In this document: positions 1 through 64,000 of the stretch, piece by piece
Layout of the letters: each line of letters opens with the position of its first letter
Position numbering within the stretch: the first letter of the stretch is position 1
NCBI GenBank assembly: GCA_021843755.1
Contig: JAKBWB010000031.1
Coordinates: 1-64,000 of the forward strand
Source of the DNA: Pseudomonadota bacterium
GTDB lineage: Bacteria; Pseudomonadota; Gammaproteobacteria; Steroidobacterales; Steroidobacteraceae
Direction of reading: 5' to 3'
DNA: 64,000 nucleotides
Notes under the pieces: generated by a model
What the model saw: only the letters and a program-made list of their open reading frames with translations
Told to the model about the DNA's origin: nothing
The model's database searches: none
Translations under genes and position numbers: made by a program

Positions 1-339
1 ATCCAGCGGCACCTGCTCGAGGAAGACTACCTCAACGGCGCATTCGCCGCGCAGCTGAGCGAGCTTGCGGCGTTGCGTGCCGCGCACGGGGCGAGCGCGC
101 CGGCCGCCCGCAGCGCGATCGAGGCGAAGTTGCAGGGGATCTGCGCCGCGGCCCTCGGCGGCAAGCGCCTCGATGTCAACGACAACTTGTTCGAGCTCGG
201 CGCAAACTCGCTGAAGCTGATCGAGATCCACGAGCGGATCGACCAGGAATACCCCGGCAAGATCGACCTGACCGAGCTGTTCGATTATCCGACCATCGCC
301 GAGCTGGCCCATCATCTCGAGGCCGAACTCGCCGCTTGA
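1..339 (+). CDS. C-terminal carrier (ACP/PCP-type) domain of a truncated NRPS/PKS-like protein
   Basis: The reading frame is open from the first base and ends at 339, so only the last 112 residues are seen. Residues about 38-110 look like a phosphopantetheine-binding carrier domain. The serine that would carry the cofactor is Ser70, in the motif LGANSLKL, followed by the typical end pattern LTELFDYPTIAELA. Carrier domains of this kind hold acyl or aminoacyl intermediates on nonribosomal peptide or polyketide assembly lines. The domain ends the protein and no thioesterase follows. The rest of the gene lies to the left of the window, so the product class cannot be decided. Confidence 0.8.
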   Translation: MQRHLLEEDYLNGAFAAQLSELAALRAAHGASAPAARSAIEAKLQGICAAALGGKRLDVNDNLFELGANSLKLIEIHERIDQEYPGKIDLTELFDYPTIAELAHHLEAELAA

Positions 340-463
340 GCGTCCCGCTCAGCGCGCCATCGGCATTTGACGCTCAGTGAAGCGGGGCGATCTCGTGACG
401 GCCGCGAATCTATTGATTTTCAAAGCGTATTTGACAGCCGAAGCGGTCTGGATGGGGATACGG

Positions 464-536
464 TGGGCCTGGTAGGATTCGAACCTACGACCAAGGGATT
501 ATGAGTCCCCTGCACTAACCGCTGTGCTACAGGCCC
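464..536 (-). tRNA. tRNA with CAT anticodon, probably tRNA-Ile2 (lysidine-modified); CCA not encoded
   Basis: The minus strand folds as a full cloverleaf: 7-bp acceptor GGGCCTG/CAGGCCC, D stem GCAC/GTGC, anticodon stem GGGGA/TCCCT around loop CTCATAA, and T stem GTAGG/CCTAC around TTCGAAT. The anticodon is CAT. The acceptor and the anticodon-arm context look more like the isoleucine tRNA read by TilS than elongator methionine tRNA, but this is judged by eye. After the discriminator A the genome reads CCG rather than CCA, so the 3' end must be finished by the CCA-adding enzyme, whose gene is at 11347-12576. The 3' end of the tRNA points towards the carrier-protein gene. Confidence 0.92.
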
Positions 537-947
537 GTCCGGGAGGGTGCGCATTCTAGCAGCGGCATCCGCCGAGGGCGCGGCGCGCCTCGAGGGGCGC
601 GGGCATCCTGTGGGCGGCACTCGTGCCGTTGAACCAATGCGTGGACCGGTGGATCCAGTCGTTTGGCGTCCAGCTGTCCGGTAGCCCCGGATCAGGCCCT
701 GTTTTTCCAGGGTACCGGCGCGCTGCGAGTCAAGGCGTGCGGGACAGTCCCACGTTCCCCCGAGGGCGGCGAACGACAGCCGCGCGTCCTCTTGCTGGCA
801 TCGCACGATCTGACAGTCGGTCCCGCCCACGGGATTTCGCCCTCGAGCGCCCAACTGTGTCCAGGCATGGGAGTCCACGCCGTCCAGTCCAGTTGCCGGC
901 CGGTGAACTCGGCTACAATCCACCGGGATTTTCCATCGGAGCAGTCG
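537..947. other. Gene-poor gap, nothing identified except a possible promoter
   Basis: No open frame here shows a recognisable protein or a good ribosome site. A possible promoter for the next gene is TTGCCG at 893-898 and TACAAT at 914-919, but the 15-nt spacer is shorter than usual. I see no repeats or RNA fold that I can support. Confidence 0.4.
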
Positions 948-1223
948 ATGAGCCAAGGGCGCACGAGCGAAGAGAGTCTACGCGAGCTGCTGGCGCGGGT
1001 TCACGAGCGGCTGAGCCAGGCGGGCTCGATCGACGCAGAGTCCCGTCGCCTGCTCGGCGCGCTGGTGCGGGACATCGGGCGGGCCTTGGGCCGTGGGACC
1101 GGTGATGCGGCCGGCCACGTACCCCATCTGGAGTCCCTTGCGGTGCGCTTCCAGACCGACCATCCGGGGCTTGCAGAATTGCTGCGCCAGCTGATCGACG
1201 CACTGGGCAAGCTCGGGATCTAG
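948..1223 (+). CDS. DUF4404 family small protein
   Basis: This 91-residue protein starts MSQGRTSEES and is a helical, leucine-rich polypeptide. It resembles the small DUF4404 family of gammaproteobacteria: an N-terminal LRELLARVHERL segment and a C-terminal segment in which a target-like FQTDHPGLAELLRQ stretch precedes the end. The frame is open further upstream, but the ATG at 948 gives the usual family length and N terminus. Function is unknown. It lies between the tRNA and the convergent rpoD gene, and the two genes end 22 bases apart. Confidence 0.7.
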   Translation: MSQGRTSEESLRELLARVHERLSQAGSIDAESRRLLGALVRDIGRALGRGTGDAAGHVPHLESLAVRFQTDHPGLAELLRQLIDALGKLGI

Positions 1224-1245
1224 CCCCGGGCGCGTCCGGGGCCGC

Positions 1246-3315
<2,070 letters not shown>

Positions 3316-3433
3316 TGAATCTCGGAGATGTTGGCGGGGCCTCGACCCGTTATGTGCAGGCGGATCAAGGCGGACTCAAGGGGCGCCAAAGTAAATTCAC
3401 CTAGTGTATGAGGCTCTATTTGCCATCACAAGT

Positions 3434-5191
3434 TCACCGTTCCGGCGGCCTTTCGCCCTGCAGGGGTCGTTCTGTCGTAAGTTCTTGAATTTCTTTCAAT
3501 TCTTCGTCGCTTAGTCGACTCGTCTTACTCTTCGTCTCGAGCACCTTCAGACGCTGTTCGCGCACACGCGCGGCCAGCTTCCGCAGCGCTGCCTGCAGCT
3601 CCACTGTCGCGGCTGCCGGGTCCTCGAGCATCGCCTCGCGCTCGAGCAGGCGCGTGAGATGCTCGCCGCCCGGTCGGTCCCGCCAGCGCTCGATCACCTG
3701 CGCCGAAATCTGTAACGGCTGCGAGCGCAAATCATCCAGTACGGCGCGCAGTAAATCAGCACCCGGCTCTTCGCAGCGCGTGAGTGCATCACGCTCCGCG
3801 TCCGTGACGGCGGCGGCCGTCGCCGGAAAGCGCACCAGCCGCGCCAGAGCTTGTCGAACCAGGCCGCCCCGGCCGGCGCTGCGCGCTGTGCGCGGCGGGG
3901 GGGACGGCACGGCCGTGGCCTCTGGCGCCGCAGCGCCGCTGTGCCAAAGCTCAGCGAGCCGCGGGGCCGGCAAACCCACTACTTCGGCTATTCGGGCGAT
4001 CAGCAGTTCCCGGTACACCCCGGGGGGGACCTGGGCGATCAGCGGCCGGGCCGCCTCAGCCAGCCGGGCACGTCCGTCAGCATGCGCCAAATCCGACTGG
4101 CTGGACAACTCTCGTACGAGGTACTCCGACAAGGGCAGGGCGGCCTCGAGGCGCCGCTCGAACGCTTCCCGGCCCTCTTCACCGACCAAAGTGTCCGGAT
4201 CGTGCCCGTCGGGTAGGAACAGAAAGCGGATCTCGCGCCCTTCGCGCGCCTCGGGCAGGGCATGTTGCAACGCGCGCCAAGCGGCCGCGCGGCCGGCTCG
4301 ATCGCCGTCGAAGGCGAAGACCACCGCGCGCACCAGCCGGAATATGCGCTTGAGGTGCTCAGTCGTCGTCGCGGTCCCCAGTGTTGCGACGGCGTATGTG
4401 ATTCCGGCCTGATGCAGCCGTACGACGTCCATGTACCCCTCGACCACGAGCAACCGCTCGAGGGTTCCGCCACTGCGGGATTCATACAGGCCGTACAATT
4501 CCCGACCTTTGTGAAATAGCGACGTCTCGGGGGAATTCAAGTACTTGGGCTCGCCACGGTCGATGACCCGCCCGCCGAAGGCGATGACTCGTCCGCGGCT
4601 GTCCCGAATCGGAAACATGATCCGGTCCCGAAAGCGGTCGTAGTGACGCTCGGCGGCTCCCGCGACCCGTTCGCGCTCGATGATCAGGCCCGCCTGAAGC
4701 AGCGCATGGCGTTCGGATTCGCCGGTTCCGAAGCGCGTCAGCAGAGTATCCCAGGCGTCCGGCGCATAGCCCAAACCGAAGCGCTGTACAACTTCGGTGC
4801 TCAGTCCACGCTCGGTCAGGTAGCGGCGCGCCCGCGGATCATGCGCCAGCCGCTGCGCGTAGAGGCCGGCGACCCGGCCCATCAGATCGTATAGCGCGGT
4901 GTCCCGGGGATCCGTCCCACCGCCGCCCTCGTGCGGCACGGTCAGACCGAGCCGGGCGGCCAGATCCTCCACCGCTTCCGGGAATGTCATGTGGTCGTAG
5001 TCCATCAGGAATCGCAGCGCGGTTCCGTGCGCGCCGCAGCCGAAGCAGTAATAAAACTGCTTCTCGGGACTGACCCAGAATGATGCGGTTTTCTCGGTAT
5101 GGAACGGACAGCAGGCCTTGTATTCGCGGCCTGCCTTGGTCAGCGGCACGCGCGAGCCGACCACCTCCACGATATCCGTGCGGGCGATCAA
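3434..5191 (-). CDS. dnaG: DNA primase DnaG
   Basis: DnaG makes RNA primers at the replication fork. The CHC2 zinc finger is visible (CCPFH ... CFGCG), followed by the Toprim core with EGYMD and DGDRAGR, and a C-terminal helical region expected to bind the DnaB helicase. The end given, 5191, is the first canonical start codon (TTG). However, codons upstream up to 5226 still encode the conserved family N terminus (IIPQRFIDEL), and no ATG, GTG or TTG lies in that frame there. The true start may be an ATC near 5215-5220. The gene follows yqeY closely and precedes rpoD with a 118-base gap. Confidence 0.95.
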   Translation of the reverse strand: MIARTDIVEVVGSRVPLTKAGREYKACCPFHTEKTASFWVSPEKQFYYCFGCGAHGTALRFLMDYDHMTFPEAVEDLAARLGLTVPHEGGGGTDPRDTALYDLMGRVAGLYAQRLAHDPRARRYLTERGLSTEVVQRFGLGYAPDAWDTLLTRFGTGESERHALLQAGLIIERERVAGAAERHYDRFRDRIMFPIRDSRGRVIAFGGRVIDRGEPKYLNSPETSLFHKGRELYGLYESRSGGTLERLLVVEGYMDVVRLHQAGITYAVATLGTATTTEHLKRIFRLVRAVVFAFDGDRAGRAAAWRALQHALPEAREGREIRFLFLPDGHDPDTLVGEEGREAFERRLEAALPLSEYLVRELSSQSDLAHADGRARLAEAARPLIAQVPPGVYRELLIARIAEVVGLPAPRLAELWHSGAAAPEATAVPSPPPRTARSAGRGGLVRQALARLVRFPATAAAVTDAERDALTRCEEPGADLLRAVLDDLRSQPLQISAQVIERWRDRPGGEHLTRLLEREAMLEDPAAATVELQAALRKLAARVREQRLKVLETKSKTSRLSDEELKEIQELTTERPLQGERPPER

Positions 5192-5226
5192 CTCGTCGAT
5201 GAAGCGCTGGGGGATGATGGCCTTGA

Positions 5227-5682
5227 CTAGCTCTGCTGGCGGCCCAGCCGTTCGCGCACCCGTGCGCCAACCACGCTCATGTCGACGCGGCCCTGAGCCT
5301 GCGCTTTGACCGCAGTCATGACCTTGCCCATGTCCCTGACCGAGGTCGCGCCGCTGGCCGCGATGACCTGGGCAATGAGGGCATCGATTTCGGTATCGCT
5401 CATCTGCGTCGGCAGATACTGCTCGAGCACGGCAATCTCGGCGCGCTCCTTGGCGACCAGGTCGGCGCGAGCGCCGGCCTCGAATTGAGTGATCGCTTCC
5501 TTGCGCTGCTTGATCATTTTCTCGAGCAGACCGAGCACTTGCCCATCATCGAGCGTTATGCGCTCGTCGACCTCGCGCTGCTTGATCGCAGCCAGGGCCA
5601 GGCGGATCGTGGCGAGCCGCTCTTTCTCGCCTGAGCGCATCGCGCTCTTCATATCATCGATGATACGTTCCTTGAGCGTCAT
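5227..5682 (-). CDS. yqeY: GatB/YqeY domain protein
   Basis: This 151-residue protein belongs to the YqeY family, related to the tRNA-binding tail domain of the amidotransferase subunit GatB. It begins MTLKERIIDDMKSAMRSGEKE and carries the typical LRLALAAIKQREVDER stretch and the C-terminal VMTAVKAQAQGRVDMS segment. Its role is unproven. It lies between rpsU and dnaG on the same strand, the place it has in Pseudomonas. Its stop codon lies within the region that encodes the N terminus of DnaG in another frame, so translation of the two may be coupled. Confidence 0.93.
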   Translation of the reverse strand: MTLKERIIDDMKSAMRSGEKERLATIRLALAAIKQREVDERITLDDGQVLGLLEKMIKQRKEAITQFEAGARADLVAKERAEIAVLEQYLPTQMSDTEIDALIAQVIAASGATSVRDMGKVMTAVKAQAQGRVDMSVVGARVRERLGRQQS

Positions 5683-5700
5683 GCGGAGCCGTTCCTCACC

Positions 5701-5910
5701 TCAGCGCGCGGGCCGCATGCCCTCGCGCGAGACGCGCTTCATGTGCCGCTTGATCGCCGCGGCCTTCTTGCGTTTCCGCTCCTGGGTCGGCTTCTCGTAG
5801 AATTCGCGCCGGCGCAGCTCCGTGAGGATGCCGGCCTTTTCACAGGCGCGCTTGAAACGCCGCAAGGCGGCATCGAAATACTCGTTTTCACGGATACGGA
5901 CGCTCGGCAT
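5701..5910 (-). CDS. rpsU: 30S ribosomal protein S21
   Basis: This 69-residue basic protein is ribosomal protein S21, which contacts the anti-Shine-Dalgarno region of 16S rRNA in the small subunit. The sequence [20 protein letters not shown] and the following RACEKAGIL and [14 protein letters not shown] segments are typical. The frame stays open far upstream as an antisense reading of tsaD, but the ATG at 5910 gives the normal protein. It is the first gene of the leftward rpsU-yqeY-dnaG-rpoD string and is divergent from tsaD. The 138 bases between them should hold both promoters. Confidence 0.97.
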
Positions 5911-6048
5911 CGAAACCTCTGAACGTTCTTGGAACCGAACCCCGAGACGCCCACGCGCCTGGACTGGAGAGGGGCGCGCCGCGGCGGGATTCGGGGGGCC
6001 GGCAAATGGGCGCGCAATTCTAGTTGAGGCTTGAGGCAAAGGCAAAAA

Positions 6049-7104
6049 ATGCGTGTGCTGGCGATCGAGTCCTCGTGCGACGAAAGCGCTGCGGCGATCC
6101 TGGACGAAACCGGCGGTCTGCTCGCGCACGAGCTGTACAGCCAGGTCGAGGTCCATCGAGCCTATGGCGGTGTGGTGCCGGAGCTGGCCTCCCGGGATCA
6201 TGTGCGCAAGCTCCTGCCCCTGGTCCGCCGGGCCCTCGAGAAGGCCGGAAGCGGCACTGACAGTCTCTGCGGCGTGGCGTATACCGCCGGTCCCGGCCTG
6301 ATCGGCGCGCTGCTGACCGGTGCGGCTCTCGGGCGGAGCTTGGCCTATGCCTGGGGCATTCCGGCCGTGGCGGTGCATCACCTCGAGGGGCATCTGCTCG
6401 CGCCACTGCTCGAGCCGCAGCCGCCGCCCTTTCCGCATGTTGCCCTGCTGGTCTCGGGTGGCCATACCCAGCTGATCGAAGTTCGCGGCGTTGGCCGGTA
6501 TCGCATTCTCGGGGATACCCGCGATGATGCGGCCGGAGAGGCTTTCGACAAGACCGCCAAGCTTCTCGGGCTGCCCTACCCGGGAGGCCCCGAGCTCGCA
6601 CGCCTGGCCGGCGCGGGCGTGCCCGGCGTATTCCAGTTCCCGCGCCCGATGTTGGACCGCCCCGGCCTCGAGTTCAGCTTCTCGGGTCTCAAGACCGCGG
6701 TGCAGCATGCGGTGCGCGGCCGAGTGCTCGATAGCCGCCTCGGGGCCGACGTGGCTCGGGGCGTTCAGGATGCAATCATCGAGACGCTCACCGTCAAGGC
6801 CGAGCGGGCGCTCGAGCAGACCGGTCTCGACACACTGGTGGTCTCGGGCGGCGTGAGCGCCAATCTCGGCCTGCGCGCGGCGCTGGCCGCGGCGACGGCC
6901 CGTCGTGGTGCGCGCGTGTACTATCCTCGCATCGAGTTTTGCACCGACAATGCCGCCATGATCGCGATGGCCGGCCTGCTGCGGCTGCGCGCCGGGGCGC
7001 ATCAAGGACTGGCGATCGAGGCGCGCGCGCACTGGCCGATCGAGTCGTTGGCGCCGGTTGCTGCGGGAGCCTCGAGCCGGGAAGCTCCCCTCGGATCGCC
7101 GTGA
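6049..7104 (+). CDS. tsaD: tRNA N6-threonylcarbamoyladenosine synthase subunit TsaD
   Basis: TsaD transfers the threonylcarbamoyl group onto A37 of tRNAs that read ANN codons. The 351-residue protein has the ASKHA ATPase start [17 protein letters not shown], the metal-binding [10 protein letters not shown] motif with its two histidines, and the SGGHTQL and [12 protein letters not shown] motifs. The ATG at 6049 is preferred over an upstream TTG at 6031 because the family begins at MRVLAIE. Its substrates include isoleucine tRNAs, such as the gene at 464-536 if that assignment holds. Confidence 0.97.
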
Positions 7105-7281
7105 GATCCCATGCGTTGCGCGGCGCCTGGCTCGCGGGTGCCGGGGCAACCGGCCAGGTGAGCCGTTCGCCGCCCGCGGCGAACCCCTGTAGGCTGCGAG
7201 GCCGAGACATCGGGACGCTCGAGCGGCGGCTCCCCCGGATTGCGGACCGCGGAACTACGATCGCAAACAGAAGGTTGCAGA

Positions 7282-7689
7282 GTGAGTATGGCCAGCACAC
7301 CCCCTGCGGGGGACCGGATCTTTCTGCGGGGTCTGACCGCCGAGTGTGTCATCGGTTTCATCGATTGGGAGCGGCGCGTCAAGCAGACCGTGGTGGTCGA
7401 TCTCGAGATGCCTGTCGATTGCGCACGGGCGTCGGCCTCGGACGAGGTGGCCGACACGGTCGATTACAAGCGGGTCGCCAAGCGGGTGCTGGCGTACATC
7501 GAGGCGTCCGATTTCAAACTCGTCGAGACGCTGGCGCATCGGCTGGCGGTCGTGCTGCTCGAGGAGTTTGCCCTGGACTGGGTGCGGCTGTCGGTCAACA
7601 AACCGGGCGCGATCCGCAACTCGCGCGACGTCGGCGTGTCGATCGAGCGCCGCCGCGCGGATCCGCCCGCCGGCGCTGCGGCGCGCTGA
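7282..7689 (+). CDS. folB: Dihydroneopterin aldolase FolB
   Basis: FolB converts 7,8-dihydroneopterin to 6-hydroxymethyl-dihydropterin in folate synthesis. Family features are the start DRIFLRGLTAECVIGFIDWERR, the VDYKRVAK segment, the FKLVETLAHRLA helix with the conserved glutamate, and VRLSVNKPGAIRNSRDVGV. The start is GTG at 7282, with an AAGG seven bases before it; an ATG at 7288 is also possible. folK begins 10 bases after the stop codon, so the two consecutive folate enzymes are very likely co-transcribed. A plsY gene, found between tsaD and folB in Pseudomonas, is absent. Confidence 0.93.
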   Translation: MSMASTPPAGDRIFLRGLTAECVIGFIDWERRVKQTVVVDLEMPVDCARASASDEVADTVDYKRVAKRVLAYIEASDFKLVETLAHRLAVVLLEEFALDWVRLSVNKPGAIRNSRDVGVSIERRRADPPAGAAAR

Positions 7690-7699
7690 GCGGGGCGCG

Positions 7700-8203
7700 A
7701 TGCCCGAGGTTTACGTCGCTGCAGGCAGCAACGTCGAGCCCGAGAAGCACCTCGGGCTCGCCAGCGCCGAACTCGGCAAGCACTTCCCGGGCGTCAGGTT
7801 CTCGCCCTGGTACCGCAATCGCGCCATGGGTTTCGAGGGGGCGGACTTCATCAACTTCGTGGCCGGTTTCCTCACGGATCTTCCGGTCGAGGACGTGGTC
7901 GCGCGGCTGCATGTCATCGAGGAGCTGTGCGGCCGCGCTCGCGAGGCGCCGCGCTGGGCGCCGCGCACGATGGATCTGGACATCCTCTTGTATGGCGATC
8001 GGGTGGTCGATACCGTGGCGTTGCGCCTGCCCCGTCCCGACCTGCTGAAGCGTGCCTACATGCTCGGACCGCTCGCGGACCTCGCGCCGGCTCTGGTCCA
8101 TCCGACCGTGCATTCGACCATCGGGGAGTTGTGGCGCCGATTCGACCGCGCGGCGCACCCGCTCGTGCCCGTTCCAGCGAGCAATGCGGGCGGCGGGGCT
8201 TGA
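7700..8203 (+). CDS. folK: Hydroxymethyldihydropterin pyrophosphokinase FolK
   Basis: FolK moves pyrophosphate from ATP to the pterin made by FolB. This 167-residue protein shows the family start EVYVAAGSNVEPEKHL, the aromatic FSPWYRNRAMGF segment and the signature RWAPRTMDLDILLYGD, with the acidic pair that binds magnesium. The start ATG at 7700 follows folB by 10 bases. The frame is open upstream inside folB but that part has no family match. It is convergent with the pteridine reductase gene, whose stop lies 5 bases away. Confidence 0.96.
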   Translation: MPEVYVAAGSNVEPEKHLGLASAELGKHFPGVRFSPWYRNRAMGFEGADFINFVAGFLTDLPVEDVVARLHVIEELCGRAREAPRWAPRTMDLDILLYGDRVVDTVALRLPRPDLLKRAYMLGPLADLAPALVHPTVHSTIGELWRRFDRAAHPLVPVPASNAGGGA

Positions 8204-8208
8204 GCGGG

Positions 8209-8982
8209 CTACCACCCGATGCTTCGGCCGCCGTCGACCGCGAGGATCTGCCCCGTGACGAATGGGGCATCGCAAGCGAAGAACAGCGCCGCGCGGGCGA
8301 TATCCTCGGGCGAGCCGCCACGCTTGAGCGCCGTGCGCTCGATGATGCGCCGGCGCAGCGCCTCGTCCACGCCCGACTCCGGCCACATGACCGGGCCGGG
8401 GGCGATGGCGTTGACGCGCACTTGCGGGCCCAGCTCGCGCGCCAGCGACTTGGTGAGCATGATCAGTCCCGCCTTGGCGACACTGTAGAGCGCATGATGG
8501 CGCAGCGGGCGCATGCCATGAATGTCCACGAGGTTCAGGATCAGACCGGAATTGACCCGCAGCGCGCCGCTCAGTGCTTGCGCCAGGAACAGCGGCGCCT
8601 TGAGATTGGTACCGATCAGATCGGTCCACGCATGCTCGTCGATCCTGCCGATCGGCGTTGGATAGAAGGTCGAGGCGTTATTGACCAGGATGTCGAGCCG
8701 CCCGAATGCCGCCTGCGCAGTTTCGGCCAGCCTCGGGATCGCCTCGGGGGCGAGCAGGTCGGCGCCCGCAAGGGCCACCGATCCGGCTCGTACGGTGTTC
8801 AATTGGTCGGCGAGTGCCTGAGCCGCGTCGGCGGAGCTGCGGTAGTGCAGAACGATCCGCGCGCCCGCGCCGTGCAACGCGTGCGCGATGACCGCGCCGA
8901 GGCGGCGCGCGCCGCCGGTGACCAAGGCGGTTTTGCCGGCAAGCGGAGCATCGGTGCGGGTATCGTCACGGCTGTGTGTCAT
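8209..8982 (-). CDS. Pteridine reductase (PTR1-like short-chain dehydrogenase)
   Basis: This 257-residue SDR protein has the cofactor motif TGGARRLG at residues 22-29, the arginine-containing form of TGxxxRxG typical of pteridine reductases, an NNAST motif at 101-105, and the triad Asp153, Tyr166 and Lys170 (VDIHGMRP and YSVAK). An Asp in place of the usual SDR serine is the PTR1 pattern. It would reduce dihydrobiopterin or dihydrofolate with NADPH. Its position directly against folB-folK supports a role in pterin metabolism. It is divergent from the methyltransferase gene; their start codons are about 20 bases apart. Confidence 0.88.
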   Translation of the reverse strand: MTHSRDDTRTDAPLAGKTALVTGGARRLGAVIAHALHGAGARIVLHYRSSADAAQALADQLNTVRAGSVALAGADLLAPEAIPRLAETAQAAFGRLDILVNNASTFYPTPIGRIDEHAWTDLIGTNLKAPLFLAQALSGALRVNSGLILNLVDIHGMRPLRHHALYSVAKAGLIMLTKSLARELGPQVRVNAIAPGPVMWPESGVDEALRRRIIERTALKRGGSPEDIARAALFFACDAPFVTGQILAVDGGRSIGW

Positions 8983-9002
8983 GGGCAGGCGGTGGTTCGG
9001 CG

Positions 9003-10175
9003 ATGAGTTCGAGCGACATTATGACGCCGCCGCTGACGGCTGACGAAGCGGCGCACGCCCATGCCGTGGCCGAGCGGATCGCCCTCGAGGCGCGCGCCGC
9101 CGGAGGCTGGTTGACCTTCGAGCGGTTCATGGACCTGGCGCTGTATGCGCCAGGTCTGGGCTACTACAGCGCCGGCAGCGTCAAGATCGGCGCCGGCGGG
9201 GATTTCGTGACGGCGCCGGAACTCTCGGATCTCTTCAGCCGCTGTGTCGCCGAGCAGTGTGCGCAGCTGCTCGAGCACGGTGGCGAGATCCTAGAGGTCG
9301 GCGCGGGCACCGGACGCATGGCCGCCGCAGTCCTGACCGAGCTTGCCGCCCGCAACTGCTTGCCTGACCGGTACGCGATTCTGGAGGTGAGCGCCGAGCT
9401 CGCGGACCGGCAGCGCCGGCGCGTCGCGGCGCTGCCGCCCGGGCTCGCCGAGCGGGTGGTTTGGCTCGAGCGGCTGCCCGAGCGGCCCATTGACGGCGTG
9501 ATCCTCGCCAACGAAGTCCTCGATGCCCTGCCGTGCCGTCGCTTCCGCATTCAGAACGGCGCGATCCTCGAGCTTGGTGTGGCCGTGGACGGGCAGATGC
9601 TGCGCGAGCGCGCGGCGCCGGCGGAGCCGTCGCTTGTGCAGGAATGGACGCGGCTCGCCGCACAATGGTCCGCGCCGCTGCCCGAGGGTTACGTGTCCGA
9701 GATCTGCCTGCGCGTAGGACCGTGGCTCGCGGGCATCGCGGACTGCCTGGAGCGCGGCGCGATGCTGCTGTTCGATTACGGGCTGCCGCGGGCGCACTAC
9801 TACCACCCCCAGCGCCTGGCCGGGACGCTGCGTTGTCACTACAAGCATCGCGTGCATGATGACCCGTACGTCAACCTCGGGGTGCAGGACATCACGGCCT
9901 GGGTGGACTTCACCCGCGTCGCCGAAGCGGCGCTCGAATGCGGCCTGGAGGTCGCGGGCTTCGCAACCCAGGCGGCCTTTCTGCTGGCTACGGGGATCGA
10001 GCGTCAGGTCGCTGAAGCGACTGATCCGGTGGAACATGCGCGCCGGGCGGGCGAGGCGCGCCGGCTGCTGCTTCCCGCGCAGATGGGGGAGGCGTTCAAG
10101 GTGATGGCGCTGACGCGGGGACTCGATGCGGCGCTGTGCGGTTTTGCGCTGCAGGATCTGCGCGACTCGCTGTAG
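9003..10175 (+). CDS. MidA/NDUFAF7-type SAM-dependent methyltransferase
   Basis: This 390-residue protein fits the SAM-dependent methyltransferase family related to mitochondrial MidA (NDUFAF7), which methylates an arginine of a complex I subunit. Visible parts are an N-terminal GGWLTFERFMDLALYAPGLG segment, KIGAGGDFVTAPE, the SAM-binding LEVGAGTGRMAA, ILANEVLDALPCRRF and FDYGLPRAHYYHP. The ATG at 9003 gives the standard N terminus; an in-frame GTG at 8976 would overlap the start of the divergent gene. The bacterial substrate is not known. Its last 80 bases overlap the 3' end of the opposing aminopeptidase gene. Confidence 0.88.
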   Translation: MSSSDIMTPPLTADEAAHAHAVAERIALEARAAGGWLTFERFMDLALYAPGLGYYSAGSVKIGAGGDFVTAPELSDLFSRCVAEQCAQLLEHGGEILEVGAGTGRMAAAVLTELAARNCLPDRYAILEVSAELADRQRRRVAALPPGLAERVVWLERLPERPIDGVILANEVLDALPCRRFRIQNGAILELGVAVDGQMLRERAAPAEPSLVQEWTRLAAQWSAPLPEGYVSEICLRVGPWLAGIADCLERGAMLLFDYGLPRAHYYHPQRLAGTLRCHYKHRVHDDPYVNLGVQDITAWVDFTRVAEAALECGLEVAGFATQAAFLLATGIERQVAEATDPVEHARRAGEARRLLLPAQMGEAFKVMALTRGLDAALCGFALQDLRDSL

Positions 10176-11340
10176 GGGTCGCGCCGGCATGGCGTTTCGC
10201 CGGGGCGTTTTCCGCCGCCGCAGCCATGCGATGGGGTGATCGGCAGAGCTCTCGATTGCGCTCGGCCTTCGGTTCGCGAGCCAGGCGGCGCGCTGCGGCG
10301 TAGAAGCGCGGCAGGTTGCCGTCTTCCCGCCGGAGCAACCGCTCGAACCCCGGAAGACAGTTGTAGTAGGTTCCCACCGAGGCCAGATCCGCATTGTTCA
10401 GCCCCTCGCGGATCCATCGGTTGTAAACCGGGGCGCTGACCTGGAGCTTGTGCTCCAGTTGAACGATGCGCCGTGCCAGCCGCGCGAAGACCTGTTTCTT
10501 CTTCTGCAGCATCCGCGCGCGGGGGATTGCGGAGGCGTAGAGCCGCGCCAGCCGCGCGCGCGTGTGGCGCAGCAGCCGCGCGAAGCGCACATCGGCGGCA
10601 TCGAGGCGCTCGAATTCGGCGAAACGCCCCGGCTCGTGGCGGTATGCGAGCCAGCGCTGCAACCCGGTGTTCTCCACGGTCATTGCGAAGGCTTCGTCGA
10701 ACGACGAGTCGTTGGGCACATAGAGCAGCTCGTGCGCGAGCTCGTGGAAGATCATGGCCACCAGCTCATCGGTTCCGTAGCGCAGCATCGTGCTCATGAC
10801 CGGATCCGGGAGCCAACCGAGCGTCGAATACGCCGGTACGCCTTCGACGACCACGTCGTATCCCTCATGTTTCAGGCGGCGGGCGTACGCGCGCGCCGCG
10901 CTCTGATGAAAGAATCCGTGGTACGGCACGCATCCGGCGATGGGATAACACCACTCCTTGGGTCTGACGGAGAACTCCGGCGCCGCCACGACGTTCCACA
11001 CGACGTATCGGCGGCCTATGTTCACGTAGCTCTTGTAGCTGTCGTTGTCGGGCAGCCCGAGCTTCTGCCAGGCGAAGCGGCGCGCCTCGCGTACTTCGCC
11101 GAGCTGGCGCACGAGCGATTCGGACGTCTTCGGATCATCGATCACGTCCACGATGGACCGCCGGTCGCGAAGCACGCGCCACTCGCCGACGCCGGCCTGC
11201 ATCAAATAGCGCGTGCTGGCGCAACCGGCCAGCGTGGCGAGGATGAGGGCCCCGCCGGCGATGCGCGCGGCGCGGCCCCTCGCGCGCGCGTGCTGCGCGG
11301 ACCGATTGCGGGCGGAAGGGCGCGAGAAGTCGGTTAACAT
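10096..11340 (-). CDS. Putative zinc aminopeptidase lipoprotein (DUF2265/PF10023 type)
   Basis: The 414-residue product has a long basic N region and then a lipoprotein signal (ALILATLAGC, with the lipidated Cys near residue 40). The HELAHELLY motif gives a HExxH zinc site, and DSSFDEAFAMTVENTG provides a likely third ligand. The sequence fits the putative aminopeptidase family PF10023 of gammaproteobacteria, anchored on the periplasmic side. The last 45 or so residues are Ala/Pro/Arg-rich, lie beyond the recognisable domain, and overlap the methyltransferase gene on the other strand. The start is 6 bases from that of cca, so the two genes share a promoter region. Confidence 0.82.
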   Translation of the reverse strand: MLTDFSRPSARNRSAQHARARGRAARIAGGALILATLAGCASTRYLMQAGVGEWRVLRDRRSIVDVIDDPKTSESLVRQLGEVREARRFAWQKLGLPDNDSYKSYVNIGRRYVVWNVVAAPEFSVRPKEWCYPIAGCVPYHGFFHQSAARAYARRLKHEGYDVVVEGVPAYSTLGWLPDPVMSTMLRYGTDELVAMIFHELAHELLYVPNDSSFDEAFAMTVENTGLQRWLAYRHEPGRFAEFERLDAADVRFARLLRHTRARLARLYASAIPRARMLQKKKQVFARLARRIVQLEHKLQVSAPVYNRWIREGLNNADLASVGTYYNCLPGFERLLRREDGNLPRFYAAARRLAREPKAERNRELCRSPHRMAAAAENAPAKRHAGATPTASRADPAAQNRTAPHRVPASAPSP

Positions 11341-11346
11341 GTCTGC

Positions 11347-12576
11347 ATGCAATTCTATCTGGTCGGCGGTGCGGTCCGAGACCGGCTGCTCGGGCGGCCG
11401 GTGGCCGAGCGCGACTGGGTCGTCGTCGGGGCGCGGCCCGAGGATCTCGAGCGTCAAGGATACGTGCCCGTAGGCCGGGAGTTCCCGGTCTTTCTGCATC
11501 CCCAAACCCATGAGGAATACGCGCTCGCGCGGCTGGAACGTAAGACCGCGCCCGGTTACCGCGGGTTCACCACCGAGTTTTCTCCCGCGGTGACCCTGGA
11601 GGAGGACCTGCGCCGGCGCGACCTGACCGTCAATGCCATCGCCGAGAGTCTCAGCGGAGAGATCATCGATCCATATGGCGGACGGCGTGACCTCGAGGCG
11701 CGGCTGTTGCGGCATGTGTCGGCGGCTTTCGTCGAGGATCCGGTGCGGGTCTTGCGCGTGGCGCGGTTCGCGGCCCGGTACGCGGCGCTGGGATTCCGCG
11801 TCGCCGAGGAGACGCTGGAGCTCATGCGCCGCATGAGCGAGTCCGGAGAGCTCGCCGCGTTGGTGCCGGAGCGGGTCTGGCAGGAAACCGAGCGCGCGTT
11901 GGCCGAGTCCCGGCCGGAGGTCTTCTTCGAGACGCTGCGCGCCTGCGGAGCGCTTGCCGTGATCTTCCCCGAGCTGGCTGCGCTCTTCGGCGTGCCCCAG
12001 CCGGCAACCTGGCACCCGGAGATCGATACGGGCGTGCACGTGATGCTGGCGCTGCGCTGGGCGGCCGACGCAGGGCTGGCGACGGCCGTGCGCTTCGCGG
12101 TCTTGACGCACGATCTGGGCAAAGCGCGCACGCCGCCCGAGCAGTGGCCGAGCCATCATGGTCACGGGGAAGCCGGCGTGCCGATGATCACGGCATTGTG
12201 TGCGCGGCTGAGAATTCCCAATGCGTACCGAGACTTGGCTGTGCTCACCGCCCGCTATCACGCTCAGGTCCACCGCGCGGGGCAAGCGCGCCCCGGCACG
12301 ATTCTGAAGTTGCTGGAAGCAACAGACGCCTTCCGCCGGCCGGACCGATTCGACGAGCTGCTGGCCGCCTGCGAGGCCGATGCGCGCGGCCGCGCGGGAC
12401 TTGCGGATCAGCCCTACCCGCAGGCCGATCATCTGCGCCGTGCGCGCGCGGCCGGTGCCGCCGTGACGCTGACAAGCGCGGAGCGTCAGAGTCTGACCGG
12501 TCCGGCCGTCGGCGAGCGGATGCGTGCCAAGCGTCTCGAGGCACTACAGGCGCTGCGAGCGCCACAGGCGGATTGA
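11347..12576 (+). CDS. cca: Multifunctional CCA-adding tRNA nucleotidyltransferase
   Basis: This 409-residue enzyme adds or repairs the 3' CCA of tRNAs. The nucleotidyltransferase core starts MQFYLVGGAVRDRLLGRPV and includes the ERDWVVVGA acidic motif, the RRRDLTVNAIA motif and the EDPVRVLRVARFAARY helix. A C-terminal HD phosphohydrolase domain is present (LTHDLGKA), which marks the multifunctional gammaproteobacterial type with phosphatase and phosphodiesterase activities. The tRNA gene at 464-536 has no encoded CCA and therefore needs this enzyme. Confidence 0.97.
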   Translation: MQFYLVGGAVRDRLLGRPVAERDWVVVGARPEDLERQGYVPVGREFPVFLHPQTHEEYALARLERKTAPGYRGFTTEFSPAVTLEEDLRRRDLTVNAIAESLSGEIIDPYGGRRDLEARLLRHVSAAFVEDPVRVLRVARFAARYAALGFRVAEETLELMRRMSESGELAALVPERVWQETERALAESRPEVFFETLRACGALAVIFPELAALFGVPQPATWHPEIDTGVHVMLALRWAADAGLATAVRFAVLTHDLGKARTPPEQWPSHHGHGEAGVPMITALCARLRIPNAYRDLAVLTARYHAQVHRAGQARPGTILKLLEATDAFRRPDRFDELLAACEADARGRAGLADQPYPQADHLRRARAAGAAVTLTSAERQSLTGPAVGERMRAKRLEALQALRAPQAD

Positions 12577-12612
12577 TGAAAAGGGTGAGGGCCGCGTGGT
12601 GCGCCGACTTCC

Positions 12613-13551
12613 TCAGGGGTAGGCGCCGAATCTGACCGCCCCGGTCTGGGACCGCAGATAGGTGGGCAGTACGTCCAGCATGGCGCGCGGGTGCAATCCG
12701 AGCCGCGCGCAGCCGTCTTCGGCGCAGATGCTGTCGCGCGTCAGCGAGCGGAAATTGTCGAGCGTCATTGGCTTGCCGGGAAGCAGGCCCAAGACAGCCG
12801 CCTGCAGGCGGCCGAGCGCATCGGGGAGTCGCACGATGTGGCAGGGCAGACCCGAGGCCTGCGCGCTCAGGCGCACCAGTTGCTCCAGCGTCAGGACTTG
12901 TGGTCCGCCCAGCTCGTAAGTCTGCCCGAACGTCTCGGGCTCGAGCAATGCTCGGGCGAACGCTTCCGCAACGTCGCCGACGTAGATCGGAGCGAACCGC
13001 GCTTGCGCACGCGCCAGCGGCATCCAGCCATGCGACAGGCGCAGCAGGCGTGCAAAGCGGTTGGTGAGGGAGTCGCCCGGCCCGAAAATGACGGAGGGAC
13101 GGAAAACGGTGAAATCGAGGTGCCCCGCGGCGGCGCGCAGGTGGCTTTCGGCTGCCCCTTTGCTGCGCAGATAGCCGCTCGGGCCGTGCAGGTCGGCGCC
13201 GAGGGCGCTCATGTGCAGCAGGCGGCGGATACGGCCAGCCCGCATCGCGGCGAGCACTTTTGCGGCCAGGTCGACGTGCACTCGCTGGAACGTGTCGTGG
13301 CCATGCTCGTTCAGGATGCCGACGAGATTGATGACCACGTCCATACCCTCGACCAGCCGATCGAGAACGCCGCGATCATGTACATCGGCTTTGAGCAGGC
13401 GCACGGTCGGAAGTACCCGCAGAGCCTGGGCCCGGTCGGGATCCCGCGCGGGCAGTGTGAGCCAGTGGCCGTCGCGCGCCAGACGCGTCGCAAGCCGGGT
13501 GCCCACGAAACCCGTGCCGCCCAGCACGCATATGTTCAAGGGCGCAGCCAT
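12613..13551 (-). CDS. NAD(P)-binding epimerase-like protein (NDUFA9-type)
   Basis: This 312-residue protein has an N-terminal Rossmann motif CVLGGTGFVGTRLA and follows the atypical short-chain dehydrogenase pattern of the complex I NDUFA9-like family. Other marks are VINLVGILNE, HMSALGA, YLRSKGAAE (a degenerate YxxxK site) and FRPSVIFGPGD. Such proteins bind NAD(P)H, but their reaction in bacteria is usually unknown. The ATG at 13551 is chosen over a TTG five codons upstream. It is convergent with cca, with 36 bases between the stops, and follows the hsp20 gene on the same strand. Confidence 0.87.
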   Translation of the reverse strand: MAAPLNICVLGGTGFVGTRLATRLARDGHWLTLPARDPDRAQALRVLPTVRLLKADVHDRGVLDRLVEGMDVVINLVGILNEHGHDTFQRVHVDLAAKVLAAMRAGRIRRLLHMSALGADLHGPSGYLRSKGAAESHLRAAAGHLDFTVFRPSVIFGPGDSLTNRFARLLRLSHGWMPLARAQARFAPIYVGDVAEAFARALLEPETFGQTYELGGPQVLTLEQLVRLSAQASGLPCHIVRLPDALGRLQAAVLGLLPGKPMTLDNFRSLTRDSICAEDGCARLGLHPRAMLDVLPTYLRSQTGAVRFGAYP

Positions 13552-13608
13552 GGCCGAATCTCCCAAGCCGTCCCCGGGGCCGAAGACGCGCCGGCCCCGG
13601 GGGGAATA

Positions 13609-14046
13609 TCAGGCTGCCCGCACCTCGATGGTGCGCGGCTGCAGTGCCGGCACCTTCGGGATGGTCACCTCGAGCACCCCGTCGGTGTGCTTGGCGGTAA
13701 TCCGGTCCACGTCCGCCCCTTCGGGCAGCGTAAAGCTGCGCATGAACGCTCCGGTGCGGCGCTCGAGGCGTTGGCGACCCTGGCCACCCTGTGTTTCTCG
13801 CGCGCGCTTTTCCCCGCGCAGAGTCAAGAGATCCTTGTCGGCGGTGATGCGGATGTCTTTCGGCTCCACGCCCGGTACATCGGCCAGAACGACGAAGCGG
13901 TCGGACTCCTCGTAGATGTCGACTTGCGGGATCCACGAGATGTCCGCCACAGCAGCGCCCTCGCCACTTTCCGCGGACAACGCCTGGTCCAGCTGGCGCT
14001 GCAGGCTGTCGATGAGTGCCCAAGGCTGATAGCGAACCACAGTCAT
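13609..14046 (-). CDS. Small heat-shock protein, Hsp20/alpha-crystallin family
   Basis: The 145-residue protein is an ATP-independent holdase. The alpha-crystallin domain spans about residues 38-140, with WIPQVDIYEESDRFVVLADVPG at its start and the conserved DGVLEVTIPK near its end. A short IEV motif close to the C terminus may serve in oligomer contacts. It has a GGAGG ribosome site before the ATG. A heat-shock type promoter lies upstream at 14106-14133. The next gene on this strand, the epimerase-like protein, starts 57 bases after the stop and could be read through. Confidence 0.95.
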   Translation of the reverse strand: MTVVRYQPWALIDSLQRQLDQALSAESGEGAAVADISWIPQVDIYEESDRFVVLADVPGVEPKDIRITADKDLLTLRGEKRARETQGGQGRQRLERRTGAFMRSFTLPEGADVDRITAKHTDGVLEVTIPKVPALQPRTIEVRAA

Positions 14047-14105
14047 GATCGAGCCTCCGATTGCTGAGGATGTCAGGCGTTACCGCCCAGGATGCCGTGA
14101 AGCTG

Positions 14106-14133
14106 ATCTGTGGCCGGCAGCCGGGATTTCAAG
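14106..14133 (-). promoter_or_regulatory. Sigma-32-like promoter of hsp20
   Basis: On the minus strand CTTGAAA (14127-14133) matches the heat-shock -35 element exactly. After a 13-base spacer comes CCACAGAT (14106-14113), a partial match to the -10 consensus CCCCATNT. It lies about 60 bases before the hsp20 start codon. Function is inferred from position and motif only. Confidence 0.45.
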
Positions 14134-14379
14134 CATGGGTAGTGCCTCTCAGATGATCCGGTGAGAAATCCCGGACCTGGAGACAACCTGCGCATTTTCC
14201 GGGGATACAAGATATTGGGTCTGACCTTGACTCGGTCCGAAGCGGACTCAAAAAAATATTTGCGAGCCTGCGTGGCGGGTAACGTGGTAAGTATCTGATT
14301 TATTTTTACTTTACGGCCTGTTCGCGGAGTTCCTCAAACCTTGACGCATGGCGGGGTGCTCATTAGGCTCTTTACCCCG

Positions 14380-14395
14380 ACACAAGATCTTGTGT
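14380..14395. promoter_or_regulatory. NrdR-box-like palindrome upstream of nrdJa
   Basis: ACACAAGATCTTGTGT is a perfect 16-base palindrome 159 bases before the nrdJa start. It fits the general shape of boxes bound by the ribonucleotide reductase repressor NrdR (ACAC at one end, GTGT at the other, AT-rich centre). NrdR usually binds two boxes; a weaker relative, ATACAAGATATTGGGT, is at 14205-14220, farther away than normal. Repression of nrdJ by NrdR is therefore likely but not proven. Confidence 0.55.
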
Positions 14396-14554
14396 CCGCC
14401 CGTCGGGAGCGAGATCAAGCGTTCGGGGGAGGCTCAGGGGGATACTGGTCGACGAATGGCGTACCGCCGGATGTGGTACGCACAGCGCCATGCTGATCAC
14501 GCCGCCCGTATTCCCTGTGATCCAGTGTGCAGACACTTGGGGCGCCGCGGACAC

Positions 14555-16702
14555 ATGAATACCGTCATGAAGATCGATTCGAAGGACACTGACGCCATTC
14601 CGTTCCAGGAGGCGTCGCTCGACATCTGGGACAAGAAATACCGGTTGACCGCCAAAGACGGTACGGCCATCGATGAGACGATGGACGACACGTACAAGCG
14701 CGTCGCACGCGCGCTCGCGAACGTCGAGCAGGACGGCGTGCGCGAGCACTGGTACGAGCGATTCCTCTGGGCATTGCGCCGCGGCGCCATTCCCGCCGGT
14801 CGCATCACCTCCAATGCGGGGGCCGTGGAGCACAAGCCGGCGACCTCGACGATCAATTGCACGGTCTCGGGGACGATCCGTGATTCGATGGACGACATCC
14901 TGAGCAAGGTTCACGAGGCGGGACTGACGCTCAAGGCCGGATGCGGTATCGGGTACGAGCATTCAACGCTCCGGCCGCGCGGCGCGTACGTGTCGGGCGC
15001 GGGGGCCTACACCTCCGGTCCGCTCTCGTTCATGGATATTTTCGACAAGATGTGCTTCACCGTCTCGTCCGCCGGCGGCCGCCGCGGCGCGCAGATGGGT
15101 ACGTTCGACGTCGGACATCCGGATGCCATGGAATTCATTCGCGCCAAGCGCGAAAGCGGCCGCCTGCGGCAGTTCAATCTCTCGCTGCTCATCACCGACG
15201 AGTTCATGCAGGCGGTGCGCCGCAACGGCGAATGGAAGCTCGCATTCCCGCTGGCGCGCCGGGAATACGAGGCGGAGCGGCCGGATCTCAGCGATCCGGC
15301 CAGGTTCGTCTGGCGCGAATGGCCGATCCACGACGGATATGTCGTGAACGGCGAGGGACTGGTCGCCTGCAAGATCTACAAGACGCTGCCCGCACGTCGC
15401 ATGTGGGACGTCATCATGGCGTCGACCTACGATTTCGCCGAGCCGGGCTTCATTCTCATCGATCGTGTCAATGAGATGAACAACAACTGGTGGTGCGAGA
15501 ACATCCGGGCTACGAATCCGTGTGGCGAGCAACCGCTTCCGCCCTATGGAAGCTGTCTGCTGGGTTCGGTAAACCTGACGCGATTCGTGCGCGAACCGTT
15601 CACTGCGCGCGCGCGCTTCGATTGGGACGAGTATCGCCAGGTCGTCAAGATATTCGCCCGCATGCTCGACAACGTGGTCGAGATCAACGGCCTGCCGCTC
15701 GCGCAGCAGCGCGAGGAAATCATGCGCAAGCGTCGCCACGGCATGGGCTTCCTCGGCCTCGGCAGCGCACTGACGCTGCTGCGGATCAGGTATGGCTCGC
15801 CGGAGTCGGTGAAATTCACCGAGGACGTCGCGCGCGAAATGGCCATCGCCGGTTGGGAAGAGGCGCTCGAGCTGGCCCGCGAGAAGGGGCCTGCGCCCAT
15901 CATGACCGAGGAATTCACGGTCACGCCCGAAATGTTGCGCAAGCGTCCCGAGATGGTCCGGGATGGCTGGAAGGCGGGTGATCGGCTGCCCGGCCGGATT
16001 CTGCACGCCAAGTACAGCCGCTACATGCAACGGATCGCGGCAATCGCTCCGGAGCTGGTGAGCGAGCTGGCCGAGATCGGCGCCCGCTTCAGCCACCACA
16101 CCTCCATTGCGCCCACGGGCACGATTTCGCTGTCCCTCGCGAACAACGCCTCGAACGGCATCGAGCCCTCGTTTGCCCATCACTACTTCCGTAACGTGAT
16201 CCGTCCGGGCCGCAAGACCAAGGAGAAGATCGACGTCTTTTCGTACGAGCTGCTGGCGTATCGCGAGCTGATCAATGCCCGGGCCGACCCCGATGCGAGC
16301 GCCGCGGCCGAGAAGTTGCCCGACTATTTCGCCACCTCGGAAGACATCACCCCGAAGGAGCACGTCGACGTCCAGGCCGCCGCGCAGAAGTGGGTGGACT
16401 CGTCCATATCGAAGACGGCGAACGTACCGACGGACTTCCCGTATGAGAAATTCAAGGATATTTACCTGTACGCCCACGAACAGGGTCTGAAAGGCTGCAC
16501 GACCTTCCGGTTCAACCCCGAGGCGTTCCAGGGTGTGCTCGTCAAGGAGCAGGATCTGAAGAATACGGTCTACAAGTTCACTCTGGATGACGGCACCGTC
16601 GTGGCGGCGCGGGGCGACGAGGAGATCGAGTACGACGGCGAGTTGCATACCGCCGCGAATTTGTTCGATGCGTTGCGCGAGGGGTACTACGGGCGCTTCT
16701 GA
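14555..16702 (+). CDS. nrdJa: Class II (B12-dependent) ribonucleotide reductase, catalytic subunit NrdJa
   Basis: This 715-residue protein reduces ribonucleotides to deoxyribonucleotides with adenosylcobalamin as radical source, so no oxygen is needed. Key features are Cys102 in NCTVSG, the GCGIGYEHSTLRPRG segment, NPCGEQPLPPYGSC with Cys323 and Glu325 at the active site, and the phosphate-binding APTGTISLSLANNASNG. No N-terminal ATP cone is seen. The polypeptide ends without the usual Cys-rich tail, which is encoded by the next gene, as in the split NrdJa/NrdJb enzyme of Pseudomonas. The ATG at 14555 is chosen because the upstream open frame lacks similarity. Confidence 0.95.
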   Translation: MNTVMKIDSKDTDAIPFQEASLDIWDKKYRLTAKDGTAIDETMDDTYKRVARALANVEQDGVREHWYERFLWALRRGAIPAGRITSNAGAVEHKPATSTINCTVSGTIRDSMDDILSKVHEAGLTLKAGCGIGYEHSTLRPRGAYVSGAGAYTSGPLSFMDIFDKMCFTVSSAGGRRGAQMGTFDVGHPDAMEFIRAKRESGRLRQFNLSLLITDEFMQAVRRNGEWKLAFPLARREYEAERPDLSDPARFVWREWPIHDGYVVNGEGLVACKIYKTLPARRMWDVIMASTYDFAEPGFILIDRVNEMNNNWWCENIRATNPCGEQPLPPYGSCLLGSVNLTRFVREPFTARARFDWDEYRQVVKIFARMLDNVVEINGLPLAQQREEIMRKRRHGMGFLGLGSALTLLRIRYGSPESVKFTEDVAREMAIAGWEEALELAREKGPAPIMTEEFTVTPEMLRKRPEMVRDGWKAGDRLPGRILHAKYSRYMQRIAAIAPELVSELAEIGARFSHHTSIAPTGTISLSLANNASNGIEPSFAHHYFRNVIRPGRKTKEKIDVFSYELLAYRELINARADPDASAAAEKLPDYFATSEDITPKEHVDVQAAAQKWVDSSISKTANVPTDFPYEKFKDIYLYAHEQGLKGCTTFRFNPEAFQGVLVKEQDLKNTVYKFTLDDGTVVAARGDEEIEYDGELHTAANLFDALREGYYGRF

Positions 16703-16749
16703 GTCGCTCGTGGGCAGCGTCGTGTGAATCGCCATCTGGGAGCCGCATC

Positions 16750-17493
16750 ATGGCCATCAAGATTGAACACAAGATCGTGAAGTACGAAGTCCAGAAGCCC
16801 GAGGACATGCCCGTCCCCAGGGCGCAAGCCGCCACGCCGGCGGCGGCCGCACCTCCCGTGGCCGAATCATCGCGCGACAGGCCCGGACAGAGCGCACAGA
16901 TCATACGGATGCACGAGAAGTTGGAACGTCCGGAAGTCCTGGTCGGGTCGACCTACAAAATCAAGACCCCGATCTCCGATCACGCCATGTACGTGACCGT
17001 CAACGACATCGTGCTCAACGAGGGGACAGACTCCGAGCAGCGCCGGCCATTTGAGATCTTCATCAATTCGAAGAACCTCGATCACTATCAGTGGATCGTG
17101 GCGTTGACGCGCGTCATTTCCGCGGTGTTCCGCAAGGGCGGGGATGTCACGTTCCTCGTGGACGAGCTGAAAGCGGTGTTCGACCCCCGGGGCGGCTACT
17201 GGCAGCCCGGCGGCAAGTTCATGCCGTCGATCATCGCGGAGCTCGGCTACGTCATCGAGCGGCATCTGCAGACCATCGGTCTGCTGCGCAGGCCGGCGCT
17301 CGACGAGCATCAACAGAAGCTGGTCGACGAGAAGCGCGCGGAATACGAAGCCCGCACCCGCCAGACCGATGCGTTCGCCAAATCCGAGTTCCCGGAAGGG
17401 GCGCAGCTGTGCGCGAAGTGCAGCACCGCAGCCGTGGTGATGATGGACGGTTGCATGACGTGTCTCAACTGTGGCGACTCGAAATGTATGTAG
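16750..17493 (+). CDS. nrdJb: Class II ribonucleotide reductase, C-terminal subunit NrdJb
   Basis: The 247-residue protein is the separate C-terminal part of a split class II reductase. It has an Ala/Pro-rich linker near residues 25-45, then a TSCPD-like domain (GSTYKIKTPISDHAMYVTVN), and a Cys-rich end (CAKC, CMTCLNC, SKC) that would shuttle electrons from thioredoxin to the active site of NrdJa. In Pseudomonas aeruginosa both halves are needed for activity. It starts 47 bases after nrdJa with a GGGAG ribosome site, so the pair is one operon. Confidence 0.92.
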   Translation: MAIKIEHKIVKYEVQKPEDMPVPRAQAATPAAAAPPVAESSRDRPGQSAQIIRMHEKLERPEVLVGSTYKIKTPISDHAMYVTVNDIVLNEGTDSEQRRPFEIFINSKNLDHYQWIVALTRVISAVFRKGGDVTFLVDELKAVFDPRGGYWQPGGKFMPSIIAELGYVIERHLQTIGLLRRPALDEHQQKLVDEKRAEYEARTRQTDAFAKSEFPEGAQLCAKCSTAAVVMMDGCMTCLNCGDSKCM

Positions 17494-17950
17494 TATCGTC
17501 GGGGCACGCAAAAGATGGAATGGCCGTTATCTCAAGAAGCTGGACTTGGACCCCATAAGGCCGGACTTCGGACCTCATAAGGCTGGACCGAGCTGGCTCG
17601 ATTGCGAATTCGCGGCGAGGGTTTCCTCGCCGCCAGTTTTGCGAGCGTCAGTATCAAAGTCGAGGCCGCGTGCACGGCCTGGCTTCAGCACATGAGAGAC
17701 GGTCCTGAGCGCGCCGTTCCGACGTGCGCAGTCGTTCAGCATTCGCCCTATCTGCGGTTTGTGTTCGATCGCATGCGGGTGTTATGCGTAAACCCACATC
17801 TGTGGGCCTGCAGCCGCCAGCGCACCTTCGCCTGAGCTTCGGTGCGGTTCCCCGCGAACACCCCGGATTTGTCATCGCGGTGCGTCTCCTCATGGCCATA
17901 CGCCCCAAAATCAACGTTTATGCCGACCCTCACATCGGCAAGAAACTCGC
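17494..17950. other. Gene-poor gap with a short direct repeat and a hairpin
   Basis: No convincing gene is present. A 13-base near-repeat (CATAAGGCCGGAC at 17554-17566, CATAAGGCTGGAC at 17576-17588) occurs twice. It is followed by a perfect hairpin, CGGCGAGG-GTTT-CCTCGCCG (17613-17632), with TTTT six bases further on, which may end nrdJ transcription. The remaining 300 bases show nothing I can name. Confidence 0.45.
17613..17640 (+). terminator. Possible terminator after nrdJb
   Basis: An 8-bp GC-rich stem with a 4-base loop is followed by CCAGTTTT. The T run is short and offset, so termination may be weak. It is about 120 bases after the nrdJb stop codon. Confidence 0.4.
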
Positions 17951-18763
17951 TCAGGGGTCGCTCGGTAAGGTGCCGCCGCCTTGCGAATCTCCCTGGGCGG
18001 TCGACGTTCCGCTGGCGGTTGCACGTCCTTTCAGAATCCACTCGAAAACCACCGCGATCATCGCCCCGATCACTGGGCCGACGATGTAAATCCAAGTCGA
18101 CGTCAGATTGCCGCGAAGCAGATCCGGCGCGAACGAGCGCACCGGATTCATTGAGGCGCCGCTGACGGGCGCAGCCCACAATCCGGCCAGCGCGATATAT
18201 CCACCCACTGCTATCGCGCCGTTGGCGCCGATGTTCCGAGCGCCCGAAGCCGTGCCGAGAATCGTGCTGACCAATCCCGTGGTCAAAAGAATTTCCATGA
18301 TAAGCGCCTTGAACTCAGTGATTCCCGGGCCAGGTACCGTTGCCCCGAGGAGTGCGATGTCGCCGAACATGGCGCGCAGAAACGCCGCCGCCGCGATGCC
18401 TCCCAGGAACTGTGCGCCGATGTATCCGGGCACCCGACGCCAGGGAAAATTGCGCCGCGCCGCGAACGCCAATGTCACGGCTGGATTCAAATGCGCGCCG
18501 CTCACCGCGCCCATGAAGTAGATGATCGCCATGACCATGAGGCCGGGAGCGACGACAATCATGCCGAGCGTAATTCCTCCGCCGCCCTTTGTGGCGCCAA
18601 CGACTATGACACCACAAGCGACGACGACGAGCAGGAATGTTCCCCAGGCTTCCGAGAATAGACGGCGCAGCTCGTGCGCGGGATCGGTAAAATCCGGTAC
18701 CGGCGGCGGACGCAGCATGCGCGCCTTCTGTTTCGATGCAGAGCGATCAGGTCGGATCACCAC
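17951..18763 (-). CDS. Aquaporin, MIP family (AqpZ-like)
   Basis: The 270-residue inner-membrane channel has about six membrane segments and the two pore loops: HLNPAVT (first NPA box) and SMNPVRS (second box, with Val for Ala). The residue after the conserved Arg is Ser, as in water channels, whereas glycerol facilitators carry Asp there. Water or small neutral solutes are therefore more likely than glycerol, although glycerol genes occur 7 kb away. A GTG at 18763 opens the frame; an ATG at 18718 is another possible start. It begins 10 bases after the ParB-fold gene and was probably co-transcribed with it. Confidence 0.88.
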   Translation of the reverse strand: MVIRPDRSASKQKARMLRPPPVPDFTDPAHELRRLFSEAWGTFLLVVVACGVIVVGATKGGGGITLGMIVVAPGLMVMAIIYFMGAVSGAHLNPAVTLAFAARRNFPWRRVPGYIGAQFLGGIAAAAFLRAMFGDIALLGATVPGPGITEFKALIMEILLTTGLVSTILGTASGARNIGANGAIAVGGYIALAGLWAAPVSGASMNPVRSFAPDLLRGNLTSTWIYIVGPVIGAMIAVVFEWILKGRATASGTSTAQGDSQGGGTLPSDP

Positions 18764-18773
18764 GGCGGTTCCC

Positions 18774-19142
18774 TCAGACGATCTTGCACGGAATCATTGC
18801 ATCTTCGTCGAAGGTATACACGGCGCATAGCCGATGGTATCCGTCGGCAATGATCAGTCGTCCGTTGCGCCTGTCGCGATACAACAGAACCGGAGATAGT
18901 GCCCTTTTTTCGATTATTTGTGTGCGCACAGTTTCCACATGACCGTTGCTGACGCCAAGCAACGACAATCCAGAGGACCTGAATACATCCTTGGCGGCGA
19001 AGTCATTCATTTCCGCGCGCCGCAACCTGTCCGCGACACTTTTCGCAGTCCTCGGATCCAGCGTGAGACTCAGATAAGAGTAGGCCGCGGGGTAATCATG
19101 TTTCTGCGGCTTATCGAGCCATTTTATCCGCATCTTGCCCAT
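18774..19142 (-). CDS. Conserved protein with ParB/sulfiredoxin-like fold
   Basis: The 122-residue protein carries LSPVLLYRD, RLIIADGYHRLCAVYTFDE and CKIV, the pattern of the ParB N-terminal (sulfiredoxin-like) fold in which the DGxHR motif binds a nucleotide or phosphate. It lacks a DNA-binding helix-turn-helix and cannot be a full ParB. Related stand-alone proteins are common but unexplained. The start is uncertain: ATG at 19142 or 19133, or a GTG at 19187. The aquaporin gene follows after 10 bases, so the two may form a unit. Confidence 0.72.
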   Translation of the reverse strand: MGKMRIKWLDKPQKHDYPAAYSYLSLTLDPRTAKSVADRLRRAEMNDFAAKDVFRSSGLSLLGVSNGHVETVRTQIIEKRALSPVLLYRDRRNGRLIIADGYHRLCAVYTFDEDAMIPCKIV

Positions 19143-19187
19143 AATCCGGTTTCGTTCCGCGGTCGACTCCTGCTGCGCGTCTGGCAC

Positions 19188-19791
19188 TCACTACAGGAGG
19201 CTAATGGTGATATCGGTGAGCGCGCAGTCCGCTCGCACATGAACTCGAGGCGCCGGAACAAAGTCGAGTCGAAGTGCCTTCGGAATCCACCTCGCCGGTG
19301 CCGGGGAAGAGCCCGGTCATCAGTATGAAGGCGGAGGTCTCGATCCCGCTTTCGCGTGACGCTTTCGTGTTTCGTCTGCCCCTACTCGCGCCCCGGGCGC
19401 GTCGCGTCGGGGTGCGGAGGGTCACCAACCAGGGAACCGGCACTGAGCCGTAAGCCGAGCCGTCAAGGAGGCGCGACTCAGGTGCGGACGCGTACGCCAG
19501 GCGGAACCAACGCGATCTGTTGGCTGCGCCGACTGATCGGTGCGATAACGTGCCCGAACGACGGCTCTCCAGAGAGCGACCTCCCTGGCGGCGCAGTGCA
19601 ACCCTTGCATCAACCGTCGAGAACACGTCCGGTAGAAGTTTCAGCGCGAGGACCCGGCAGGGCCGGTATGCGGCCGTGCGCGTCCGATCCGGGCGGGCTG
19701 TCAGTGGCGGGAGTGGGCAATTGTACGCTGTTGACCGCCATTTCTTCATGGGATGCGCTTCGGTTGGTTCGCCGCGAAATCGGGTGAGCGA
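19188..19791. other. Gene-poor stretch
   Basis: Several open frames of 100-180 codons exist on both strands but none has a plausible protein composition or a family motif. A good AGGAGG (19195-19200) precedes a 12-codon frame at 19204-19242, which is probably chance. The region looks like decayed or non-coding accessory DNA. Confidence 0.4.
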
Positions 19792-19959
19792 TCACCTCCG
19801 CTTTGCGTCGCCGTATTTCGCTCGTAGAGTGCCGAGGGTCTTCTGCGTTCTTCCGGAAGCTTCCAACTTGGTGTTGCCGGTCGCACGCCCCACCGCCTGC
19901 TTGACGCTGCCTTTCGACTTTAGGATGTGGCCTTTCACTTGATCCTTATTGATACTCAT
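19792..19959 (-). CDS. CsbD family stress-response protein
   Basis: This 55-residue protein is very hydrophilic and Lys/Gly-rich. It begins MSINKDQVKGHILKSKGSVK and continues QAVGRATGNTKLEASGR, the standard CsbD pattern (KGKxKExxGxxTGnxxLExxG). CsbD proteins are induced by general stress in many bacteria; their molecular role is not known. A good AGGAG lies 6 bases before the ATG at 19959. Its neighbours, a double PRC-barrel protein and an aquaporin, are also typical of stress-related accessory regions. Confidence 0.9.
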   Translation of the reverse strand: MSINKDQVKGHILKSKGSVKQAVGRATGNTKLEASGRTQKTLGTLRAKYGDAKRR

Positions 19960-20769
19960 GTGGTGCTCCTGGAATCAGTCTCCGGCGGGCGGTCGGCGCG
20001 CTACCGTCGCAAGCCGCGAACGGCGGATGAACGACGATGCATGAAACCTAGCCCCATGGGTGGCATGCGGTCTGTACGCGGTACCACAGAGTCTCGCCGC
20101 GTCACGGAAATTCCGCGCTTCCTGCACACAGGAGAACCTTGGCCGCATTCCCCGCGATATTGCCTATGGCAGGTGAAGCTCCGCCGATGTCGCAGCCGGT
20201 CTCCCTGGATGGCTCGGTGCACGGGGGGAGCTGGAGTTCGAGTGGTTCGGAATCATTGGCCAATCGCTCGCGGATCGCCGTGTGCAGTTCGGCTACCGGA
20301 ACTGGAATTTCATGCGACAACTCGCTCAGCGAAGACGTCGCAGTGCGTACCCGCATGCTGTCGACGAGCGATTTGAAGGAACTCACATGGTCGGATATCC
20401 CGTCGTTGGCCGAGGCCCGCAATCAGATGGCCGCGGGCCGGTCCGATCACTGCGACGGCCGCAGCGTTTCCAGCGCGAAGCGTCCGCTGGCCGGAGCCGA
20501 CGCGACCAGTGACGCGCCGCGGGCTATCCGGCCGCTGATCCGGTCAGGAACGACGCCGCACAACGCAATTTGCCGCAACACGCATCGTCCGCTGCGGCAC
20601 ACCGCCTATCGCCGCGTGCCCAGGGTACGACCGCCCGGCGTGAACTGAGCGCTCAATGTGAGGCACCGCACCGACGTCATTGCATTCCTTGGAGCACGCT
20701 CGCCGTCCAGTGGGCACTTGCGTCCGCACGGCCCGCAATACCGCGGGCCGGGGCAGCCTTGGAGGTTCC
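19960..20769. other. Region with only doubtful open frames
   Basis: A plus-strand frame from a TTG at 20139 to 20648 has an AGGAG four bases upstream, but its Ser/Arg-rich translation matches nothing. A minus-strand frame, 20422-20102 (TTG start), reads as a partly helical 106-residue protein. The two overlap, so at most one can be real. No repeats or RNA folds were recognised. Confidence 0.35.
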
Positions 20770-21000
20770 TTGACCAATTCAGAGTCCCAACACGGTCCCG
20801 AGGGCGCTGTACCGGGGCAAGCGCAGACGTCGAGTTCAAGAGATGACACGAAACCGTCGGCCGCACCTCGCGGGGACGGCCAGTCAAGCGTCGCAGAGGA
20901 TAGGCGCGTCTGCACGGACGCATGCACTCACGACGAAGCGGAACAAAGCGGATCGACGTCCGATCCGGAACAGAGCGCTGTGCGGGCTGGGTTGGTGTAA
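20770..21000 (+). CDS. Possible small hydrophilic protein, unknown
   Basis: A 76-residue frame starts at TTG with GGAGG four bases before it. The product is rich in Ser, Gln, Glu and Asp with no hydrophobic core, so it would be disordered, as some stress-related small proteins are. No family is recognised. The gene lies just before the PRC-barrel gene on the same strand. Support rests on the ribosome site and context only. Confidence 0.28.
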   Translation: MTNSESQHGPEGAVPGQAQTSSSRDDTKPSAAPRGDGQSSVAEDRRVCTDACTHDEAEQSGSTSDPEQSAVRAGLV

Positions 21001-21153
21001 ACCCAGGGCGGCGGCGATGCGAAAGTAGTTTTTGAGTGAATGGGGTTCAACCGAAGTCCGGCGCGGACCCGTACGGTGGGGTGGCAGAGTGCGACACTGC
21101 GGAATTCAGGATTCCGGGCGCGCGCAGCCCACCCAAGCAAAGGAGAATGAGAG

Positions 21154-22056
21154 ATGTTACGCAACATGAATGATCTCGATGGTTATGCCGTCAACGCCCG
21201 TGACGGTGCTATCGGAAAAGTGACGGATTTTTATTTCGATGACGAGGCATGGGCAGTTCGCTACCTCATCGTCGATACCGGCAGTTGGTTGTCGAGCCGG
21301 AAAGTCTTGATCTCGCCGATGTCGATGGGCAAGCTGGATCCGAACGGCAAGGTGATGCCTGTTTCGATCACCATGGAGCAGGTCAAGAACAGCCCGGACA
21401 TAGACACCGATAAGCCGGTATCCCGGCAGCACGAACTGGAGTACCTCGGCTACTACAACTACCCGATTTACTGGGGCGGGGCGGGAATGTGGGGCGGCGG
21501 CGCCTATCCGGGTATGGTGACGGGCGTGGGATTCGATGCGGCGTCGGCTGAATACCGTCATGCGCGGCCGCAAGATGAGCATGCGGAATCCATCAAGGGA
21601 CAACGCGAGGTGCACGATACTCATCTGCGCAGTTGCAAGGCGATAATGAAGTACGACATCGAGGCGAGCGACGGCGACATCGGTCATGTCCACGGTCTGC
21701 TGCTTGACGACGAGACGTGGGCCGTTCGATACCTGATTGTGGATACCAGCAACTGGTGGCTCGGTCATAAGGCGCTTATTGCGCCGCAGTGGATCCGGGA
21801 GATGCGGTGGTCGGACAAGACGGTGAAACTCAATTTGACGCGCAAGGCGATCAAGGAGGCGCCGCAGTACGACCCGGCGATCACCGTCAATCGGGACCGG
21901 GAAGCGCTCCTGTACAAGCACTACGATCGCCCTGGGTATTGGGCGGGAGAAGGGCAGCAGCAGAAGCCGCAGTCGCGGGTCGGGGAGCAGACCTTGCCGC
22001 CCACCTTCCGTCAGCCGGATGGAAACGCCCCACGGGACGAACGTCATAGCCGTTGA
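21154..22056 (+). CDS. Protein with two PRC-barrel domains
   Basis: The 300-residue protein holds two copies of the PRC-barrel fold, about residues 4-90 and 163-250. Each has the pattern DGAIGKVTDFYFDD or DGDIGHVHGLLLDD followed by WAVRYLIVDT. A Gly/Tyr/Trp-rich linker separates them. PRC-barrel domains occur in RNA-maturation factors, in photosynthetic reaction centres and as stress-linked stand-alone proteins; this tandem form is usually of unknown function. An AAAGGAGA ribosome site precedes the ATG. It lies near csbD in the accessory stretch. Confidence 0.88.
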   Translation: MLRNMNDLDGYAVNARDGAIGKVTDFYFDDEAWAVRYLIVDTGSWLSSRKVLISPMSMGKLDPNGKVMPVSITMEQVKNSPDIDTDKPVSRQHELEYLGYYNYPIYWGGAGMWGGGAYPGMVTGVGFDAASAEYRHARPQDEHAESIKGQREVHDTHLRSCKAIMKYDIEASDGDIGHVHGLLLDDETWAVRYLIVDTSNWWLGHKALIAPQWIREMRWSDKTVKLNLTRKAIKEAPQYDPAITVNRDREALLYKHYDRPGYWAGEGQQQKPQSRVGEQTLPPTFRQPDGNAPRDERHSR

Positions 22057-22072
22057 AACCTGGTGCAGGCGC

Positions 22073-22092
22073 GGGGGGATTCCGTTCCCCCC
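22073..22092 (+). terminator. Possible terminator after the PRC-barrel gene
   Basis: GGGGGGA pairs with TCCCCCC over a short loop, 16 bases after the stop codon. Only a GTTCT follows rather than a T run, so intrinsic termination is uncertain. Confidence 0.35.
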
Positions 22093-22443
22093 GTTCTGCG
22101 TGGCGGCTCGGTTTTTCCGGCAGCTACGCAGCGCCGCGGCAAGGTGAAGGCTTGCCGTGACGCGGGTCCGCGCCGGCAGCTGCCGGTCCGAACCGCAGGG
22201 ATCGGCGCGCATGGGCGGGACGTGGAAGCGGAGCCATGCAGCCTCGATCGCGGCACGGCCGCGTGAAACCATCGAAAGCGGTTGCGAGGCCTGCGGCGGT
22301 CAGCGCGCACGTCTCGACCGCATCCATGATCCAGGTTTGGTCAGCTGCTCGGCCCCTGACACCGCTGCGGCAACGGGCATGATTCGAACGATGCCCGCGC
22401 CAGCCTTGCCTGGCAACGTGGATTCCGGCTCTTCCGGTCGCAG
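22093..22443. other. Gap without an identifiable gene
   Basis: No frame on either strand gives a credible protein and no regulatory motif was recognised. It separates the PRC-barrel gene from the transposase remnant. Confidence 0.4.
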
Positions 22444-22923
22444 GTGATCCGCGGGATGCGTATGGGCATAACGCATTGTTTCCGGCGTACCGTCCACGTG
22501 CTCGATGCGCTCGACATCCAATACACGATCCCGGTACCCTTCAAGGCGCGCCGCGTTGCCCCCGAAGAGATCTGCCGCGCGGAGGGCCACGATGACGTGA
22601 CGCTCTGCGCCGACTCTCCCCGCAAGCAGCCGAACCCCGTGCGCCGCTGGTGCAGTAACGTGCTGCGCGCGAAAGTCGAACCGCTGAATTAGAGAGTCGC
22701 CGTGATGGTCCGCAAGCATCTCGAGGGCATCCTCGCCCGGGTGACTTTCCGGCCCATCAACCGCTTTCTCGAGGCCATCACCGGGCTGCTCCAGGCTGCC
22801 AGGCGCGAGGGCGGCGGGGACGGCCGCTTCCGCTCGATCCGGATGATCATGTTTCTCATCGCCGACACGCTCGACTTTCCCCGAGCCGACCCCGACGTTG
22901 CCGTGCAACCCGCTCGCTTTTAA
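22444..22923 (+). pseudogene. Decayed ISL3-like transposase, C-terminal part
   Basis: One reading frame runs through this stretch, broken by a TAG at 22690-22692. After the stop it reads VRKHLEGILAR, then NRFLEAITGLLQAA and FRSIRMIMFLIADTLDF, which resembles the end of ISL3-family DDE transposases (NxxLEAINGLLQxAKR ... FRTxxFLIAGKLDF). Just before the stop, NPVRRWCSNVLRAKVEPL also fits. The first 50 or so codons have no match I can see. The N-terminal catalytic part and the terminal inverted repeats are missing, so it is a dead relic of an insertion sequence. Confidence 0.6.
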
Positions 22924-23177
22924 GCCCCAAGGCCGTGCGCGCCGGTATGCGGCCGGAGCCAAAGACCGCGCAGCGTAATCCGTTCGCGGCGTTGCGGTGC
23001 AGCCCGAGCGCGGGAGCGCGCTGGCAGCCAAATCGCTGGCCATTCGCGCGCACTCCAGGCTAGACTTTCAGCCGTTGCGCAAGTCAGCGTGTACGGATTG
23101 TCGGTTCCACTTCAGTAGTCCCGCCGCTGGACGGATGGGGCCGGGGTGGTCGACTTGAGCGTCGAGTGAGTGTAGCC

Positions 23178-23735
23178 ATGCCAATTCGTAATGATCGAAC
23201 CCGCTGGGGGCTTGTTTCGCAGCTGTTTCATTGGTTGCTCGCGATCATGATCTTCGCGCAAATCGCGCTTGCGCTGATTTTCATCCAATTGCGGCCGGGC
23301 CCCGAGCTGTTCGCGCTCATCAACGCCCACAAGTCCCTCGGACTGACGATTCTGGTGGTCGTGGTGGCTCGGCTGATCTGGCGCTGGGCCAATCCAGTCC
23401 CGGACCTGCCTGATACGCTGAAGCCGTACGAGCGGTTTCTGGCGCGCTTTACTCACGGCGCGCTGTATGCCTTGCTGATCGCCATGCCGCTGACCGGGTG
23501 GTTCGGCTCGGCGGCGTTGGGCTTCACGATCCGATGGTTCAATCTGTTCCAGTTGCCCAATCCCATCGCCAAGGATGTGCCGCTCGGGCATGCGCTGTAT
23601 CTGACTCACTCGATACTCGCGCTGGCGCTGGGCGTGATCCTCGTGCTGCACATCGCGGCGGCGATCCGGCATCACTGGATTCTCAAAGACGACACCCTGC
23701 GGCGGATGCTGCCGGGCGTCGGGCCGAGACTGTGA
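23178..23735 (+). CDS. Cytochrome b561 family membrane protein
   Basis: The 185-residue inner-membrane protein has four predicted helices and the di-haem b561 pattern: His in LFHWLLAIMI, His in INAHKSLGL, His in RFTHGALYALL, and His residues in LTHSILALALG and LVLHIAAAIRHH. Proteins of this family move electrons between quinones and periplasmic acceptors, or remove superoxide from the membrane. The ATG at 23178 is preferred; a GTG at 23166 is in frame. It stands alone, convergent with the next gene. Confidence 0.88.
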   Translation: MPIRNDRTRWGLVSQLFHWLLAIMIFAQIALALIFIQLRPGPELFALINAHKSLGLTILVVVVARLIWRWANPVPDLPDTLKPYERFLARFTHGALYALLIAMPLTGWFGSAALGFTIRWFNLFQLPNPIAKDVPLGHALYLTHSILALALGVILVLHIAAAIRHHWILKDDTLRRMLPGVGPRL

Positions 23736-23748
23736 GGGGCTGTGGCGC

Positions 23749-24174
23749 TCAGCTCCGGAATCTTCGGGTGAGTCTCGCTTTCAGCGCCGAGAGAAATATC
23801 GCCAGTACCATCAGGCCGCACAGCCCCACGATGACGAGACGGGCTCCGTCCTTGATCTGCGCGACCACCGTTGCGGGTAGACCGAGCGCGATGAACGTCA
23901 GAACCGCCACGGCTCCCGCCGCCAGCACGAGGTAGTGATAGGTCCGCTGGATCCAGCTCGCGACGACGCAGCTGGCAACCACGATCGATCCCAACGCCAC
24001 GAATCCGATCGAAATCGCCCAGCCTCCATACGCGGAAACCCAGGGGGCGAGCGCACCGTCGAACGCGACGTTCCAGCGGGGAATTCCCCAGAGCCAGCCG
24101 AACACGGCCAAAGTGGCCGAAACAATCACCGCGAGCAGCGTGCTTGCCACAAAACGAGGGGAACGCAGGCTCAT
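23749..24174 (-). CDS. Small membrane protein of unknown function
   Basis: The 141-residue protein has four likely membrane helices (ALLAVIVSATLAVFGWLW-like first segment, GGWAISIGFVALGSIVV, YLVLAAGAVAVLTFIAL, LVIVGLCGLMVLAIFL) and a basic C-terminal tail. I do not recognise a family. Upstream, TTAAGAT at about 24228-24234 on the minus strand could be a -10 element inside the neighbouring frame. The gene converges with the cytochrome b561 gene; the stops are 13 bases apart. Confidence 0.7.
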   Translation of the reverse strand: MSLRSPRFVASTLLAVIVSATLAVFGWLWGIPRWNVAFDGALAPWVSAYGGWAISIGFVALGSIVVASCVVASWIQRTYHYLVLAAGAVAVLTFIALGLPATVVAQIKDGARLVIVGLCGLMVLAIFLSALKARLTRRFRS

Positions 24175-24471
24175 CTAGATTTGCACCTCGCCGCCGATCG
24201 ATGCGATGGTTCGCGAATCGGTGATCTTAACAAAAACCGCCGAGTCGCCCGTCGGCCCGCAGCGGGGCCCGAAAAGCCGGCGAAGGTCTGTGAGCCGCTC
24301 GCCGACCCGAGCATCTACGTCGAAGCGAACTGGGGGTATGCGACCTTGGCCGTTGAAATCACCGCACAGCGGGATGTCCGCCGTTCTGTACGATCCCTTG
24401 CGCCGAATTGCGCCGCTGGATAAAATAACAAATCGCTGCAAGCCTCTACCGCCGAGCAAGCGGAACGTCAA
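24175..24471 (-). CDS. Doubtful 98-codon frame abutting the membrane-protein gene
   Basis: This frame starts at a TTG and its TAG stop directly touches the ATG of the next gene on the same strand, an arrangement that can couple translation. The predicted protein is basic with an ending VFVKITDSRTIASIGGEVQI, but no family is recognised and no good ribosome site is seen. It may simply be leader DNA of the downstream gene. Confidence 0.25.
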   Translation of the reverse strand: MTFRLLGGRGLQRFVILSSGAIRRKGSYRTADIPLCGDFNGQGRIPPVRFDVDARVGERLTDLRRLFGPRCGPTGDSAVFVKITDSRTIASIGGEVQI

Positions 24472-24807
24472 GCGCGTGGAGCGGATCCGAGACGCCGCTC
24501 GGCGCAGCCCAGCGGCGCAAGTCCGACCGCCGAGAAGCGCGAACCGGATGCCCGGTCCTAAGGGACCGAGGCCACGTGCGTGCTGTCACGAACAGCCAGG
24601 TGCGGGGTCAACTCTGGGTGCTAATTTGGCTACTCCAACCTGCACAGCCTGTTTGCTTACGGGGTGCGATGAGCCCGGACGAACAGACTCTGGACTACCC
24701 TGTCGGAGGCGATCGATGCGAGGTGGCAGGCCGCCAGCGGCTTGCCGCGATACCTCGCCGGCTGTTCGGCGCCGCGCGCAGTCCGCCCGATGAGCCCGCA
24801 GGAGCCT
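24472..24807. other. Gap upstream of glpD
   Basis: No supported gene. The promoter of glpD should lie here but I cannot point to a clear -35/-10 pair or an operator. Confidence 0.4.
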
Positions 24808-26304
24808 ATGTCCGGCCACGGTCCGTACGATCTGGTGGTGGTCGGCGGGGGCGTCAATGGTGTCGGCATCGCCCGCGATGCGGCTGGACGGGGACTCAGG
24901 GTGCTGCTGCTGGAGGGCCGGGATCTTGCCGGCGCGACCTCATCCGCCTCCTCCAAGCTGATCCACGGCGGCTTGCGTTATCTCGAGCACAGTGAGTTCC
25001 GCCTGGTGCGCGAAAGCCTCAAGGAACGCGAGGTGCTCTGGGCTGCAGCGCCGCACATCGTACATCCACTGCGCTTCGTGTTGCCCGTGCGGGCGGGCAT
25101 GCGTCCGGCCTGGATGCTGCGCACGGGACTGTTTCTTTATGATCACATCGGCGAGCGTCGCAGGCTCGCGCCGACGCGTACGCTGCGCCGCGGGCGCGCT
25201 CCCGCACTCGATCCGCTTCGGGAGCCGATTCGCATTGCATTCGAGTATTCCGATTGTGCGGTAGATGACGCCCGGTTGGTCGTGCTGAACGCCATTGACG
25301 CGCGCGAGCGCGGCGCATGCATCGCCGTCGGCTGGAACCTGGTCGCCGGGCGCCGCGAGGCGCTCCTCTGGCATCTCGAGACGCAATCGCCGCGCGGTGA
25401 ACGACGATCGGTTCAGGCGCGGGCGCTGATCAATGCCGCCGGCCCGTGGGTGCAAAACGTGCTCTCGAGCGTCGGCGTGCCGTGGCACCGGGCTTTGCGA
25501 CTGGTGAAGGGTAGCCACATCGTCGTTCCGCGTCTGTATGCCGGGGCACACGCCTATACGCTGCAAGGGTCTGACGGACGTGTCATTTTCGCAATTCCTT
25601 ACGCCGACGAATTCACGCTGATCGGTACGACGGACGTTCCGTATGACGCCGATCCGGCGCAGGTCGCCGTCAGTGCGCAAGAGATCGACTATCTGTGCCG
25701 TGTGGCCGGAGAATATCTGCGCCAGCCGGCCCTGCCGCAGCAAATCGTGTGGGCCTACGCGGGAGTACGGCCTTTGTATGACGATGGTGGCGTGGACGCA
25801 TCAACTGTCACTCGCGACTACGTGTTCGACCTCGACGCGCCAGAGGGCGTCGCCCCGATCCTGTCCGTGTTCGGCGGCAAACTCACTACCTACCGGCGTC
25901 TGGCGGAGCATGCGCTCGCGGAATTGCTGCCGCGGATGCATATCGCAAGCCACCCTTGGACGCGAGCGGCGGTGCTGCCCGGCGGGGATATTCCGGACAT
26001 GGATATCGAAGCCTTCACGGTCGCGCAGGCGGCCCGCTACGCGTTCCTGGCGCCGCGGCTGGTCCGGCGCATGTGCCGCGCCTACGGCACACGCATCGCG
26101 CGGATCATCGGGACCGCCCGCCGCGTCACGGAACTCGGGGACGAGGTCGGGCCTGGACTTCATGAGGCGGAGCTGGAGTATCTGCGTACTGAAGAATGGG
26201 CACGGTGCGCCGAGGACGTGCTCTGGCGCCGCTCCAAACTCGGCCTCGACTCGGACCCAACGGTGGCCGAACGCATCAATCGCTGGTTCGCAGCCGCTCG
26301 TTAG
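24808..26304 (+). CDS. glpD: Aerobic glycerol-3-phosphate dehydrogenase GlpD
   Basis: This 498-residue flavoprotein oxidises glycerol-3-phosphate to dihydroxyacetone phosphate at the inner face of the membrane and feeds electrons to quinones. It has the FAD motif DLVVVGGGVNGVGIARDAAG, GATSSASSKLIHGGLRYLE, LKGSH-type VKGSHIVVPR, TLIGTTD and the GGKLTTYRRLAE signature. The start at 24808 (MSGHGPYD) has GGAG just before it; an ATG at 24790 is also in frame. Its 3' end overlaps that of glpK, encoded on the other strand, by 29 bases. Confidence 0.96.
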   Translation: MSGHGPYDLVVVGGGVNGVGIARDAAGRGLRVLLLEGRDLAGATSSASSKLIHGGLRYLEHSEFRLVRESLKEREVLWAAAPHIVHPLRFVLPVRAGMRPAWMLRTGLFLYDHIGERRRLAPTRTLRRGRAPALDPLREPIRIAFEYSDCAVDDARLVVLNAIDARERGACIAVGWNLVAGRREALLWHLETQSPRGERRSVQARALINAAGPWVQNVLSSVGVPWHRALRLVKGSHIVVPRLYAGAHAYTLQGSDGRVIFAIPYADEFTLIGTTDVPYDADPAQVAVSAQEIDYLCRVAGEYLRQPALPQQIVWAYAGVRPLYDDGGVDASTVTRDYVFDLDAPEGVAPILSVFGGKLTTYRRLAEHALAELLPRMHIASHPWTRAAVLPGGDIPDMDIEAFTVAQAARYAFLAPRLVRRMCRAYGTRIARIIGTARRVTELGDEVGPGLHEAELEYLRTEEWARCAEDVLWRRSKLGLDSDPTVAERINRWFAAAR

Positions 26305-27796
26305 CGCGTCTCTTCTTGCGGCTCACGCGGCGTACGGCGACCTGCCACCCGGCGAGTTCCCGGGCACGCGCTCGCGGGTCGAGCCGTGGCTCGAAGCTCG
26401 CCTCGGCATGCCACAGCGCGCGGATCGCCTCGAGCGAGGCAAAGACACCGCAGCCGAGGCCGGCCAGACAGGCCGCGCCCCAGGCGGTCGCTTCCACGAT
26501 TTCCGGTCGTTGGATCGGCAGGCCCAGCACGTCGGCGAGGCGTTGCAGGAACAGCGTGTTACGAGTCATGCCGCCGTCGACCTTCAGGGATACCGGGGCG
26601 ACACCGTCGCGAGCCATGGCTTCGAGCAGATCATGGGTCTGGTACACCACGCTGTCGAGTCCGGCACGCACGATCTGCGCGCGGCCGCTGGTGCGCTCAA
26701 GGCCGATCAGGGCGCCGCGGGCAGCGGGATCCCAATATGGAGCGCCTAATCCCGTAAACGCGGGCACGAGATATACGCCGCCCGTGTCCCGTATCGAGCC
26801 CGCCAGCGGCTCGATCTCCTCGTTGGCGGTGAACAGACCCAATCCGTCCCGCAGCCACTGCAACGTCGCGCCCGCGGACAGGACCGAGCCTTCCAGCGCG
26901 TAAGTGGTGCGCCCATCGAGCCGGTAGGCGATCGTGCCGAGCAGGCGGCTGGCGGAGTTGATCAAACGATCGCCCGTGTTGAGCAACACGAAGGCGCCGG
27001 TGCCGAAGGTGCTCTTGACGTCGCCGGCGCCAAGGCCCGCCTGGCCAACTAGCGCGGCATGCTGGTCGCCGGCGATGCCGCGTATCGGGAGCTGCGCACC
27101 GAGCACCTCGGAGTCGGTGCTGCCGAAATCACCGGCGCAGTCGCCGACGCGAGGCAGACACTCCGGCGGTACCCCGAACAGCCCGCACAGCTCCGTGTCC
27201 CAGCTGTTCTCCAGGATATCGTACAGCGCGGTTCGACTCGCGTTGGTCGCGTCGGTGACATGCAGCCGGCCGGCGGTCAGACGCGCCACCAGGAAGCTGT
27301 CGACCGTGCCGCACGCCAGCTCGTTGCGCCGCGCCGCGGCGCGCACGTCCGGCACGTGCTCGAGGAGCCAGGCGATCTTGCTGGCCGAAAAGTACGGATC
27401 CAGACGCAGGCCGGTCCGAGCCGTGAGCCGCGACTCGACGCCCGCGCGTTCCAGCCGCCGGCACAGCGCGGCAGTGCGCCGGTCCTGCCACACGATGGCG
27501 TTGTAGAGCGGCAGGCCCGTGCGCCGGTTCCACGCGATCGTGGTTTCACGTTGGTTGGTGATGCCGATGGCGGCAACAGCCACGTTGCGCGCGCGCAGGC
27601 GTCCGAGCACCGCCTTCGCGCACCCAAGGGCGGTCGACCAGATGGTTTCGGGGTCTTGCTCTACCCAGCCGGATTGCGGAGACAGCGCCGCCAACGGCGT
27701 CTGCTCGAAGTCGAGCAACTTTCCGTCCGGAGCGAACGCCATCGCCCGGCTCGAGCTCGTACCCTGATCGATCGCCAGCAACGCAACATTGCTCAC
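26276..27796 (-). CDS. glpK: Glycerol kinase GlpK
   Basis: GlpK makes glycerol-3-phosphate from glycerol and ATP. The 506-residue protein has the FGGY-kinase start LLAIDQGTSSSRAMAF, the NQRETT and WQDRRT motifs that line the glycerol site, AGDQHAALVGQ, and the C-terminal signature VDGGMTRNTLFLQRLADVL. The GTG at 27796 fits the family N terminus (SNVALLAIDQG). The frame extends upstream to 27949 but without similarity. It shares the 3' overlap with glpD. No glpF or glpR lies beside it. Confidence 0.96.
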   Translation of the reverse strand: MSNVALLAIDQGTSSSRAMAFAPDGKLLDFEQTPLAALSPQSGWVEQDPETIWSTALGCAKAVLGRLRARNVAVAAIGITNQRETTIAWNRRTGLPLYNAIVWQDRRTAALCRRLERAGVESRLTARTGLRLDPYFSASKIAWLLEHVPDVRAAARRNELACGTVDSFLVARLTAGRLHVTDATNASRTALYDILENSWDTELCGLFGVPPECLPRVGDCAGDFGSTDSEVLGAQLPIRGIAGDQHAALVGQAGLGAGDVKSTFGTGAFVLLNTGDRLINSASRLLGTIAYRLDGRTTYALEGSVLSAGATLQWLRDGLGLFTANEEIEPLAGSIRDTGGVYLVPAFTGLGAPYWDPAARGALIGLERTSGRAQIVRAGLDSVVYQTHDLLEAMARDGVAPVSLKVDGGMTRNTLFLQRLADVLGLPIQRPEIVEATAWGAACLAGLGCGVFASLEAIRALWHAEASFEPRLDPRARARELAGWQVAVRRVSRKKRRANERLRTSD

Positions 27797-27932
27797 TGCG
27801 CCTGTCCCGTGCTCCGAGTCGTGGACGTGCACGCTAGGTGAGTGCGCGGCCGCCGTCAATGCCGGGTGCCGCGCCGCGACGGCACGGTATGCTATCATTA
27901 CCAGAGTCCCGCACCGCCTGGACAATAAGTTC

Positions 27933-30128
27933 ATGAACAAGGGCATCACGTGCTCGGTCCTGGTTCCGCTGCTGCTTGCGGCCTGCTCGAGCAGGCCGCT
28001 TGGTCCGCCGGCGCTCCTGCACTATCCGCCGGCCCGACGCGACAAGCTCGTCGCCGTGTACTTCGGAACACGCGTGCCGGCGCCCTACCGGTGGATGGAG
28101 AACATGAGCAGCCCAGCGCTGCATCGGTGGGTGCAGGCCGAAAATGCTCTGACTAGAAGCTATCTGACGAAGATTCCGGTGCGCGGCTGGATCACGCACC
28201 GACTGAGACAGCTGTGGAATTACGGGCGGGAAACCACGCCGGTTCAGGTTGCCGGCTCCCGGATCTTCTTTCGCAAGAATACCGGACTGCAGAATCAATC
28301 GGTTCTTTACGTGCAGGACTCCCCGGCGGCCAAGCCGCGCGTCCTGATCAATCCAGATACGCTGTCGCCGAACGGCTCGATTGCGCTGGCCGCCTTCCAG
28401 CCGTCTCCGGATGGCAGATACATCGCCTATGCGCTGTCGCGTGGGGGATCCGACTGGCAGACCGTGCACGTCATGGACGTCGCCACGGGCAAGACGCTCC
28501 CGCACGCGGTACGGTGGGTAAAATTTTCCAACATCGCCTGGACCAACGATGATCGGGGCTTCTTCTATTCGCGCTACCCGAAGCCCCCGGCAAACGACCG
28601 CATCAACGACCGCGTGGTCGATCAACAGTTGTACTACCATGCGCTTGGAACGCCGCAGAGCGCCGACCGCCTGATTTACCGCCGCCCGGATCTGCCGCGC
28701 TGGATCATCGAGGGCCAGGTCAGCGAGAATGGACGTTACCTGTTCGTCACCCTGGTCAACGGCACCTCGGTCCGTAACGAGCTGTACGTCGCCAATCTGG
28801 GCGATCCGCGCAAGCCGCGCGTGACGGCGCGGCTGCGGCCCTTGTATACGAAAAATGACGCCGGATACACGTTCATCGGTATACACGGCCATACCGTATA
28901 CCTCTTGACCACGCTCGATGCGCCACGTGGACGGATCGTCGCCGCCAACCTTTATCACCCCGCGCCGTCGCACTGGCGGACGGTGGTGCCCGAGGGCGCC
29001 GGCGTCATTCAGAGCGCGGCGCTCGCCGGTGGGCGGCTGATCGTTGATTCGCTGGTCGTCGCCACGAGTCGGCTCAGTCTCTATTCGCTGAGCGGCAAAC
29101 GCCTGCACGAGCTGCGGTTGCCGACGCTCGGCACCGTCACCTCGGTGTCGGCGCGCATGGATTCGGATTCCATCTATTACGGGTTCACTTCGTTCCTATA
29201 CCCCAAGGCAATCTATCGGTACGACGTCCGCAGCAACACGACCCGCACGGTGTTCAAGCCGGCCGTCGATTTCGCTGCGTCCCCGTACCGGACCCGGCAG
29301 GTTTTCTACCGCTCCAAGGACGGCACGAAGGTTCCGATGTTCATCGTGTCGGCGCGCGATGTAAAGCTCGACGGCCGCAATCCCACGATCCTGTACGGTT
29401 ATGGGGGCTTCGACATTACCATCACGCCGGAATTCGACCCGATGTTGCCGGTCTGGCTGGAGCTCGGGGGCGTGTATGCCGTGCCGAATCTGCGCGGCGG
29501 AGGAGTCTACGGCGAGAAGTGGCACCGCGCCGGAATGCTCGGCAACAAGCAGAACGTGTTCAACGACTTCGCATGGGCCGCCAAGTATTTGATTGCCCAA
29601 GGCTATACGTCGCCGAAGCATCTGGGCATCCAGGGCTACTCCAACGGCGGACTGCTCACCGGAGCCTCGATTACCGAACGGCCGTCACTGTTCGGTGCTG
29701 CCTACATCGGCCACGGCGTGCTCGACATGCTGCGTTACCAGTACTTCTCCGGCGGCGCGCTGTGGGCACCGGAGTATGGCCTGTCGAGCAATCCGCAGGC
29801 GTTCAAGTGGCTTTACGCGTATTCGCCGCTGCAGAACATCAAGCCCGGTACCTGTTACCCAGCGACGATCATCACGACCTCGTGGGATGACGATCGCGTA
29901 GTGCCGATGCACGAGTTCAAGTTCACCGCTGCGATGCAACATGCGCAGAGCTGCCCGAACCCCATTCTGCTGCGCACCACGCACGCCACCAGCCACATCT
30001 ACATGCCGCTCGACAAGCAGATCGTCCAGAGGGCGGACGTGTGGAGCTTTGAAGCCTACAATCTCGGGATTCGAACCATTCCGGTCGCCGCCGAGACCGC
30101 TCCGGCGCGAGCGCGCGGCACCCGCTGA
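27933..30128 (+). CDS. Prolyl oligopeptidase (S9A) lipoprotein
   Basis: This 731-residue serine peptidase begins with a lipoprotein signal (VLVPLLLAACSS), so it acts in the periplasm on short peptides. A propeller domain (about residues 40-440) precedes the alpha/beta-hydrolase domain, which contains YGGFDI, NLRGGGVYGEKWH and GYSNGGLL with Ser570. The acid motif DDDRVVP gives the catalytic Asp at 653 or 654, and His688 in TSHIYMP is the likely third residue, in a context that differs from the common AGHG. It is divergent from glpK and is followed by an amino-acid permease that could import its products. Confidence 0.92.
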   Translation: MNKGITCSVLVPLLLAACSSRPLGPPALLHYPPARRDKLVAVYFGTRVPAPYRWMENMSSPALHRWVQAENALTRSYLTKIPVRGWITHRLRQLWNYGRETTPVQVAGSRIFFRKNTGLQNQSVLYVQDSPAAKPRVLINPDTLSPNGSIALAAFQPSPDGRYIAYALSRGGSDWQTVHVMDVATGKTLPHAVRWVKFSNIAWTNDDRGFFYSRYPKPPANDRINDRVVDQQLYYHALGTPQSADRLIYRRPDLPRWIIEGQVSENGRYLFVTLVNGTSVRNELYVANLGDPRKPRVTARLRPLYTKNDAGYTFIGIHGHTVYLLTTLDAPRGRIVAANLYHPAPSHWRTVVPEGAGVIQSAALAGGRLIVDSLVVATSRLSLYSLSGKRLHELRLPTLGTVTSVSARMDSDSIYYGFTSFLYPKAIYRYDVRSNTTRTVFKPAVDFAASPYRTRQVFYRSKDGTKVPMFIVSARDVKLDGRNPTILYGYGGFDITITPEFDPMLPVWLELGGVYAVPNLRGGGVYGEKWHRAGMLGNKQNVFNDFAWAAKYLIAQGYTSPKHLGIQGYSNGGLLTGASITERPSLFGAAYIGHGVLDMLRYQYFSGGALWAPEYGLSSNPQAFKWLYAYSPLQNIKPGTCYPATIITTSWDDDRVVPMHEFKFTAAMQHAQSCPNPILLRTTHATSHIYMPLDKQIVQRADVWSFEAYNLGIRTIPVAAETAPARARGTR

Positions 30129-30261
30129 AGGGGCCGAGGCGCATCTCCTGTCGGGCGCGCGCGAGGAGCAGGGCGGGGCGTTTGGACAATGCAGGGCATA
30201 TCTCTTATGCTGGCCGCGACGGCTTGCGGCCGCCAATTAGATTCGTGTGAAGGGGGAATGC

Positions 30262-31899
30262 ATGGCAGGTCCAGCCAAACTCAGGCGTGATGCGGGAGTC
30301 ATCGGCCTTCTGTATGCCAGCCTGGGCAGCATCATCGGGTCAGGATGGCTGTTCGGTGCCCTGCATGCGTCGGTGCAGGCTGGCCCGCGCAGCGTCTACT
30401 CCTGGGTGATCGGCGGCGTCGCCATACTGTTCCTCGCCTTCGTGTTCGCTGAGCTGTCCACCATGTTCCCGAATTCGGGCGCGCTGGTGCACATGACACA
30501 TGTGAGCCACGGCGACCTGGTCGGAAAGATCTGGACGTGGATCCTGTTCCTCGCCTTCGTGTCGGTGCCGCCCGTCGAGGTCAGCGCGGTTCTGACCTAC
30601 GCCAACAACTACCTGCCTGGATTGATTCATCCCCATAGCGGTCTGATGACCAGTGTCGGTACGGCCTGGGCGGCGGTGCTGCTCGCCGGGGTCGTGGCGC
30701 TCAACTTCCTCGCCGTCCGCTGGGTGATTGCCATCAACAGCGCGGCGACCTGGTGGAAGCTCATCATCCCGATTGCGACGATCGTGATCCTCATGGTCTA
30801 CTCCTTCCACCCCCACAACCTGGTGGCGCACGTGCACAGCACCCCGGTCAGCGGGGTGTTCACGGCCGTGGCCACCGCCGGCATCGTATTCAGCTTCTTC
30901 GGTTTCCAGCAGGCGATCGCGTTGGCCGGGGAGACGCGCAATCCGAGTCGATACGTACCGATCGCGCTCATCAGCTCGGTGCTCATCGGCATCCTGATCT
31001 ACGTCGGGTTGCAGGTGTCGTTCATCACGGCGCTCAATCCCCGGGACATCAGCGGGGGCTGGGCTCACCTGCACTTTACCGGCATGTTCGGACCCCTGGC
31101 CGCGATCGCGGTGGCGGTGGGGGCCGTGTGGTGGGCGGTGCTGCTCTACGTCGATGCGATCATTTCCCCGCTCGGCACGGCGTTCATCTATGTGACCGCA
31201 AGTCCGCGCATCATCATGGCGGCCGGGGAGATGGGCAATGCGCCGAAGCACGTCACCCGGCTGAGCCGCCAGGGCGTGCCCTGGATCGGGTTGATCGTGA
31301 CCTACTGCGTCGGTGTGGTGTTCTTCTTCCCGTTTCCGTCCTGGCAGAAGCTGGTCTCCGCCGTGTCGTTGATCACGGTGCTCTCCTACAGCGTCGGACC
31401 GATCATTCTGATGCGTCTGCGCATGGCGTTGCCCGATGCGACGCGACCGTTCCGATTGCGGGCGGCGAACGTGCTGGCGCCGATCGCGTTCATTGCTTCC
31501 AATTGGATGATCTACTGGACCGGCTACTCAGTGGCACGGTGGATGTTCGGCGCGGTGTTTGTCTACATCGTGGCGTACCTGTTCTGGTATTTCGGGGTAC
31601 GCCGCCGGCCCCTGCGCGACCTCGGCTTGCGACAGGCGTGGTGGACGGTGCCGTACTTCGCCGGGATGTGGCTGATCAGTTATCTCGGGCCTACGGGGGC
31701 GATGGGCGGCTGCGGCGCGTTGGGCTTCTTCACGGGCATGTGGATCATCGCCGGGTTCAGCCTCGTGGTGCTCTGGTGCGCCGTGCGCTCCGGGCAGGGT
31801 CGGCAGGCCGCTCAACAGTGCGCCGATCTGATCAAGACGCTCGGCTCCAGCGGCGTGGATGCGCGCATGGAGAGCGGCGACGTGGAGGTCGCGCCCTGA
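30262..31899 (+). CDS. Amino acid permease, APC superfamily
   Basis: The 545-residue inner-membrane transporter has about twelve helices. The first, YASLGSIIGSGWLFG, carries the APC substrate-binding GSGW pattern, and FSFFGFQQAIALAGETRNPSRYVP is the conserved segment of helix 6 and after. The substrate cannot be read from sequence. The ATG at 30262 has AGGGGG before it. It starts 133 bases after the prolyl-oligopeptidase gene on the same strand, which suggests joint use in peptide catabolism. Confidence 0.9.
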   Translation: MAGPAKLRRDAGVIGLLYASLGSIIGSGWLFGALHASVQAGPRSVYSWVIGGVAILFLAFVFAELSTMFPNSGALVHMTHVSHGDLVGKIWTWILFLAFVSVPPVEVSAVLTYANNYLPGLIHPHSGLMTSVGTAWAAVLLAGVVALNFLAVRWVIAINSAATWWKLIIPIATIVILMVYSFHPHNLVAHVHSTPVSGVFTAVATAGIVFSFFGFQQAIALAGETRNPSRYVPIALISSVLIGILIYVGLQVSFITALNPRDISGGWAHLHFTGMFGPLAAIAVAVGAVWWAVLLYVDAIISPLGTAFIYVTASPRIIMAAGEMGNAPKHVTRLSRQGVPWIGLIVTYCVGVVFFFPFPSWQKLVSAVSLITVLSYSVGPIILMRLRMALPDATRPFRLRAANVLAPIAFIASNWMIYWTGYSVARWMFGAVFVYIVAYLFWYFGVRRRPLRDLGLRQAWWTVPYFAGMWLISYLGPTGAMGGCGALGFFTGMWIIAGFSLVVLWCAVRSGQGRQAAQQCADLIKTLGSSGVDARMESGDVEVAP

Positions 31900-32357
31900 G
31901 GGCAATGGCGACCGCTGATGGAAACGGGGCGTGTGTGTGCCGGGCGGCTGCCGGCCCCGGGCGCCAAGGCATTGGGGGTGCGATCGCGATCACGACGGAT
32001 CCCGTCACGGCCTGAAAACGCGTATCGGCCGTACACCTCTGGACTGCGACGAGCTGCGCGAGCGTCGTCGGGTACGGCCGGGCTGGTTCGCACTCGCGGT
32101 CGAGCGGTGTGCTCACATGCAGTCGGGGATCGGGACGGAGCGGCCAACGGCCGCAGGGCCGGCAGAGCGAGCGCCTGAGAGGTGTCCTGGGGCTGTTTCG
32201 GTACGCGCCGTGCGGTGCGCGCGTTGATTTTGCCGGCGGATCGGCGTGCAATGTTTCGCGCCCGCGGAGCGTGCGGCCGCCAGGCGTGCGCCACCCTGCT
32301 GCGCCGCGGCCGGTGTGCCGCAATCCCGGTCGTCGCGATCTTTGTTGGAAAAGCCAC
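31900..32357. other. Gap between permease and aldo/keto reductase
   Basis: No frame here resembles a protein. A weak promoter-like pair, TTGATT (32224-32229) and TGCAAT 17 bases later, precedes the aldo/keto reductase gene by about 100 bases. Nothing else was recognised. Confidence 0.35.
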
Positions 32358-33221
32358 ATGAACTCGCCTCTCAATGCCGCTGCCGCCGGACAGGTTACCC
32401 TCGGCGGCGATCTGCGCGTCAATCGCCTCGGCTTCGGTGCCATGCGCATCACAGGTCCGGGTGTGTGGGGTGATCCGCCCGATGTTTCCGCTGCCGTGCG
32501 GTTGCTGCGCCGGGCTGTTCACCTTGGAGTGAATTTCATCGACACGGCCGACGCGTACGGCCCGCAGGTCAGCGAGGACCTCTTGGCTCGCGCACTCTAT
32601 CCCTATCCACCGGAGCTGGTCATCGCGACCAAGGGCGGCTTGGTCAGACCGGCGCGCGAAGCGTGGAACCGCGATGGCCGGCCCGAGCATCTGCGCGCAG
32701 CCTGCGAAGGGAGCCTGAAGCGACTGCGCGTGGAACCTATCGATGTCTATCAGTTGCATGCGCCCGATCCGACCATACCGATCGAGGAGTCGATCGGGGA
32801 ACTCGTGCGTCTGCGCGCGGAAGGCAAGATCCGGCACATCGGCGTTTCGAACGTCACGGTCGAGCAGCTCGAGCGATGCGAGCAGCTGGCGCCGATCGTG
32901 TCGGTGCAGAACCGTTACAACTTCGACGACCGCCAGAGCGAGGATGTGCTCGAGCACTGCGCTGCGCACGGAATTGCGTTCCTGCCGTGGGCACCGCTGG
33001 CGTCCGGCCGCCACGCGACGCGGCCTGAGCGCCGCCGGGCTCTCGCGCGCGTCGCCGAGCGGCGACAGGCGAGCGTCGCTCAGGTGGCGCTTGCATGGCT
33101 TCTGCAGCATGCTGCCGTGATGCTGCCCATCCCGGGGACGGCCTCGCAGACACACCTGGAAGAGAACATTGCGGCCGCATCGCTGCAACTCGCCGGGGAG
33201 GATTTGAGCGCCCTGCGTTGA
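32358..33221 (+). CDS. Aldo/keto reductase
   Basis: The 287-residue NADPH-dependent oxidoreductase shows the aldo/keto reductase marks: RLGFGAMRITG, NFIDTADAYG with catalytic Asp and Tyr, VIATKGGL with the catalytic Lys, DVYQLHAPD with the catalytic His, IGVSNVTVEQL, VSVQNRYN, and a C-terminal PIPGTAS cofactor loop. It resembles the YdbC/oxidoreductase branch acting on small aldehydes or quinones; the substrate is unknown. The ATG at 32358 is chosen over upstream open frame lacking similarity. It stands alone. Confidence 0.92.
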   Translation: MNSPLNAAAAGQVTLGGDLRVNRLGFGAMRITGPGVWGDPPDVSAAVRLLRRAVHLGVNFIDTADAYGPQVSEDLLARALYPYPPELVIATKGGLVRPAREAWNRDGRPEHLRAACEGSLKRLRVEPIDVYQLHAPDPTIPIEESIGELVRLRAEGKIRHIGVSNVTVEQLERCEQLAPIVSVQNRYNFDDRQSEDVLEHCAAHGIAFLPWAPLASGRHATRPERRRALARVAERRQASVAQVALAWLLQHAAVMLPIPGTASQTHLEENIAAASLQLAGEDLSALR

Positions 33222-33408
33222 GTCCCGGGTACGCAATGCACAACCCGTTGAAGCACAAAGGGCGCCCCCCCCAGGCGGTGCGGCGTCCGCGGCGGTGCGT
33301 GTCCGGACACCGGGCGTCCGTGCATAAGTAGTTCATCTGATGCGCCGGGCGAATCAGCGTAGGAAAGTGCAGGCTACAATCTCGGGCATTTGCCCAGGGG
33401 AGAATGTC

Positions 33409-34116
33409 ATGTCTTCCAATCGCCTCAGACGAGCCGTCCGCGGAATCGCCGTGCTGTGTCTGCTCGGTGGTTTGAGTGCCGTGGCGAGCGCGCAGGTTCG
33501 CATTGGTGTGGGTGTCGCGTTGCCGGGCGTGCGGATCGGCGTAAATATTCCCGCCTATCCGAATATGGTGCCCATACCCGGATATCCGGTCTACTATGCG
33601 CCGCAGCTCGACGAGAACCTTTTCTTTTATGATGGGACGTACTGGCTGTTTGCCGATGATAATTGGTATTCGAGCACCTGGTACAACGGCCCATGGTACC
33701 CCGTCGAGCCTTATGTGGTGCCGGCCTTCATTCTGCGCATACCGGTGGGTTTCTATCGCCGTCCGCCGCTGTTCTTCCGCGGCTGGGCCCGCAACGCCGC
33801 GCCACGTTGGGGCGAGCACTGGGGCCCGCAATGGCGGCGGCGCCGCCCCGGCTGGGACCGCTGGAACCGGAGGCAATTGCCGCCACGCGCACCCCTGCCG
33901 GGCTACCAGCGCGACTATCCGCGCGGCCGCTATCCGAATGCGATGCAGCAGCATTCCTTGGAGAATCGCTATTACCGGGCTCCGCAGCGGATCCAGCTTC
34001 AGCCGCGTCCCGAGCGTCAGCAGCGCAATCAGTATCAGCAGCGCAATGGGCGCCAGCAACGGAACGAACGTCAGCAGCGTCAGGATCAACGTCCCGGCGA
34101 GCGACCACCGCGCTGA
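33409..34116 (+). CDS. Secreted protein with aromatic-rich core and Gln/Arg-rich tail
   Basis: The 235-residue product has a signal peptide (IAVLCLLGGLSAVASA, cut before QVRIG). The middle is rich in Tyr, Trp and Pro (GYPVYYAP, FFYDGTYWLF, STWYNGPWYP), a pattern shared by exported proteins of unknown function with YxxxGxW-type repeats. The last 60 residues are dominated by Gln, Arg and Asn. TACAAT at 33374-33379 could be a -10 element. The P1B ATPase gene follows after 42 bases on the same strand. Confidence 0.75.
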   Translation: MSSNRLRRAVRGIAVLCLLGGLSAVASAQVRIGVGVALPGVRIGVNIPAYPNMVPIPGYPVYYAPQLDENLFFYDGTYWLFADDNWYSSTWYNGPWYPVEPYVVPAFILRIPVGFYRRPPLFFRGWARNAAPRWGEHWGPQWRRRRPGWDRWNRRQLPPRAPLPGYQRDYPRGRYPNAMQQHSLENRYYRAPQRIQLQPRPERQQRNQYQQRNGRQQRNERQQRQDQRPGERPPR

Positions 34117-34158
34117 GTTCACCGACCGAATTGCGCCGACTCGGACGGAGGCGTCCGT

Positions 34159-36474
34159 TTGAGCGGTGCGGCTGAACGAGCCGGTACGCGGTCGGCACCG
34201 TACCGTCAGTTTGTCCTGGTGGGTGCGGTGCTGGCCGGGTTGCTCGCGGCCGGCGTGGCTGGCGCCTTGGGGGCGTCGGAGATCAGCCGCGCGCTGCTGG
34301 TGGCGCTTACCGTCATCGTCATTGCCGTCAGTGCGATCGCGACCGCGCGGGATCTGCTGCGCGGAGAAATCGGGGTCGACATCATCGCGCTGCTGGCGAT
34401 GGGTGGTGCGCTGCTTCTCGGCCAATATCTCGTCGGTGCCATCATCGCCGTGATGCTCACGGGCGGAATGGCCCTCGAGGAGTACGCGACGGTGCGTGCG
34501 CGGCGTGAATTGAGCGGCCTGATCAACCGGGCGCCGCGCATCGCGCACCGCCGTGACACGGGCGGCTACACCGATGTGGGCGTGGAGCAGGTGGCCGTCG
34601 GCGATACCCTGTTGGTAAAGCCGGGGGAAGTAATCCCGGTCGACGGTATCGTCGGCGCCGAGGGCGCCGTGCTCGACGAGTCATCGCTGACGGGCGAGTC
34701 ACGGCCGGTGAAACTCGATGCCGGAGCGCCGGCGCGCAGCGGCGGGGCGAATGCCGGCGGTCCCTTCGAGCTGCGCGTAACTGCCGCCGCGGCGCACAGT
34801 ACCTATGCCGGCATCATCCGTCTGGTACAGGCTGCGGAGGGTTCCAAGGCGCCGTTCGCCCGGTTGGCGGACCGTTATGCACTTGCTTTTCTCGTCGCCA
34901 CCCTGGCGCTGGCCGCGGCGGCGTGGGCGGTGAGCGGAGCGCCCGAGCGGGCGCTTGCCGTGCTGGTCGTCGCAACCCCATGCCCGCTGATCCTGGCGGT
35001 GCCGGCTGCAATCATGGCCGGAGTGTCGCGGGCTGCCCGCTACGGGATCATCATGAAAGGCGGTGCGCCGCTCGAGACACTGGCGCGGGCGCAAGTGGTA
35101 TTGCTCGATAAGACCGGCACCGTGACTGCCGCGCGTCCCGAGGTGGTGGCAGTGGAGATGATTGGGGCGGTCGGCGCCGATGATCTGTTGCGTCATGCCG
35201 CGGCGCTCGAGCAGCTCTCGGTCCATCCGTTCGCCCCGGCCATACTGGCCGAGGCGCGCGATCGGGGTCTTGCGCTGGTCTTCCCCTCCGACGTTCACGA
35301 ACAGATTGGCGCGGGGGTATCGGGTGTCGTCGAGGGTCGCCGCATCGCGGTCGGGCAGCACGATTTCGTCGTGCGGGGCGCGACACGCACCGCGAGGGTG
35401 CGCTCCATCGAGCAGCGCGCCGGAGTAGAGGGTTCGTCGTGCGTCTTCGTCGCCATGGACGGTGAACTCGCGGGTGTTTTGCTGTTGCAGGATCACATTC
35501 GACCGGAGGTGCCGCGTGTGTTGCGCCAGCTGCGCGTCGCGGGCGTACGCCGCATTCTCCTGGTCACCGGCGATCACCCCGAGGTTGCCGAGCTCGTCGC
35601 CGACGCGCTCGGCATCGATCGGGTGTTCGCCGAGCGCACGCCGGAGGACAAGGTCGAGGTGGTCCGGACCGCGCGTCGAGAAGGTATCACCGCAATGGTC
35701 GGGGACGGAATCAACGACGCGCCCGCGCTGGCTCTGGCGGATGTCGGCATCGCCATGGGTGCGCGCGGAGCCACGGCCGCATCCGAGGCGGCCGACGTCG
35801 TGCTCACCTCGGATCGATTCGAGGGCCTCGCCCGCGCGGTGCAGATCGCGCAGCGAACCCGCCGCATCGCGCTGCAGAGTGTCTGGGTGGGGATGGGGTT
35901 GTCCGTCATCGCCATGATGCTTGCCGCAGCCGGGTTCATCGTACCGATCGCCGGAGCGCTGCTGCAGGAAGGCATCGATGTGTTGGTCATCCTGAACGCA
36001 TTGCGCGCATTGGCCGGGCGCGAGACATGGGTCACCAGCACCCCGGAGGCTCGGCGCCTGGCTCAATCACTCGATACGATCCACCGCTCGCTGCGCCCCC
36101 GGGTAAGCGAGCTGGGCGAGCTTGCCGTGTGCCTCGATGATCTGCCGCCCGCCGAGGCACTCGCGCGTCTGCAGCGGGCCGCTCGCGTGCTGGAGGAGGA
36201 GCTGCTTCCGCATGAGAGCGAGGAGCAGCAGACAGTCTATCCGATCCTGGAGAGCATGCTTGCCGGGGAAAACCCTACCGGACCACTGATCCATACTCAC
36301 GGTGAAATCCGCCGCCTGAGCCGGCTGTTCTCGCGGTGCGTGGCGCAGCTGCCGCCGACCGGTCCATCAATCGAGGATCTGCGGGAAATTCATCGGCTGC
36401 TTTACGGATTGCATGCCATCTTGACGCTGCACTTCGCGCAGGAAGACGAACTCTACAGCCTGCTCGCGGCCTAG
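34159..36474 (+). CDS. P1B-5-type metal-transporting ATPase with C-terminal hemerythrin-like domain
   Basis: The 771-residue protein starts at TTG with GGAGG eight bases before it. It lacks an N-terminal metal-binding domain. The transport core has TGES, the metal-site motif TPCP (Thr273-Cys275), the phosphorylation site DKTGT (Asp317), HPFAPA and GDGINDAPAL, and QEGID at 603-607 in the last membrane pair. TPCP plus QExxD marks the P1B-5 group, linked to nickel or iron. Residues about 640-771 form a hemerythrin-like bundle with likely metal ligands His685, His712 or His714, His752 and His758. A hemerythrin tail is known in some P1B-5 ATPases and may sense iron or oxygen. Confidence 0.9.
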   Translation: MSGAAERAGTRSAPYRQFVLVGAVLAGLLAAGVAGALGASEISRALLVALTVIVIAVSAIATARDLLRGEIGVDIIALLAMGGALLLGQYLVGAIIAVMLTGGMALEEYATVRARRELSGLINRAPRIAHRRDTGGYTDVGVEQVAVGDTLLVKPGEVIPVDGIVGAEGAVLDESSLTGESRPVKLDAGAPARSGGANAGGPFELRVTAAAAHSTYAGIIRLVQAAEGSKAPFARLADRYALAFLVATLALAAAAWAVSGAPERALAVLVVATPCPLILAVPAAIMAGVSRAARYGIIMKGGAPLETLARAQVVLLDKTGTVTAARPEVVAVEMIGAVGADDLLRHAAALEQLSVHPFAPAILAEARDRGLALVFPSDVHEQIGAGVSGVVEGRRIAVGQHDFVVRGATRTARVRSIEQRAGVEGSSCVFVAMDGELAGVLLLQDHIRPEVPRVLRQLRVAGVRRILLVTGDHPEVAELVADALGIDRVFAERTPEDKVEVVRTARREGITAMVGDGINDAPALALADVGIAMGARGATAASEAADVVLTSDRFEGLARAVQIAQRTRRIALQSVWVGMGLSVIAMMLAAAGFIVPIAGALLQEGIDVLVILNALRALAGRETWVTSTPEARRLAQSLDTIHRSLRPRVSELGELAVCLDDLPPAEALARLQRAARVLEEELLPHESEEQQTVYPILESMLAGENPTGPLIHTHGEIRRLSRLFSRCVAQLPPTGPSIEDLREIHRLLYGLHAILTLHFAQEDELYSLLAA

Positions 36475-36550
36475 ATCGCGACGAGCGTGCCACAGACCGC
36501 CGCGCCAGCCATTAGAATCGGCGGCAGATGTCACCGGGAGCCGCAGGCGC

Positions 36551-37735
36551 GTGAACGTACCCAAACTGCCGCGAGATAGCTGGTTGCTGTGTTTCTCGGC
36601 GTTCAGCGCCGATCTTGGCTATCAGGGCGTGACCGCGCTGTTCCCGCTATATCTGGTCTTCGAGCTGCACGCATCGCTGTACGCGTACGGCCTCGTCACG
36701 GCGATTGCATTCGGCGGCGGAGCATTCGTCGCATTCATCGGCGGCCGCGCCGGCGACCGTCTCGGTCACAAGCGTGTCGCGATCCTGGGCAACACTCTGA
36801 TCCCGCTCATGGCGCTGGCGGGACTGGCCGGCTCGGTATGGCTCGCGGCGCTGTTGTACATCCTCGGCTGGTGGGCCCGCTACTTGCGCTCGCCCCCGCG
36901 CCGGGCTCTGCTGGTCGACGCGACGCCCCCGGAGCAGCGAATCCAAGCCTTCGGCATGCTGCACGCGCTGGATATCGGCGGTGGCATGATTTCGGCATTG
37001 GTCGCGCTGGGTGCGCTCTGGCTGCACTTGGCCGTCGGGCACATCATGCTCTGGGCGGTGATACCGCTGATCGTCTCGACTGTGCTGCTGGTGCTCGTGC
37101 GTCGCGACCGGGTCTACACGGCCCGGACGCCGTCCTCGGCGGGCACGCGGGGCGTTCGGTTGACGGCAGGTGCCCTCATGTTGCCGCTGTTGGTGTCCGC
37201 CACGCTGTATGGCTTCAGTTTCTACAATCTCGGCTTCCCGATTCTCACCGCGGCGCGCGCTCATCGGACGGCGGGCTACGAATGGGGCGTATTGGCGTAT
37301 GTCGTCTATCTGGGTATCTCGGCCTGCAGCGGTTATCTTCTCGGGCTGCGCCGGGGTTCGGCCGTACGCTCGCTGTGGCTGATCGGCTATCTGGTTTCGG
37401 CGCTCGGCTCCGGTCTGATCGGTCTGGGTGAATGGCTGCACCTTCCGGCGCTGTCGTTCTACCTCGCGGTCGCCGTGCTCGGATTCGGCATGGGAGCGGT
37501 CGAGACGTTCGAGCCGGCGCTGGTTTCCTCGGCGGTCAGCCACACGCGTCTGGGGCGAGGTATGGGCTTCCTGTCGGTGTCACGCGCCAGCGGCCAGCTC
37601 CTGGCGAATCTGATCATGGGGCTCCTGTTCGCATTTGGACCGGCCGTGCCTTATTTCTACGCAAGCGCCTCGGCGCTTCTGGCCGCGATCGTATTCGGCA
37701 GCGTCGAGCTGGCCGGCGCCAGGTGGCGCGTCTAA
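36551..37735 (+). CDS. MFS transporter
   Basis: The 394-residue membrane protein has about twelve helices and the MFS loop motif GGRAGDRLGHKRV between helices 2 and 3. The motif RSPPRRALLVDATPP follows helix 4. Substrate is unknown; drug or metabolite export is typical of this type. It starts at GTG 36551, 76 bases after the P1B ATPase, so both might be co-expressed. It is followed by a long gap. Confidence 0.88.
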   Translation: MNVPKLPRDSWLLCFSAFSADLGYQGVTALFPLYLVFELHASLYAYGLVTAIAFGGGAFVAFIGGRAGDRLGHKRVAILGNTLIPLMALAGLAGSVWLAALLYILGWWARYLRSPPRRALLVDATPPEQRIQAFGMLHALDIGGGMISALVALGALWLHLAVGHIMLWAVIPLIVSTVLLVLVRRDRVYTARTPSSAGTRGVRLTAGALMLPLLVSATLYGFSFYNLGFPILTAARAHRTAGYEWGVLAYVVYLGISACSGYLLGLRRGSAVRSLWLIGYLVSALGSGLIGLGEWLHLPALSFYLAVAVLGFGMGAVETFEPALVSSAVSHTRLGRGMGFLSVSRASGQLLANLIMGLLFAFGPAVPYFYASASALLAAIVFGSVELAGARWRV

Positions 37736-37795
37736 GCGCCTTGGCAGGGTCGGCTTGCCCGAAGCGCTGGGCGCGCCTTCGGGCCCATCATTAAC

Positions 37796-37824
37796 CAAAA
37801 AGAAGACCCCGCTTGCGCGGGGTC
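37796..37824 (-). terminator. Intrinsic terminator on the minus strand
   Basis: Read on the minus strand, GACCCCGC-GCAA-GCGGGGTC (37805-37824) forms a perfect 8-bp stem with a 4-base loop and is followed by TTCTTTTTGG. The T tract is on the minus side only; on the plus strand no T run follows. It therefore ends leftward transcription, although no protein gene on that strand is recognised nearby. See the candidate small RNA. Confidence 0.75.
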
Positions 37825-37979
37825 GGTCGCTTGCTTGCATCGAGTCGTGCTTATTTTTTTTCTAGGTCGGCACGGTACGGCATGCGTCTGCGGTACGCAG
37901 TGCGAGCCCGTGCTTTCTCGGAATTTCCGTGGTGTCGCGTTGTGCTTCCCCCCTTGGACCGGCGCCCGGTCTCAGGTGG
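37796..37979 (-). ncRNA. Candidate sigma-54-dependent small RNA
   Basis: A transcript from the predicted start near 37979 to the intrinsic terminator would be about 184 nt. It would contain a 5' hairpin GACCGG-GCG-CCGGTC (37957-37971), a G-rich run in AAGGGGGGAAG, two further GGA-containing spots, a small hairpin CTGCG-TAC-CGCAG, an eight-A stretch and the terminator hairpin. No convincing protein is encoded; the longest late frame starting with ATG has 10 codons. The RNA is inferred from promoter, dyad and terminator alone and has no family I recognise. Confidence 0.5.
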
Positions 37980-37989
37980 CCCACAATGA

Positions 37990-38006
37990 AGCAATACGCG
38001 TGCCAG
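37990..38006 (-). promoter_or_regulatory. Sigma-54 (RpoN) promoter, full consensus match
   Basis: On the minus strand the sequence is CTGGCACGCGTATTGCT. It matches TGGCACG-N4-TTGCW at every fixed position, with GG and GC at the right -24/-12 spacing. Transcription should start about 12 bases further on, near 37979. It lies between two plus-strand genes and has no minus-strand protein gene downstream. Confidence 0.65.
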
Positions 38007-38102
38007 AAACGGGCGCCGGGCGCCCCAGAGGAGACATCGGCCGCCTCTTGCGGCACTCATGCGACGTAATGTTCAATTACCATCCGTCATTTCGCCCATT
38101 GT

Positions 38103-38121
38103 TGCTGTTGCGACGACAGCA
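38103..38121. promoter_or_regulatory. Dyad upstream of the sigma-54 promoter, possible enhancer site
   Basis: TGCTGT (38103-38108) and ACAGCA (38116-38121) form an inverted repeat with a 7-base gap. Its centre is about 130 bases upstream of the predicted sigma-54 start, a distance typical for enhancer-binding activators of RpoN. The activator is unknown. Confidence 0.4.
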
Positions 38122-38260
38122 CACACGTTGCTTCATGGCGAATTTCGATGAGATGTAAGACTTTTCGACGTAATTTTGATTTCCCTGAACTGTCCCGCGC
38201 TTGACATTGGCCATTAACTCCTTGATTTCGAAGAATTAATAGGGACTATTCGAGGCGTAA

Positions 38261-40750
38261 ATGATTTCGACGGGCCGGAATAAGATAGAACGCGCGGTCT
38301 TCGATCTACTTTGGATCATCGTGCTGCTGTCGTTGGGGGGGCAGGCCCTGGCAGCCGGCAGCGGATCAGTCTCCGGGGCGCGGCCAACGATCTATCGCGT
38401 GCGACCGGGCGATACACTGTCGGGCATTGCGGCGCGATATGGCCTCAGTCTTCAGGCACTCGCGCGACTGAACGGTATTCAACCCGACGGCGTGCTGCGC
38501 ATCGGAGAGCAATTGCGTGTCCCCGACGCGGGCTCGCCATCGCGGCTGGCAGCTGACGCCTCGTCCGCGCCGGCACTGCCGACAGCGTTCTACCGGGTAC
38601 AGCCCGGTGACACGCTGTCGGGCATTGCGACGCGATATGGCCTCAGTGTTCAGGCTCTTGCGCGGCTAAATGGCATCGAGCCCGGCGGCATGCTGCGTGC
38701 GGGGGAGCGGCTGCGTGTGCCCCGAACGGGGTCGAGTGCCTCGCTGCTGTCGTTCGGACCTGCCTTTCCCTGCCCATCGGTACTGCAGCCTGCGGTCCAT
38801 TTCTGGATTCGCGTTTACACCCAGGTGGGCACCAATGGGGGCTTCCTGCACGATCCGAACAACCTCGGTGTGGTCTACCAGACGGTGCATTTCCCGCCAG
38901 GCAGCTCCCCCTGGGAGCGTCAACACATCGTGGACATCGATCGTGACCGGCTCGCCGCCGAGCTGCGCCGTATCGCCGCCGGTGCCCGGCCGCTGACGCC
39001 GCAGGAGCGGCGTATGCGGGCGCTCTGGGGCCCCGACGTGAGTGCCGCGCGCCTGCTGCGGGCGGCGGATGACATTCGATTCCAGCTCGGACAGTCGAAT
39101 CGATTCAAGGCAGGTTTGATCCGTTCCGGCGCCTGGCAGCATGCGATCGCGCGGGCGCTCGCTCAGCAGGGGCTGCCACCGGAGCTCGCCGCGCTGCCGC
39201 TGGTGGAGTCGTCCTACAATCCGCTGGCGTTTTCCAAGGACGGCGCTGCGGGTATCTGGCAGTTCATGCCGGGTACGGCACAGCGCTTCCTGCGCATGAA
39301 CTCGGCCGTCGATCAGCGGCTCGATCCGTTCAGCGCCACGGTGGCGGCCGCGCAGCTGCTCGCCTACAACCATCGGATCCTGGGGACCTGGCCGCTGGCG
39401 ATTACGGCCTACAATCATGGCCTCGCAGGGATGCTGCGCGCCGTTCGCACCGTCGGCACCAAGAACATCGGCGCCATCGTGTTGCGCTACCGGACGCCCA
39501 TGTTCGGATTTGCATCGCGCAATTTCTACGCATCGTTCCTGGCGGCCCTGTACGTCGATGAGCATGCCCATCGCTATTTCGGCAATTTGCACGAACTGCC
39601 CGAGGAGCGATTCCACGAACTGTCATTGCCCGGCTATGTGTCCATGGCTGCGCTCGAGAAGGCGCTCGATGTGCCTGTTGCCCGCCTGCGCGAACTCAAC
39701 CCGGCGCTTCTGCCGCCGGTGTGGGACGGCGAGCTGGATGTGCCGAAGGGCTATCGTCTGCGCTTGCCGGAGCGAGGGCCGATCTGGACTGTTGCCGATC
39801 TCATCGGCCGTCTCGGCCCGGGCGCGTTGCTTGCCGAGCAACTGCGCCCGGCCATCTACCGCGTGCAATGGGGCGATACACTCTCGGGCATCGCGGCGCG
39901 CTACGGGCTGAGTATCTGGACACTGGCGCAATTCAACGGCATCCAGGCTGACGGCATCTTGCGCGTCGGGGAACGTCTGCGGCTGCCCGGGGCTGCGCCG
40001 CCGGCGGCGCTGTTGGCGGCGAACGCCGGGCCCGGACCCGGACTGCCTGGAAGCTATCGGGTGCAGCCTGGGGATACGCTCTCGGGCATTGCCGCCCGCT
40101 ACGGGATGAGCACCTGGGCGCTGGCTCGACTGAACGGCATCCAGGCTGACGGCATCTTGCGCGTCGGGGAGCGCCTGCGGCTGCCCGGCCCAGGGCAGCC
40201 GGCGGCCCTGCCGGCGGGCATCGTCGCAAGGGCGGCCCGGCCGTCCTCCACCGACAAGGTGGAGGCGCGAGGGCCCGGGCTCGGTCCAGGCGGCCACTCT
40301 GCGCCGAGTCTCGATCCAACGGACTATTCAGTGGCATCGAACGATACGATCCGGGTGGCCGCGGCCGAATCGCTCGGGTACTACGCCGAGTGGCTGGGGG
40401 TCAGCGCCATGGATCTGCGTCGGATCAATCATTTGCGCGTCGGCCAATCGCTGTGGATCGGCGAGCGGATCCGGCTGGATTTCCGGCACGTGACGCCCGC
40501 ACAGTTCGAGCAGCAGCGGGTGGCCTACCATCGAGCCCTCGAAGCAAGCTACTTCGCGACGCACCGTATCGACGGCGTGTTCTACTACGTGACGCGCAGT
40601 GGCGACTCGTTGTGGACGTTGATGCAGCGCTTCCCGGAACTGCCCGAATGGCTCCTGCGCCAGTACAACCCTCATACCGATTTCTTTGCGCTCAAGCCCG
40701 GCACGCGCCTGGTCGTCCCGCGGATCGAGGCCGTCGCCGCAGGACGCTGA
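38261..40750 (+). CDS. LysM-rich membrane-bound lytic transglycosylase (MltD-like)
   Basis: The 829-residue envelope protein cleaves peptidoglycan glycan strands. After a signal-like segment (LLWIIVLLSLGGQALA) come two LysM domains (about 45-90 and 110-152), then the SLT domain with the catalytic Glu in LVESSYNPLAFSKDGAAG and QFMPGTAQRF. A further LysM-like part follows, then two near-identical LysM copies (about 535-575 and 600-642), a degenerate one, and a final LysM ending KPGTRLVVPRI. MltD of E. coli has LysM only at the C terminus and fewer copies, so this is an expanded form. The L,D-transpeptidase gene follows 63 bases later. Confidence 0.92.
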   Translation: MISTGRNKIERAVFDLLWIIVLLSLGGQALAAGSGSVSGARPTIYRVRPGDTLSGIAARYGLSLQALARLNGIQPDGVLRIGEQLRVPDAGSPSRLAADASSAPALPTAFYRVQPGDTLSGIATRYGLSVQALARLNGIEPGGMLRAGERLRVPRTGSSASLLSFGPAFPCPSVLQPAVHFWIRVYTQVGTNGGFLHDPNNLGVVYQTVHFPPGSSPWERQHIVDIDRDRLAAELRRIAAGARPLTPQERRMRALWGPDVSAARLLRAADDIRFQLGQSNRFKAGLIRSGAWQHAIARALAQQGLPPELAALPLVESSYNPLAFSKDGAAGIWQFMPGTAQRFLRMNSAVDQRLDPFSATVAAAQLLAYNHRILGTWPLAITAYNHGLAGMLRAVRTVGTKNIGAIVLRYRTPMFGFASRNFYASFLAALYVDEHAHRYFGNLHELPEERFHELSLPGYVSMAALEKALDVPVARLRELNPALLPPVWDGELDVPKGYRLRLPERGPIWTVADLIGRLGPGALLAEQLRPAIYRVQWGDTLSGIAARYGLSIWTLAQFNGIQADGILRVGERLRLPGAAPPAALLAANAGPGPGLPGSYRVQPGDTLSGIAARYGMSTWALARLNGIQADGILRVGERLRLPGPGQPAALPAGIVARAARPSSTDKVEARGPGLGPGGHSAPSLDPTDYSVASNDTIRVAAAESLGYYAEWLGVSAMDLRRINHLRVGQSLWIGERIRLDFRHVTPAQFEQQRVAYHRALEASYFATHRIDGVFYYVTRSGDSLWTLMQRFPELPEWLLRQYNPHTDFFALKPGTRLVVPRIEAVAAGR
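39935..40170 (+). repeat. 38-base perfect repeat inside the LysM array
   Basis: Bases 39935-39972 and 40133-40170 are identical and encode the core NGIQADGILRVGE in two neighbouring LysM domains. The identity at nucleotide level shows recent duplication or gene conversion within the gene. Confidence 0.85.
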
Positions 40751-40801
40751 GCGCGGCGTTGCGGGGATGGAAGCCGCGCGCCACCTGCCGCCGCTCGCGT
40801 C

Positions 40802-40807
40802 TATAAT
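40802..40807 (+). promoter_or_regulatory. Consensus -10 box directly before the L,D-transpeptidase start
   Basis: TATAAT ends six bases before the ATG at 40814. Transcription from it would begin at or near the ATG, giving a leaderless mRNA. No clear -35 hexamer is seen at the right distance, so strength is uncertain. Confidence 0.4.
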
Positions 40808-40813
40808 GAAACC

Positions 40814-41347
40814 ATGCGTCATTCCACGACCATCCTGGCGGCGGCGCTCGGCGCTGCCGCGGCAATAGCCCATGCCGCTCCGCGGGTGGAGCGCGTCGCC
40901 CTGCGGGCCGACCCGCATCTTCCCCAGGTCCAATACGTGCTGGTGAAGAAGCACGAGCGGCGCTTGTTTCTGATGGACGGCAGCGAGGTGGTGCGTTCGT
41001 TCAAGATTCACCTCGGACTGATGCCGCGGGGGCAGAAGAGACGTTCCGGCGACTTCCGGACCCCACAGGGATGGTACAAGCTTGTGCGGCGTGATCCGCG
41101 CAGCGAATTCTTCCTGTCGATCCAGATTTCCTATCCCGATCGGGCTCAGCGCGCCTTCGCCCGGGCGCACGGGTGGCGGCCCGGGGGCGAGATCATGATC
41201 CATGGCCTGCCGAACCGATTGACCGCTCCGCTGTCCTACTATCTGCACAGCGATTGGACCGATGGCTGTATCGCCGTCTCCGATGCCGACATGATGCAGA
41301 TCTGGATGATGACCCGCGACGGCACGCCGATCGACATCCAACCCTGA
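40814..41347 (+). CDS. L,D-transpeptidase (YkuD domain)
   Basis: The 177-residue periplasmic enzyme has a signal peptide (LAAALGAAAAIAHA) and a YkuD domain. The active-site stretch is present: MIHGLPN with the conserved His, and later SDWTDGCIAVSDADM with the catalytic Cys. Such enzymes form 3-3 crosslinks in peptidoglycan or attach proteins to it. It sits between the lytic transglycosylase and ppnN on the same strand. No ribosome site is visible before the ATG, which fits the leaderless arrangement suggested by the adjacent -10 box. Confidence 0.92.
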   Translation: MRHSTTILAAALGAAAAIAHAAPRVERVALRADPHLPQVQYVLVKKHERRLFLMDGSEVVRSFKIHLGLMPRGQKRRSGDFRTPQGWYKLVRRDPRSEFFLSIQISYPDRAQRAFARAHGWRPGGEIMIHGLPNRLTAPLSYYLHSDWTDGCIAVSDADMMQIWMMTRDGTPIDIQP

Positions 41348-41361
41348 GCCTTCGTTCCAGC

Positions 41362-42747
41362 ATGGAAGTGCACGATTCCGAGCCTCAGTTCGTCGAAGCG
41401 CGCGTTCATCCCCGCGGCAGTCTCGAGAACCTCTCCCAGGAGGAAATAGCCAAGCTGCTCGATTCCGGGCAGCGCGGGTTGTATCCGCTGTTCCGCCAAT
41501 GTGCTCTGGCGGTGCTCAACAGCGGTGCCGAGACGGATAACGCCAAGGAGATATTCGACCGCTACCGCGACTTCGAAGTGCGCATCAAGCGCCAGCCGTG
41601 GGGTATCCATCTGGAGATGCACCACGCGCCGGGTACCGCGTTCGTCGATGGCCAGATGATCCGGGGCATCAAGGAGCATCTGTTTGCGGTGCTGCGTGAC
41701 ATTGTCTTCACCTCGAACGAGATCTTGGCTGACGGCCGGTTCGATCTGACCGAGTCCGCCTCGATCACCAACGCGGTGTTCCATATCCTGCGCAACGCGC
41801 AGCTGCTCGAGTTCAACACACATCCCAACCTGGTCGTGTGCTGGGGCGGACACTCGATCGGCAACGAGGAGTACAAGTACTCCAAGCGGGTCGGCTATGA
41901 ACTCGGGCTGCGCGGGCTCGATGTCTGTACCGGCTGTGGTCCGGGCGCGATGAAGGGGCCGATGAAGGGAGCGACCATCGGACATGCCAAGCAGCGCATC
42001 GAGCGCGGGCGGTACATCGGCATCACCGAGCCGGGCATCATCGCCGCCGAGCCGCCGAACCCCATCGTCAATCACCTGGTGATCATGCCGGACATCGAGA
42101 AGCGTCTCGAGGCGTTCGTGCGTTTCGCGCACGGCATCGTCGTGCTTCCGGGGGGCGCCGGCACGATCGAGGAGATTCTCTACCTGCTCGGCATCCTGCT
42201 CGATCCGGCCAATCGCGATCAGCCCTTCCCCGTTGTGCTCACCGGCCCTCGCTCGAGCGCCGCATACTTCGAGCAGATCCGCCATTTCATACGCGGCACG
42301 CTCGGCGAGACGGCGGTCGACTGTCTGAGCATCGTCATCGACGATCCGGCGGAGGTGGCCCGCCACATGGTGCGGGGCATCGAGGCGGTGCGGGATTTCC
42401 GCCGCCGCCAGAAAGACGCTTACAATTTCAACTGGCTGCTGTCGATTCGGCCGCAGTTTCAGCATCCATTCTTGGTCACGCATCAGTCGATGCGCGCGCT
42501 CGACCTTGGGCGCGACCAGCCCGTGCACGAGCTTGCCGCGAATCTGCGCCGGGCCTTCTCGGGCATCGTCACCGGCAACGTCAAAGAGCACGGCATCCGC
42601 GCGATCGAGCAGCACGGACCGTACGAGCTCACCGGTGACCGCGATATCATGCAGCTGCTCGATCAGTTGCTCGCGGAGTTCGTCGCGCAGGGCCGCATGA
42701 AACTGCCCGGCAGCAGCTACCGGCCGGTCTACCGGCTGGTAGCGTAG
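41362..42747 (+). CDS. ppnN: Pyrimidine/purine nucleotide 5'-monophosphate nucleosidase PpnN
   Basis: PpnN (formerly YgdH), a LOG-family enzyme, splits nucleoside monophosphates into base and ribose-5-phosphate and is controlled by (p)ppGpp in E. coli. The 461-residue length matches. The LOG domain shows CWGGHSIGNEEY, CTGCGPGAMKGPMKGA and the signature LPGGAGTIEEI; N- and C-terminal parts fit the family's extra domains. The ATG at 41362 is 14 bases after the L,D-transpeptidase stop, so the two are probably transcribed together. Confidence 0.94.
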   Translation: MEVHDSEPQFVEARVHPRGSLENLSQEEIAKLLDSGQRGLYPLFRQCALAVLNSGAETDNAKEIFDRYRDFEVRIKRQPWGIHLEMHHAPGTAFVDGQMIRGIKEHLFAVLRDIVFTSNEILADGRFDLTESASITNAVFHILRNAQLLEFNTHPNLVVCWGGHSIGNEEYKYSKRVGYELGLRGLDVCTGCGPGAMKGPMKGATIGHAKQRIERGRYIGITEPGIIAAEPPNPIVNHLVIMPDIEKRLEAFVRFAHGIVVLPGGAGTIEEILYLLGILLDPANRDQPFPVVLTGPRSSAAYFEQIRHFIRGTLGETAVDCLSIVIDDPAEVARHMVRGIEAVRDFRRRQKDAYNFNWLLSIRPQFQHPFLVTHQSMRALDLGRDQPVHELAANLRRAFSGIVTGNVKEHGIRAIEQHGPYELTGDRDIMQLLDQLLAEFVAQGRMKLPGSSYRPVYRLVA

Positions 42748-42917
42748 CGCTCGACAGCGCCCACGGCGTCGGCGCCATATGACATAATCGCCTATCTCAT
42801 TGCATAAGCCGATTCATTCCCTCATTGGACCCGCGCGAGCCGAAGCGCCTGTGAACCAGTACCTGCGCCATAGGCGTGCGGAACGTACTCTGGACACCCG
42901 TCGTCCGAGGTGCGTCC

Positions 42918-43184
42918 ATGAGTTCATCTTTCAGGGAGCGCGACGCTCCACCCGAGGTGAAAGAGGAGCGGGCCGTCAAGGGCTCGCCGCCCGCACCGTT
43001 TCCGACCTGGCTCGACCGCATGCAGAATGTTCGGGCGCGTCACGAGGCGATCACGCGCAGTCTCAATACTTGGTCCAATTACAAGAATTGGGCCGAGCGC
43101 ATGCGCAGCACTTGGACCGAGGACTCGCCCGAGGCCGGCGCCGCGCCGCACACGGGCAAGGGCCCGACGACGCCCAATCACTGA
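42918..43184 (+). CDS. Small protein of unknown function, upstream of htpG
   Basis: An 88-residue protein starting MSSSFRERDAPPE. It is hydrophilic, with a Trp-containing helical centre (TWLDRMQNVRARHEAI and NYKNWAERM) between disordered ends. The start at 42918 is judged by composition; an ATG-free extension to 42876 also exists. I recognise no family. A second small frame starts 10 bases after its stop, and htpG follows. Confidence 0.5.
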   Translation: MSSSFRERDAPPEVKEERAVKGSPPAPFPTWLDRMQNVRARHEAITRSLNTWSNYKNWAERMRSTWTEDSPEAGAAPHTGKGPTTPNH

Positions 43185-43194
43185 GGACGGGCCG

Positions 43195-43347
43195 ATGGAA
43201 TTCGTGATGCTCTGGTGGGACGAGCTGGATGACCTGGCGGCGCTGGTGTGTCACGTTGCCCGGGAGGTGATTGCCGAGGTCGCGGTCTTGCCGCGGCGCC
43301 GGGCCCTGGGCAGCGTAATCGAGCAGTTGCTGAGGCTGCCGGCCTGA
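43195..43347 (+). CDS. 50-residue protein of unknown function
   Basis: The frame starts MEFVMLWWDELDDLAALVCH with GAGG eight bases before the ATG. It reads as one amphipathic helix with an acidic, Trp-rich first half and a basic second half (LPRRRAL). It sits 10 bases after the previous small gene. No family is recognised. Confidence 0.45.
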   Translation: MEFVMLWWDELDDLAALVCHVAREVIAEVAVLPRRRALGSVIEQLLRLPA

Positions 43348-43386
43348 GCGTGCGGCCGGCGCGGCCCCTCTTCACCGCGCCCGCGC

Positions 43387-43415
43387 ATTGAAAAACGCTT
43401 CGCCGCGCCCAAAAT
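43387..43415 (+). promoter_or_regulatory. Sigma-32-like promoter of htpG
   Basis: ATTGAAA (43387-43393) differs by one base from the heat-shock -35 CTTGAAA. After 14 bases follows CCCAAAAT (43408-43415), close to CCCCATNT. It lies 31 bases before the htpG start. Confidence 0.5.
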
Positions 43416-43446
43416 CGTCCGCTCCACAGCGATGTAGGAGTGGACC

Positions 43447-45366
43447 GTGAACCCCCCCGCCGAGACCCCTTCCAGCCCCGCTTCAGACCGGCAGACGCAC
43501 GGCTTTCAGGCGGAGGTGCGTGAGCTGCTGAAGCTCATGATCCATTCCCTGTACAGCCACCGGGAAATCTTCCTGCGCGAGCTGATCTCCAATGCCTCGG
43601 ATGCCAATGACCGGCTGCGCTTTGCGGCCATCAGTTCTCCGGAGCTGCTCGAGCGTGACGCGGAGCTCGCGATTCGCATCGATGCCGATCCCGAGGCGGG
43701 CACGATCACCGTCGTGGACAACGGAATCGGAATGACGCGTGAGGAGGCGATGGCGAATCTCGGCACCATCGCTCGCTCCGGAACGGCGGAATTCTTCCGC
43801 TCACTCTCGGGCGATCGGCAAAAGGATTCGCAGCTGATCGGCCAGTTCGGCGTGGGGTTCTATTCGGCCTTCATCGTGGCCGAGCGCGTGGAGGTGCTCT
43901 CGCGGCGCGCCGGTGCGCCGCCCGAAGCCGCAGTCCGCTGGGAATCGAATGCCGACGGCGAATTCACGGTCGAAAGTGTTACGCGCGAGGCGCGGGGCAC
44001 GGCTGTGAAGCTGTATTTGAAGCAGGAAGCGAAGGAATTCGCCGACCCCTTCCGGCTGCGGGGACTGATCCGGCGCTATTCCGACCACATCGCCTTCCCG
44101 GTGCGGATGCGCAAAGAAGGCGAGGCTTCGCTCGAGTACGAAACGGTCAATCAGGCGACGGCCCTGTGGGTGCGGCCGCGCGCCGAGATCAGCGAGGACG
44201 AGTACCGCCAGTTCTACCAGCATCTGGCCCATGATTTCAGCGAGCCGCTCGCCTGGAGCCACAATCGCGTCGAGGGCAAGCGCGAGTACACGAGTCTGCT
44301 CTACGTCCCGGGACGCGCGCCGTTCGACCTGTGGCAGCGTGATGCGGCGCACGGCTTGAAGCTGTACGTCAAGCGTGTCTTCATCATGGACGACGCCGAG
44401 CAGTTCCTGCCGCCGTATTTGCGATTCATCAAGGGCGTGATCGACTCGAGCGACCTGCCGCTGAACGTCTCACGGGAACTACTGCAGCGCGAGCCCGAGG
44501 TGGAGGCCATTCGCGGCAGTCTCACCAAGCGGGTGCTCGACATGCTCGCGAAGCTTGCCCAGGACGAGCCCGAAAAATTCGCCACGTTCTGGAAGGAGTT
44601 CGCGCCGGCGCTGAAGGAGGGCGTCGTGCAGGACGCGGCCAACCGTCCTGCGCTGCTCGCGCTGCTGCGTTTCGCCAGCACGCACGAGGCGGCCGACGAG
44701 CCGACAGTGACCCTGGCGCAGTACGTGGCGCGGATGAAGCCGGGCCAGGAGCACATCTACTATGTCGTGGCCGAGAACGTCAGGGCGGCGCGTCACAGCC
44801 CCTATATCGAGCGGCTTACCGAGCAGGGGCTGGAAGTGCTGCTGCTCGGGGAGCGCATCGACGAGTGGATGATGGGGCAACTGGAGGCGTTCGAGGGCAA
44901 GCGCTTCAAGGACGTCGCGCGCGGTGATCTTGCTCTTGGCCCGCTCGAGACCGAGGCGGATCGCAACCGGCGCGAGGCGGCGCTGAAGGAAAGCAAGGGC
45001 CTGCTGAAGCGCGTCAAGGACGCCATCGGCGAGCGCATCACCGAGGTGCGCATCAGCACCCGGCTGAAGGACTCTCCGGCCTGTCTGGTGCGCGCGGAAA
45101 ACGACCTCGGAGCCGGGATGCGCAAGATTCTGGCCGCTGCGGGGCAAAAGGTGCCCGACTCAAAGCCGGCCCTGGAACTCAATACGGATCATCCGCTGGT
45201 GAAGTACCTGGAGAAGCTCGGCGATGCGGGCCGCTTCCAGGAGCTGGCACTGCTGCTGTACGAACAGGCCGAGCTGTCCGAGGGCGGGGAGCTTGGCGAT
45301 CCGGCGGAATTCGTCCAGCGGCTCAACCGCCTGTTGGTGGAGCTGGCGGCGGGTCGGGCCGCGTGA
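43447..45366 (+). CDS. htpG: Hsp90 chaperone HtpG
   Basis: The 639-residue ATP-dependent chaperone shows the Hsp90 N-terminal ATPase: HGFQAEVRELLKLMIHSLYS, FLRELISNASDANDRLR (with Asn and Asp; most relatives read DAxD), DNGIGMT, GQFGVGFYSAF. The middle domain carries FIKGVIDSSDLPLNVSRE, and a C-terminal dimer domain follows. It starts at GTG with AGGAG six bases before it and a heat-shock type promoter upstream. Its stop overlaps the start of the next gene (GTGA), so both are translated in sequence. Confidence 0.97.
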   Translation: MNPPAETPSSPASDRQTHGFQAEVRELLKLMIHSLYSHREIFLRELISNASDANDRLRFAAISSPELLERDAELAIRIDADPEAGTITVVDNGIGMTREEAMANLGTIARSGTAEFFRSLSGDRQKDSQLIGQFGVGFYSAFIVAERVEVLSRRAGAPPEAAVRWESNADGEFTVESVTREARGTAVKLYLKQEAKEFADPFRLRGLIRRYSDHIAFPVRMRKEGEASLEYETVNQATALWVRPRAEISEDEYRQFYQHLAHDFSEPLAWSHNRVEGKREYTSLLYVPGRAPFDLWQRDAAHGLKLYVKRVFIMDDAEQFLPPYLRFIKGVIDSSDLPLNVSRELLQREPEVEAIRGSLTKRVLDMLAKLAQDEPEKFATFWKEFAPALKEGVVQDAANRPALLALLRFASTHEAADEPTVTLAQYVARMKPGQEHIYYVVAENVRAARHSPYIERLTEQGLEVLLLGERIDEWMMGQLEAFEGKRFKDVARGDLALGPLETEADRNRREAALKESKGLLKRVKDAIGERITEVRISTRLKDSPACLVRAENDLGAGMRKILAAAGQKVPDSKPALELNTDHPLVKYLEKLGDAGRFQELALLLYEQAELSEGGELGDPAEFVQRLNRLLVELAAGRAA

Positions 45367-46016
45367 AGCTGCCGCGACCGCAGCACACGCTGCTGCCGGG
45401 TCCGGCCGGGCAGCTCGAAGCGCTGCTCAGCGAGCCGCCGGGCGATCAGCCGGGGCACTCCTGCCCGGCCGGATATTTCGCCGTGGTGTGCCATCCGCAT
45501 CCGCTCTACGGCGGGACGCTCGACAACAAGGTGGTCTACACTCTGGCGCGCGCGTTCGAGGAGTGCGGCGCTGCGACGATACGCTTCAATTTCCGCGGTG
45601 TCGGCTCGAGTACGGGTAGTTACGACGGAGGCCGTGGCGAGAGCGAGGACGCGCTGGCGGCGATCGCCTACGGACGCGCCCGTTGGAACGGGGCGGGGCT
45701 GTGGTTGGCGGGCTTCTCCTTCGGAGCGGCGGTGGCCGTGCGCGCCGCCGCGCGCGCCGAACCGGACAAGCTGGTGTTGGTGGCGCCCGGCGTCACCAAG
45801 GTGGCGATGGAGGAGGTGCCCTCACCGCGCTGTCCCTGGCTGATCGTGCAGGGCGAGGCCGACGAGGTGATCGAGCCGGTCGAGGTGCTGCAATGGGCGC
45901 AGCGTCAGAGCGTGCCGGCGCAGATCCGCCGCTTCCCCGACACGGGGCATTTCTTTCACGGACGCTTGCGCGAACTGCGCGAAGCGGTGGTGCAATTCAT
46001 GCGCGCCGCGGACTGA
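45363..46016 (+). CDS. Alpha/beta hydrolase
   Basis: The 217-residue protein has the alpha/beta-hydrolase fold. HPHPLYGGTLDN gives the oxyanion part, FNFRGVGSS follows, and the nucleophile elbow is AGFSFGAAVA with Ser. An Asp or Glu in GEADEVIEPVE and His in TGHFFHG complete the triad. This is the YuxL/serine-aminopeptidase-like branch often listed as a hydrolase of unknown substrate. The start overlaps htpG by 4 bases, which suggests a link to protein stress. Confidence 0.85.
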   Translation: MKLPRPQHTLLPGPAGQLEALLSEPPGDQPGHSCPAGYFAVVCHPHPLYGGTLDNKVVYTLARAFEECGAATIRFNFRGVGSSTGSYDGGRGESEDALAAIAYGRARWNGAGLWLAGFSFGAAVAVRAAARAEPDKLVLVAPGVTKVAMEEVPSPRCPWLIVQGEADEVIEPVEVLQWAQRQSVPAQIRRFPDTGHFFHGRLRELREAVVQFMRAAD

Positions 46017-46060
46017 GGCGCCACCCTCCCTGAGCGGCGCCCGCGCGGCGCCGCGAAATG

Positions 46061-46087
46061 AACGGGGTTCGCTCCGCGAACCCCGTT
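46061..46087. terminator. Two-sided hairpin between convergent genes
   Basis: AACGGGGTTCG (46061-46071) pairs perfectly with CGAACCCCGTT (46077-46087) over a 5-base loop. It lies between the hydrolase and HU-like genes, which converge. There is no strong T run on either side, so it may act as a weak or factor-aided terminator for both. Confidence 0.5.
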
Positions 46088-46107
46088 GAGCGTCACGCTC
46101 GGCGCGT

Positions 46108-46422
46108 TCAGGAATTGACCATCGCCTTGAGGTTCTTCAACGGCATCACACGGACCTTTTTGCTGGCCGGCTTTGCCTTGAACATCATATTCTCCCCGGT
46201 GAATGGGTTGATTCCCTCGCGTGCCTTCGTGGCCGGTTTCTTTACGACCTTCATCTTCAGCAGCCCGGGCATGGTGAACAGACCGTTGCTGCGCAGGCTC
46301 TTCTTGATCACGCCATTGAGCGAATCGAACACGCTGCCGACCTGCTTGCGCGAGAGCCCCGTGTCTTTGGAAATTTGAGTCAGGACTTCCGACTTGGTCG
46401 GAGCGCTACCCTTTTTCGCCAT
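46108..46422 (-). CDS. HU-family histone-like DNA-binding protein
   Basis: This 104-residue protein has the HU/IHF pattern: helical TKSEVLTQISKDTGLSRKQV, VFDSLNGVIKKSL, then the beta-arm part GLFTMPGLLKMKVVKKPATKAREGINPFTGE, and a basic end. The MAKK start and the KAREGxNPxTGE arm are typical for the atypical HU-like proteins of proteobacteria. It binds and bends DNA with little sequence preference. A GAGGAG is upstream of the ATG. Confidence 0.93.
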   Translation of the reverse strand: MAKKGSAPTKSEVLTQISKDTGLSRKQVGSVFDSLNGVIKKSLRSNGLFTMPGLLKMKVVKKPATKAREGINPFTGENMMFKAKPASKKVRVMPLKNLKAMVNS

Positions 46423-46491
46423 ATTGCGCCACTCCTCGAATAAATGAACGTGCGCGCTGTTGTGCAGCCGCGCAATTACGAATCGCCGCGG

Positions 46492-46519
46492 AAAATAGCA
46501 CATGCGCGCGCCTGCGCAA
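46492..46519 (-). promoter_or_regulatory. Possible sigma-70 promoter of the HU-like gene
   Basis: On the minus strand TTGCGC (46514-46519), a 16-base spacer and TATTTT (46492-46497) precede the ATG by about 70 bases. Both hexamers are imperfect. Confidence 0.4.
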
Positions 46520-46522
46520 CTG

Positions 46523-46881
46523 TTTTTTTTGCGGCTACTGGCGCGGAAACCGCTTTTTTCAAAGGGTTTTTTTGCGCCCCTTTGGCGTGAGCTGCGGGGC
46601 AGGCCAGGGCGCGGCCCCGATCCTGTCGTCTTTGCCGAACCTTTTTCGCGCCACCCTGCGGTGAAACATCGGCTTTCGGCACGCCAAGTGCATGGGATGG
46701 GAACCGGAGCAGCCCCGGGCACACCAACCCGCACGAGCAACCCGCCGCCGCCAACGCGCGAGACTGCATACGAATGCGCTCCGGCCGACGTTGCCACGAA
46801 TCTCCAACCAGTTCCGGGTCTTGGCGCTGCCGGTTGATGTGTTGTGCATCGCGCGGTTCAGGTTCGCGACCGCGCTCGTGC
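46523..46881. other. Gap between the HU-like gene and yggT
   Basis: Several T runs on the plus strand (46521-46530, 46554-46560, 46565-46573) stand out in this GC-rich DNA, but I cannot pair them with hairpins. No frame looks like a gene. The 3' end of yggT lies at the right border. Confidence 0.4.
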
Positions 46882-47412
46882 TCATGTCCGCAGCAGGATC
46901 AGCAGCGCCTCGATGACGATGCATGCCCACAGGGGCGACAGATCGATGCCGGCAATCGCCGGAATGATCCGCCGAAAGGGGCGCAGCGGCGGCTCGCACA
47001 CCGAGGCCAGGACCGACTGGAACGGAGAATAGCCCCCGGGGGCGATGAAGCTCAGCAGCGCGTACAGAATGATGGCAAAGAAGTAGGTCTGCAGCAGCAT
47101 CCGGACGATCTCCAGCGCCACCTCGTGCAGCCACGCCAAAGGACCGACCGAGACGATGCCCTCGAGCGCGAACACCACGGCCACCTCGATGGCTGCCACC
47201 AGCACGACCGCGACGACCGAGGCGGTATCCACTTTGCCGATCGGGGGCAGCACGCGCCGTAGCGGCCGGATCAGCGGATTGGTCAGCCGCACGATGGCCT
47301 GGCACAACGGATTGCGGAAATCGGCATGCGAGAGCTGCAGAATCAATCGCGCCAGCACCGCGAACAGAGCCAGCGAGAGCAGCGTTTGGACGATGAAGAT
47401 GATGGCGCTCAT
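46882..47412 (-). CDS. yggT: YggT family membrane protein
   Basis: The 176-residue inner-membrane protein has two YggT repeats, each with the LTNPLIRPLRRVLPPIG or CEPPLRPFRRIIPAIAG signature after a helix. The family has been tied to osmotic stress and membrane-protein quality, but its role is not settled. It follows proC by 21 bases, and proC follows yggS, the usual gammaproteobacterial order yggS-proC-yggT. Confidence 0.93.
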   Translation of the reverse strand: MSAIIFIVQTLLSLALFAVLARLILQLSHADFRNPLCQAIVRLTNPLIRPLRRVLPPIGKVDTASVVAVVLVAAIEVAVVFALEGIVSVGPLAWLHEVALEIVRMLLQTYFFAIILYALLSFIAPGGYSPFQSVLASVCEPPLRPFRRIIPAIAGIDLSPLWACIVIEALLILLRT

Positions 47413-47433
47413 GGACAGTGTGCGTGCTAGGGG

Positions 47434-48261
47434 TCAGTCGGCAACGTACTGCTGGGCAAGCTCCCGGCCGCGCGCGGCGGCCGCCGCGACGGCGCGCTCC
47501 ACGATTCCGGCCAGATCCGCGGCGCCGAATGCGCGCAGCGCCGCCTCGGTGGTGCCGCCCTTGGAGGTCACCTCGGCGCGCAGCCGCGGCAGATCTCCGT
47601 CGCCGGAGTGCGCCAGGAGACCTGTGCCATAGAGAGTGGCGACACTCAGCCGATGAGCGGTGGGCGCCGGCAGTCCCAGCCGGGTACCGGCCTGCGCCAG
47701 CAGCTCCGCCAATAGGAAGAAATACGCCGGCCCGCTGCCGGAGAGTGCCGTCACCACGTCCAGCGCCGCCTCGGTCTCGACTCGCACGACCTCCCCCACC
47801 GAGCCCATTACACGCTCGACCCGATCGACCTGGGTGGCGACCACATCCGCCGGGGCGTACAGCCCGCTCACCCCCGCGCCCACCAGCGCCGGACGGTTCG
47901 GCATGGCGCGGATGACCGGTATCTGGTTGCCGCACCAGTCGCGCAATGCGGCGATGCGCACGCCGGCGGCGACGGACAGCACGACGGGTCGAGAGCGCGC
48001 GAACTCGGGCGCCAGCGGCTTTAGCACCGCCGCGACGTCCTGCGGTTTGACGGCGACGACCACGACATTCGCTTCCCGCACGGCGGTAATGTTGTCGGTG
48101 GTGGCCCTCACGCCGAACTCACGCTCGAGTGCCTGACGGGCCTGCGCCGAAGGCTCGCCCACGGTGATGCGCTCGGGCCGAGTGCCCTGGCGCAGCAATC
48201 CCCCGATCAGAGCGCGGCCCATGTTGCCGGCGCCGAGCACCGCCAGATCCAGATGACTCAT
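47434..48261 (-). CDS. proC: Pyrroline-5-carboxylate reductase ProC
   Basis: ProC makes proline from pyrroline-5-carboxylate with NAD(P)H. The 275-residue protein has the N-terminal Rossmann motif LGAGNMGRALIGGLL, VVAVKPQDV, IRAMPNRPALVG and the signature LSGSGPAYFFLLAELLAQAG. Length and order fit the family. It stands between yggS and yggT on the minus strand. Confidence 0.97.
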   Translation of the reverse strand: MSHLDLAVLGAGNMGRALIGGLLRQGTRPERITVGEPSAQARQALEREFGVRATTDNITAVREANVVVVAVKPQDVAAVLKPLAPEFARSRPVVLSVAAGVRIAALRDWCGNQIPVIRAMPNRPALVGAGVSGLYAPADVVATQVDRVERVMGSVGEVVRVETEAALDVVTALSGSGPAYFFLLAELLAQAGTRLGLPAPTAHRLSVATLYGTGLLAHSGDGDLPRLRAEVTSKGGTTEAALRAFGAADLAGIVERAVAAAAARGRELAQQYVAD

Positions 48262-48304
48262 GGGTTGGGCATTCTAGCCGCTCACCCGCGCGCGTGCGCT
48301 GGGT

Positions 48305-49009
48305 TCATGCGCGCGCAAGCCGAGGCCCGAACAGGGCCGAGCCGATGCGCACCACGGTCGCGCCCTCGAGAATGGCACTCTCGAAATCAGCGCTCATTCC
48401 CATCGAGAGCGTGTCCAGCTGACCGCCTCGCGCATTCAACGTGTCGCGCAGCGCCCGCAGTCGGGCGAACCAGGCGCGCTGGCGCGCCGGATCCGACTCC
48501 GCGGGGGGCAGGCACATCAGGCCCCGCAGGCGCAGCCGCGGCAGCGCCGCCACCGCGCGGGCGAGTTCGTCCAGCTCCGCGGGCGCCACGCCGCCCTTGC
48601 TGGCTTCCTCGGCGAGATTGACCTGGATGCACACCTGAAGCGGCGGGGCGTGGAATGGCCGCTGCGCCGAGAGCCGCTCGGCGATGTGCAGCCGGTCCAA
48701 TCCATGGACCCACTGGAAGCGCTCGGCGATGATACGGGTCTTGTTCGCCTGCACGCGTCCGACGAAGTGCCAGGTGAGCGGCGGCGCCGCGAGCGCCTCG
48801 AGCTTGCCCACGGCTTCGTTGAGGTAGCTTTCGCCGAAGTCGCGGACCCCGAGTGCGGCAAGTGCGCGCAGCATGTCGAGCGGCTGAGCCTTGGACACGG
48901 CCAGAAGTGTGATCTCGGACACAGAACGGTTCGCGCGGGCCGCGGCCGCGGCGATCCGCTCGTGTACCGCCTGCAGGCGCTGCGGCAAATTCTGCGAAGC
49001 CCGTAACAT
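48305..49009 (-). CDS. yggS: PLP homeostasis protein YggS (PLPBP)
   Basis: The 234-residue alanine-racemase-fold protein binds pyridoxal phosphate at the Lys in LLAVSKAQP and helps balance B6 vitamers and amino-acid pools. Other marks are DFGESYLNEA, WHFVGRVQANK and the C-terminal SMGMSADFESAI. It is divergent from pilT with 82 bases between starts, exactly as in Pseudomonas. Confidence 0.96.
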   Translation of the reverse strand: MLRASQNLPQRLQAVHERIAAAAARANRSVSEITLLAVSKAQPLDMLRALAALGVRDFGESYLNEAVGKLEALAAPPLTWHFVGRVQANKTRIIAERFQWVHGLDRLHIAERLSAQRPFHAPPLQVCIQVNLAEEASKGGVAPAELDELARAVAALPRLRLRGLMCLPPAESDPARQRAWFARLRALRDTLNARGGQLDTLSMGMSADFESAILEGATVVRIGSALFGPRLARA

Positions 49010-49091
49010 ATAGCCCGCCGAACCTCTCCGTTATACTCCGTCCGACGGCCAGGCACCGGCTGCGCCGCAACCGCCGCCAATCGGAGTCCCG

Positions 49092-50129
49092 ATGGTCGAT
49101 ATCGCGCAACTGCTGGCCTTCGCTGTCAAGAACAACGCCTCGGATCTGCACCTTTCCGCAGGTGTGCCGCCCATGATCCGCGTCGACGGCGACATGAAGC
49201 GCATCAATATGCCGCCGCTGGCGCACAAGGAAGTGCACAGCATGGTGTATGACATCATGAACGACAAGCAGCGCAAGGCGTTCGAGGAGTTCTTCGAGAC
49301 TGATTTCTCGTTCGAGATTCCGAAACTGGCGCGCTTTCGCGTCAACGCCTTCAACCAGAACCGCGGCGCGGGCGCCGTGTTCCGCACGATTCCCTCGGGC
49401 ATACAGTCGCTCGATGAGCTCAATGCACCGAAGATCTTCCGCGACCTGTGCATGCTGCCGCGCGGGCTGGTGCTGGTGACCGGTCCGACCGGCTCGGGCA
49501 AGTCGACCACGCTCGCCGCGATGGTCGATCATTGCAACGACAACCGTCCGGATCACATCATCACCATCGAGGATCCGATCGAATTCGTGCACGAATCGAA
49601 GCGCTGCCTGGTCAATCAGCGCGAGGTGCACCGCGACACGCTCGGCTTCAGCGAGGCGTTGCGCTCGGCGCTGCGCGAGGACCCGGACGTGGTGCTGGTG
49701 GGGGAGATGCGCGACCTGGAAACCATCCGGCTTGCGCTGACGGCGGCCGAGACGGGCCACCTGGTGTTCGGCACGCTGCACACCAGCTCCGCGGCCAAGA
49801 CCATCGATCGCGTGGTCGACGTGTTCCCGGCGGCCGAGAAGGACATGGTGCGCTCGATGCTCTCCGAATCGCTTCGCGCGGTGATCTCGCAGACACTGCT
49901 GAAGCGCATCGGCGGGGGGCGGATCGCCGCGCACGAGATCATGATCGGGACCCCGGCGATCCGCAATCTGATTCGCGAAGGCAAGATTGCCCAGATGTAC
50001 TCCTCGATCCAGACCGGCCAGGCCCAGGGCATGCAGACCCTGGACCAATGCCTCGCCGAGCTGCTGTCCAAGGGGCTGGTCAGCAAGGAAGAAGCGCGCT
50101 TCAAGGCGCAGAATAAGGATAGCCTGTGA
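49092..50129 (+). CDS. pilT: Type IV pilus retraction ATPase PilT
   Basis: PilT is the hexameric motor that pulls type IV pili back. The 345-residue protein has the Walker A GPTGSGKST, the Asp box TIEDPIEFVH, the Walker B VVLVGEMRDLET, the His box HLVFGTLHTSSAAKTIDR, and the AIRNLIREGK motif that is specific to PilT and needed for retraction. TATACT at 49032-49037 may be the -10 of its promoter. pilU follows after 79 bases. Confidence 0.97.
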   Translation: MVDIAQLLAFAVKNNASDLHLSAGVPPMIRVDGDMKRINMPPLAHKEVHSMVYDIMNDKQRKAFEEFFETDFSFEIPKLARFRVNAFNQNRGAGAVFRTIPSGIQSLDELNAPKIFRDLCMLPRGLVLVTGPTGSGKSTTLAAMVDHCNDNRPDHIITIEDPIEFVHESKRCLVNQREVHRDTLGFSEALRSALREDPDVVLVGEMRDLETIRLALTAAETGHLVFGTLHTSSAAKTIDRVVDVFPAAEKDMVRSMLSESLRAVISQTLLKRIGGGRIAAHEIMIGTPAIRNLIREGKIAQMYSSIQTGQAQGMQTLDQCLAELLSKGLVSKEEARFKAQNKDSL

Positions 50130-50208
50130 TGCCGACCGGACTGGCGCGCAGCGGGCGCCGCTGCGGCAGACGCCCGAGCGTCGGCTAGCCTCGCCGGGGG
50201 AGAATTCC

Positions 50209-51360
50209 ATGGATCGCGATCAAGCCATCAAGCTCATTCACGATCTGCTGCGGCGGATGGTCGAGAAGAAGGCCTCGGACCTGTTCCTGACGGCGGGCTT
50301 TCCGCCCGCGCTGAAGGTCGATGGAGAGGTGCGGCCGCAGAGCGAGCGGGCGCTCACCGGTGAGCAGTCCGCGACCCTGGTCCGCTCGCTGATGAATGAC
50401 CGGCAGACGCGCGAGTTCGACGCGACCAAGGAATGCAATTTCGCGATCGCCCCGACGGGCATCGGCCGGTTCCGCGTCAGCGCCTTCGTGCAGCAGAGCG
50501 CGGTCGGATGCGTGATCCGCATGATCAATTCCAAGATCCCGAGCTGCGAGGAGCTCGATCTGCCGCCGATACTCAAGGAGCTCTCGCTCTCCAAGCGCGG
50601 CCTTGTCGTGGTGGTCGGGGGCACCGGTTCGGGCAAGTCGACCACCCTCGCGGCCATGGTCGGCTACCGCAACGACAAGACCCGCGGGCACATCGTGACG
50701 GTGGAGGATCCGGTCGAGTTCATTCATCAGCACAAAGGCTGCGTCATCACGCATCGCGACATCGGCGTCGACACCGAATCCTGGGAGGTGGCGCTGAAGA
50801 ACGTGCTGCGCCAGGCGCCGGACGTGATCTACATCGGCGAGATCCGCGACCGCCAGACCATGGAATTCGCCGTGCAGTTTGCCGAGACCGGCCATCTGGT
50901 GTTCTCCACTCTGCACGCAAACAACGCCAACCAGGCCCTCGACCGGATCATCAATTTCTTCCCCGACGAGCGGCGCGAGCAGGTGCTGATGGACCTGTCG
51001 CTGAATATCCGCGCATTCATCTCGCAGCGGCTGGTGCCGCGTGAGGGCGGGTCCGGGCGCATCGCCGCCATGGAAATCATGCTCAACTCGCCGCTGATTC
51101 AGGACCTGATCTTCAAGGGCGAAGTGGTCAAGATCCGCGACGTCATGGCGCGCTCGAACCGTCTCGGCATGAAGACCTTCGATCAATCGCTGTTCGAGCT
51201 GTACGAGTCCGGATTCATCTCGTACGAGGACGCGCTGCGCAACGCCGACTCGAAGAACGAGCTCAGGTTGCGGGTGAAGCTCGAAGGGCATCGGCAGGGC
51301 CCGGCGATCGACGATGGGAGTCTCACGATCATGGGCGATGAAGACGGTGGTAAGTCGTGA
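50209..51360 (+). CDS. pilU: PilT-dependent retraction ATPase PilU
   Basis: PilU assists PilT in retraction. The 383-residue protein has Walker A GGTGSGKST, the Asp box TVEDPVEFIH, Walker B VIYIGEIRDRQT and the His box HLVFSTLHANNANQALDR. In place of AIRNLIRE it has SPLIQDLIFKGE, as PilU proteins do. The ATG at 50209 has GGGGAG before it; the longer open frame inside pilT is ignored. The stop overlaps the GTG start of a third related ATPase by 4 bases. Confidence 0.95.
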   Translation: MDRDQAIKLIHDLLRRMVEKKASDLFLTAGFPPALKVDGEVRPQSERALTGEQSATLVRSLMNDRQTREFDATKECNFAIAPTGIGRFRVSAFVQQSAVGCVIRMINSKIPSCEELDLPPILKELSLSKRGLVVVVGGTGSGKSTTLAAMVGYRNDKTRGHIVTVEDPVEFIHQHKGCVITHRDIGVDTESWEVALKNVLRQAPDVIYIGEIRDRQTMEFAVQFAETGHLVFSTLHANNANQALDRIINFFPDERREQVLMDLSLNIRAFISQRLVPREGGSGRIAAMEIMLNSPLIQDLIFKGEVVKIRDVMARSNRLGMKTFDQSLFELYESGFISYEDALRNADSKNELRLRVKLEGHRQGPAIDDGSLTIMGDEDGGKS

Positions 51361-52469
51361 CCGAAGCAGCCGCGAGCGCAGGACAATCCCCGTCGGCGGC
51401 CGAGATTGCGGCGGCGGGAGCGACGCCGCTGTTCAAGCTCATGGTCGAACGTAAGGCGTCCGACCTGTTCTTTACCAGCAATGCGCCCGTCAAGATCAAG
51501 ATCGAGGGGCAGATCTACCCGATCAACAAGCAGGTGCTGACGCCGCAGATGGTGCGCCAGGCGGCCCTGGCGCTGATGACGGGCGAGCAGCGTGAGCAGT
51601 TTGCGCGCGAGCTGGAGCTGGATTTCGCCATCTCCGAGCCGGGCCTCGGCCGCTTCCGCGTCAACGTGTTCACGCAGCGCGGTTTCCCGGCGGTGGTGTT
51701 GCGCTACATCACCGCCGAGATGCCCCGCCTCGAGGCCTTGGGCATTCCCGAGGCGGCCGCCGATCTGGTGCTGCACAAGCGCGGCCTGGTGCTCGTGGTC
51801 GGCGCGGCCGGCTCGGGCAAATCAACCACGCTCGCCGCCATGATCAATCTGCGCAACGAGACGTGCTCGGATCACATCCTGACCATCGAGGATCCCATAG
51901 AGTTCCTGCATACCAACAAGCGCTCGATCGTCAATCAGCGCGAGGTGGGACTGGATACCAAGTCGTTCGCGCACGCGTTGCGGGGCGCGCTGCGCGCCGC
52001 GCCCGATGTGATCCTGGTGGGGGAGATCCGCGACCGCGAGAGCATGGAGGCGGCGATCCACCTCGGCGGCACCGGGCATCTGGTGCTCGCGACCCTGCAT
52101 GCCAACAATTGCGCGCAGACCCTGGATCGGATCATCAACATGTTCCCGCCCGAGCAGCATGCGCAGATTTTCCTGGATATTTCCCAGTACCTGCGCGGCA
52201 TCCTGGCGCAAAGGTTGGTGCCGGGCAAGGATGGACGACGGGTGGCGGCGGTCGAGGTGCTGCTCAATACGCCGCACATCTGCGATCTGATCAACAAGGG
52301 CGACATCGTCGGAGTGAAGGAGGCGCTCGCAGCGAGCGCCGAGCAGGGCATTCAGAGCTTCGACACGGCGTTGCTCGAGTTGTACCGGCAAGGCAAGGTC
52401 GAGCTGGCCGACGCGCTCGCCAACGCCGACTCGCGGGCCAATCTCGAGGCGAAAATCAACTTTGGGTGA
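51357..52469 (+). CDS. Third PilT/PilU-family ATPase
   Basis: The 370-residue protein is a complete secretion-type ATPase: Walker A GAAGSGKST, Asp box TIEDPIEFLH, Walker B VILVGEIRDRES, His box HLVLATLHANNCAQTLDR. The position of the PilT motif reads TPHICDLINKGD, so it is PilU-like. It starts at GTG, overlapping the pilU stop by 4 bases, and must be translated with it. Classical gammaproteobacterial loci hold only pilT and pilU. It could modulate retraction force or serve another pilus system. Confidence 0.92.
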   Translation: MTEAAASAGQSPSAAEIAAAGATPLFKLMVERKASDLFFTSNAPVKIKIEGQIYPINKQVLTPQMVRQAALALMTGEQREQFARELELDFAISEPGLGRFRVNVFTQRGFPAVVLRYITAEMPRLEALGIPEAAADLVLHKRGLVLVVGAAGSGKSTTLAAMINLRNETCSDHILTIEDPIEFLHTNKRSIVNQREVGLDTKSFAHALRGALRAAPDVILVGEIRDRESMEAAIHLGGTGHLVLATLHANNCAQTLDRIINMFPPEQHAQIFLDISQYLRGILAQRLVPGKDGRRVAAVEVLLNTPHICDLINKGDIVGVKEALAASAEQGIQSFDTALLELYRQGKVELADALANADSRANLEAKINFG

Positions 52470-52527
52470 GACCCCAACGACGACACTCAACGCGCCGTCA
52501 TTGCGCCCGAGGGAGCGGCCGGGCCTC

Positions 52528-53403
52528 TCAGAACACCTGCAGCGCGTCGAACACCGGGCCGTCCACGCACACGCGCTTCATGGCATCGCCTGCGGCGGTG
52601 CGCACCCGCACGGTGCAGCCGGCGCAGCCGCCGATGCCACAGGCCATGAATTCCTCGAGCGAGACCTGACAGGGTACACCGTAGCGGCGGGCCAGCTGAG
52701 CCGCCGCCGCCAGCATCGGGGTCGGTCCGCAGGCGAACAACTCGACCTCGGCCAGCGCCTCCGGCGCGAGCGCGCCGAGCCAATGCCCGGCGAGGTCGGT
52801 GACGTAGCCGTCGAAGCAGCCTGGTAAATCCGCGCGGCTCGCCAGCCGGCTCGGGATACCCCAGTCCTCGAGCAGGGGCAGGCACGCGCTCGCCTGCGCG
52901 GGCAACCCGGCCACCGGGAGGGCCGCGGGACGCGGATGAAACGGAAAGGGGATCTCCGAGCCCATCAGCACCAGCGGACGGTAGCGGGCTTCGGACCGCT
53001 CATGAAGCCGCTCGGCGAGAAAGATCATGGGCGGGATGCCGACGCCGCCGCCGATCAACACCACGCGCGCGCGCTCGCGATGAAGCATGAAGGGCGTGCC
53101 GATCGGGCCGATGACACTCACGACGTCGCCGCTCTTGCGCGCGGCAAGGGCCCGCAGGCCCGGGCCGACGATCTTGTACAACAGGTCGATCCAGCCGGCA
53201 CGGGCGTCGGCGCGCATGATCGACAGCGGCCGGCGCATGGGGATGGCGGGATCGCAGGTCAGGTGTACGAAGCTGCCCGGCTGGGCGTGCGCCGCGCAGG
53301 CCGGCGCCGCGAGCCGCAGCACGAACTGCTGTCCCTCGAACGGCGTTTGGCTCAGGACCCGGGCGTCTTCCAGATGCAGCGTCCCGCGCGTGCCGCGAGT
53401 CAT
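52528..53403 (-). CDS. PyrK-like electron-transfer flavoprotein (dihydroorotate dehydrogenase subunit type)
   Basis: The 291-residue protein has a flavin domain (MRRPLSIMRAD, LLYKIVGPGLRAL), an NAD-binding part (VVLIGGGVGIPPMIFLAERL) and a [2Fe-2S] cluster site in the pattern CGIGGCAGCTVRV followed by Cys in KRVCVDGPVF. This is the build of PyrK, the electron-transfer subunit of class 1B dihydroorotate dehydrogenase. Its start overlaps the pyrB stop (ATGA), which supports a role in pyrimidine synthesis. No PyrD partner is in the window. Confidence 0.87.
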   Translation of the reverse strand: MTRGTRGTLHLEDARVLSQTPFEGQQFVLRLAAPACAAHAQPGSFVHLTCDPAIPMRRPLSIMRADARAGWIDLLYKIVGPGLRALAARKSGDVVSVIGPIGTPFMLHRERARVVLIGGGVGIPPMIFLAERLHERSEARYRPLVLMGSEIPFPFHPRPAALPVAGLPAQASACLPLLEDWGIPSRLASRADLPGCFDGYVTDLAGHWLGALAPEALAEVELFACGPTPMLAAAAQLARRYGVPCQVSLEEFMACGIGGCAGCTVRVRTAAGDAMKRVCVDGPVFDALQVF

Positions 53404-54356
53404 CCGGCGCTCCTGCCGGCGAGTACTTCGTTCAGTACGGCCATGCGTACGGCGATGCCGTTGCGTACCTGGTCGCGGATCACCGACCGGGGGCCATCGG
53501 CCACTTCCGAAGCAATCTCGATGCCGCGGTTCATGGGCTGCGGGTGCATGACGATCGCGTCCGGGCGGGCCAGCGCAAGTCGCTCGGACGTCAGTCCATA
53601 GCTGGCGTAGTACCGAGCCGCATCCGGGAGGTCCGCCTGCGCGATGCGCTCGGTCTGAATGCGCAGCATCATCACCACGTCGGCATCCTTCAGGCCGCTC
53701 TCGAGCGTGGTATGGCGCGCGCAGCCGGGAAATTCCCCGGGCTCGGGCATCAGCGCCGGGGGCGCCACGATGCGCAGATCCGCCACCCCGAGGGCGCGCA
53801 AGACGTGGAAGGCCGAGCGCGCCACCCGCGAGTGGCGGATGTCGCCGACGACGGCGATGCTCAGCTTCTCGAAGTTCGGCTTGTGTTGGCGGATGGTCAG
53901 CGCATCGAGCAGCCCCTGAGTCGGGTGCCCCACGTGCGCCTCTCCGGCCGACAACACGCTGACATGCGGGGCGACGTGCGCTGCGACCGTGCCGGGCACG
54001 CCCGGCTCGGCATCGCGGATCACCAGCGCATCGATGTGCAACGACTGTAGAGTGAACACGGTATCGAGCATGCTCTCGCCTTTGACGCGCGAGGACAGCT
54101 GAACTTCCAGATTCACCACCTCCGCCCCGAGGCGCTTCGCGGCGAGCTCGAACGAGACGCGGGTGCGCGTCGAGGGCTCGGTGAACAGGTTGGCGACGGT
54201 GCGGCCGGCGAGGGCGCGGCTGACCGGCGGGCGGGCGCCGAGCGGGCGAACCAGGCTCTGGGCACGATCGAGCAGCCGCTCGATCAACGGCCGCGGTAGA
54301 TTCTCCAGCGTGATGAGGTGGCGCAGCGAGCCATCGGCGCGCAGTTGCTCGTTCAT
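53400..54356 (-). CDS. pyrB: Aspartate carbamoyltransferase catalytic chain
   Basis: PyrB joins carbamoyl phosphate and aspartate in pyrimidine synthesis. The 318-residue chain has the carbamoyl phosphate motif EPSTRTRVSFELA, VKGESMLDT, VGHPTQGLLDALT and the aspartate-binding HPQPMNRG. A regulatory pyrI is absent. The pyrC-like inactive dihydroorotase gene that follows pyrB in Pseudomonas is replaced here by the PyrK-like gene. ruvX precedes it by 73 bases. Confidence 0.96.
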   Translation of the reverse strand: MNEQLRADGSLRHLITLENLPRPLIERLLDRAQSLVRPLGARPPVSRALAGRTVANLFTEPSTRTRVSFELAAKRLGAEVVNLEVQLSSRVKGESMLDTVFTLQSLHIDALVIRDAEPGVPGTVAAHVAPHVSVLSAGEAHVGHPTQGLLDALTIRQHKPNFEKLSIAVVGDIRHSRVARSAFHVLRALGVADLRIVAPPALMPEPGEFPGCARHTTLESGLKDADVVMMLRIQTERIAQADLPDAARYYASYGLTSERLALARPDAIVMHPQPMNRGIEIASEVADGPRSVIRDQVRNGIAVRMAVLNEVLAGRSAG

Positions 54357-54429
54357 GCGGTCTCCGGCGTGCCGGTGTACGTCCGGTAGATCGGGGGGAC
54401 GGCGCGACCGGCCGGGATGATCGAGATCA

Positions 54430-54876
54430 TTACAGTTCTTCTCCAGGCTCTCCAGAGAGCCACCGCTCCAGGATCACCGCGGCGGCGGCACTGTCGAGGT
54501 GCTCGCGCCGCATGCGGCGCCGCCCGCCGCGCGCGCGCAGCCGCTTCAGCGCTGCACTCGCCTCGAGCGAGGAGAAGCGCTCATCGATCAGGCTGACGGG
54601 CAGCGCGAAGCGGCGGCGCAACTCGCTGGCGAAACGGCGCACGCTCGGCATCAATGCGCCTGCGGTGCCGTCGGTATTATACGGGGCGCCGACCACCAGC
54701 CGGCCGGGATTGAACGCGCGCACCTCACGTCCGATCGACTCCCAGTCGGGCTCGCCGGCGCGCGCGGCGCTCGCCGGGCGCGGCGCGGCGGTGCCCGTCA
54801 GGGTGTCTCCAATGGCAATGCCGATGCGCTGGAGTCCGAAGTCGAAAGCGAGAATGCGCTCGACCTGCTCAGGCAT
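54430..54876 (-). CDS. ruvX: Holliday junction resolvase-like protein RuvX (YqgF)
   Basis: The 148-residue RNase H-fold protein has ILAFDFGLQRIGIAIG with the first catalytic Asp, VVGAPYNTDGT, LIDERFSS and the C-terminal DSAAAAVILERWL with a late Asp. The family takes part in pre-16S rRNA end maturation and has been proposed to resolve Holliday junctions. Its start overlaps the yqgE stop by 8 bases. Confidence 0.94.
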   Translation of the reverse strand: MPEQVERILAFDFGLQRIGIAIGDTLTGTAAPRPASAARAGEPDWESIGREVRAFNPGRLVVGAPYNTDGTAGALMPSVRRFASELRRRFALPVSLIDERFSSLEASAALKRLRARGGRRRMRREHLDSAAAAVILERWLSGEPGEEL

Positions 54877-55519
54877 GTCCGGCGGTGAGGCTCAGCTGGC
54901 CGACTTCCACCCCGAGCAGATGCCATGCGCCGCTCCAGCGCTCGTTGAACGGCAGATCGAAAACCACCCGGGCGTCGACCGGCACCGAAATCCACGCGTT
55001 CTCGAGAATCTCCCGCTCGAGCTGGCCGGCCTCCCAGCCGGCGTAGCCGAGCGCGATGAACGCGTCCGCCGGTCCTTCGCCGCGGGCCATGGCCGCCAGC
55101 ACGTCGCGCGAGGTGGTCACCTGGATGGTATCCGAGACCTTGTGGGTATGGTCCCACTGTCCGCCCGGGCGGTGCAGCACGAAGCCCCGGTCGGTGTGCA
55201 CCGGACCGCCGCGCAGCACGGGTTGCTCCGCGATGATCTCGCTCGAGGGCGTTATCTGCATCTGCGCGAGCACGTCCGAGAGGCGCATCGGCAACGGCTT
55301 GTTCAGGACGATCCCCAGGGCGCCGCGCTCGGTATGCTCACAGATCAGCGCCACTGTCTGCATGAAGTTCGGATCGCTCAGCGAGGGCATCGCGATAAGC
55401 AGGTGATTGGTGAGGTTGGCAAAGTCCGACGGGCTGGGGTCGCACTCGCGCGCGGTGCGTTGCTCCGTCTCTGCCGCAGACTCGGCCGTATCGTCCGGCT
55501 TGCCGCTGTGTTCGCCCAT
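54869..55519 (-). CDS. yqgE: UPF0301 protein YqgE (AlgH family)
   Basis: The 216-residue protein fits the YqgE/AlgH family (DUF179): LTNHLLIAMPSLSDPNFMQT, GALGIVLNKPL, VLRGGPVHTDRGFVLHR and ALGYAGWEAGQLEREI. Function is unknown, though AlgH was named for an effect on alginate in Pseudomonas. The ATG at 55519 is selected; the open frame beyond it lacks similarity. It always neighbours ruvX in this group. Confidence 0.93.
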   Translation of the reverse strand: MGEHSGKPDDTAESAAETEQRTARECDPSPSDFANLTNHLLIAMPSLSDPNFMQTVALICEHTERGALGIVLNKPLPMRLSDVLAQMQITPSSEIIAEQPVLRGGPVHTDRGFVLHRPGGQWDHTHKVSDTIQVTTSRDVLAAMARGEGPADAFIALGYAGWEAGQLEREILENAWISVPVDARVVFDLPFNERWSGAWHLLGVEVGQLSLTAGHA

Positions 55520-55551
55520 GGGTTCCAGTATGGGGATCGGCGCGGCGCGCC

Positions 55552-56430
55552 TCAAGGCGCGCTGACCGATCCTCGCACCCGTCCGCCCTGGAATTGCCAT
55601 TCATACGTGAATCGCAGCACGCGATAGCGGCGAGCCAGCTTCGGCGGGAAGGGAGCGAACGGACTCGCCATCCGCAGAATCGCCAGTGCGGCGTGGTCGA
55701 GCGCGGGATCGCCGCTGGAGCGGCGGATCTGCGCGTTCACCAGGCGTCCATCGGACGCGACCGCCACTTCGATGATCGGAGCGGCGTACGTTCCCGCCTG
55801 GCGGGCGGCGGCCGGGAAGTTCAGAGTTCCGATCCGCTCGACCTTGCGCCGCCAAGCCACCAGGTAGGGCGCCACTACGGATGAGCGCGTGTCCGGGCTG
55901 ACCCACAATTGCCGCTCCGGGCCCTGCAGGCGGGCGGGGCGGCGGCTGGCGCGCGCGCCCGGGGCGCCGCCCCCACCCGGCGCACGGACTGCGGCAAGCG
56001 TCCCCGGCGAGCTGCTGATGCGGTAGGTGACCCGAGTGCTCCAGCCGGTAGTGCTCAACACTTGCTCGGCGCCGCCCCGCGCCGGCCGGCCCGGCGGCGC
56101 GGCGAACGCAGGCGCGCTCCGGTGGCCGGGCGGCGGCGCGGGCTGCAGCGTCGGCACGCTCGGTCGCAGCACGGCGCGGCGCGTGTTGCCGGCCCCCAGC
56201 TCGGTACGCTGCGCGAGGTAGGTGGCCGTGGCATTGTGCTCGCCCGGCGGCAGCCGGTCCGATACCAAGAGGACGCGCAAACCGGGCGCGCCGCGCCCGC
56301 CGGCCAGCGGCGTGTTGAAGGTGATGCCAAGAATCAGCAGCCCATGCAGCAGCGTCGCCACGAACAGCATCGCCAGCAGGCGATCCCGCGAGGCCCGACC
56401 AGCCCGGATCGATGCGGACTCCGCGGCCAT
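55552..56430 (-). CDS. TonB-family energy transducer
   Basis: The 292-residue protein has a short cytosolic start, one membrane helix (LLAMLFVATLLHGLLILGIT), a long Pro/Ala/Gly-rich periplasmic stretch and a C-terminal TonB domain (FPAAARQAGTYAAPIIEVAVASDGRLVNAQI is its core, then DHAALAILRMASPFAPFP). It would transmit proton-motive force from an ExbB/ExbD complex to outer-membrane receptors. In Pseudomonas the gene at this locus is tonB3, needed for twitching motility, which fits the neighbouring pil genes. Confidence 0.88.
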   Translation of the reverse strand: MAAESASIRAGRASRDRLLAMLFVATLLHGLLILGITFNTPLAGGRGAPGLRVLLVSDRLPPGEHNATATYLAQRTELGAGNTRRAVLRPSVPTLQPAPPPGHRSAPAFAAPPGRPARGGAEQVLSTTGWSTRVTYRISSSPGTLAAVRAPGGGGAPGARASRRPARLQGPERQLWVSPDTRSSVVAPYLVAWRRKVERIGTLNFPAAARQAGTYAAPIIEVAVASDGRLVNAQIRRSSGDPALDHAALAILRMASPFAPFPPKLARRYRVLRFTYEWQFQGGRVRGSVSAP

Positions 56431-56440
56431 CGCGTCTCGC

Positions 56441-57415
56441 TCAGGCCAACGGCGCCGATGCGCCGGCCAGCCGCCGCTCGATGGCTTGCAGCAGGCGCTC
56501 GCCGATGCCGATGGGGTGCTGCTTCTCGATCTCGCGGATGCCCGTGGGGCTGGTCACGTTGATTTCCGTGACGTGGCCACCGATCACGTCGAGCCCCACG
56601 AACAGCATTCCCTGGGCCGCGAGCGCCGGGCCAATCTGCCCGGCGAGCCAGCGCTCTCGCTCGCTCAACGGACGGACCTGCGCCCGTGCGCCGGCGGCGA
56701 GATTGCCGCGATTGTCGTGCGGCTGAGGGATGCGCGCGAGCGCATAAGGCAGGGGCTCTCCGTCGATCAGCAGCACGCGCGCATCGCCGTCGGTGGTGAT
56801 CTCGGGTAGATAGCGCTGCACGATGGCGAAGCGCTGTCCATAGTCGGTGAGCGTCTCGAACACCACGCTCATGTTCTTGTCATGCTGCTCGAGCACGAAG
56901 ATCGAACGCCCGCCCATGCCGTGCAGCGGCTTGCAGACGATCTTGCCGTGCTCGCGCAGGAATGCGGCCATGTCGGCCATGTCGCGCGTGATCAGGGTCG
57001 GCGCGCAGCACTCGGGAAACCATGCGGTGTAGACCTTTTCGTTCATGTCCCGCAGCCCGCGAGGACGATTGACCACCCGAGCGCCCGCCAGCTCCGCCCG
57101 CTCCAGGATGTACGTCGTATAGATGTACTCGGTGTCGAAGGGGGGGTCTTTGCGCATCAGGATGCAATCGAGCTGTCCCAACGGGATTGCCGCCGGCTCG
57201 CCGAGCTCGAACCATCCGGCCGGATCGGCCTTGACCCGCAGCGGCCGCGGCCGGCCCCAGGCGACGCCGTCCCGCAGCCACAAATCCCGCTGCTCGAGAT
57301 AAACGAGCGACCAGCCGCGCGTCTGGGCGGCAAGCAGCATGGCCAGCGTCGAGTCCTTGGCGTAGTGGATGGCGTGAATCGGGTCCATGATCACGCCCAG
57401 ACGAACGGTCGACAT
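56441..57415 (-). CDS. gshB: Glutathione synthetase GshB
   Basis: GshB joins gamma-glutamylcysteine and glycine with ATP. The 324-residue ATP-grasp enzyme begins MSTVRLGVIMDPIHAIHYAKD and shows VMDP-type RKDPPFDTEYIYTTYILE, VCKPLHGMGGRSIFVLE, the RYLPEITTDGDARVLLIDGE and the end ATEINVTSPTG-like stretch VTEINVTSPTGI. It starts the leftward string gshB-tonB-like-yqgE-ruvX-pyrB and is divergent from pilG. Confidence 0.97.
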   Translation of the reverse strand: MSTVRLGVIMDPIHAIHYAKDSTLAMLLAAQTRGWSLVYLEQRDLWLRDGVAWGRPRPLRVKADPAGWFELGEPAAIPLGQLDCILMRKDPPFDTEYIYTTYILERAELAGARVVNRPRGLRDMNEKVYTAWFPECCAPTLITRDMADMAAFLREHGKIVCKPLHGMGGRSIFVLEQHDKNMSVVFETLTDYGQRFAIVQRYLPEITTDGDARVLLIDGEPLPYALARIPQPHDNRGNLAAGARAQVRPLSERERWLAGQIGPALAAQGMLFVGLDVIGGHVTEINVTSPTGIREIEKQHPIGIGERLLQAIERRLAGASAPLA

Positions 57416-57666
57416 GGGAGGATGATGCCAGGAGCGCTCGCGCCTGTCTGGGGGGGCGGTCCGCTGGTGATCGACCTGCGAAAACCGTGACGTAGCCGGC
57501 ATGGCGAGGGTTCTTCCGATATGTTAAAAGAAAATCTGCTTGAGTTCTCGGGGTCTGCGGCCCCAATGGCGCCGGTTCGGGCATTGCGTGTACGCTCGGG
57601 CCCCCGGGGCGGAGACCGTCATCGTGGCGGCCGTCCGAGCCTCCGTCGACTGCAATGAGGAGTTGC

Positions 57667-58065
57667 GTGGCCGTGAACGCCAGCAACACGAAGCTCCAGG
57701 GCCTGAAGGTCCTGGTGATCGATGACAGCAAAACGATACGCCGTACGGCCGAGACGCTTCTCGCCAAAGAGGGTTGCGAGGTGTACACGGCCATCGACGG
57801 CTTCGATGCGCTTTCGAAGATCGCCGATCATCAGCCGGACATCGTCTTCGTCGACATCATGATGCCGCGGCTCGACGGGTATCAGACCTGTTCGCTGATC
57901 AAGCACAACAAAGTGTTCCGCTCCATACCCGTCATCATGCTGTCGTCCAAGGACGGCCTGTTCGACCGTGCGCGGGGGCGAATCGTCGGTTCCGAGCACT
58001 ACCTGACCAAGCCCTTCACCAAGGACGAACTCCTCGGCGCGATTGAAACGCATATCGGGAGATGA
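57667..58065 (+). CDS. pilG: Twitching motility response regulator PilG
   Basis: PilG is a single-domain receiver of the Pil-Chp system that promotes pilus extension. The 132-residue protein has VLVIDDSKTIRRTAETLL, the phosphorylation site in IVFVDIMMPRLDGYQTC, LSSKDGLFDRARGRIVGSE and TKPFTKDELLGAIETH, very close to the Pseudomonas protein. AGGAG lies four bases before the GTG at 57667; an ATG at 57655 and a GTG at 57673 are alternatives. pilH follows almost directly. Confidence 0.95.
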   Translation: MAVNASNTKLQGLKVLVIDDSKTIRRTAETLLAKEGCEVYTAIDGFDALSKIADHQPDIVFVDIMMPRLDGYQTCSLIKHNKVFRSIPVIMLSSKDGLFDRARGRIVGSEHYLTKPFTKDELLGAIETHIGR

Positions 58066-58070
58066 TGGTC

Positions 58071-58436
58071 ATGGCGCTGATCCTCATCGTCGACGATTCG
58101 CCCACGGAGGTGCATGTGATGCAGACGGCGCTCCAGAAGCACGGCTATCGCACCGCCGCCGCGGCGGATGGGGCCGAAGGCGTGCGGCTCGCGCGCGAGA
58201 TGAGCCCGGACCTCATCTTCATGGACATCGTCATGCCAGGCATGAACGGCTATCAGGCGACACGGGCGCTGGTCAATGATCCGCGCACGCGCCAGATTCC
58301 GATCATCATGGTGACCTCCAAGGGGCAGGAGACCGATCGAATCTGGGGGCTGCGCCAGGGCGCGATCGACTACATGATCAAGCCGGTCTCTCCGGACCAG
58401 CTGGTTGCCAAAGCGCGCTCGGCGCTCGCGAGCTGA
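58071..58436 (+). CDS. pilH: Twitching motility response regulator PilH
   Basis: PilH is the second receiver of the Pil-Chp pathway and promotes retraction or acts as a phosphate sink. The 121-residue protein has ALILIVDDSPTEVHVM, the phospho-acceptor in LIFMDIVMPGMNGYQATR, IMVTSKGQETDRIWGLRQGA and IKPVSPDQL. The ATG at 58071 has GGGAG nine bases before it; the ATG at 58062 that overlaps the pilG stop has none. Confidence 0.95.
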   Translation: MALILIVDDSPTEVHVMQTALQKHGYRTAAAADGAEGVRLAREMSPDLIFMDIVMPGMNGYQATRALVNDPRTRQIPIIMVTSKGQETDRIWGLRQGAIDYMIKPVSPDQLVAKARSALAS

Positions 58437-58498
58437 GCCCGCCCCGATGAGCACCCAGGTCTCGCGACTGACCGGCAACACCCAGGCGCACTCGCGGC

Positions 58499-59062
58499 AT
58501 GAGTGACACGCAGCCGCTCAACGCGCTTCGCGACCGGCCCTTCGAGCTGCTCTGCGAGCTTGAGCGGCGGGCCCGGTCGGTCTGCGCGCAATCGAATCAG
58601 GAAGGCACGCCGCAGCGCGAGTGGGTCGGTGTCGCATTGCGCATGGCCGGCGACCTATATCTGGTGGCGCGCGAGGAGACGCGCGAGGTTCTCGGCGTCC
58701 CGGCGGGCATGACCCGCGTCCCCGGCGCCAAACCGTGGATCAAGGGGCTCGCCAATGTGCGCGGACAGCTTCTGCCGATCATCGATCTGCGCCAGTTCCT
58801 CGGCAGCGGCGCCACCCCGATGGGTCGCACGACGCGGGTGGTGGCGGTGAACCATCGGGAGATTCCCGCCGGGCTGCTCTTCGACGAGGTGCTCGGCTTT
58901 CGCCGTTTCGCCGAGAGCGAGTTCTGCGCCGAGGCGCCTCCGACCATGGCCCGCTGCGAGCACTACCTGGCCGGATCGTTCCGGCGCTCGGGCGAGCAAT
59001 GGCCCGTGCTCAGCCTGCGCTCGCTGCTGGAAAGCGCGGCATTCGCGGAAGCGGCGGCATGA
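58499..59062 (+). CDS. pilI: CheW-like adaptor PilI
   Basis: PilI couples the receptor PilJ to the kinase PilL (ChpA). The 187-residue protein has a CheW domain from about residue 45: GVALRMAGDLYLVAREETREVL, the WIKGLANVRGQLLPIIDLRQFL signature and a C-terminal WPVLSLRSLLES. It overlaps pilJ by 4 bases (ATGA). Confidence 0.94.
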   Translation: MSDTQPLNALRDRPFELLCELERRARSVCAQSNQEGTPQREWVGVALRMAGDLYLVAREETREVLGVPAGMTRVPGAKPWIKGLANVRGQLLPIIDLRQFLGSGATPMGRTTRVVAVNHREIPAGLLFDEVLGFRRFAESEFCAEAPPTMARCEHYLAGSFRRSGEQWPVLSLRSLLESAAFAEAAA

Positions 59063-60417
59063 GCACCCGCTCGGTGCCCGCCGGACACTCGCGCGCCCTC
59101 ATCGGGCTGCTGGCCGGCAGCGCAGTGTTGATTCTCTTGGGCGCGGCGTTGGCCTATTTCGCTGCCGCCGGCTCCGGCTCGGCGCTGGCGCGCTTCGGGC
59201 CGCTGGCGTTGGCCGCCGCGGCGGCAGCGCTGCTGGCGGCGGCCATCGTGCTCGCCGGCCGCATCGACCAGAAGGTTCGGGACCAGCGCATCGCCGCCGA
59301 GACCCAGCGCAAGGAGAACGACCGCAATCAACAGGCCATCCTGCGGCTGCTCGATGAACTCTCGAGCCTCGCCGACGGCGATCTGACCGTCCAGGCGACG
59401 GTCACCGAGGAGATCACCGGCGCGATCGCCGACTCGATCAATTACGCGGTCGATGCGCTGCGCGGCCTGGTCACCACCATCAACCAGTCGGCGATCCAGC
59501 TCGATAGTGCCGCGCGCCAGACCCAGGCGCTCGCGCAGCATCTGGCCAAGGCGAGCAGCGCCCAGTCGAAGCAGATCGCCTCGGCCACCGAGTCGGCGTC
59601 CGGGATGGCGAACTCGGTGGCCGAAGTCTCGGGCAATGCGGAACGGGCCGCCGATGTGGCCCGTCACTCGGTGGAGATCGCCCACAAGGGGGGCGATGCG
59701 GTGCGGCGGACCATCGACGGCATGAACGCGATCCGCGAGACGATCCAGGAGACCTCCAAGCGCATCAAGCGCCTCGGGGAGAGTTCGCAGGAGATCGGCA
59801 ACATCGTCGAACTGATCAACGACATCGCCGAGCAGACGAACATCCTGGCGCTGAATGCCTCGATTCAGGCCTCCATGGCCGGGGAGGCGGGCCGCGGCTT
59901 CGCGGTGGTCGCCGACGAGGTGCAGCGGCTCGCCGAGCGCGCGGCCAATGCCACCAAGCAGATCGAGGTTCTGGTCCGGACCATTCAGACGGACACCAAC
60001 GAGGCGGTGGTGTCGATGGAGCGCAGCACCACCGACGTGGTCGGCGGCGCTCTGCTGGCGGAGAATGCCGGCGCGGCCCTCGATGAGATCGAGCAGGTGT
60101 CGAATCAGATCGCCAGTCTCGTGCAGAACATCTCCGGCAGCGCGCGTGCCCAGGCAAGTGGCGCGCAGAACATCGCGCGCAACATGCAGGTCCTGAGGGA
60201 GATCAGCGTGCAGACCGCGGAATCGACCAGTGCCACCTCGGCCGCGATCGCGCAGTTGGCCGAGCTGTCGGCGGGCTTGCGCCGCGCGGCGGCCGGGTTC
60301 CGCTTGCCCGGCGGCCCGTCCCCGGGCGCAACCGGCGCATACAGGCGCCCGCAAGTCGCCGCGTCCGCCACGCCCACCACACCCACCACGCCCATCACCG
60401 CCGCCGGTGGCAGTTGA
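59059..60417 (+). CDS. pilJ: Chemoreceptor-like PilJ without a periplasmic sensor domain
   Basis: The 452-residue protein has two membrane helices (about 13-35 and 46-67) separated by roughly 10 residues, a HAMP-like segment (LSSLADGDLTVQATVTEEI) and a long methyl-accepting cytoplasmic region with the conserved tip IAEQTNILALNASIQASMAGEAGRGFAVVADEVQ. Pseudomonas PilJ has about 680 residues, with a large periplasmic region between the helices that is missing here. The C terminus ends in a Thr/Pro-rich tail. It overlaps pilI and is 22 bases before pilL. Confidence 0.92.
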   Translation: MSTRSVPAGHSRALIGLLAGSAVLILLGAALAYFAAAGSGSALARFGPLALAAAAAALLAAAIVLAGRIDQKVRDQRIAAETQRKENDRNQQAILRLLDELSSLADGDLTVQATVTEEITGAIADSINYAVDALRGLVTTINQSAIQLDSAARQTQALAQHLAKASSAQSKQIASATESASGMANSVAEVSGNAERAADVARHSVEIAHKGGDAVRRTIDGMNAIRETIQETSKRIKRLGESSQEIGNIVELINDIAEQTNILALNASIQASMAGEAGRGFAVVADEVQRLAERAANATKQIEVLVRTIQTDTNEAVVSMERSTTDVVGGALLAENAGAALDEIEQVSNQIASLVQNISGSARAQASGAQNIARNMQVLREISVQTAESTSATSAAIAQLAELSAGLRRAAAGFRLPGGPSPGATGAYRRPQVAASATPTTPTTPITAAGGS

Positions 60418-60439
60418 GTCCGCCGCCCGGAGCCCGTTG

Positions 60440-63400
60440 ATGTCCGAAGTCGCTTCCCAGACGCTCGAGGTGGTCGGGCACGAGCTTGCGCAGACGCTGA
60501 GCGAGGCTCGCGCCGCCATCGAGAGCTATGTCGAGCAGCCGGACAACGTGACGTTGCTCGAGCGCTGCAAGCACGAGCTGCATCAGGCCCAAGGGGTATT
60601 GCGGGTCCTGGAGATCTACGGCGCGGCTCTGCTCGCCGAGGAAATGGAGCTCGTGGCCGACTACCTGCTCGCCACCGTCACCGAGCGCAAGGGTCAGGCC
60701 GAGAGTCTCGACGCGCTGCTGCGCGCGCTGGTGCAGTTGCCGGGATATCTCGAGCGCGTGCTCGGCGGCGGCCGCGACATTGCGCTGGTGCTGCTGCCGT
60801 TGCTGAACGACCTGCGGGCCGTGCGCGGCAGCGCACTGCTCTCGGAAGGCACGCTGCTGCTGCTGAACCTCAAATCGGACAAGCAGGCGCAGCCGCGTGC
60901 CGCCTCGCCCGGGGAGCCGCGGATCGGTGTCGAGCAGTGGTGCCGCCGGCTGCGTGCGCAGTTGCAGACGGGCATGATCGGCTGGATCCGCGGCGAGCGC
61001 GTCGACCAGAATCTCGCGGCGATCGCCGCTGTGGCCGAGAAGCTCGAGCAGTCGGCCACGCGCCAACCCGTTTTCCAACTGTGGTGGGTGATCGGTGCGT
61101 TGATCGAGGCGCTGCGCGAGGGCGGTCTCGAGAGCGGGGTGTCGGTCAAGCGGCTGTTGGGGCTGGCAGACCGCGAGATGCGGCGGCTCTACCAGCTGGG
61201 AGAGACGCGCTACTGCCAGAGCCCGCCGGTCGATCTGCTGAACAACCTTCTGTACTACGTCGGCCGCTCCACCAGCAACGGCGTGCGCGTCGCGGCCGTG
61301 CGCACCTCGTTCCGGCTCGCCGAGCTGCTGCCGGTCGACGAGAGCATCGAGCAGGAGCGCGAAAGCCTCTCGGCGCCGAACGTCAAGCTCATGCAAACCG
61401 TCGCGGCGGCCATTCGCGAGGACCTGGCCAAGGTCAAGGAAGTGCTCGAGCAGTTCGTGCGCCGCGGCGTGCGCCAGGGCGAGGAGTTGCGGGCGCAGGT
61501 GGCGCTGCTGCGCAAGATCGGTGACACCCTCGGCGTGTTGGGGCTCGGCGCGCAGCGCGCCGTGGTGCAGGCGCAGACCGACAGGCTCGAGCACATCCTT
61601 GCCGGCACCGAGCCCGCCGACGAAGCGGTGCTCGTGGAGATCGCCGCCGCGCTGATCGCGGTCGAGGACCGGCTGGACGACAGCCTGGTCGGAATGATCA
61701 GGCCCGCCGCCGGCGGCGAGGCGGACGGGCAGGGTGAGGATCGCGAATTCCAGCAGGTGCAGGCCGCGGTTCTGCGCGAGTGCATTCATAATCTGGCGTG
61801 GATCAAGGAGGCGGTCACTCAGAGCCTCGGCGGCAAGCCCGATGGGGCCGCCCTCGACAGCTGGCAGGGCCTGGTGACCGGACTGAAGGCGGCGCTGCTG
61901 ATGCTCGGCAAGACGCGGGCGGTGGAGGTCGTCGAAGGGATTGCCACCCAGCTGCGCCGGATCATGCGTCCCGATGCGCCGCCGTCACCGACTGGCTGGC
62001 TCGACCGGCTGGCCGATGCCATCGTCAGCCTCGAGTACTACATGGAGACGCTGCAGGCCGGCCGCAGCGATCCCTGGTACATGCTGGACAACGCCCACTC
62101 GTGCCTGCAAGTGCTCGAGCGCGTACCGACGGAATTGCCGCTCGCGCCGATCGAGCCGTCGGCTTTCGCCAAGACTGTGCTGATGACCCCGGGCGGCGAC
62201 GGGCACTCGTCGGCCACCTACCCGGGTCTGGCGTTGTCGCCCGCGCCGCCGTCGCTGTCCACGACCGGCAAGCTGGCCGTGCTCGCCGAAAACGCCAACT
62301 CGGAGCTGATCGCGCTGTTCGTCGAAGAGGCTCGCGAAGAGCTCGCCCGGATCCGACGGCACTTTCCGCTCTGGGATCAGAATCCGCTGGACCGCGATGC
62401 GCTCGAGATCGTGCGCCGCGCGTTCCATACCCTCAAGGGCAGCGGCCGTATGGTCGGCGCGCGCGAACTCGGCGAGCTGGCCTGGTCCGTCGAGACTCTG
62501 CTCAACCGGTTGCTCGACAACACACTGACGCGCAGCCCGGCGATTCTCGAGGAGCTCCGCCAGGCAATCGCGGCGCTTCCGCAGCTGATCGAGCAGTTGG
62601 AGTCCGGCCGGCCGGCGGTCACCGACGTCGCGGGAATCACGGCCACGGCGCACGCCATAGCCGCTGGCCGCGAGCCGCACCCGGCCGCGGGGCCGCAGGG
62701 TGAGCCGCGCAGCGAGGAGCCACCCGCCGGAGAGGGTACTGCTGCGGGGGGAGCCTGTGGGGAGGTCTCGGGCGCCGCCCCGCCGGAGCGGATTCCGCCC
62801 GCTCTGGACGAAGGTTTGCGCGAAATATACGCGCGCGAGACGGAAACGCACGTCGCCGCGATTCGCGGCTACCTCAGGGGCGAAGCCAGCGCGCCGGAGC
62901 CGCACGCGCTGCCGGAGGAGGTTTATCGCGCTTGCCATACGCTGGTCGGCAGCTCGAAGGCGGCGCAAGCGCGCCATGGTGTGCGCCTCGCCGAGCCGCT
63001 GGACCACTGGATCCGGCGCGTCTACGCGCACGGCGCCGGCCTGAGCACGGCGGATCTGACGCTGCTGGCCGACTGCATGACGGCGATGGAGTCGGTCGCG
63101 GAGCACATGGAGGAGCCCACCGGCTACTTCGCCAGTCACCAGATGCTGATCAAGCGGCTCGCAGAGGCGGAAGAGGCGCTCGGCCGGCGCATCGCCGCAG
63201 CCGAGCAGGCGGCCGCCCGCGCCGCGGTTGCCGAGCCGGCTGAAAGCGCACGGGAAGACGCACCGGAAAACGTGCCGCCCGGCGCAGACGCAGACACGCC
63301 GAAGGGCCGGGACGTTGCGGAAGAAGGGGCCGCGGCGAGCCCGATTGCTTCGGACGCGACTGCGTCTGCGGCAGACTACGATCCGGAGGTGGCCGCGGTC

Positions 63401-64000
63401 TTCTCCGAAGAGGCCCTCGAGCTGATCGAAGGGTCCGAGCGCACGCTCGAGCAGTGGCGGGCGAGTCCGAGCAGTGCCGAGCGCGCCTTCGAGCTCAAGC
63501 GTGCCCTGCATACGCTCAAAGGCGGGGCGCGCATGGCCGGCATTCTGGCGATGGGAGACCTGTCGCACGAGCTCGAGACACTGGTGGGCCAGGCCGAGGA
63601 CGGCTCGCTCCTCGCCGGTGAAGGCGTGTTTGATGTCATTCAGGCCAGCCTCGATCAGCTGGCGGGCATGCGCGAGGCGGTGGTCAACGGGCAGGGCGTC
63701 TCGCCGGCGCACGCGGTGATCGCTCGCATTCGTGAGCTGACGCAGCGGGGTGGGAGCCGGGTTCATCCGTCCGCAGCCGCCGAGAGTGCGCCCATGGTCC
63801 AACTCCAGTCCGTGGAGTCGCCCGAGTCCGTGGAGCCCGAGCCGCTCGAGTCCGTGGAGCCCGAGCCGGCCGAGCCCGTGGAGCCCGAGCCGGCCGAGCC
63901 CGTGGCGGCCGGGCCGCTCGCGCCGCCCGTTCTGGCCCCGGCCGCGGCGCCGCCGCGTCAGCTCGAGCCGCACGAGTCGACTGTGACCGAGTTGCCCGCG
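60440..64000 (+). CDS. pilL: Chemotaxis kinase-like PilL (ChpA), N-terminal part, cut by window end
   Basis: The first 1187 residues are visible. This is the multi-Hpt histidine kinase of the Pil-Chp system, which phosphorylates PilG and PilH. Phosphotransfer modules are seen at HTLKGSGRMVG (His663), HTLVGSSKAA (His833, atypical) and HTLKGGARMAG (His1024), plus a degenerate one near the start (HELHQAQGVL, His45/His48). The stretch after about residue 1120 is a Pro/Glu linker with a repeated VEPEPAEP unit. The kinase, CheW and receiver domains would follow beyond the window. No pilK or chpB-like gene lies between pilJ and pilL. Confidence 0.94.
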   Translation, partial: MSEVASQTLEVVGHELAQTLSEARAAIESYVEQPDNVTLLERCKHELHQAQGVLRVLEIYGAALLAEEMELVADYLLATVTERKGQAESLDALLRALVQLPGYLERVLGGGRDIALVLLPLLNDLRAVRGSALLSEGTLLLLNLKSDKQAQPRAASPGEPRIGVEQWCRRLRAQLQTGMIGWIRGERVDQNLAAIAAVAEKLEQSATRQPVFQLWWVIGALIEALREGGLESGVSVKRLLGLADREMRRLYQLGETRYCQSPPVDLLNNLLYYVGRSTSNGVRVAAVRTSFRLAELLPVDESIEQERESLSAPNVKLMQTVAAAIREDLAKVKEVLEQFVRRGVRQGEELRAQVALLRKIGDTLGVLGLGAQRAVVQAQTDRLEHILAGTEPADEAVLVEIAAALIAVEDRLDDSLVGMIRPAAGGEADGQGEDREFQQVQAAVLRECIHNLAWIKEAVTQSLGGKPDGAALDSWQGLVTGLKAALLMLGKTRAVEVVEGIATQLRRIMRPDAPPSPTGWLDRLADAIVSLEYYMETLQAGRSDPWYMLDNAHSCLQVLERVPTELPLAPIEPSAFAKTVLMTPGGDGHSSATYPGLALSPAPPSLSTTGKLAVLAENANSELIALFVEEAREELARIRRHFPLWDQNPLDRDALEIVRRAFHTLKGSGRMVGARELGELAWSVETLLNRLLDNTLTRSPAILEELRQAIAALPQLIEQLESGRPAVTDVAGITATAHAIAAGREPHPAAGPQGEPRSEEPPAGEGTAAGGACGEVSGAAPPERIPPALDEGLREIYARETETHVAAIRGYLRGEASAPEPHALPEEVYRACHTLVGSSKAAQARHGVRLAEPLDHWIRRVYAHGAGLSTADLTLLADCMTAMESVAEHMEEPTGYFASHQMLIKRLAEAEEALGRRIAAAEQAAARAAVAEPAESAREDAPENVPPGADADTPKGRDVAEEGAAASPIASDATASAADYDPEVAAVFSEEALELIEGSERTLEQWRASPSSAERAFELKRALHTLKGGARMAGILAMGDLSHELETLVGQAEDGSLLAGEGVFDVIQASLDQLAGMREAVVNGQGVSPAHAVIARIRELTQRGGSRVHPSAAAESAPMVQLQSVESPESVEPEPLESVEPEPAEPVEPEPAEPVAAGPLAPPVLAPAAAPPRQLEPHESTVTELPA
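63808..63906 (+). repeat. Short tandem repeat encoding a Pro/Glu linker in PilL
   Basis: Units related to GAGCCCGTGGAGCCC and GAGTCCGTGGAGCCC recur about four times and encode VEPEPAEP-like steps. Such repeats in the linker can vary in number between strains. Confidence 0.6.

Follow-up and report, generated by a model that had tools for sequence, protein, structure and literature searches.

The analysed stretch of DNA (hereafter the window, 64,000 nt) holds, between a convergent MFS transporter gene and a divergent mltD-like gene, a gap in which a sigma-54 promoter, a putative small RNA (sRNA) and an intrinsic terminator follow each other on the minus strand (Table 1). The best NCBIfam model for the mltD-like gene was murein transglycosylase D, with a score below the cut-off. 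The full RpoN consensus that an earlier note on this DNA had pointed out was borne out by a pattern scan of the whole window, in which TGGCACGCGTATTGCT was the sole mismatch-free match to TGGCACGNNNNTTGCW; when up to two mismatches were allowed, 10 matches were found in the whole window against a chance mean of 11.9, which is no excess. The RNA is predicted to start at 37979, and the perfect 8-bp hairpin placed by the same note about 180 bases after the start was recovered as GACCCCGC/GCGGGGTC followed by TTCTTTTT, ending at 37797. Some open frames lie in the gap (for example 69 aa on the minus strand, 37851-38060) and none is conserved among relatives, in line with the note's view that no credible protein gene is present. 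Elsewhere in the window nrdJ lies at 14555-16699, and a tRNA gene (464-536, minus strand) was the only gathering-level Rfam match.

Table 1. Features of the locus and their positions in the window.
Feature	Position	Strand	Basis or remark
MFS transporter gene, convergent, downstream neighbour	36551-37735	plus	Pfam MFS_1
Small RNA, subtype A, about 183 nt	37797-37979	minus	block kept from promoter to terminator
Intrinsic terminator GACCCCGCGCAAGCGGGGTCTTCTTTTT	37797-37824	minus	8-bp stem unvaried in 17 sequences
3' element CACGACTCGATGCAAGCAAGCGACCGAC, candidate pairing seed	37822-37849	minus	conserved across alignments
A-rich single-stranded tract, candidate Hfq distal-face (ARN) site	37846-37862	minus	alignments; putative binding
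Central stem-loop GCACGG...CCGTGC	37870-37913	minus	97.0% of cells paired in the subtype A alignment
5' hairpin GACCGGGCGCCGGTC, then G-rich stretch AAGGGGGGAAG	37957-37971	minus	fold; varies among species
Sigma-54 promoter TGGCACGCGTATTGCT, -24 GG / -12 GC	37990-38005	minus	perfect consensus match, kept in relatives
Second upstream element, degenerate copy ACGTCGCA, CRP-half-site-like	38056-38070	minus	CGTCACA near -87 in relatives
Dyad TGCTGT-N7-ACAGCA	38103-38121	minus	124-142 nt upstream of the predicted start
17-nt box CGTCGAAAAGTCTTACA, candidate activator site, PEP-CTERM-box form	38154-38170	minus	about -191 to -175
mltD-like gene (LysM repeats and SLT transglycosylase), divergent, usual neighbour	38261-40750	plus	Pfam LysM, SLT

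A BLASTN search with 37780-38150 against 60 relatives matched 21 genomes, the window's own included, all from one genus; the two strongest foreign matches cover the block from promoter to terminator and the rest are shorter. The match in G011 (L016) covers the region upstream of the promoter only; what remains there, at 1501-1557 and beyond, is upstream sequence and part of the RNA, with neither promoter nor terminator, and this copy has apparently decayed. Genome contigs were also scanned for the 3' element with a query that held no promoter information (CAAGCAAGCGACCGAC plus the start of the terminator). This gave 37 loci, and pooling with the earlier loci left 37 distinct stretches, of which 33 carry TGGCA-N5-TTGC, at a distance of 174-198 nt from where the matched element ends; as background, the exact TGGCAY-N5-TTGC occurred in 99 of 7400 random 230-nt stretches from the same loci, sRNA loci included. 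L024, one of the four exceptions, has no promoter and is coding-like; L030 has a degenerate promoter (TGGCACGGCTGATGC), L038 has only 39 nt of upstream sequence and no terminator was seen in it, and L046, with only 125 nt of upstream sequence, is otherwise alike. The earlier note would have given up its reading if promoter and hairpin were not conserved in relatives; both recur there with the 3' element at fixed spacing, and this joint recurrence is more than chance. The scan loci are labelled mostly as Gammaproteobacteria or Proteobacteria MAGs, with four Steroidobacteraceae (L029, L050-L052); L029 is on the same contig as L017, in a genome within the window's genus, and odd labels were Actinomycetota for L024 and Acidiphilium for L038.

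Model R1, built on subtype A (see below), matched 59 of the 396 genomes searched in the order: 38 of the 41 in the window's genus and 21 outside it. The misses in the genus are G001, G353 and G011, and G001 has the unit according to the other scans. We read 33 of the weaker places, including all 21 outside the genus, among which three are true sRNA units (L098 in genus g32, L099 in g34 and L101 in g23), seven in g25 (L089-L095) belong to a PEP-CTERM gene as its 3' UTR, and 11 are other things (L096, L097, L100, L102-L106, L119, L120, L121; L119 is a PEP-CTERM 3' UTR without the seed). L108 and L109, second R1 matches within the genus, are unrelated. With L237 (g34) and L228 (g36), promoter, 3' module and terminator are found together in L098, L099, L101 and these two loci, which come from four other genera in all; in g23 the unit is present in one of the five loci read. 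Model R2, which used sequence only and stricter filters on 369 genomes of the class, found the window's own genome and two weak, chance-like matches, one without promoter or terminator (L299) and one without the core (L298), and a plasmid search gave no match to the unit. Second copies of the sRNA unit within one genome were seen in G005 (L107) and G010 (L188); L107 looks like a segmental duplication because the sequence around the mltD start is kept, with no mltD frame found. In L101 a long inverted repeat (2103-2236) stands right after the sRNA terminator, with matches to Rfam microRNA families below gathering scores.

The fold of the unit had a z of -2.34 against shuffles, and its members fall into two subtypes of 17 sequences each: subtype A, to which the window belongs, with ACGACTCGATGCAAGCAAGCGACCGACC, and subtype B, with CTCCTC(CA)CACACAAGCAAGCGACCGA. 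The 3' element is identical in all 17 subtype A sequences from ACGACTCG onward, and its core GCAAGC..GACC survives with small changes in the wider set, other genera included. An anti-Shine-Dalgarno-like CUCCUC precedes GCAAGCAAGCGACC in subtype B and in most other genera, and subtype A is without it. The earlier note had described G-rich and A-rich single-stranded parts; the A-rich tract stood, as it forms with GCAAGCAAGCGACC the core common to members, and the G-rich stretch did not, being confined to most subtype A members. Covarying stems, which the note had proposed as a check, were found in subtype B, where the central stem has changes on both sides at 6 of 7 pairs and its covariation score was reached by none of 500 shuffles and was lost when partners were slid. 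Subtype A has too little variation for much covariation (2 of 22 pairs overall, and both-side changes at 2 of 14 pairs of the central stem), and an alignment joining the subtypes gave a weak fold. The terminator is present in the rows of the alignments. Like an Hfq-type sRNA, the unit has a Rho-independent terminator with a U tail and a 3' element predicted to be unpaired, in which a hairpin of two pairs is predicted on the alignment. Hfq is encoded in the window's genome, and ARN is the binding rule of the Hfq distal face.

Overall, the gap very probably holds a true gene for a sigma-54-switched small regulatory RNA of about 180 bases that is kept in dozens of related bacteria. The comparative sequence data support the earlier proposal of a sigma-54-controlled regulatory RNA of about 184 nt, with promoter, structure and terminator kept in dozens of genomes, neither a conserved frame nor an Rfam match, and transcription predicted, and from them we would judge the sigma-54 small-RNA gene to be real with little doubt.

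The RNA usually diverges from the mltD-like gene, which was beside the sRNA in most relatives read, and the distance from the mltD start to the predicted RNA start is 280-314 nt in loci with a called start and about 2.5 kb in G003. The convergent gene downstream is an MFS transporter in many subtype A loci; many subtype B loci have a frame ending CLNCGDSKCG and then nrdJ (names partly by eye). The nrdJ frame of L052 (4500-7964) has 1155 aa versus 715 aa in L056, with what by eye is an intein-like insert. Regions upstream of mltD were surveyed across the family: 154 of 200 genomes had an mltD match, and 40 regions were fetched. Sigma-54 units without a frame stand beside mltD in g34, g36 and g39 with the module present (altered in g39). 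With the 3' module degenerate or absent, such units were seen in g40 and g31, at one of the three g27 loci and at two g19 loci. No clear sigma-54 site was found beside mltD in the loci of g20 (4), g21 (2), g22 (3), g26 (2), g28 (3), g29 (4), g30 (1), g33 (1), g35 (3) and g74 (1), in another four g23 loci, or next to the second copy of mltD that two g1 genomes have (L263, L264).

Upstream of the promoter, a 17-nt box of the form NGTC-N9-(T/G)ACA was found in 45 of 49 loci, with GTCG in all but one; it is commonly NGTCG-N8-(T/G)ACA, and most subtype B copies end in TGACA. It lies at -190 to -195 in 40 of the 45 (overall range -147 to -214); L033 and L101 are without it, and L035 and L050 end too soon upstream. 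For proteobacterial PEP-CTERM genes Haft and co-workers describe a 17-nt motif 1 that ends in TTTACA and precedes a sigma-54 site by 62.8 nt on average, with a spacer range of 32-92 nt, and they proposed PrsR as the binder of this PEP-CTERM box (PMC1569441). The sRNA box resembles that motif in form. Its spacer to the promoter is 148 nt in the window, outside the published range, 140-159 nt in g1 loci and 42-54 in g27 and g19, and some of these boxes may instead serve the divergent mltD gene. Where a box-like sequence overlaps the mltD start codon, it was taken as ribosome site plus start codon. The dyad TGCTGT-N7-ACAGCA, which the earlier note had regarded as the activator site, is present in the window, and its role as such was dismissed, as it was found in one of 49 loci and is absent from the near relative G206. 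The second upstream element, CGTCACA, was counted in 35 of the 47 upstream regions. It may be read as a CRP site (TGTGA-N6-TCACA), with a perfect one in L013 and L025 only. The pattern GTCACA-N46-62-sigma-54 was found in 42 of 58 genus genomes, chiefly at the sRNA, and its other places include one pilA (G155), one PEP-CTERM gene (G024:C30), G033:C97 and G031:C297. Promoters of flgB type with sigma-54 sites also carry GTCACA at the sRNA-promoter distance in G011 (L173), G006, G024 and G026; in G011 the flgB frame itself was read, and the other three were recognised by promoter sequence.

As for the protein acting at the box, PrsR as the sole activator was rejected for the window's genome, where no match exceeded the cut-off: in G000 (96.8% complete) the best match reached 367 bits against a cut-off of 502.6, and for the protein concerned (G000:C61) the highest-scoring NCBIfam model is the PEP-CTERM-box regulator. 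Of 37 genus genomes, 22 have PrsR above the cut-off. As in the window's genome, the sRNA is kept with no PrsR above the cut-off in G018, G026, G027, G032 and G036 (each at least 90% complete), of which G027 has a strong partial match (354 bits, positions 203-444). The window's draft genome encodes eight AAA+ activators, the C-termini of all of which were read, and none of them is GlrR-like; six other genus genomes examined have a GlrR-like regulator (one with GlrR as its best model, at 612 bits against a cut-off of 763, and five judged by C-terminus). PilR was also discarded as a candidate: the GTCACTTTGTGAC-like palindromes seen in the pilA promoters read in the genus are absent from the sRNA region, and the common GTCACA hexamer alone is weak. 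Those pilA promoters (nine in L210-L223, and L157) have GTCAC-TTTGTGAC-like palindromes, which by their sequence are possible PilR sites, and several have an element TTCAA-N3-CTTAC that is IHF-like.

The link to surface proteins comes from the sister genus g25. In all seven g25 loci fetched, the place next to mltD holds a PEP-CTERM protein gene of about 250 aa (called with Pfam PF07589 for L091 and by homology for the other loci). This gene is preceded by TGGCACARGCCTTGCT, and a 17-nt box like that of the sRNA lies 128-138 nt upstream of it. Its stop codon lies within GGATAAC in five of the seven, followed by ACAAGAAGAAG, CTCCTCAGCAAGCAAGC(AAGC)GACC and a terminator, and this 3' UTR aligns with the 3' module of the sRNA. 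One of the four g20 loci read (L248) also has a homologous PEP-CTERM gene (43% identity) beside mltD, with no clear sigma-54 site by scan. In an NrdJ tree of 28 rows, where 9 of 25 inner branches are well supported and 9 are open, g25 is nested among sRNA-bearing genera; the g23 rows of this tree are genomes without the sRNA unit. In the prsR region of G024 (L176), a PEP-CTERM-like gene (motif by pattern only) has CGTCGAATTCCTTTACA, 63 nt and TGGCAC. In another organism, one PEP-CTERM gene has been shown to be RpoN-dependent (PMC9850573). A locus in another family of the order (L120, G044:C13, 1916 onward) has a box CGTCGGCATTCTTTACA, 74 nt and TGGCACGGCTACTGCA, then about 200 A-rich nt with no clear gene and a terminator, possibly a second PEP-box-driven small RNA outside this family.

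The earlier note did not recognise a described RNA family, and the Rfam search it had proposed agreed: release 15 gave no gathering-level match in the sRNA region, with sub-threshold ones only at E up to 10, and the CrcZ and GlmY/GlmZ models did not match the unit. GlmY and GlmZ, of about 180-200 nt, are sigma-54-driven sRNAs linked to envelope control, as is proposed here. In enterics QseF/GlrR drives glmY from sites TGTCN10GACA, and these resemble the sRNA box NGTC-N9-(G/T)ACA, which has one base less between the half-sites (PMC8745638). Unlike GlmY/GlmZ, the present RNA has no Rfam match and no GlrR-like protein among the eight activators of its genome. The CbrB-dependent CrcZ/CrcY of Pseudomonas are likewise stand-alone sigma-54 small RNAs with A-rich motifs; CrcZ is longer, has several CA motifs and titrates Hfq/Crc, whereas the window's RNA has one tract and an invariant 3' element. 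S17/bdhR1 (RF02278) of Bordetella, a betaproteobacterium, is described as an Hfq-dependent sRNA with a precursor of about 190 nt, in which a stretch of 27 nt ahead of the terminator is fully conserved, and its 3' part is released by RNase E (PMC11722255). The layout is the same as in the window's sRNA, and the differences are its sigma-A promoter and host class (PMC11722255); RF02278 gave no match at E up to 10 in 37780-38150 or at E up to 1 in five relatives. The PEP-CTERM box/PrsK-PrsR regulon is alike in having a sigma-54 promoter behind a 17-nt box of this form and in the PEP-CTERM product of g25, and differs in that the product in the window's genus is non-coding, the window's genome has no PrsR above the cut-off and the box lies about 148 rather than about 63 nt away (PMC1569441). 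Among the matches listed from the open-licence literature, none describes the window's RNA or places an sRNA in a PEP-CTERM regulon.

The segment is likely to be a sigma-54-dependent gene that stands alone and whose product is a trans-acting regulatory RNA of about 183 nt, and judging from its sequence features the RNA would probably be of the Hfq type. An enhancer-binding protein would act at the conserved 17-nt box near -190 to open the -24/-12 promoter, and the transcript, according to sequence and covariation, would fold into the 5' hairpin, the conserved central stem and the Rho-independent terminator. The ARN-like A-rich tract and the U tail may recruit Hfq, and the near-invariant GCAAGCAAGCGACC could then be offered for pairing with mRNAs, most simply by blocking ribosome sites. 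The short forms in g23 and g34 (L101, L099), which hold little beyond the module, would fit the module being the working part. The unit may function in an envelope or exopolysaccharide programme, since in g25 the gene of a PEP-CTERM surface protein has the same box, promoter and 3' module; a regulon tied to PEP-CTERM or envelope functions has, in our view, a little under an even chance of being correct. More tentatively, there may be one sigma-54 unit under a PEP-CTERM-type box with two exchangeable forms at one chromosomal place, an mRNA in g25 for an exported PEP-CTERM protein with a regulatory 3' UTR module and, in the window's genus and several others, a stand-alone sRNA lacking the frame, the module of ARN tract, CUCCUC/GCAAGCAAGCGACC and terminator being the agent in both and the gene having passed from mRNA to sRNA or the reverse.

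The g25 gene could also be read the other way, with the sRNA as the remnant of a PEP-CTERM gene whose promoter and UTRs outlived the lost frame and whose RNA has little function. The g25 frame does sit between the same promoter and 3' module, and the g20 homologue adjoins mltD as well. A relic is expected to decay, yet the 3' element, stem and promoter are kept over two subtypes and several genera, and non-coding sigma-54 units are also found in three genera (g19, g27 and g31) that fall outside the clade of g25 in the NrdJ tree, in which many forks are open; we consider this origin unlikely. The same low probability is given to a CrcZ-like titrating RNA, in which the A-rich tract would sequester Hfq and the remainder would be a scaffold. 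The sigma-54 promoter, the AACAACGAGAA-type tracts and the presence of Hfq agree with titration, but there is a single A-rich tract instead of several, the most conserved bases are outside it and no Rfam match was obtained.

An action in cis, either as a long leader or read-through unit on a neighbour or as a convergent antisense RNA to the downstream gene, is suggested by the convergent gene lying at most 70 nt away in several loci. With a terminator in the alignment rows and a downstream gene that changes (MFS versus the nrdJ region) while the RNA stays, this is very improbable. Least probable of all is a small-protein gene: frames reach 58 codons in single species, but start, length and frame differ by species, no reading frame is conserved among the relatives' RNAs, and 4 of 17 subtype B RNAs have no frame of at least 8 codons.

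As a trans-acting sRNA, the unit would represent an undescribed sRNA family in a gammaproteobacterial family that has been little studied, and it hints at an RNA arm of PEP-CTERM-type surface-protein regulons. If the reading of one unit with two forms is true, cells making the surface matrix would also make the RNA regulator of that matrix. With coding and non-coding forms in sister genera, the birth of an sRNA from a protein gene, or its capture by one, would be directly testable.
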